A stretch of 32,497 bases of DNA from an uncultured Pseudomonadales bacterium. GTDB lineage: Bacteria > Pseudomonadota > Gammaproteobacteria > Pseudomonadales > Porticoccaceae. The position numbers were made by a program, and so were the translations under genes. Positions within the stretch are counted from its first letter, which is position 1. The number at the start of each line of letters is the position of its first letter. The stretch lies in contig CALKMW010000024.1 in the NCBI GenBank assembly GCA_938092205.1, positions 1-32,497 of the forward strand, in the 5' to 3' direction. Below are positions 1 to 32,497 of the stretch, piece by piece. The notes under the pieces are model-generated. The model had not been told where the DNA came from. It did not search any database and saw only the letters and a list, made by a program, of their open reading frames with translations.

Positions 1-1
1 T

Positions 2-3000
2 GGTTATACCTTTGATGGTCAAGGTTTTGCTGTGCAATTGCCCGAAGCAGGTCCTCTTTCAATTGATTCAGCCACTGGTACAGTCACTCTCAACGTTAAC
101 CCTGATTTTGAATCAGTGCCTGTTTATAATTTTGATATTGTTGCTGATTCTGGCCGCACTGGTTCGGCTAGCGTATCTATTATCAATGTCGATGAGGCGT
201 CACCTGTATTTGCTTCGGCAACTGCTGAAGTTACCATCGCAGAAGATGCTGAGGGTGTTATTTATACCGCTAGTGCCGATGATTCTGCAGATGTATCTGC
301 AGGTGTTACCTACAGCCTAGCTGGTGCTGATGCTGCGGCTTTTGCTATCACAGCTGGTGGTGATCTTACTGCTGTAGCTGTCGATTACGAGGCCAAGTCT
401 TCTTATAGTGTTACCATTATCGCTGATGATAGCGTTAACCCTGTTGCAGAGCTAGCTGTAACAGTTAATGTGACTAATACTGATGGCTTGCCACCAATCT
501 TTACTTCCTCTACAGAGGCTTCTGTTACAGAGAATAGTGGTGCTAATCAAGTGGTATATACAGCTATCGCTGAAGATGATGCGTCTGATATAACTTCAGA
601 TCCAATTAGCTATAGCCTGGTAGATGATGCCAATGGTGACTTCTCAATTGATGCCAGTGGCAATGTAACGCTGGCGACAAATCCTGACTTTGAAACTGAG
701 CCGTCCTACAGCTTTACTGTTAGAGCTACAGATGGTTCTGGTAATTATGCAGACCAAACTGTCACCCTTTCGATAATAGATGTCGACCCTGAAGGACCTG
801 TATTTAATGACAGTATTACCGATCTGGTTATCGATGAAAATGCTGAATTCTCTTATGCCGCTGTTGCCTCAGTTGATTCTCAGGTGGATGGTGAAGCTCT
901 AGTTTACAGCCTATCCGATGATGCTAATGGTGTATTTGTCATTGATGCCGTAACTGGTGAAGTATCAATGACGGTTGCCACCGATTATGAGCAGGGCAGT
1001 GATTATTCTTTTACCGTTGTAGCCACAGATGGATTTGGAATTTCCAATGACAAGACGGTTACGGTAACTATTAACAATCTAGATGATTATGCGCCAACAT
1101 TTGATGATAGTTCAGTTGTTCTGGATTCAATCGCCGAGAATACAGGTGCCGGTCAAATCATTTATACAGCTCAGGCCGACGATAGCGGCGATATAAGTGG
1201 TGGGGTGTCTTATGGTTTTGACGTCTATCCTACAACAACTACCCAGCCACCAGCCCTAGCTGAAAACACTCAGCATGTATATATTTCTGAAACGACTCGC
1301 TCTGAAGATGGCAGTCAGTTAACCGCAGTAGTTAGCTACACAAGCTCTGCCGCAGATACCACTGGCCTTGGCTTGCGAATTCATTTTGATAGTTCGGTTG
1401 TTTCTTTAAGCGCTTTATCAGATGCCTTAGGTGATGACGTTATCTTTACCAGTAATCAGGCTGTGGCCGATACTGGCGATGCAGATAATAACCCGGTTAC
1501 GGATAGCTTTGTGGATGCCGCTTGGGCATCGGTTCTTGGCGATTGGCCGGATCAAAACCTGCCAACTAACCTAATGACCCTTACATTCGATGTTAACGAC
1601 AGTGCGGCTGTATCAACTGTACTAGGAGTTTCTGCCATCGACAGTCCACAGGGCTTTGCATTTGATGGTCAGGCGCTTACTGTTCCTTTGTCTAAAGGTG
1701 CTGTTACAACACTAGGTTCACTAACTATTGATGCAGCTTCTGGTGAAGTTGTCTTGCTGGATGATCCAGATTATGAAGCTACCGCGGAATATAATTTTTC
1801 TGTTTTAGCTACAGATGCCGCCGGTAACCAAAGTGAATCGCAATCAGTAAATCTTGTGATTGATGATGAGCAGTTGGCAATTACCTCTTCCTCTACGGCC
1901 GATGCTGTTGATGAAAATATCGATGCCGGCTCTGTGGTTTACAGTACCACTATTTCTGGTGCCGAAGCTCAAGATACAATCAGTTACAGTCTTTTAACTA
2001 ATCTAATTGTTGAAGAGGGTGGAATAGAGCAACGTTTTGTTGAAAACACTGATGGCTCTGTAACCTTGCAGCTGTTTGTTAACCCATCCTTAGCAGCTAA
2101 CTACCCCAATAGTATTGAAAACTTTGACTTGGTGATTGGTTATGATGACTCTTCAATTACACAGCAATCGGTTTCTGTAGCCTCTGAGGCACAGTTGCAG
2201 ATTGTTGAAGAAACTGTAGTTGGTGAAATCAAGATCGCAGGGATCTTTATGGATCAACTGCCAAATATTTCTGATAATCCAATTGTTGAGCTAGTATTTA
2301 CACTGAATCAAGATATTACCTCTGCTGAATTTAGTGTCACAGATGTTTTGATTGGTACCGACCATAATCCACTACAGAACTCAATTTCACGTTACTACGA
2401 TAGTAGAGGCTTTGAAGTTGATGCTGTTACTGGTGATGTTTCTATCATTGACAGCCCAGATCATGAGTCAAGAACTGACTACGTTTTCTCTGTAATGGCA
2501 ATAGATGAAGCAAGAGGTCAATCGGATATTCAAACGGTCACCCTTGCTATTAATGATGTCGATGATTATGCGCCCGATGTTGATGTTGTTCCAAGCGAGC
2601 CTTTATCGCCTGATACTGGAATCACTGTTGTTGAGAATAGCAGTGCCGGTCAACAAATATTGACCGTTACTGCAGATGACTCAGGAGATATCACAGATGG
2701 TGTTACCTTTAGTCTTGCTGGCACTCATGCAGATTCATTTAACATCAATGCTAATACAGGTGCTGTTACCCTAATTGAAAATCCTGATTTTGAGGCTCAA
2801 AGTGCCTACAACTTTATTGTTATTGCCACAGATGCGGCAGGCAACTCTGATCAGCAGGATATACAAGTAAATATAGAAAATGTAGACGATAGTGCGCCTG
2901 AGATAACCTCAGGTGACACTGCTGGGTACATAGAGGAAAATTCAGGTGCCAACCAAATTATTTACTCTGTCATTGCTGATGACAGTAATGATATAAGTCA

Positions 3001-6000
3001 AACACCTATAACCTACAGTCTTTCTGGTGACAGTGATTCAGCTCTAAGTATTGATGCTAACACCGGTGATGTAACGCTTATAGACAATCCAGATATAGAA
3101 ACTCAAGCTCAGTATATCTTTACTGTGCTGGCGACTGATGGCGCAGGCAATGTAAGTCAGGGTCAAACGGTTACCCTAAATATAAATAATATTGATGAAA
3201 TTGCCCCAGAAATAACCTCTGGTACGGTTGCTAACAACGTTGTTGAAAATTCAGCAGCTGGCCAACATGTGTATACGGTAACCGCCACCGACAGTGCGGA
3301 TATCAGTGGTGGTGTTAGCTACTCTCTAGCAGATGATAGTGATGGAAGCTTTAGTATTGATGCCGAAGGCAAGGTAACATTTACTGCTTCAGCAGACTAT
3401 GAGCAGCAGTCTAGTTACAGCTTCTCGGTAGTCGCAACTGATGCTGCGGGCAATAGTAGTGAGCCTCATGTGGTTTCTATGCAGGTGGATAATCTGGATG
3501 AAACAGGACCCACTATAACCTCCTCTGATGCGGCCAATGATATTAATGAAAACTCTGGTGCAAATCAGGTTGTTTACACCGCAACAGCAGAGGACACAGA
3601 TTTTAATGGTGAAGAAGTCATTCAATTCAGTCTTGATGCTTCAAGCGATAGTGTCTTTAGTATCAATGCTGAAACCGGCGAAGTAACTCTTGCTGTTGAC
3701 CCAGATTTTGAAGCTCAAGATCAATACAGTTTTACCGTGATTGCCACCGATGGCTCGGGTAATCAAAGCCAATCTCAAACAGTCAGTCTTTCTGTTAATG
3801 ATGTTGATGACTTTACTCTAAGTGGTAAGGTCTATCACTGGGCTACTCAGTCCATGATGGATGATGTATCGATTTCTATGCATCACAAAGAGGGTGGCGA
3901 ACATATTAAGACGGTCTCCTCCAATGCAACAGGTGACTTCGTTGTTGATGAACTTGCTGCTGATGAGGTTACTGTAACCGCCCATCGTGAGCTTCAGTCT
4001 GAAGACACCGGTAGGCTTGTAACCTCACTTGATGCGTTGGCTGCACTTAAAATAGGTGTGGGCGATAACCCCAATACATTGGATGACTCTGGTATCAATC
4101 AAATTGGTGTCTCCGCTTATCAATTCTTTGCCGCTGACGTCAATAAGTCAGGCAAGGTAACCAGTGCCGATGCACTTGAAATTCTAAGGATGTCAGTTCG
4201 CTCACCCATTGCTATTGAAAGGGAATGGATGTTTATTGATGAGTCTCAAGATTTTTGGGATGAATCAGCCAATAATGGTCAGGGTGCACTAACGGTTAAT
4301 CGATTATCAGTTAGTCTTGATTATGATGGCGCTGAGATGACCGTAGAGGAAGCATCTGAAGCTAATTTTGTCGGTGTACTTCTTGGTGATGTATACAGTA
4401 ACTGGCAATCCCCAGATTCGCACAAGATGAACTACAGCCATTTTGTTAATCTTGAAAATGCTGGAAAAGCACCAATGTATCAATTTGGCATGTCACCACA
4501 AGAAGTGCCATTTGAAATTAATTCAGATGTAACGGCAGTGACTATTGATGAGAATTCTGGCGCACCACAGGTGGTATATAACACTAGCTCTAATGAGGCT
4601 GGTGCTACTTATACTCTTGGTAATGCGGGTGACTCAAGTCAATTTGAGATTGGCGCTGCATCTGGTGTTGTAGTGCTTAATGACAATCCAGATTTCGAAG
4701 CTAAGCAGTCCTATACCTTTGAGGTTATAGCCACTAACGAAGATGGTTATGTTGACTCTCAAGTAGTTACCCTAAATGTTAATAACCTTGATGAGGTAGC
4801 CCCAACAATTACCTCTGGTGATACGGCTACTAGCCTTATCGAAGATACTGGTGCAGGTCAGGTTATTTATACCGCCACTGCCACTGATAATAACGATGTA
4901 AGTGATGGAGTTAGCTATAGTCTAGCGGCTGGTGCCGATAGTGCGCTTTCAATCAATGCAGAAAGCGGTGAGGTAACCCTTTCAGATAATCCAGATTATG
5001 AAACAAACAGCAGCTATAGTTTTGATGTGGTTGCTACAGATGCAGCAGGTAATGCATCGCAGCAAGCAGTTACACTTGATATAACTAATATTGATGATAC
5101 AGCCCCAGTTATTACCTCTTTAGCTACAGCTAACCCGCTGGCTGAAAATTCTGGCTCCGGTCAGCAGGTATACACAGTAACCGCTGATGATTCTGTCGAC
5201 TCAAGTGGTGACCTTACCTATAGTCTAGTAGATCATTCAGCTGTTGAAAGTGCGATAAATATTCCTCAAGTTTTACCTAATACGCAGCATGTTTATGTGT
5301 CGGAAAGCACTAAATCTAGTGATGGTACTCAGGAAACCGTGGTTATTAGCTACAATGCAGAAGTTGATAGCTTAACGGGTTTAGGTTTAAAGGTTCATTT
5401 TGATAGTACTGTGCTAAGTGTTGCAGAGCTATCTGATGTTTTCGCAGATAGTAATTTATTCGCCTATGGCGATGCTATAGCTGATGATGACAATGCCGAT
5501 GGGGATGCTAATACAGATATGTATCTCTCTATGGGCTGGGCTTCAATCTATGCCGGTTGGCCAGGTGAATTACCTAAGGATTTAGCAACAGTAACCTTCA
5601 ATATATTGGATCAAGACGTTGATTTATCAACGATCAATTTTGTTACTACCAGTACCGCTGCTGGCTATACCTTCGATGGGCAATCTCATGATGTGGCCAT
5701 TGCAGATGGAGCATCTAGTTTAAGTATTGATAGCACAACGGGTGTGGTTACGCTTAATGACAATCCAGACTATGAAGCGCAAAGCGCCTATAGTTTTGAT
5801 GTTATAGCCACAGATGCTGCTGGTAATGCAAGTGAAGCCTTAACAGTAACCCTTGATATCACGAATTTAGATGAAGTAGCGCCAGTATTTGAATCATCTA
5901 CAGAAGCGAATATTGCTTCTGACATTGGTGCTAATAATGTTGTATATACCGCTCAGGCCAATGATGGGGATGATCCAGGTGCGCTTGTTTATGCAATAGA

Positions 6001-8368
6001 TCAAGATCAGGTTGCTTATTATTCCGAAGGTGTTTTTGAGCAGAACTTTATTGTCGAAGAAGATGGCTCAATCACCATGCAGTTGGCTCTAACTCAGGAT
6101 GTGATTGCGGATATTGCAGTTGGTGGTTTGGAGAACTTTGACGCTAGAATTGGATACAATCCTGATGAGGTAGGGGATATAACGGCTGATCAGTTAATTA
6201 CAACTGTGGAGCCTACCTTTGTTTCTAATAATGACGAAGTTGTTGGCGAGCTTTCTGCGGCGGCTTTGTATTTCCCTGCGACTACTGACGACTCATGGCA
6301 GCAAGTTTTCGCTGAGCTGAATTACACCCATGAGCCAGGTGTATTGTCCTCAAAGTTTGATATCTACAATGTACTAGTAGATGAATATGATTATACAGAC
6401 CCATCGTATTTTTCAAGTGCTAGATTAATGCTTGATACCGGTTTGACTATCGATTCTGCAACCGGTGAGGTGACCTTGGCCTCAAATCCAAATGCAATGG
6501 CTCAGCCTGAATATAGCTTTACCGTGACGGCGACAGACCCTGCAGGTAATGTGGCTTCACAAAAGGTAACCCTTACAGTTAATGAGCCTAGTCCAGCAAT
6601 CACTTCAACCGATCTGGATGTAGTTCTTGAAGGCAATGGTTCTGATCAGGTGGTTTACACTGCTACTAGTAATATTGCCGGTGCAAGCTATAGCTTGGTT
6701 GACCACACAGATTATTCTGCAGTAAATGATAATTCAGGTGGTGACCAGTCGCAGATACCTGCGGAAACAGTGATCACTGTGCCAGTGGTGCAGGCTGATA
6801 CCCAGCATGTTTATGTCTCGGCTGCTCAGCTATCAGACGATGGCAGTCAGATCACAGCCACATTCTCGTATCTGGCGGATGAAGCTAACCTAAGTGGAGT
6901 AGGGGTATCTGTAAACTTTGATAGTTCCGCTCTTAGTGTAAGCAGTGTGTCTGATGTATTCGCTGGTGCTATTGCATCAGGGGCGCAGTCAGCAGACTCG
7001 GGAAACACCGATAATGATTCATCCACCGATCAGTTATTAAGTTTTGGTTGGGCTTCTTTATTTGGTCAATTCCCAGGCTCAACTTCGGTTGACTTAGCCA
7101 CAGTGACCTTTGATATTGCGGATAGCGCTTCAGGTTCAACGGGATTGAATTTGGTAAGAACCAGCTCTGCTGCGGGTTATACCTTTGATGGTCAGTCGCA
7201 AGAATTGGCTATTTCAGCTGCTTCGGGTTCAACAGCTAATCAAACAGAGTCTGTAATTACAGCTCCAGAGGTGCAGGCTAATACACAACATGTATATGTG
7301 TCTGAAAGCACCAAGTCTGAAGATGGTACACAGGTAACAGTGACCTATTCATATCTAGCAGATAACGCCAATCTTAGCGGTATTGGCATGTCATTAAACT
7401 TTGATAGCTCTGTTCTCGCCTTAAGTGAAGTGTCCAATGTATTTACAGGCGCTATCGCATCTGGCTCGCAGTCAGTGGATTCTAGTGATACAGATGCCGA
7501 TTCAGCTACGGACCAAAAATTAAGCTTTGGCTGGGCTTCGTTGTTTAGCCAGTTCCCAGGTTCAGTACCTGTTGAATTGGCTACAATCACCTTTGATATT
7601 GTCGATACTAATGCAGACTCCACTGGTTTGAATCTGGTAGATACTAGTACTCAGGCAGGTTATACCTTTGACGGTCAATCTTATGATGTGCTTATTGCTG
7701 GTGATACGGGATCAGGCTCAGATGATGTGAGTTCAGTCCTAAGCATCGATAGTGTAACAGGTGCTGTTACTCTTGCCGGTGAAGCGAACTACCAAAATGT
7801 ATCAAACTACAACTTTACAGTTACTGCTAATAATGGCAGCGACAGTGCATCCCAGGATGTGGGTCTAGTAGTGGCGGATACCTTGGTCACTTCTGAGGCC
7901 TATCAGGGTACTGATAATGCAGATGTTATTGCATTAGGCTTGGGTTCTGCCGATGTTACTTCTGGTAATGGTGAAGACGTATTTGTTGTTGCGCAAAGCT
8001 TAGATGAGTGGAGTGCTTCTGCCCATACCCTAACTGATTTTGATTCTTCGTCGGATACTATTGATGTTTCAGCTGCCTTGTTAGCCGCAGGCTATACCGG
8101 TATTTCAGCGGTAGATGGGGTTGAGGAGAATCAATTGAATCAAATGACCAATGTCTCATCCGATATATTGGATCTAATCAGTGGCAATGACAGCAGTTTG
8201 GACAATGCTATTGGTAGCTATTTTGATGATGCATCTAATGTGCTTACCATATTTGCTGATTCAGATGCCTCTGTAGGCTCAAGCTCTATCGAGTCGATTG
8301 AGATCTCAGTAGGTGATAGCTCAACAGTAGAGGAAGATGATCTGACTCTAACGGCATTTATTGCCTAA
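2..8368 (+). CDS. Giant cadherin-like repeat protein with cohesin-like inserts, a dockerin-like module and a T1SS-type C-terminus (5' truncated by the window; the ORF stays open to base 2)
   Basis: The frame is open upstream of the listed GTG at 32. Bases 2-31 encode GYTFDGQGFA, which matches the internal motif [AG]-[YF]-x-F-D-G-Q seen at the end of later inserts. About 14 further repeats follow the pattern 'API/VITS..ENSGA.QVVYTATA.D...YSL...SIDA.TGEVTL..NPDYE....YSF.V.ATDAAGN.S....V.L.I.N.DE.AP'. The C-terminus is acidic and lacks cysteine. Confidence 0.93.
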   Translation, partial: GYTFDGQGFAVQLPEAGPLSIDSATGTVTLNVNPDFESVPVYNFDIVADSGRTGSASVSIINVDEASPVFASATAEVTIAEDAEGVIYTASADDSADVSAGVTYSLAGADAAAFAITAGGDLTAVAVDYEAKSSYSVTIIADDSVNPVAELAVTVNVTNTDGLPPIFTSSTEASVTENSGANQVVYTAIAEDDASDITSDPISYSLVDDANGDFSIDASGNVTLATNPDFETEPSYSFTVRATDGSGNYADQTVTLSIIDVDPEGPVFNDSITDLVIDENAEFSYAAVASVDSQVDGEALVYSLSDDANGVFVIDAVTGEVSMTVATDYEQGSDYSFTVVATDGFGISNDKTVTVTINNLDDYAPTFDDSSVVLDSIAENTGAGQIIYTAQADDSGDISGGVSYGFDVYPTTTTQPPALAENTQHVYISETTRSEDGSQLTAVVSYTSSAADTTGLGLRIHFDSSVVSLSALSDALGDDVIFTSNQAVADTGDADNNPVTDSFVDAAWASVLGDWPDQNLPTNLMTLTFDVNDSAAVSTVLGVSAIDSPQGFAFDGQALTVPLSKGAVTTLGSLTIDAASGEVVLLDDPDYEATAEYNFSVLATDAAGNQSESQSVNLVIDDEQLAITSSSTADAVDENIDAGSVVYSTTISGAEAQDTISYSLLTNLIVEEGGIEQRFVENTDGSVTLQLFVNPSLAANYPNSIENFDLVIGYDDSSITQQSVSVASEAQLQIVEETVVGEIKIAGIFMDQLPNISDNPIVELVFTLNQDITSAEFSVTDVLIGTDHNPLQNSISRYYDSRGFEVDAVTGDVSIIDSPDHESRTDYVFSVMAIDEARGQSDIQTVTLAINDVDDYAPDVDVVPSEPLSPDTGITVVENSSAGQQILTVTADDSGDITDGVTFSLAGTHADSFNINANTGAVTLIENPDFEAQSAYNFIVIATDAAGNSDQQDIQVNIENVDDSAPEITSGDTAGYIEENSGANQIIYSVIADDSNDISQTPITYSLSGDSDSALSIDANTGDVTLIDNPDIETQAQYIFTVLATDGAGNVSQGQTVTLNINNIDEIAPEITSGTVANNVVENSAAGQHVYTVTATDSADISGGVSYSLADDSDGSFSIDAEGKVTFTASADYEQQSSYSFSVVATDAAGNSSEPHVVSMQVDNLDETGPTITSSDAANDINENSGANQVVYTATAEDTDFNGEEVIQFSLDASSDSVFSINAETGEVTLAVDPDFEAQDQYSFTVIATDGSGNQSQSQTVSLSVNDVDDFTLSGKVYHWATQSMMDDVSISMHHKEGGEHIKTVSSNATGDFVVDELAADEVTVTAHRELQSEDTGRLVTSLDALAALKIGVGDNPNTLDDSGINQIGVSAYQFFAADVNKSGKVTSADALEILRMSVRSPIAIEREWMFIDESQDFWDESANNGQGALTVNRLSVSLDYDGAEMTVEEASEANFVGVLLGDVYSNWQSPDSHKMNYSHFVNLENAGKAPMYQFGMSPQEVPFEINSDVTAVTIDENSGAPQVVYNTSSNEAGATYTLGNAGDSSQFEIGAASGVVVLNDNPDFEAKQSYTFEVIATNEDGYVDSQVVTLNVNNLDEVAPTITSGDTATSLIEDTGAGQVIYTATATDNNDVSDGVSYSLAAGADSALSINAESGEVTLSDNPDYETNSSYSFDVVATDAAGNASQQAVTLDITNIDDTAPVITSLATANPLAENSGSGQQVYTVTADDSVDSSGDLTYSLVDHSAVESAINIPQVLPNTQHVYVSESTKSSDGTQETVVISYNAEVDSLTGLGLKVHFDSTVLSVAELSDVFADSNLFAYGDAIADDDNADGDANTDMYLSMGWASIYAGWPGELPKDLATVTFNILDQDVDLSTINFVTTSTAAGYTFDGQSHDVAIADGASSLSIDSTTGVVTLNDNPDYEAQSAYSFDVIATDAAGNASEALTVTLDITNLDEVAPVFESSTEANIASDIGANNVVYTAQANDGDDPGALVYAIDQDQVAYYSEGVFEQNFIVEEDGSITMQLALTQDVIADIAVGGLENFDARIGYNPDEVGDITADQLITTVEPTFVSNNDEVVGELSAAALYFPATTDDSWQQVFAELNYTHEPGVLSSKFDIYNVLVDEYDYTDPSYFSSARLMLDTGLTIDSATGEVTLASNPNAMAQPEYSFTVTATDPAGNVASQKVTLTVNEPSPAITSTDLDVVLEGNGSDQVVYTATSNIAGASYSLVDHTDYSAVNDNSGGDQSQIPAETVITVPVVQADTQHVYVSAAQLSDDGSQITATFSYLADEANLSGVGVSVNFDSSALSVSSVSDVFAGAIASGAQSADSGNTDNDSSTDQLLSFGWASLFGQFPGSTSVDLATVTFDIADSASGSTGLNLVRTSSAAGYTFDGQSQELAISAASGSTANQTESVITAPEVQANTQHVYVSESTKSEDGTQVTVTYSYLADNANLSGIGMSLNFDSSVLALSEVSNVFTGAIASGSQSVDSSDTDADSATDQKLSFGWASLFSQFPGSVPVELATITFDIVDTNADSTGLNLVDTSTQAGYTFDGQSYDVLIAGDTGSGSDDVSSVLSIDSVTGAVTLAGEANYQNVSNYNFTVTANNGSDSASQDVGLVVADTLVTSEAYQGTDNADVIALGLGSADVTSGNGEDVFVVAQSLDEWSASAHTLTDFDSSSDTIDVSAALLAAGYTGISAVDGVEENQLNQMTNVSSDILDLISGNDSSLDNAIGSYFDDASNVLTIFADSDASVGSSSIESIEISVGDSSTVEEDDLTLTAFIA
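1222..1712 (+). other. Family-A insert (A1), cohesin-like module inside a cadherin-like repeat
   Basis: AENTQHVYISETTRSEDGSQLTAVVSYTSSAADTTGLGLRIHFDSSVVSLSAL...WASVLGDWP...LMTLTFDV...GFAFDGQAL. It sits between 'VSYGF' and 'SLTIDAASGEV' of the host repeat. Confidence 0.6.
1995..2407 (+). other. Family-B insert (B1) inside a cadherin-like repeat
   Basis: LIVEEGGIEQRFVENTDGSVTLQLFVN...IENFDLVIGYDDSSI...EETVVGEIKIAGIFM...VELVFTLNQDITSAEFSVTDVLI. Paralogous to the segment at about 6001-6440. It sits between 'ISYSL' and 'FEVDAVTGDV'. Confidence 0.55.
3812..4510 (+). other. Dockerin-like module with an N-terminal SdrD-B/CarboxypepD_reg-like segment
   Basis: LSGKVYHWATQSMMDDVSISMHH... followed by 'TSLDALAALKIGVGDNPN...YQFFAADVNKSGKVTSADALEILRMSVRSP...EWMFIDESQDFWDE...NFVGVLLGDVYSNW'. 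It has a duplicated F-hand-like helix and a Ca-loop DVNKSGKVTSAD at 4136-4171. Confidence 0.7.
5231..5718 (+). other. Family-A insert (A2), cohesin-like module inside a cadherin-like repeat
   Basis: LPNTQHVYVSESTKSSDGTQETVVISYNAEVDSLTGLGLKVHFDSTVLSVAELSDVF...LSMGWASIYAGWPGELPKDLATVTFNI...AGYTFDGQSHDV. It sits between 'LTYSLVDHS' and 'SLSIDSTTGVV'. Confidence 0.6.
6001..6440 (+). other. Family-B insert (B2) inside a cadherin-like repeat
   Basis: FEQNFIVEEDGSITMQLALTQ...LENFDARIGYNPDEV...NNDEVVGELSAAALYF...VFAELNYTHEPGVLSSKFDIYNVLV. It sits between 'LVYAI' and 'LTIDSATGEV' and resembles B1. Confidence 0.55.
6701..7738 (+). repeat. Tandem family-A inserts (A3 and A4), about 483 bp period, within one cadherin-like repeat
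   Basis: The 'VITxPxVQAxTQHVYVS' block begins near 6779 and again near 7261; equivalent 'gtgcaggct' codons are at 6788 and 7271 (483 nt = 161 codons). Both contain DF/NFDSS..L....S.VF.GAIASG.QS.DS..TD.DS.TD..LSFGWASLF.QFPGS..V.LAT.TFDI...TGLNLV.TS..AGYTFDGQS. Confidence 0.75.
7888..8368 (+). other. Type I secretion C-terminal-target-like region
   Basis: YQGTDNADVIALGLGSADVTSGNGEDVFVV...HTLTDFDSSSDTIDVSALL...LTIFADSD...ESIEISVGDSSTVEEDDLTLTAFIA. Degenerate RTX/serralysin-like 'D-x-I-D-V-S' and an acidic/hydrophobic tail. No canonical GGxGxD nonapeptide array. Confidence 0.5.
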
Positions 8369-8393
8369 TCCCAACTAATCCTATCAGAGGTGT

Positions 8394-9140
8394 TTAAAAA
8401 GTGACTAAAAGCTTTTTAAGCGCCTCGGGGTTAGATCTTTGGGCGTTGTGATCACTGTCTAGTGTTTTAATAGTCCAACCTCTTTTCTCGGCGCGCTGCC
8501 ACGAATGATTGATCGATCGTTCTCTTTTGATCAAGCTTTCCGGTGTAAAGTTAACATAGGTTGCGGGTAGCGCTTTTGCTGCTTTGTTATTGAAGGCAAC
8601 TTTTTCTGTCAATGTTTTAACTGGGTGCGGTAAATCGCGGGGAAAGGTTTGTTTGTTTTCAAGCCATGAGGGGTATACAAAGCCATTTTTGGCGTTGAAT
8701 TTTACATATTTCCCATTGGCATCTGCGGCCGACATTCTATGATCAGGTACTAGGGCATCGAGAAAAAATGCATGCTGTATCTTTTCTGGCAACTCATTCA
8801 TAACGCCCGTGATAACCATGCCGCCATAACTATGCCCAACCAGTACAATATTATCCAACTGCTCAAATTTAATAAGATTGACGATATCCTGTATATGGGT
8901 GCTAAGGTCTATATCCTCATGCGCCAGATGCATTCGCTCACCTAAACCAGTAAGAGTAGGGCGATAGACTTCATGTCCGTCCTTGCTGAGTAGGTTGTCA
9001 ATGAGTTTCCAATCCCAGCCGCCGCCGGTCATGCCATGAACTAAAACATAGGTGTTTTGAATTTTTTCCATACTATGACTGTAGGCGATACTTGGCGAAA
9101 ATAAAACAAAGAGTGCAAAACAATTTACTAATATCCTCAC
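8394..9140 (-). CDS. Alpha/beta hydrolase (esterase-like), probably exported
   Basis: GTG start with an upstream AGAGGTG. N-terminal signal-like MRILVNCFALFVLFSPSIAYSHS. Motifs VLVHGMTGGGWDW, nucleophile elbow GHSYGG, acid-bearing FLDALVPD, late His in DSDHNAQRSNPEAL. Confidence 0.82.
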   Translation of the reverse strand: MRILVNCFALFVLFSPSIAYSHSMEKIQNTYVLVHGMTGGGWDWKLIDNLLSKDGHEVYRPTLTGLGERMHLAHEDIDLSTHIQDIVNLIKFEQLDNIVLVGHSYGGMVITGVMNELPEKIQHAFFLDALVPDHRMSAADANGKYVKFNAKNGFVYPSWLENKQTFPRDLPHPVKTLTEKVAFNNKAAKALPATYVNFTPESLIKRERSINHSWQRAEKRGWTIKTLDSDHNAQRSNPEALKKLLVTF

Positions 9141-9158
9141 AAAACACCTCTTAATCAG

Positions 9159-10151
9159 TTATTTTTGGTTATTTTTATCTATGGCGGCTTGTTTTTTCGC
9201 CTTCTTTTCTATGCGGCGACGTTCAGTATCTAACTGGGCTGCACTGCCAATATGAGATTCGCCACGCGCCTTAGCTAGTTTGACTTGCTTTTGTCGTTGA
9301 GCAAAGCGTTTTATTTGCTGTTCAGACACTTTATTGTGACAGTGCAGGCAAGAAACACCCTCAATATAGCTATCCAATGTCTTTTCATGCTCGGTAATAG
9401 GCATTCTGCAGGCGTGACATTGATCATAACTGCCAGAATTTAGATTGTGATCAACCGTAACGCGATTGTCGAACACAAAGCACTCTCCTTGCCACAGGGA
9501 TTCGTTTTCAGGGACTTTCTCTAAATATTTTAGGATTCCACCCTGCAAGTGATAAACCTCGTCAAATCCCTGCTCCTTAAGAAATGCGGTGGATTTTTCA
9601 CAGCGTATACCGCCAGTGCAGAACATGGCGACTTTTTTGTTGTTTTTAGCGTCTAGATTGTTTTTCGACCATTCGGGGAATTCTCTAAAGCTGGTTGTTT
9701 TTGGGTCAATGGCATTTTTAAAGGTGCCCACCTGAACTTCGTAATCATTGCGCGTATCAATCAAAACCACATCGGGGTCGGAAATTAACGCATTCCAATC
9801 CTCTGGTTTGACATAAGTACCAACCGTCTGCTTAGGATCAATGCCCTCAACGCCCATGGTGACAATTTCTTTTTTTAACTTAACCTTGGTGCGGTAGAAG
9901 GGGATTTTGTCGTCATAGGATTCTTTGCTATCAATATTTTCTAGCCCTGGCTGTTGATTAATCCATTCAAGTAAATTATCGATCCCTTCGCGAGTACCAG
10001 AGACGGTGCCATTAATGCCTTCAGCGGCGAGCAAAAGCGTGCCAAAAATATGATTTTGAGTCATGGCTTCAAGCAGTGGGGCGCGTAAGCTTTCGAAGTG
10101 GGGGAGGGCCACGAACTTATACATGGCGCAGGTAACATATTGGGTCGACAT
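9159..10151 (-). CDS. trhO: tRNA uridine(34) hydroxylase (rhodanese-domain, YceA family)
   Basis: N-terminal [17 protein letters not shown], rhodanese domain with [23 protein letters not shown] and [34 protein letters not shown], and a C-terminal CHACRMP...CLHCH cysteine cluster. Confidence 0.93.
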
Positions 10152-10505
10152 AATTGTCCTATGGTTTTGTTCGGCTAAACCAGAACGTAAATCTGGCGCA
10201 GTTAATAGGCTTTAATTTTAAAGCGCAGACTATTGTAACAAAATATATAGTAAATGATAAAACTAGATTATGTTATTTTGTTAGCCAATATTCCTATATA
10301 TATTAATTATAAAACAATAGTTTAAGGTATTTAATTAAAGCTGTTAATCATTAGTAATTCGAAGGCTTTTCTGCCCTTTAATTAGATTGAGATAGTAAGT
10401 TTTATAAAACTCACGAGTCATTGTTTTTGATTTACTGGCGTAGCTAGAACGACTTATTCTAGGTTAAAGCTATAGTGAAAATATTGCCAAAAGGAATGAT
10501 TGCCA

Positions 10506-12254
10506 ATGACAGTTTATAAGGTCCCTCAGCAAGAGCTACAGTTTATTCTTGAACATCTGGTTAATTATTCAGAGCTATGTGCCTTGCCTGGATTTGAGGA
10601 CGCCAGCCCGGATATGGTTGCTGCTATCTTGCCAGAGGCGGCACGTTTTTTTGAGCAGGTTGTCGCTCCTACCAATTGGCCCTCTAATACTCAGCCTGCC
10701 TATCTTAAAGATAATCAGGTAATTACCTCGCCGGCATTAGATGGGGTGTATCAACAGATGGTTGCGGCTGGTTGGTGCTCTTTAAGCGGTTCAACCCAGT
10801 ACGGTGGTGCTGGTTTTCCTGCGGTTATTGATGCCGTAGTGCAAGAAATGCTGCAATCAGCCAATGTTGGCTTTAGTTTGTTGCCTACCCTGACCCGCGG
10901 GGTGATTCATGCATTGAATTTATATGGCTCTGATGAACAAAAAGATCGTTACCTTCATAAGTTAATTTCTGGGGTTTGGTCTGGCACCATGAATTTAACT
11001 GAACCGCAAGCGGGCAGTGATCTTTCGGCGGTAAAAACCAAAGCAGTGCCCAATGGTGACCACTATCTTATCAGTGGACAGAAAATATATATTACCTGGG
11101 GTGACCATGAGCAGGCGGAGAATATTATCCATCTAGTTTTGGCGCGCTTGCCTGATGCCCCAGAGGGTAATCAAGGTATTTCGCTATTTTTAGTGCCTAA
11201 ATACACTATTAATACAGATGGCAGTTTGGGTCCACGCAATGACGTTAAGCCCGTGGGGGTTGAGCATAAGCTGGGTATTCATAGTAGTCCCACCTGCACC
11301 CTAGCTTTTGGTGATAATGGTGGTGCCATTGGTTATTTAGTTGGCCCCCTTAATCAGGGGCTTATGTGCATGTTTAGCATGATGAATCACGCCCGTTTAG
11401 CAGTGGGCCATCAGGGTGTGTCAGTGGGTGAGCGGGCCTATCAACAAGCGGTTGAATACGCCTCGCAGCGGGTTCAGGGTGCGGTTCAAGGTGTGCAAGG
11501 TCGCGCCTCAATTATTCATCACCCAGATGTAAAGCGCATGCTAGCTCAGATGCGCGCGCTAACAGAGGCGGGAAGAGCAATGTCGCTCTACACTATTGCT
11601 GCGGAGGATCGAGCTTCTCATCATGTTGATGAAGAGGTCAGGCAGCTCAGTGCTGAGCGAGTGGAAATTATGACACCGCTGGTTAAAGGCTGGTGTACCG
11701 AGATGGCAATGGAAACTACATCTCTTGGTGTTCAGGTGCATGGGGGTATGGGTTTTATTGAGGAAACCGGCGCTGCTCAACATATGCGTGATGCCCGCAT
11801 ATTACCTATTTACGAGGGTACTAATGGCATACAGGCGTTAGATTTTATTGGGCGTAAATGTCTTCGTGACAAGGGCAAGGGTATTCAGCAGTTGATCACA
11901 GAAATGACTGAAAGTGCTAATAATTGCAGCTGTAAAACTCTGCAAGAAATCCTTTTTGCCACCATAGAACAGTGCCAGTCGGCGCTTGAGCATGTGCTGC
12001 AAAATAGCCACAAGGCGTCTTTTGTGGCCTATCAATTTATGATGCTGTTTGGTAACTCAATGGCCTTTTGGCAGTTGAGTATATTGGCCTGTGTGGCACA
12101 GAAAAAAATGGATGCAGGGGATAGCGATAAATTCTTGTCACAAAAAATCGCAACAGCCCAGTTTTATAGTACGCAAATACTACCGCGCAACCATGCTCAC
12201 CTAGAGGCTATTGTGTCTGATGCTAAATGTGTCGATGAGCTTAGTTTTGATTAG
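10506..12254 (+). CDS. Acyl-CoA dehydrogenase (about 583 aa, with C-terminal extension)
   Basis: Motifs WSGTMNLTEPQAGSDLSAVKTKA, ISGQKIYITWGDH, GVQVHGGMGFIEETGAAQHMRDARILPIYEGTNGIQALDF. The listed ORF uses TTG at 10500; ATG at 10506 with AAGGA at 10491 is the better start. Confidence 0.93.
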   Translation: MTVYKVPQQELQFILEHLVNYSELCALPGFEDASPDMVAAILPEAARFFEQVVAPTNWPSNTQPAYLKDNQVITSPALDGVYQQMVAAGWCSLSGSTQYGGAGFPAVIDAVVQEMLQSANVGFSLLPTLTRGVIHALNLYGSDEQKDRYLHKLISGVWSGTMNLTEPQAGSDLSAVKTKAVPNGDHYLISGQKIYITWGDHEQAENIIHLVLARLPDAPEGNQGISLFLVPKYTINTDGSLGPRNDVKPVGVEHKLGIHSSPTCTLAFGDNGGAIGYLVGPLNQGLMCMFSMMNHARLAVGHQGVSVGERAYQQAVEYASQRVQGAVQGVQGRASIIHHPDVKRMLAQMRALTEAGRAMSLYTIAAEDRASHHVDEEVRQLSAERVEIMTPLVKGWCTEMAMETTSLGVQVHGGMGFIEETGAAQHMRDARILPIYEGTNGIQALDFIGRKCLRDKGKGIQQLITEMTESANNCSCKTLQEILFATIEQCQSALEHVLQNSHKASFVAYQFMMLFGNSMAFWQLSILACVAQKKMDAGDSDKFLSQKIATAQFYSTQILPRNHAHLEAIVSDAKCVDELSFD

Positions 12255-12266
12255 GTTTAACGGCCA

Positions 12267-12479
12267 TTAATTGCTTAATACAAAGCCTACAATAGTGGCA
12301 ATAGTGGCAATAAATACTAAAGTAAAAACAATGCCGCCAATAATAAAGGTTAGCGGATTGCCCTGTTCAAAGTCCCTCGTTCTGTTTTTATCGCTCTGAA
12401 CGCCAATGCCGGCGGCTAAAATACTTTTAACCACCGATATAAGGCTGGGTTTTTGTGCGTCTTTAGATGGCTTAGTCAC
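12267..12479 (-). CDS. DUF2970 family small membrane protein
   Basis: 70 aa. KPSLISVVKSILAAGIGVQSDKNRTRDFEQGNPLTFIIGGIVFTLVFIATIATIVGFVL, with one strong C-terminal TM helix. GTG start 3 nt after the metH stop. Confidence 0.75.
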   Translation of the reverse strand: MTKPSKDAQKPSLISVVKSILAAGIGVQSDKNRTRDFEQGNPLTFIIGGIVFTLVFIATIATIVGFVLSN

Positions 12480-12482
12480 TAT

Positions 12483-15400
12483 TTAATCCAAGATAGGGCT
12501 TAACCAGCGCGCAAGCTTATCGATTGGCATAGATTTTCTCTCTGCAAGAGATGCCAACTGATCCTTGTCGATCTTGCCGGTGTTGAAGTATTTAGATTCT
12601 GGGTGGCCAAAATACCAGCCGCTTACCGCCGCCGCAGGCGACATGGCAAAACTGTCGGTTAGGGTTAAGCCGGTATTTTTCTCGGCCTCTAGCAAATCAA
12701 ATAAGGCGGCTTTTTCCGTGTGATCGGGGCAAGCGGGGTAGCCGGGGGCAGGGCGAATGCCACGATACTTTTCTTTAATAAGCGCCTCGTTATCAAGGGC
12801 TTCATCATTGGCATAGCCCCAATATTCACGACGTACTCTTTCATGCAGGTGTTCAGCGAAAGCCTCTGCTAAGCGGTCGGCCAGAGCCTTGACCATAATC
12901 GCATTGTAGTCATCTTGTTTGGCTTCATATTGTTCAGCTAATTCATCGGCCCCGATACCGGTGGTTACTGCAAAACCGCCAATGTAGTCCTTGATGCCGC
13001 TGTCTTTAGGTGCAATAAAATCAGCTAATGAAAACAGTTCTTCACTGGCACCAGGTTTTTGGATTTGCTGACGAATATGATGAACAGTGGCTAGAGTGTT
13101 TGTGTCGCTATCATTGCCATAAATTTCTATATCATCATGGTTGACGCTATTTGCTTCCCACAGGCCAAATACTGCGCGCGCCTTAAGGCGTTTGTTATCA
13201 ATAATATCTTTTAACAGCACCTGAGCATCTTCAAATAGATTTTGCGCCGCTTCACCTACTACTTCATCATTAAAGATCTTGGGGTATTTGCCTACTAAAT
13301 CCCAGGTGATAAAGAACGGTGTCCAATCAATGTAGGGCACTAGGGCTTGTAGTGGGTAATCGTCTAAAACACTCACGCCTAGCTGGTTAGGAATATCTGG
13401 TGTGTAATCGCGCCAGTTTAGCTGTGGTTTTTGCTTGACGGCATCCTCGTAGGCAAACAATGTTCCTCGTGAGGTGCGGTTAGCGGTGCGCAATCTAACC
13501 GCGTCATAGTCCTTCTGTATATCGGCAACAAAGTCATCGCGGCTATCCTTGCTGATAAGCTTGCTGGCGACGCCAACCGCTCTAGAGGCATCGGATACAT
13601 AAATGGCTTGGTTGTTGTCATAATTAGGAGCAATTTTTACCGCTGTATGCGCCTTAGAGGTTGTGGCTCCACCAATCAGTAGGGGCACAGAAAAGCCCTG
13701 GCGCTGCATTTCTTTGCCCAGATGCACCATTTCATCAAGTGATGGCGTAATCAGCCCAGATAAGCCGATAATATCAACCTGTTCCTCTTTGGCTGTCTGT
13801 AGTATTTTCTCAGCGGGAACCATAACTCCGAGATCAATGACCTCATAGTTATTGCATTGCAAAACCACACCCACGATATTTTTACCAATATCGTGAACAT
13901 CGCCTTTAACTGTTGCCATCAGTATTTTGCCGTTACTTCTGGCTGACTCATCTTTTTCAGCTTCAATATAGGGCTGTAAATAGGCAACCGCCTGCTTCAT
14001 CACTCGAGCAGATTTAACCACTTGTGGCAAAAACATTTTGCCAGACCCAAATAGATCGCCAACAATATTCATGCCATCCATTAGCGCGCCTTCAATAACG
14101 TGCAGAGGACGTTCGGCCTGTTGACGAGCTTCTTCAGTATCCTCTTCGATATAGGCGGTAATTCCTTTCACCAGTGCATGCTCAAGGCGACGATTCACAT
14201 CGGCTTCGCGCCAGCTTAGATCTTCTGTTTTAGCCTTGGCAGTGCCATCGCCACGATAATCATCTGCAATCGCCAATAAGCTTTCAGTGGCTTCATCGTT
14301 GCGGTATAGAACCACATCTTCAACCGTATCGCGAAGGGCGGGGGGGAGCTCGTCGTAAACCGCTAGTTGGCCGGCATTAACAATACCCATAGTTAAGCCT
14401 TGGCCAATAGCATGGTATAAAAACACCGAGTGAATTGCCTCCCGTACTGGGTTATTACCCCTAAATGAGAATGAGACATTTGAAATACCACCAGACACCA
14501 GCGCATGGGGTAGGTTTTGCTTTATCCAGCCAGTGGCTTCAATAAAGTCCAAGCCATAGCGATTATGCTCTTCAATTCCGGTGGCTACGGCAAAGACATT
14601 GGGGTCAAAAATAATATCTTCAGCGGGGAAGCCTACTTGGTTAACCAAAATATCATAGCTGCGCTGACAAATTTGTTTGCGCCGCTCAAGGTTATCTGCC
14701 TGACCCTGCTCATCAAAAGCCATCACCACTATGGCGGCGCCATGCTGCTTGCACAGGGTGGCTCGTTGAATAAACTCTGCTTCACCCTCTTTAAGGCTGA
14801 TTGAGTTAACTACAGACTTACCCTGAATACATTTAAGCCCGGCTTCAATTACCTCCCATTTGGAGGAATCCACCATAATTGGTACGCGCGAGATATCCGG
14901 TTCCGAAGCAATTAGATTAAGGAATTTCACCATAGCAGGGATGGCTTCTAGCATGCCCTCATCCATATTGATATCAATAATCTGCGCGCCGTTTTCTACC
15001 TGTTGAAGAGCAACCTGTAGCGCTTCGTCGTAGTTCTCTTCAAGGATAAGGCGTTTAAACCTTGCTGACCCGGTGACATTACAGCGCTCGCCCACATTCA
15101 CAAATAACGATTTAGTATCTATGGTGAACGGCTCTAAGCCAGAAAGTCGGCAGGCAGGAGCAATATCAGGAATCTGCCGCGGTTTAATCTTAGCAACCGC
15201 ATCGGCAATTGCTTTGATGTGCTCGGGGGTGGTACCACAACAGCCACCAACAATATTTAACAGCCCCGACTGAGCAAATTCTGCAATGGTGTTAGCCATG
15301 GCCTCGGGGTCTAGATCATAGCCGCCGAATTCATTTGGTAGACCGGCATTGGGGTGGGCTGTTACCAGAGTGTCTGCCACATTAGAAATTTCTAAAAGGT

Positions 15401-16178
15401 GAGGGCGCAACTCATCTGGCCCCAATGCGCAGTTGAGGCCAATACTAATCGGTATGCTGTGGCGTACGGAATTCCAAAAGGCTTCGGGTGTTTGCCCTGA
15501 TAGGGTTCGGCCACTGGCATCGGTAATAGTGCCACTAATCATTATTGGTAACTGGTAACCGAGCTTTTCAAACACCTTTTGTACCGCAAAAAGTGCGGCT
15601 TTGGCATTAAGCGTATCAAACACAGTTTCTACCATAATAAAATGGCAGCCGCCCTCGATAAGCGCTTCAGTTGATTCGCAGTAGTTTTCGACTAATTCGT
15701 CGTAGGTTACATTGCGCGCACCGGGGTCATTAACGTCCGGTGATAGCGATGCGGTGCGGCTCGTAGGGCCTAATATACCAGCGACAAAGCGCGGTCTGTC
15801 GGGGGTAGAAAACTCGTCAGCAGCCTGTCGGGCTAATTTGGCCGATTCACGGTTAATCTCTGCAGACAGCGACTGCATATTGTAGTCAGCCTGCGAGACC
15901 TGCGTAGAATTAAATGTATTGGTTTCAATGATATCGGCGCCGGCTTCAAGATAGGCGCGATGAATATCTAAAATAATTTGCGGTTGAGTCAGGCTTAAAA
16001 GATCGTTATTGCCCTTGATATCTGAAGGCCAATCGGCAAAGCGCTGGCCGCGAAAGTCGGCTTCTTCCAGGCTGTGCTGTTGAATCATTGTTCCCATGGC
16101 ACCGTCTATCAGCAGAATACGCTTTTCTGCCGCTGATAGGAGGGATTGGTGAATCTTGGTTAAGCCATTCTTTTGCAT
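12483..16178 (-). CDS. metH: Cobalamin-dependent methionine synthase
   Basis: 1231 aa. Hcy domain ([24 protein letters not shown]), pterin domain ([14 protein letters not shown]), B12-binding DVHDIGKN and [13 protein letters not shown], and AdoMet activation domain ([18 protein letters not shown]). Confidence 0.98.
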
Positions 16179-16332
16179 ATAATGCTCTAGCGCCTTTATC
16201 TATTGCTTTATCAAAATATTTTGATGGATGCGCATCATACCAGTATTTTTCAAAAAGAAAAGTTTTGTTTAGACCCGGCATAACGTAAAATAACCCTGTA
16301 TTTAACTCAGGAATTACCTTGGAATTTATTAA

Positions 16333-16914
16333 ATGGTCAATGTCACAATTACAGAATCAGCTCAAGATTACCTTGCTGGACTACTCGAGAAACAAAATTG
16401 CGAGGGTATAGGTATCCGTATGTTTATTTCCGACCCGGGAACACCTAAAGCGGAAACCTGTATTGCCTACAGCCGTCCTGGTGAGCATAACGAAGAGGAT
16501 GTAATTATTGAGTACGATAAATTTAATGCCTACTTCGAGCTTCGCAGCATTCCATTTCTAGATGATGCCAAGGTAGATTTTGCAGAGGACAAATTTGGCG
16601 GCCAATTAACCATAAGAGCGCCAAACTCTCGTGTGCCTAATGTGAGTGATGATAGTCCTATCGAAGATAGAATTAACTACCTTCTTCACAGTGAAATCAA
16701 CCCGGGTTTGGCGGCGCATGGTGGCAATGTGTCTCTAGCAACCATGGATGAGGATATCGCAGTGCTAGAGTTTGGTGGTGGCTGTCAGGGCTGTTCATCG
16801 GTTAGCCTAACCCTTAAAGAGGGGGTTGAAAAAACACTGATGGAAAAAATTCCTGAGCTAAAGGGTGTTAAGGATTCTACTGATCATACTGATACTACTA
16901 ATGCCTATATGTAG
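16333..16914 (+). CDS. nfuA: Fe-S biogenesis protein NfuA
   Basis: A-type-like N-terminal domain and Nfu domain with the [16 protein letters not shown] motif. 193 aa. Confidence 0.96.
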
Positions 16915-16937
16915 CATTAATCGTTAAATCAGACATA

Positions 16938-16969
16938 TAAAAAAACCCCGCATAAGCGGGGTTTTTTTA
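16938..16969. terminator. Rho-independent terminator, probably bidirectional, between convergent nfuA and acnB
   Basis: aaaaaaaCCCCGCataaGCGGGGttttttta: perfect GC stem flanked by A and T tracts. Confidence 0.93.
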
Positions 16970-16985
16970 TAGTATGAAATCGATC

Positions 16986-19613
16986 TTATCTAACTTCAAC
17001 AATTTGCTCGGCAGCAATCGTCTTGCCCTGTTCAGCAGACTTCTGGAACGATTCAATTTGATCAAAGTTCATATAGCGATAGATCTCATCTGCCATAGAG
17101 TCAATTTTACCTGCATACTGCATATATTCTTCTGGGGTAGGGAGTCGACCCAAAATACCGCCAACTGATGCGAGCTCGGCTGATGCTAAATACACATTGG
17201 CGCCATCGCCCAAACGGTTGGGGAAATTTCGCGTCGAGGTAGATAGTACTGTGGCGCCAGCTAATACGCGCGCTTGGTTTCCCATACACAGTGAACAACC
17301 AGGCATTTCAGTACGTGCACCTACTTTCCCGTAGATGTTGTAGTAGCCTTCTTCCATCAGCGTGTGAGCATCCATACGGGTAGGCGGGCAAATCCAGAAT
17401 CTTGAATCTACTGAACCGGCTTCATCCAGTAGCTTGCCTGCGGCACGGAAGTGACCAATATTAGTCATGCATGAACCGATAAAGATTTCATCGACCTTAT
17501 CACCGGCCACCTCAGATAGAAGCTTGGCATCATCTGGATCATTTGGACAGCAAACGATAGGCTCTTTAATATCCGCTAGATCGATCTCGATAACTGCAGC
17601 ATACTCCGCATTGCTATCAGCAGACATTAGCGTTGGGTTCTCTAGCCACTCTTCCATTTGGCGTACGCGACGCTCTAGGGTTCTGACATCACCATAGCCC
17701 TCAGCGATCATCCAGCGCAATAGGGTAACGTTGGAGCGTAAGTATTCGGCCACTGAGTCTTCACTGAGCTTAATGGTACAACCTGCTGCTGAACGTTCAG
17801 CAGAAGCGTCAGAGAGCTCAAATGCCTGCTCTACGGTTAGGCTTTCAATACCTTCGCCTTCAATTTCAAGGATGCGGCCAGAGAAGAAGTTCTTTTTACC
17901 TTTCTTCTCAACCGTCAATAAACCTTCTTTAATGCCGTAGTAAGGGATCGCATGAACTAAGTCGCGAAGTGTAATGCCCGGTTGCATTTCACCCTTAAAG
18001 CGTACCAGAACAGATTCTGGCATATCGAGTGGCATAACACCGGTAGCAGCTGCGAAAGCAACTAGACCAGAACCGCCAGGGAATGAAATCCCCATGGGGA
18101 ATCTGGTATGTGAGTCACCACCAGTTCCAACGGTATCTGGTAGCAGCATACGGTTTAGCCAGCTATGGATAATGCCATCGCCAGGGCGAAGTGAGACCCC
18201 ACCGCGATTCATAATAAAGTCAGGCAAACTGTGTTGAGTGTCAATATCTACCGGCTTAGGATAGGCCGCAGTATGGCAGAAGGACTGCATTACTAAATCT
18301 GATGAGAAGCCAAGGCAAGCCAGGTCTTTAAGTTCATCACGGGTCATTGGGCCGGTTGTATCCTGTGAGCCTACAGTGGTCATTTTTGGTTCACAGTAGG
18401 TTCCAGGGCGAACACCCTCGACGCCACAGGCTTTACCAACCATTTTTTGTGCAAGTGAGAAGCCAGCGGTTGATTCTTTTGGTACATCTGGCTTGCGGAA
18501 AACATCCGATGCAGGCAGGCCTAGGTGCTCTCTGGCTCTCTGGGTTAGGCCGCGACCGACAATTAGGTTAATTCGACCGTCTGCTTGCACCTCATCGAGA
18601 ATAACGTCTGATTTGTGCTCGAACTCACAGATAATATCGCCAGCTTCGTTAAGAATTTGACCGTCATAGGGGCGTATTTCAATAATATCGCCATAGTGAA
18701 TATCGTCAACAGGTGCCTCTAGTACTAGAGCGCCGGCATCTTCCATAGTGTTAAAGAAGATGGGGGCTACCTTACTACCTATACAGATACCACCAGAGCG
18801 CTTATTGGGCACACCGGGCATATCTTCGCCAAAGAACCAGAGTACAGAGTTGGTGGCTGATTTACGTGAGGAGCCAGTGCCTACAACATCACCGACAAAG
18901 GCAACGGGTAGGCCCTTTGATTTAATTTCTTCAATTTGAGCCATAGGGCCAATAACGCCATGCTCTTCTGGGTTTAAGCCATCACGGGTCATCTTGTACA
19001 TGGCTTTAGCATGCAATGGAATATCGGGGCGCGACCAGGCATCCTGTGCCGGAGAGAGGTCATCGGTGTTGGTTTCGCCTGTAGCTTTAAATACCACAGC
19101 TTTGATGCTGGTAGGTACGGCATCGTTGGTTGTAAACCACTCAGCATCAGCCCAAGACTGCATTACTGCCTGCGCCGGTGCATTGCCGGCATCGGCTTTT
19201 TCAGCAACATCGTGAAAAGCATCAAACACAAGGGTAGTTGCCTTGAGTTGATTGGCGGCTAATTCGCACAGCTCGCTGTCATCTAACAGCTCAACCAATG
19301 TCGCAACATTATATCCGCCATGCATATTGCCAAGAAGCTCTACGGCAGCGGCTCGATCAATAAGAGGAGAGGTAGTTTCACCCTTAACAATAGCGCTTAA
19401 AAAGCCGGCTTTTACATAGGCTGATTCATCCACACCTGGGGGTACGCGATTAGCAATTAAATCGAGTAAAAACTCTGCTTCATTTGCCGGTGGGTTCTTT
19501 AGTAATTCAACTAAAGCGGATGTCCACTCAGGGGTTAATGGCTTAGGTGGGATACCTTCTAATTGACGTTCTGCAACATGGGCGCGATAGGCTTCTAACA
19601 CGGAATACCTCAT
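16986..19613 (-). CDS. acnB: Bifunctional aconitate hydratase 2 / 2-methylisocitrate dehydratase
   Basis: [26 protein letters not shown]; Fe-S Cys region [28 protein letters not shown]. The ORF track starts at a TTG (19622); internal ATG at 19613 gives the expected N-terminus. Confidence 0.97.
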
Positions 19614-19837
19614 TAATAACAATAGGTTATAAGATTTAATTAGATTAAAGCTTAGGTTTCAGGGTTGGTATGGATCGATTGTACAAGAATTTGTAGTTTT
19701 TTTACAGAAAGATATGTCTGTTGTTGAAGGTTCCTATGCCTTGCTTGGGTTAGGGGTGTTATGCAAGGATTTACTTTAGCGCTATATTTATCTGATTTGA
19801 GCTGTTAGTTGGCCGCTGATAGTTTATAATTCTGGCT

Positions 19838-20467
19838 TTGAAAAATCAGCCAATAATCCCTATGACAGTTTTACAAGAAATTGAAAATTTCCTTCCCTGT
19901 AATACCCCGCAATTATGGATTGAAAATGCCTTAGAAAATCCTGAATTATTGTTAATTGATCATGCTAATTGCGAGAAAAAAGCGGCGAGTACCGCTTTGA
20001 ATTTAATGTATCGTTATGTGGATAATTTTGATCTGTTAAATAAAATGTCGCGATTGGCACGTGAGGAGTTGCGTCATTTTGAGCAGGTGATTGCCATTAT
20101 GAAACGTCGCAATATTGAGTATCGTCAAATAACTGCTTCTCGTTATGCAGTAAAGCTTAGAGAGGCTGTCAGACCTAATGACCCCGATAAGCTTGTGGAT
20201 ATACTGATTGTGGGTGCCCTTATTGAGGCTCGATCCTGTGAGCGCTTTGCACGAATTGCACCGTTTCTGGATGAAGAGTTGGAAACTTTCTATCTGTCGT
20301 TACTCAAGTCAGAAGGGCGGCATTTTAAAGATTACCTAACTCTGGCAGGTACTGTGGCTTCTCAGTCGCAAATCGACCAGCGTTTAGAGGTATTTTTGGC
20401 TGTTGAAAAACAGCTGGTAGAATCACCCGACACTGAGTTTAGATTTCACTCCGGCCCCTGTGGGTAG
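19838..20467 (+). CDS. miaE: tRNA-(ms2io6A37)-hydroxylase (di-iron)
   Basis: Ferritin-like EE/ExxH motifs: LIDHANCEKKAAS, REELRHFEQV, LIEARSCERF, LKSEGRHFKDYL. Start may be TTG 19838 or ATG 19862. Confidence 0.93.
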   Translation: MKNQPIIPMTVLQEIENFLPCNTPQLWIENALENPELLLIDHANCEKKAASTALNLMYRYVDNFDLLNKMSRLAREELRHFEQVIAIMKRRNIEYRQITASRYAVKLREAVRPNDPDKLVDILIVGALIEARSCERFARIAPFLDEELETFYLSLLKSEGRHFKDYLTLAGTVASQSQIDQRLEVFLAVEKQLVESPDTEFRFHSGPCG

Positions 20468-20471
20468 GGCA

Positions 20472-20503
20472 TAAAAAAAGGCAGCCATTGGCTGCCTTTT
20501 TTG
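20472..20503. terminator. Rho-independent terminator between convergent miaE and gltA
   Basis: aaaaaaaGGCAGCCattGGCTGCCttttttg: perfect stem flanked by A and T tracts, usable on both strands. Confidence 0.93.
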
Positions 20504-20519
20504 TATCTGCGCTAGTTAT

Positions 20520-21806
20520 CTATCTTTTACTAAGCGGCACATAGTCACGGCTATCAGCGCCAGTATATAACTGACGAGGGCGGCCGATACGGTATGGGTT
20601 GGTAATCATTTCATTCCAGTGAGATATCCAGCCTACGGTTCTGCCTGTAGCAAAAATGGCGGTAAACATTTCAATTGGAATACCCAAGGCTTTGAGGATG
20701 ATTCCCGAATAGAAATCAACATTAGGATAGAGTTTTTTGCTGACAAAATAATCGTCTTCAACCGCAATGGTCTCTAGTTTTTTAGCAAGACGGAATAGCG
20801 GGTCATTCTCTAGACCTAGCACCTCAAGCACCTCGTTACAGCTTTCACGCATAACGGTTGCTCGTGGGTCATAGTTTTTATAAACCCGGTGACCGAAGCC
20901 CATTAGTCTAAATGGATCGTTTTTGTCTTTGGCCTTGCGGATATATTCAGCAATATTATCTTCATGACCAATTTCGTTCAGCATAACCAGTACTGCTTCG
21001 TTGGCACCGCCGTGTGCTGGCCCCCATAGAGCGGCAATACCAGCTGCGATACAGGAGAACGGGTTGGCGCCTGAAGAGCCTGCCAATCTGACCGTTGAGG
21101 TTGAGGCGTTTTGCTCATGATCGGCGTGAAGAAGGAAAATACGATCAATTGCTTTGGCAATTGCTGGTTCAATTTTGTAGCTCTCGCAGGGCGTTCCAAA
21201 CATCATGTGTAAGAAATTCTCAGAATAAGAAAGAGAATTATCTGGGTACATAAAGGGCTGACCCATAAAGTGCTTGTGGCACATCGCAGCAATGGTTGGC
21301 ATTTTTGCGATTAGGCGGTGAGCAGAAATTTTACGGTGAGTTTCATCAGTAATGTCGAGTGAATCATGGTAGAAAGACGACATAGCGCCGACGATACCGC
21401 ACATCATTGCCATGGGGTGTGCATCATGACGGAAGCCGCTGATAAAGTTTTCAATCGAGCGGTTAACCATGGTGTGGTATTTGATATTGTTTTCGAAATC
21501 CGCTTTTTGTGTAGCATCTGGAAGGTTTCCTTCTAGAAGCAAATAACAGGTTTCTAAGTAATCTGATTTTTCAGCAAGTTGCTCGATGGGGTATCCGCGA
21601 TGAAGCAATACGCCTTTGGCGCCATCAATGTAAGTAATGTCGGATCTGCAGGCTGCAGTGGCAGAAAACCCCGGGTCATAAGTGAAGTAGCCGTGGCTGC
21701 CAAGAGTGCCTATATCAATTACATCTTGTCCTTTGGTACCTTCCAAAATAGGGAGGTCGACGTTTAAATCTCCATCGATAGACAGAGTTGCTTTACGATT
21801 GGTCAT
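20520..21806 (-). CDS. gltA: Citrate synthase (type II)
   Basis: [99 protein letters not shown]. Confidence 0.98.
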
Positions 21807-21858
21807 GCATGGTCCTCGAGAAATACTAGTGATGTGACTGGCCTTAGCCGAGCCGAAT

Positions 21859-21886
21859 ACTATAAATACTCTGATAAAATTGTCAA
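21859..21886 (-). promoter_or_regulatory. Predicted sigma70 promoter for gltA
   Basis: Reverse complement gives TTGACA (21886-21881), 16 nt spacer, TATAGT (21864-21859), oriented toward gltA. Confidence 0.6.
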
Positions 21887-22030
21887 CTTGGGAAGACGAT
21901 TTAACTGTTTTTTTGTCCGATATTTTAAAAAATTGTTACAGGTAATTTTTTGTAACTAATTAATTTATCGACGCTTTTACTTTTTTCTATGCAAATTTTT
22001 GTAAATTTCGTCTGTTTCAATGGCTACAGT

Positions 22031-22059
22031 TTGAATTAGCGGCATGAACTATCTATAAT
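22031..22059 (+). promoter_or_regulatory. Predicted sigma70 promoter for sdhCDAB
   Basis: TTGAAT (22031-22036), 17 nt spacer, TATAAT (22054-22059). Predicts a leader of about 110 nt before the sdhC GTG at 22175. Confidence 0.65.
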
Positions 22060-22174
22060 GCCACGCCGTAACAAGAGAGCGATCTTAACGAAGAGGTCGA
22101 TCTAATTTTCCAGCTCTAACCAGACGCCATTCTACTTTGCCTTTTTAGAGTTCTTATTGAAGAGTTAACTCACT

Positions 22175-22558
22175 GTGAAAACTAAAAGACCTGTTAATTT
22201 GGATATTGGCTCGATTAAGTTGCCAATAACCTCCTACGTTTCTATTTTGCACCGCGCTTCTGGTGTGGTGCTATTTTTTGCTGTCGCCTTGCTGCTCTGT
22301 GCATTTGACGCCAGTTTAGAGTCTAAGCAGAGCTTTGATTCTCTAAAACAATCCTTAGGCAGCCCAATTGCTCAGTTTTTTATTTGGGCATCTCTTGCTG
22401 CATTGGCCTATCACTTTGTCGCCGGCATTCGACACCTAATCATGGATTTTGGATTTGGCGAGGATAGCTTTGAGTCTGGCCGAAATAGTGCTTGGCTAGT
22501 GGTGGCTGTTGCTGCCATTCTAATTTTAAGTATCACGGGGTGGGTGTTCTTATGGTGA
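22175..22558 (+). CDS. sdhC: Succinate dehydrogenase cytochrome b556 subunit
   Basis: RPVNLDIGSIKLPITSYVSILHRASGVVLFF and YHFVAGIRHLIMDFGF heme-ligand region. GTG start. Confidence 0.96.
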   Translation: MKTKRPVNLDIGSIKLPITSYVSILHRASGVVLFFAVALLLCAFDASLESKQSFDSLKQSLGSPIAQFFIWASLAALAYHFVAGIRHLIMDFGFGEDSFESGRNSAWLVVAVAAILILSITGWVFLW

Positions 22559-22920
22559 AATCTGTAACTAGTCTAAGTAACAGCGGTCTATCTAACTGGA
22601 TGTTGCAACGTATTTCAGCGCTTATATTGACGGCTTACCTTATTTTTATGGTGGGATACTTCGCTGTAAACCCTAGTCCAAGTTATGAGCAGTGGTCGAG
22701 CCTTCATGGGTCTATGGCAATGCGTCTATTTAGCCTTTTGGCCATATTGTCAATTGCGGTTCATGCCTGGATTGGAATTTGGTGTGTTCTTACAGACTAC
22801 ATAACGGTTCGCCTTATTGGCCCGAAAGCCACAGCGATTCGTATGTTTTTACAGTTAGCAATGATTGCAGTAATCCTTTTCTACGTGGTTTGGACCATAG
22901 ATATTCTTTGGGGAATTTAA
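22552..22920 (+). CDS. sdhD: Succinate dehydrogenase membrane anchor subunit
   Basis: MVKSVTSLSNSGLSNWMLQRISALILTAYLIFMVGYF. ATG at 22552 overlaps the sdhC stop (ATGGTGA); the 22492 start in the ORF track is upstream inside sdhC. Confidence 0.93.
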   Translation: MVKSVTSLSNSGLSNWMLQRISALILTAYLIFMVGYFAVNPSPSYEQWSSLHGSMAMRLFSLLAILSIAVHAWIGIWCVLTDYITVRLIGPKATAIRMFLQLAMIAVILFYVVWTIDILWGI

Positions 22921-22924
22921 TTAG

Positions 22925-24697
22925 ATGGCAAATATGAGAACAATGAGCTTTGATGCAGTTATCGTTGGCGGCGGTGGCTCAGGCATGCGGGCAGCCCTTC
23001 AGTTAGCCCAGTCCGGATACAAGACGGCAGTTATTACCAAAGTTTTCCCTACCAGATCACATACAGTTTCCGCTCAAGGCGGTATCACTTGTGCCATAGC
23101 TAGCGATGATCCCAATGATAAATGGCAGTGGCATATGTATGACACGATTAAGGGTTCAGATTATATCGGCGACCAAGAAGCCATTGAATATATGTGTAAG
23201 ACGGGTCCTGAGGCAGTGTTTGAATTAGAGCATATGGGTCTCCCTTTTTCGCGCAATGAAAATGGACGTATTTATCAGCGACCCTTTGGTGGTCAATCAA
23301 AAGATTTTGGTGAGGGCGGTCAGGCGGCAAGAACCTGTGCTGCAGCCGACCGAACTGGTCATGCTTTGCTGCATACTCTGTATCAAGGCAATCTCAAAAA
23401 CGAAACCGTATTTTTAAATGAATGGTTCGCCGTTGATTTAGTTAAAAATGCCGACAACGCAGTTGTTGGTGTTATCGCCATCAATATTGAGACCGGTGAG
23501 ACCGTTTATGTGAAATCAAAAGCAACGGTATTTGCAACCGGCGGAGCAGGGCGTATCTATGCCTCGACGACCAATGCGCATATATGTACCGGTGACGGTA
23601 TTGGCATGGCAATGCGAGCCGGTTTCCCAGTGCAAGATATGGAAATGTGGCAGTTCCATCCCACTGGTATCCATGGTGCCGGTACGCTGGTAACAGAAGG
23701 TTGTCGTGGCGAGGGTGGTTATTTGATCAATAAAGATGGTGAGCGCTTTATGGAGCGCTATGCACCTAACGCTAAGGATCTTGCGGGTAGGGATGTTGTT
23801 GCCCGATCTATGGTGCAAGAAATCCTTGCCGGGCGTGGCTGTGGTGAAAATGGCGACCATGTATTCTTAAAGCTTGATCATCTTGGTGAAGAAACTCTAA
23901 ATGCTAAATTGCCAGGGATCCTAGAATTGTCTCGAACCTTTGCTCACGCCGATCCAGTTGTTGAGCCCATTCCAGTAGTGCCAACCTGTCACTATATGAT
24001 GGGTGGTATTCCTACCAATGTCGACGGTCAAGCGCTTACTCTGGATGATCAGGGTAATGAGCAGGTTGTCGAAGGTTTCTATGCCTGTGGTGAAGCTGCC
24101 TGTGTATCTGTTCATGGGGCTAACCGCTTAGGTGGGAATTCACTGCTTGATCTAGTTGTATTTGGTCGTGCTTCAGGTTTGTTTATCGAGAAGCAATTGC
24201 GTGAAGGTGTCGAGTTAAAAGACGCGACAGAAGACGATATCGAACGAGCTATGCAGGTGCTCAATCGCATTAATAGTTCTCAGCAGGGTGAAAAAGCCTC
24301 TGTATTAAGAGCTGAATTACAGACAATTATGCAGAATCACTTTGGCGTATTCCGTCGTGGCGACTTTATGAAAGAGGGTATAGAAAAATTGAAAGCCCTT
24401 CGTCCACGTATTGAGAATGTGCAGTTAAGTGATACTAGCAACGCGTTTAATACCGCAAGAATTGAGGCCCTAGAACTGCAAAATCTACTTGAGGTTGCTG
24501 AGGCGACGGCTGTTGCTGCCGAGTGGCGAACAGAGAGTCGCGGCGCTCATGCTCGTGAAGACTTCCAAGAGCGTGATGATAAGAATTGGTTGTGTCACTC
24601 AATATATTTGCCAGAAAGTCAGACTGTGGCAAAACGAGATGTGAATTTTACCCCTAAAACCCGAGAGGCTTTTGAGCCTAAAGTTCGGACTTACTAG
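22925..24697 (+). CDS. sdhA: Succinate dehydrogenase flavoprotein subunit
   Basis: [86 protein letters not shown]. Confidence 0.98.
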
Positions 24698-24708
24698 GAG
24701 AGTCAGGC

Positions 24709-25419
24709 GTGTCGATGTTAGAAGTAAGTATTTATCGTTATAACCCAGAGGTTGATTCTGAACCCTATATGCAGGCGTTTTCTTACGATACTCAGGGTAA
24801 AGACGTTATGGTGTTAGATGTTCTTGAGAAGCTCAAAACTGAGGACCCAACACTGGTCTTTCGTAGATCCTGTCGAGAGGGTGTATGTGGCTCAGACGGT
24901 GTAAATATATCGGGTAAGAACGGTCTTGCCTGTATTACTCCGCTGTCTGAGGTGGTAAAAAATAATAAGCTGGTTATTCGACCATTGCCGGGATTGCCGG
25001 TAATACGTGACTTGGTTATTGATATGACCCAGTTTTATGCGCAATACGAAAAAATACAGCCTTATTTGATTAATAATACCCCAGCACCTGCTATTGAGCG
25101 ATTGCAGTCACCAGAGGATAGAGCCAAGCTTGATGGTCTCTATGAATGTATTCTGTGTGCCTGTTGTTCTACAGCCTGTCCTTCTTTTTGGTGGAACCCA
25201 GACAAATTTATCGGCCCATCTGGGCTGTTGCAGGCCTATAGATTCCTCGCTGATAGCCGAGATACGGGTACCGAGGATCGTTTAGCTAATCTTGACGACC
25301 CATTTAGCGTTTTCCGCTGCCATGGGATTATGAATTGTGTTCAGGTCTGCCCCAAGGGTCTAAACCCAACCAAGGCAATTGGCCATATTCGCAGTATGCT
25401 GCTAGCCAGTGCGGCATAA
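24709..25419 (+). CDS. sdhB: Succinate dehydrogenase iron-sulfur subunit
   Basis: RRSCREGVCGSDGVNISGKNGLAC; CILCACCSTACPSFWWN; CHGIMNCVQVCPKGLNPTKAIG. GTG start at 24709, ATG at 24715 possible. Confidence 0.98.
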   Translation: MSMLEVSIYRYNPEVDSEPYMQAFSYDTQGKDVMVLDVLEKLKTEDPTLVFRRSCREGVCGSDGVNISGKNGLACITPLSEVVKNNKLVIRPLPGLPVIRDLVIDMTQFYAQYEKIQPYLINNTPAPAIERLQSPEDRAKLDGLYECILCACCSTACPSFWWNPDKFIGPSGLLQAYRFLADSRDTGTEDRLANLDDPFSVFRCHGIMNCVQVCPKGLNPTKAIGHIRSMLLASAA

Positions 25420-25435
25420 GCTAAATACTCATGTT

Positions 25436-25465
25436 AAAAAAGGGGCCATAGGCCCCTTTTTTTTG
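25436..25465 (+). terminator. Rho-independent terminator after sdhB
   Basis: aaaaaaGGGGCCataGGCCCCtttttttt: perfect stem with long T tract, 16 nt after the sdhB stop. Confidence 0.92.
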
Positions 25466-25545
25466 TTTTTTAGGTCGTTTTTTTTAAAGGATCTCTTTTC
25501 GAAATAAAGCTGTCTTTTGCTAAAAATGTAGCGAAATACTCAAAA

Positions 25546-25605
25546 GCACCAAGTTGGAACTTTTTTATTTAAAAATCACCAAATTGACTCTTTTTAATAT
25601 AAAAA
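25546..25605. repeat. Two-copy 30-bp imperfect tandem repeat in the sucA upstream region
   Basis: gCACCAAgTTGgaaCTTTTTtATtTAAAAA (25546-25575) followed immediately by tCACCAAaTTGactCTTTTTaATaTAAAAA (25576-25605); 23/30 positions identical by eye. Confidence 0.75.
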
Positions 25606-25713
25606 AACCTCTAATTATTAGCTAGTTAATACTGGTTGTTTGCTCAAGAAAGGTCTAAAATGACCGCCTTAAATTTACTGGATGCCGATGTAACCCTAAG
25701 AGGAATTTTCGCG

Positions 25714-28548
25714 ATGGCAGATGGCTTAATGGAGCGCTTTTTAAACTCCTCCCACTTTTCTGGTGGAAATGCCGCATACATAGAAGAACTCTACGAGACC
25801 TATTTGCACGAGCCAAACAATGTGCCAGAGGAGTGGAGTCGCTTTTTTGACTCTCTTCCGCGCACTAATGGGTCGGTAAAACCAGATGTTTCTCATGATA
25901 CTGTAGTTAAGCACTTTGAGTTGCTTGGTAGAAGGCAAGCTCGCCCCACTCCTGCGCCAGGCTCTGGTGGTGTTCACATTGAGCATGAGCGAAAGCAAGT
26001 TAAAGTTGTTCAGTTAATAAGTTCTTATCGTTTCCGTGGGCACCAAAAAGCCAATCTCGATCCTCTCGGTATCATGAAGCGTGAACACGTTCCCGATTTG
26101 GATTTGCACTTTCACGGTCTTACACCGGCCGATCTAGACACAACCTTTCAGTCTGGCCCTCTTTACATGGGTAAAGTGGAAGCTACTTTGCGCGAAATAG
26201 TTGAAACGCTTGAAGAAACCTACTGTCAGAATTTGGGTGCTGAGTTTATGCACATTACCTCATTCGCAGAAAAGCAGTGGTTGGCACAGCGTTTTGAAAG
26301 TCATAGATCCAAACCTAGCTATGATGATACCGCGCGTATTGATGTTCTCAGTCGATTAACAGCTGCAGAGGGTTTAGAGAAGCATTTGGATTCGAAATAT
26401 CCAGGGACTAAGCGCTTTGGTCTTGAAGGTGGTGAAAGTTTAATTCCACTATTGGATTGTTTGGTTCACCGCTCTGGCGAATATGGCTGTAAAGAGATTG
26501 TTATGGCTATGGCCCACCGCGGCAGACTAAATGTATTAGTTAACGTGCTAGGCAAAAACCCAACCGAACTTTTTGAAGAGTTCGAGGGCAAACGTATGGT
26601 AGATACATCGGGTGATGTAAAATATCATCAGGGTTTCTCTTCCAATGTTATGACCCCTGGGGGTGAGCTGCACTTGGCTCTGGGCTTCAACCCGTCCCAT
26701 CTAGAGATTTCATGTCCAGTGGTTATAGGTTCTGGTCGCGCGCGACAAGACCGTCGTAATGACCCTGAGGGTCAACAGGTAGTCCCGATATTGATTCATG
26801 GTGACGCTGCGTTTGCCGGTCAGGGTGTGGTAATGGAAACCTTCCAGCTATCCCAGACCCGCGCTTATAAGACGGGCGGTTCGATTCATATTGTGATCAA
26901 TAACCAAATTGGTTTTACCACCAGCCGTCAAGAAGATGCACGTTCAACCGAATACTGCACTGATATTGCTAAGATGGTGCAAGCACCTATCTTACATGTG
27001 AATGCGGATAATCCCGATGAAGTGATGTTTGCCGCCATGCTCGCTATGGATTATCGCTATGAGTTTGGTAAAGACGTGGTTATCGATCTGGTTTGTTACC
27101 GTCGTCGCGGACACAACGAAACTGACGAGCCATCAGCAACTCAGCCGTTAATGTACGATGTGATTCGCAAGCATCCAACGGTTCGAACGCTTTATGCTGA
27201 AAAGCTGGTAAAAGAAAATGTAGTAAGTCAGGCGCAAGCAGACCAGATGACTAATGATTATCGTGCTAGCTTGGATCGAGGTGAATATGTGGTTCATAAC
27301 CTAGTTAGTGAGCCGGATACTAGTTTGTTTGTAAACTGGTCACCTTATTTAGATCACGGTTGGCGAACGCCGGCAAATACTGGCGTCAAGCTTAAAAAGC
27401 TTCAAGAGGTTGCCAATAAAATTTCAACCATACCTGATGGTATAAAGGTTCAGCGTCAAGTAGCTAAAATTTATGATGATCGTCATAAAATGGCCGGTGG
27501 TGCACTACCTCTTAACTGGGGTATGGCGGAACTCTTAGCCTATGGCACATTGCTTGATGAGGGTTACCCAATTCGATTGACTGGGCAAGATGTGGGTCGC
27601 GGTACTTTCTCTCATCGTCATGCAGTAATCAATAATCAAAAAGATGGTGAAACTCATCTCCCACTGAAGTCTCTTTCGGATGATCAGCCGCGTTTTGATA
27701 TCTACGATTCAATTTTATCCGAAGAAGCGGTGTTGGCCTTTGAATATGGCTATGCGACTACGGCTCCTAAAGGCTTGATTATCTGGGAAGCTCAGTTTGG
27801 CGACTTTGCCAACGGCGCGCAGGTGGTGATTGATCAGTTTATTGCTAGTGGTGAGCATAAGTGGGGTCGCCTATCTGGCTTAACCATGATGTTACCTCAT
27901 GGCTTTGAAGGACAGGGTCCAGAGCACTCTTCAGCTCGCTTAGAAAGATTTTTGCAGCTCTGTGCTCAGCACAATATGCAAATTTCAATCCCAACAACGC
28001 CGGCTCAGGTTTTCCATCTATTGCGTCGTCAGGCGATTAGACCTATGCGTCGACCGCTGATTATCTTAAGTCCAAAATGGATTCTGCGTCATAAGCTAGC
28101 TACATCCTCTCTTGAGGAGTTGGCTAATGGGGAGTTCCAGAATGCCATTGGTGATAATGTTAAGCCCAAAGGTGTAAAGCGCGTTATTCTTTGCTCTGGT
28201 AAGGTTTATTATCATCTGTTGGAGGAGCGTATTGCTCGAGGAATTGATAATATAGCCCTAGTGCGTATTGAACAGCTATACCCGTTCCCAGATGATGAGT
28301 TAGAAGAAATTCTCGGTGCTTACACCAATATGGAATCTGTGGTTTGGTGTCAGGAAGAGCCAATTAATCAGGGTGCTTGGTATAGTAGTCAGCATCATAT
28401 GAAACGCGTAATTCATGCTCTTAAGCCAGAGATTACTCTGAGCTATGTAGGGCGTAAGAGCTTAGCAGCACCGGCAAGCGGCTATATGTCGGTGCACTTA
28501 GAAGAGCAGCATGCATTTATTGATGAAGCTCTAACTTTAGATAAATAA
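25714..28548 (+). CDS. sucA: 2-oxoglutarate dehydrogenase E1 component
   Basis: FLNSSHFSGGNAAYIEELYETYLHEPNNVPEEW; MAMAHRGRLNVLVNVLGKNP; HGDAAFAGQGVVMET. The ORF is open from 25636 but ATG 25714 with AAGAGGA at about 25698 fits the family N-terminus. Confidence 0.96.
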   Translation: MADGLMERFLNSSHFSGGNAAYIEELYETYLHEPNNVPEEWSRFFDSLPRTNGSVKPDVSHDTVVKHFELLGRRQARPTPAPGSGGVHIEHERKQVKVVQLISSYRFRGHQKANLDPLGIMKREHVPDLDLHFHGLTPADLDTTFQSGPLYMGKVEATLREIVETLEETYCQNLGAEFMHITSFAEKQWLAQRFESHRSKPSYDDTARIDVLSRLTAAEGLEKHLDSKYPGTKRFGLEGGESLIPLLDCLVHRSGEYGCKEIVMAMAHRGRLNVLVNVLGKNPTELFEEFEGKRMVDTSGDVKYHQGFSSNVMTPGGELHLALGFNPSHLEISCPVVIGSGRARQDRRNDPEGQQVVPILIHGDAAFAGQGVVMETFQLSQTRAYKTGGSIHIVINNQIGFTTSRQEDARSTEYCTDIAKMVQAPILHVNADNPDEVMFAAMLAMDYRYEFGKDVVIDLVCYRRRGHNETDEPSATQPLMYDVIRKHPTVRTLYAEKLVKENVVSQAQADQMTNDYRASLDRGEYVVHNLVSEPDTSLFVNWSPYLDHGWRTPANTGVKLKKLQEVANKISTIPDGIKVQRQVAKIYDDRHKMAGGALPLNWGMAELLAYGTLLDEGYPIRLTGQDVGRGTFSHRHAVINNQKDGETHLPLKSLSDDQPRFDIYDSILSEEAVLAFEYGYATTAPKGLIIWEAQFGDFANGAQVVIDQFIASGEHKWGRLSGLTMMLPHGFEGQGPEHSSARLERFLQLCAQHNMQISIPTTPAQVFHLLRRQAIRPMRRPLIILSPKWILRHKLATSSLEELANGEFQNAIGDNVKPKGVKRVILCSGKVYYHLLEERIARGIDNIALVRIEQLYPFPDDELEEILGAYTNMESVVWCQEEPINQGAWYSSQHHMKRVIHALKPEITLSYVGRKSLAAPASGYMSVHLEEQHAFIDEALTLDK

Positions 28549-28566
28549 AATATTAGGAATAGATCA

Positions 28567-29766
28567 ATGGCCATTGAAATTAAGGCACCAACTTACCCAG
28601 AATCAGTCCAAGAAGGCACGATTGCTACATGGCATAAGAATGCTGGTGACACCGTTGCTCGCGATGAGCTTGTGGTTGATATTGAGACCGATAAAGTGGT
28701 TCTTGAAGTAGTTGCCTCCGCTAGCGGTACTCTGACAGAGGTGCTTAAAAACGAAGGCGATATAGTACTTAGCAATGAAGTTATCGCTCGTATCGAAGAG
28801 GGTGCAGTCGATGCCCCTTCAGCGCCGGCGCCAGTTGCAGAAGAGCCAAAAGTACAGGATTCATCTGACTCAGAAGCTCTGGTTAATCCAGCGGCTAAAA
28901 AACTTGCACAAGAGCGCGGTATTGATCTGGCCCAAGTGACAGGTTCAGGTAAGGGTGGTCGAATCACTAAAGAAGATGTGGTGAATTTTTCACCCTCAAC
29001 TGCGCCATCGGCACCATCAGTTGCGTCATCTACTCAGGCAGAAGAAGTGCTAGAGGCAGGAGAGAGAGTAGAGCGTCGAGTACCTATGACTCGTATGCGA
29101 AGCAGAATTGCTGAACGCCTACTTGAGGTGACTCAAACCACGGCCTCATTAACCACATTTAATGAAGTGGATATGTCTGCGGTAATGGGCCTGCGTAAAA
29201 GTTACCAAGATGAGTTTGTAAAAACTCACAATGGCACCCGCCTCGGATTTATGGGCTTTTTTGTAAAGGCTGCGGTTGAAGCATTAAAGCGTTTCCCACT
29301 GGTTAATGCCTCTATTGATGGCAATGACATTGTTTATCATGGTTATCAGGATATTGGTGTCGCTGTATCTACTGAGCGTGGTCTTGTGGTACCGGTATTG
29401 CGCAATGCTGAAAACATGAGCATTGCAACTATTGAAAATTCAATTGGCGATTATGCAGGTAAGGCACGCGACGGCAAACTAACCATCGATGAAATGACCG
29501 GTGGTACATTCACTATTACTAATGGTGGTGTCTATGGTTCGTTGTTGTCTACCCCAATTATTAATCCACCTCAGACGGCAATTTTGGGTATGCACAGTAT
29601 TCAGCAGCGTCCGGTTGTAGTGGATGGTGAAATTGTTATTCGTCCAATTATGAATTTGGCTCTGTCTTACGATCATCGGTTAATCGATGGTAAAGACGCC
29701 GTGCGATTCTTGGTGGCGATTAAGCAATTAATCGAAGATCCTGCAAAAATCTTGTTAGAAATTTAA
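28567..29766 (+). CDS. sucB: Dihydrolipoyllysine succinyltransferase E2
   Basis: Lipoyl domain [14 protein letters not shown]3-binding [32 protein letters not shown]; catalytic [18 protein letters not shown]. Confidence 0.97.
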
Positions 29767-29794
29767 TTTTACGTTATCTCAAATAGGTCATTAG

Positions 29795-31234
<1,440 letters not shown>

Positions 31235-31246
31235 ATACTATCCTTT

Positions 31247-31271
31247 GCGCCCTGAATAACCCTCAGGGCGC
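31247..31271 (+). other. Intercistronic hairpin between lpdA and sucC, no T tract
   Basis: GCGCCCTGA-ataaccc-TCAGGGCGC: perfect 9-bp stem, 7-nt loop, followed by 'caatacatt' rather than a U tract. Confidence 0.75.
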
Positions 31272-31302
31272 CAATACATTAAAGAAGTTACAGGACTAAA
31301 CT

Positions 31303-32469
31303 ATGAACCTGCATGAATATCAGGGTAAACAACTTTTTGCTGAATACGGACTACCTGTTTCCAAAGGTATAGCCGCTGCTACAGCAGAAGAAGCAGTAGC
31401 TGCTGCCGATAAAATTGGTGGTGATAAATGGGTGGTAAAAGCACAGGTACATGCCGGCGGTCGCGGTAAAGCGGGCGGTGTAAAACTAGTGAGCTCAAAG
31501 TCAGAAATTGAGGATTTTGCTAATCATTGGTTAGGTAAAAACCTTGTCACCTATCAAACTGATGCCAATGGTCAGCCAGTGAGTAAAATTCTGGTAGAGA
31601 CCTGTACTGATATTGATCAGGAGTTATATCTGGGCGCTGTGGTTGATCGTTCAACACGCCGTATCGTATTTATGGCATCCACAGAAGGTGGCGTAGAGAT
31701 TGAAAAAGTCGCTGAAGAAACACCAGAGAAAATTCTCAAGGCTATTGTTGATCCAATGACCGGTGCACAGCCACATCAGGGACGTGAGTTAGCATTTAAA
31801 CTGGGTCTAGAAGGCGTGCAGATTAAACAATTTGTACAAATCTTTTTAGGTCTTGCCAAGCTATTTGTAGAGCGTGATTTAGCACTATTAGAGATTAACC
31901 CATTGGTAATTACTGATGAGGGTAACCTTCATTGTCTAGATGCAAAAATTGTTATCGATAGCAATGCTATGTATCGACAGCCTGCGCTTAAAGAAATGCA
32001 TGACCCATCACAAGAAGATGCAAGAGAAGCCCACGCGGCATCTTGGGATCTTAACTATGTTGCTCTTGATGGCAACATTGGCTGTATGGTCAATGGTGCA
32101 GGTCTAGCCATGGGAACTATGGATATAGTTCAATTACACGGTGGCTCACCGGCCAACTTCCTCGATGTAGGTGGCGGTGCAACAAAAGAACGCGTGGTTG
32201 AGGCGTTCAAGATTATTCTTTCCGATGATAACGTTAAAGCAGTACTGATAAATATTTTTGGCGGTATCGTCCGCTGTGACCTTATCGCAGACGGTGTAAT
32301 CGGCGCCGTTGAAGAGGTCGGTGTAACCGTACCAGTGATTGTTCGACTTGAAGGTAACAACGCTGAACTTGGTGCTAAAAAACTGGCTGAATCTGGTCTA
32401 TCAATTATCGCTGCCACCAGTTTGACGGATGCGGCAAAACAAGCAGTAGCTGCAGTGGAGGCTAAATAA
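31303..32469 (+). CDS. sucC: Succinyl-CoA synthetase beta subunit
   Basis: [79 protein letters not shown]. Confidence 0.98.
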
Positions 32470-32497
32470 TGTCTATCTTAATCAATAGCGACACTAA
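32469..32497 (+). CDS. sucD: Succinyl-CoA synthetase alpha subunit (N-terminus only, truncated by the window)
   Basis: TAATG overlap with the sucC stop; encodes MSILINSDT before the window ends. Confidence 0.85.

Follow-up and report, generated by a model that had tools for sequence, protein, structure and literature searches.

The window, the whole stretch of 32,497 nucleotides analysed here from the genome of an uncultured member of the Porticoccaceae, begins inside the gene of a giant cadherin-like protein in which at least six stalk repeats are split. Into each split repeat one module, or a tandem pair of modules, is inserted between the C and D strands, and it can be said with high confidence that these modules are cohesin-like and nested within the C-D loop of the repeat. 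Modules are plugged into this loop of the cadherin-like sandwich repeatedly, in the window and among related loci. The reading favoured here, which we regard as reasonably likely, is that a cadherin stalk, secreted by a type I system, carries cohesin-like modules sideways on its split repeats and with them probably docks dockerin-bearing proteins, so that the split domains of adhesins and cohesin-dockerin docking would be joined in one molecule.

Layout and probable export of the giant protein

The first base of the window is base 1 of its contig (C24 of G000, the window's own genome), a contig edge that falls inside the ORF of the giant. The protein scored above the Pfam cut-off for PF00028 (Cadherin), and a profile HMM of 102 positions, built from 12 intact repeats (five from the window and seven from L022, a contig of a related Porticoccaceae MAG), resolves nine cadherin-like repeats that are intact, five that are interrupted and, at the N-terminus, the final part of a sixth interrupted one (Table 1). 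The inserted modules fall into two families, A and B. The remainder of the window outside the giant encodes core metabolism.

Table 1. Features of the giant cadherin-like protein in the window (nucleotide positions).
Feature	Position	Strand	Evidence
Giant cadherin-like protein, 2788 aa	2..8368	+	open frame; PF00028 E 1.3e-110, 13 stretches; 5' end truncated by contig edge
A0 ('GYTFDGQ...'), tail of another family A insert, N-terminal 13 aa of ORF	2..40	+	sequence
A0 host repeat, second half	about 47-196	+	cad HMM positions 47-100 at aa 16-65
Three intact cadherin-like repeats	203..1093	+	cad HMM 60, 123, 109 bits
A1 host repeat, first half	1094..1219	+	break scan, break at HMM 42
A1, cohesin-like module, family A, nested in C-D loop	1247..1690	+	A profile 230 bits; family A = Cohesin PF00963
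A1 host repeat, second half	1700..1867	+	joined score 102.9 bits
B1 host repeat, first half	1880..2002	+	break scan, break at HMM 45
B1, cohesin-like module, family B, nested in C-D loop	2003..2398	+	B profile 201 bits; B profile matches PDB cohesins
B1 host repeat, second half	2399..2572	+	joined score 91.6 bits
Four intact cadherin-like repeats	2609..3811	+	cad HMM 101-138 bits
Carboxypeptidase-regulatory-like (PF13620) and dockerin-like segment, in series between cadherin repeats	3815..4183	+	PF13620 1.9e-4, PF00404 0.0011
Dockerin loop DVNKSGKVTSAD of the dockerin-like segment	about 4097-4183	+	
Two intact cadherin-like repeats	4517..5104	+	cad HMM 67 and 134 bits
A2 host repeat, first half	5105..5242	+	break scan, break at HMM 47
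A2, cohesin-like module, nested in C-D loop	5261..5701	+	A profile 246 bits; AlphaFold2 beta-sandwich
A2 host repeat, second half	5714..5878	+	joined score 132.2 bits; pLDDT 83-93
B2 host repeat, first half	5882..6010	+	break scan, break at HMM 46
B2, cohesin-like module, nested in C-D loop	6011..6433	+	B profile 212 bits
B2 host repeat, second half	6434..6586	+	joined score 89.9 bits
Tandem-pair host repeat, first half	6593..6697	+	break scan, break at HMM 42
A3, cohesin-like module, first of tandem pair	6782..7213	+	A profile 221 bits; PF00963 18.9 bits, cut-off 24.1
A4, cohesin-like module, second of tandem pair	7265..7696	+	A profile 234 bits; PF00963 E 9.4e-5
Tandem-pair host repeat, second half	7718..7879	+	joined score 63.2 bits
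C-terminal region (...LTLTAFIA at its end), probable type I secretion signal	7880..8365	+	inferred; relatives' ends alike

A second contig of the same genome (C2) carries, in order, a secreted protein with a family A module and a dockerin-like doublet, a TolC-type outer membrane efflux protein, an ABC transporter, an HlyD protein and, at the contig end, the start of a cadherin giant, of which the window's gene is presumably the rest. The same order lies on one contig in genome G010, where the giant is 4789 aa long and has a family A module in the C-D slot. On the strength of this order (TolC, ABC and HlyD, then the giant), the protein is likely to be a stalk on the cell surface that leaves the cell through the type I system encoded next to it. 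Its C-terminus gave a weak match to the RTX-protease (serralysin)-type model NF035945 (1.1e-6), far below the cut-off. At the other end, the predicted N-terminus of the giant (L118; contig C2, positions 1-648, minus strand) shows, on visual inspection, a segment resembling LysM/FimV and a transmembrane stretch ahead of the first cadherin repeat; searched against Pfam, this N-terminus gave no match.

The C-D slot in cadherin-like repeats

The point of interruption was located by a break scan, in which every possible internal stretch of an interrupted repeat was cut out and the cut leaving the best cadherin score was kept. In the window, the best-scoring breaks follow residues 406, 667, 1747, 2003 and 2232, with inserts of 160, 132, 157, 141 and 340 aa respectively, and on the 102-position HMM they all lie between the C strand ('YSL'; '...vtysl' in the model) and the D strand ('SIDA.TG'; '...lsid.etGeV' in the model), as listed with the joined scores in Table 1. 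The initial annotation had placed the five complete interruptions at these same sites and had assigned the tandem pair to the same slot as the single modules, and both observations are borne out by the scan. Removal of the inserts, which it had proposed as a check, restores cadherin-like repeats that score 63-132 bits, and a MAFFT alignment of two-repeat stretches places the gap at the same C-D position.

Related loci reuse the slot, with breaks at HMM position 44 in L054 (family A insert), 46 in L022 (B), L072 (A) and L081 (B), 47 in ORF 747 of L080 (A) and 49 in L060 (A); in L022 a tandem A-A pair also occupies the corresponding host, the second half of that repeat lying past the contig end. 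Across loci, 11 of the 12 rejoined repeats are broken in the C-D loop and one in the B-C loop, and the joined halves score 59-132 bits. The exception is a family B module at residues 508-656 of a 3263-aa ORF in L080, which enters at HMM position 31 and represents a second plug-in position. Some A and B modules, moreover, stand in series, either between complete repeats or ahead of the C-terminal region (L072, L060, L080). Given the B-C loop case and the in-series copies, the C-D slot is a strong and dominant site but neither absolute nor exclusive, and an absolute slot is ruled out; the earlier proposal of one fixed insertion position thus holds for every complete interruption in the window and for most of those in relatives, but not for the 3263-aa ORF of L080.

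The spacing of the two halves separates split from intact repeats. When 157 repeats were surveyed with separate HMMs for the N-terminal and C-terminal halves, the half-to-half distance was bimodal: it was below 40 aa in 143 repeats and 137-344 aa in 12, with two weak odd cases. This two-population pattern is far from chance, and no coincidence probability is attached to it because some hosts are orthologous between genomes and the cases are therefore partly dependent. A protein from another bacterial family (L109; G120:C1, ORF of 3656 aa) has a cadherin-like repeat that is apparently interrupted in the C-D loop at about residues 2046-2335, by a candidate insert of ~290 aa with a Cadherin_5/Big_9 domain; the first half of the repeat scores only 9 bits. 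On this sequence match, the slot may accept other insert families.

An AlphaFold2 model was obtained for residues 1601-1960, which comprise one intact repeat and, after it, the A2 host, from 17 aligned rows (mean pLDDT 81, pTM 0.50). The intact repeat has strands at model positions 21-24, 37-41, 49-51, 57-60, 71-80 and 85-95, and the split repeat at 121-125 and 139-143 and then, beyond the insert, at 307-309, 315-318, 329-337 and 347-354. The strand order is identical in the two repeats, with blocks mostly at pLDDT 83-97, and the A2 insert forms a separate all-beta domain, a beta-sandwich with its strands within 161-299 (pLDDT mostly 54-87). The top PDB matches of the model in Foldseek are cadherins; among them is 5vh2, a chain of two repeats with 203-209 aa, whose alignment spans 358-363 columns, a length at which the insert must be a gap, although the superposition is loose (TM-score ~0.5 on the target). 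The flanking halves are thus predicted to form one repeat, as the initial annotation held, and the inserts would project sideways from the stalk. For a B host repeat, modelled from three aligned rows, AlphaFold2 gave a pLDDT of 37 and no usable fold; alignments that included intact rows put the C strand in the wrong place and were left out of this modelling.

The outcome that would speak for independent half-domains with the insert in series was not seen in the 1601-1960 model. Such a serial reading has in its favour the modules found between or beside complete repeats in L072, L060 and L080, but it is highly improbable for the split repeats, in which the halves are complementary, score as one repeat when joined and take up the strand pattern of an intact neighbour in the model; on these joined scores and this pattern, independent half-domains are rejected.

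The general principle has been published. In RTX adhesins such as MpIBP, FrhA and AhLap, 'split domains' bud ligand-binding domains sideways, the host being an Ig-like or other domain and the break, where it is given in the available text, falling after the first strand, as in FrhA and AhLap (PMC12077191, PMC10865825). The giant shares with them a beta-sandwich in a long, in its own case probably, type I-secreted adhesin that is interrupted by a whole domain with adjacent termini and then completed, and its repeats are likewise discontinuous in sequence and completed after the insert. It differs in four respects: the hosts are cadherin-like repeats of the stalk itself, belonging to the same family as the intact repeats next to them; the break lies between the C and D strands (HMM 42-49) and not after the first strand; a single protein has no fewer than six such interruptions; and the inserts are cohesin-like, where those of the RTX adhesins are lectins, PA14, RTX or vWFA domains. 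The earlier suggestion that no such family had been described must therefore be narrowed to the combination, since a search of the open literature found no account of cadherin repeats with cohesin modules nested in them.

Identity and movement of the nested modules

Family A matches PF00963 (Cohesin) in 20 of its 44 members, with a best value of 1.2e-7, and the next family is matched by 2 of the 44. Two family A modules of the window's genome exceed the PF00963 cut-off (31.3 and 27.1 bits), which is also passed by family A modules of relatives, while the window copies A3 (Table 1) and A4 (21.7-23.1 bits) score below its 24.1 bits. The family A profile, with either 4 or 44 rows, found no match among solved structures in the PDB. 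Family B had no match in Pfam; a seven-row profile of it matches the PDB entries 5nrm and 5nrk (1.9e-6) and, over the same stretch, the scaffoldin chains 1g1k, 2vn5 and 4ums at 0.3-0.5. Chain A of 5nrm and 5nrk bears the table name 'Endoglucanase'; in view of the alignment, we take it to be a cohesin. Compared directly by hhalign, A and B gave a probability of 2.5, which is not significant. The initial annotation had described two unrelated-looking insert families; the cohesin matches of both lead us to reject unrelated families, and A and B are probably two branches of one cohesin-like fold.

Family A modules also occur in a lipoprotein common to three genomes, at one place in G000 (L017/L121, C64) and G035 (L071, C39) and at another in G043 (L073, C25); where the site is unoccupied, the host sequence runs through it without a break. 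This is evidence for movement between sites, and the lipoprotein could anchor partners at the outer membrane. The two members of the tandem pair share 68% identity within the window and 90% within L022, against 45-49% between the two species, and the tandem copies were therefore duplicated or homogenised separately. In L081 (G035:C22, 4097-5680), a secreted protein consists of one split cadherin repeat with a family B module followed by a dockerin-like doublet, a case in which the split cassette travels as a unit.

How the slot came to be used so often allows a further explanation, compatible with any function, in which a cassette of host repeat and module arose once and was then copied, the loop not being generally permissive. 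The occurrence of the B split repeat as a unit ahead of a doublet in L081, the cohesin-like nature of both insert families and a tree in which a single host clade is not rejected (AU p 0.19) all agree with one origin. Against it, the hosts are scattered in the free tree, with nine changes of state, the G010 host has its nearest matches (63%) among the intact repeats of the same protein, and modules have entered new sites, B in the B-C loop of L080 and A at the two lipoprotein places. A single origin is thus conceivable, but somewhat doubtful.

Possible dockerin-like partners and role of the stalk

The giant itself contains a dockerin-like segment, for which PF00404 gives 19.6 bits alone or 21.2, and 23 with its neighbours, against a cut-off of 22.9. 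Elsewhere in the genome there are ten dockerin-like doublets, which in single scans remain under the PF00404 cut-off and have a loop one residue longer than that of classical dockerins; their best PDB match, a weak one (E 0.019), is the dockerin in 1ohz, a cohesin-dockerin complex. The doublets are fused to Glyco_hydro_cc (C71, 5.9e-58), GH16 (C64; C27) and other domains, and some are carried by beta-1,3-glucanases. Over 43 related genomes, doublets were present in 22 of the 23 with family A and in 10 of the 20 in which A was not detected (Fisher p 0.001, Spearman 0.73, with kinship ignored). In many dockerin proteins the doublet has a family A module next to it, so that the pair could also act within a single protein.

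These elements suggest a mechanism in which a surface stalk of great length, built from cadherin-like repeats and probably secreted by a type I system, would, at no fewer than six split repeats, let the chain exit the beta-sandwich after the C strand, fold one cohesin-like module or two in tandem and re-enter to complete strands D to G. The modules would then stand as side branches, where they may bind dockerin-like modules carried by secreted glucanases, by other cohesin-dockerin proteins or by neighbouring stalks, and the stalk would serve as a scaffoldin-like holder of enzymes or matrix. The chances that dockerin docking is the main role appear about even, and those of enzyme display in particular somewhat lower. 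More tentative still is a Gram-negative marine counterpart of the cellulosome, in which the cadherin stalk would take the part of the scaffoldin and dock dockerin-bearing GH16 and Glyco_hydro_cc beta-1,3-glucanases at the surface for use on an algal glucan such as laminarin.

Two other roles have to be weighed against docking of dockerin-bearing proteins. The stalk might be a plain RTX-type adhesin that reuses the cohesin fold, its nested modules binding to algae, particles or other cells through the glycans or proteins there. The T1SS gene order fits such an adhesin, published split domains carry lectins, PA14 and other ligand-binding domains (PMC12077191, PMC10865825), and carbohydrate binding is reported for cadherin-type proteins of Saccharophagus degradans (Fraiberg et al. 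2011, as cited in PMC12153261). Yet family A and dockerin-like doublets recur jointly in genomes, often in one protein, and the giant has a dockerin-like segment of its own, which makes this role unlikely. That segment, together with the cohesin-like modules of the same chain, could act among stalks, as chain-to-chain cross-links or intramolecular clamps that build a biofilm matrix, with no enzyme display; the giant of L080 has a similar dockerin-like segment, judged by eye, and in several proteins family A adjoins a doublet. Doublets without family A on secreted glucanases would, however, be superfluous for cross-linking, and a pure matrix function is improbable.

The docking of dockerin-bearing proteins by nested cohesin-like modules has counterparts in known systems. 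Like a cellulosomal scaffoldin, the giant is a single long chain in which several cohesin-like modules are combined with a dockerin-like segment, and as in cohesin-dockerin systems, the same genome encodes polysaccharide-degrading enzymes with dockerin-like modules. Unlike in scaffoldins, the cohesins are nested in cadherin repeats and not serial, the host is Gram-negative with a probable T1SS and the dockerin-like loops are non-canonical, the likeness being one of sequence. A further counterpart is Saccharophagus degradans 2-40, a marine polysaccharide-degrading gammaproteobacterium with cadherin-like proteins, in whose genome the authors noted distant cohesin-like modules in six ORFs and dockerin-like motifs in two (PMC2386152); its cadherin and cohesin/dockerin-like proteins are further treated by Fraiberg et al. 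(2010, 2011, as cited in PMC12153261). As far as these sources extend, they describe for it neither nesting of cohesin-like modules in cadherin repeats nor a T1SS scaffold.

The arrangement suggests a way for a free-living marine bacterium to keep glucanases on its surface, and a natural cadherin-repeat loop that tolerates whole-domain grafts is useful for protein design. One genome moreover offers a testable set of partners, with two nested module families and about ten dockerin-like doublets. Several of the domains concerned are united in a 1595-aa protein of this genome (L021; G000:C27, 1961-6745, minus strand), which carries CBM6, GH16 and CotH kinase domains together with a cohesin-like A module and a dockerin-like doublet.
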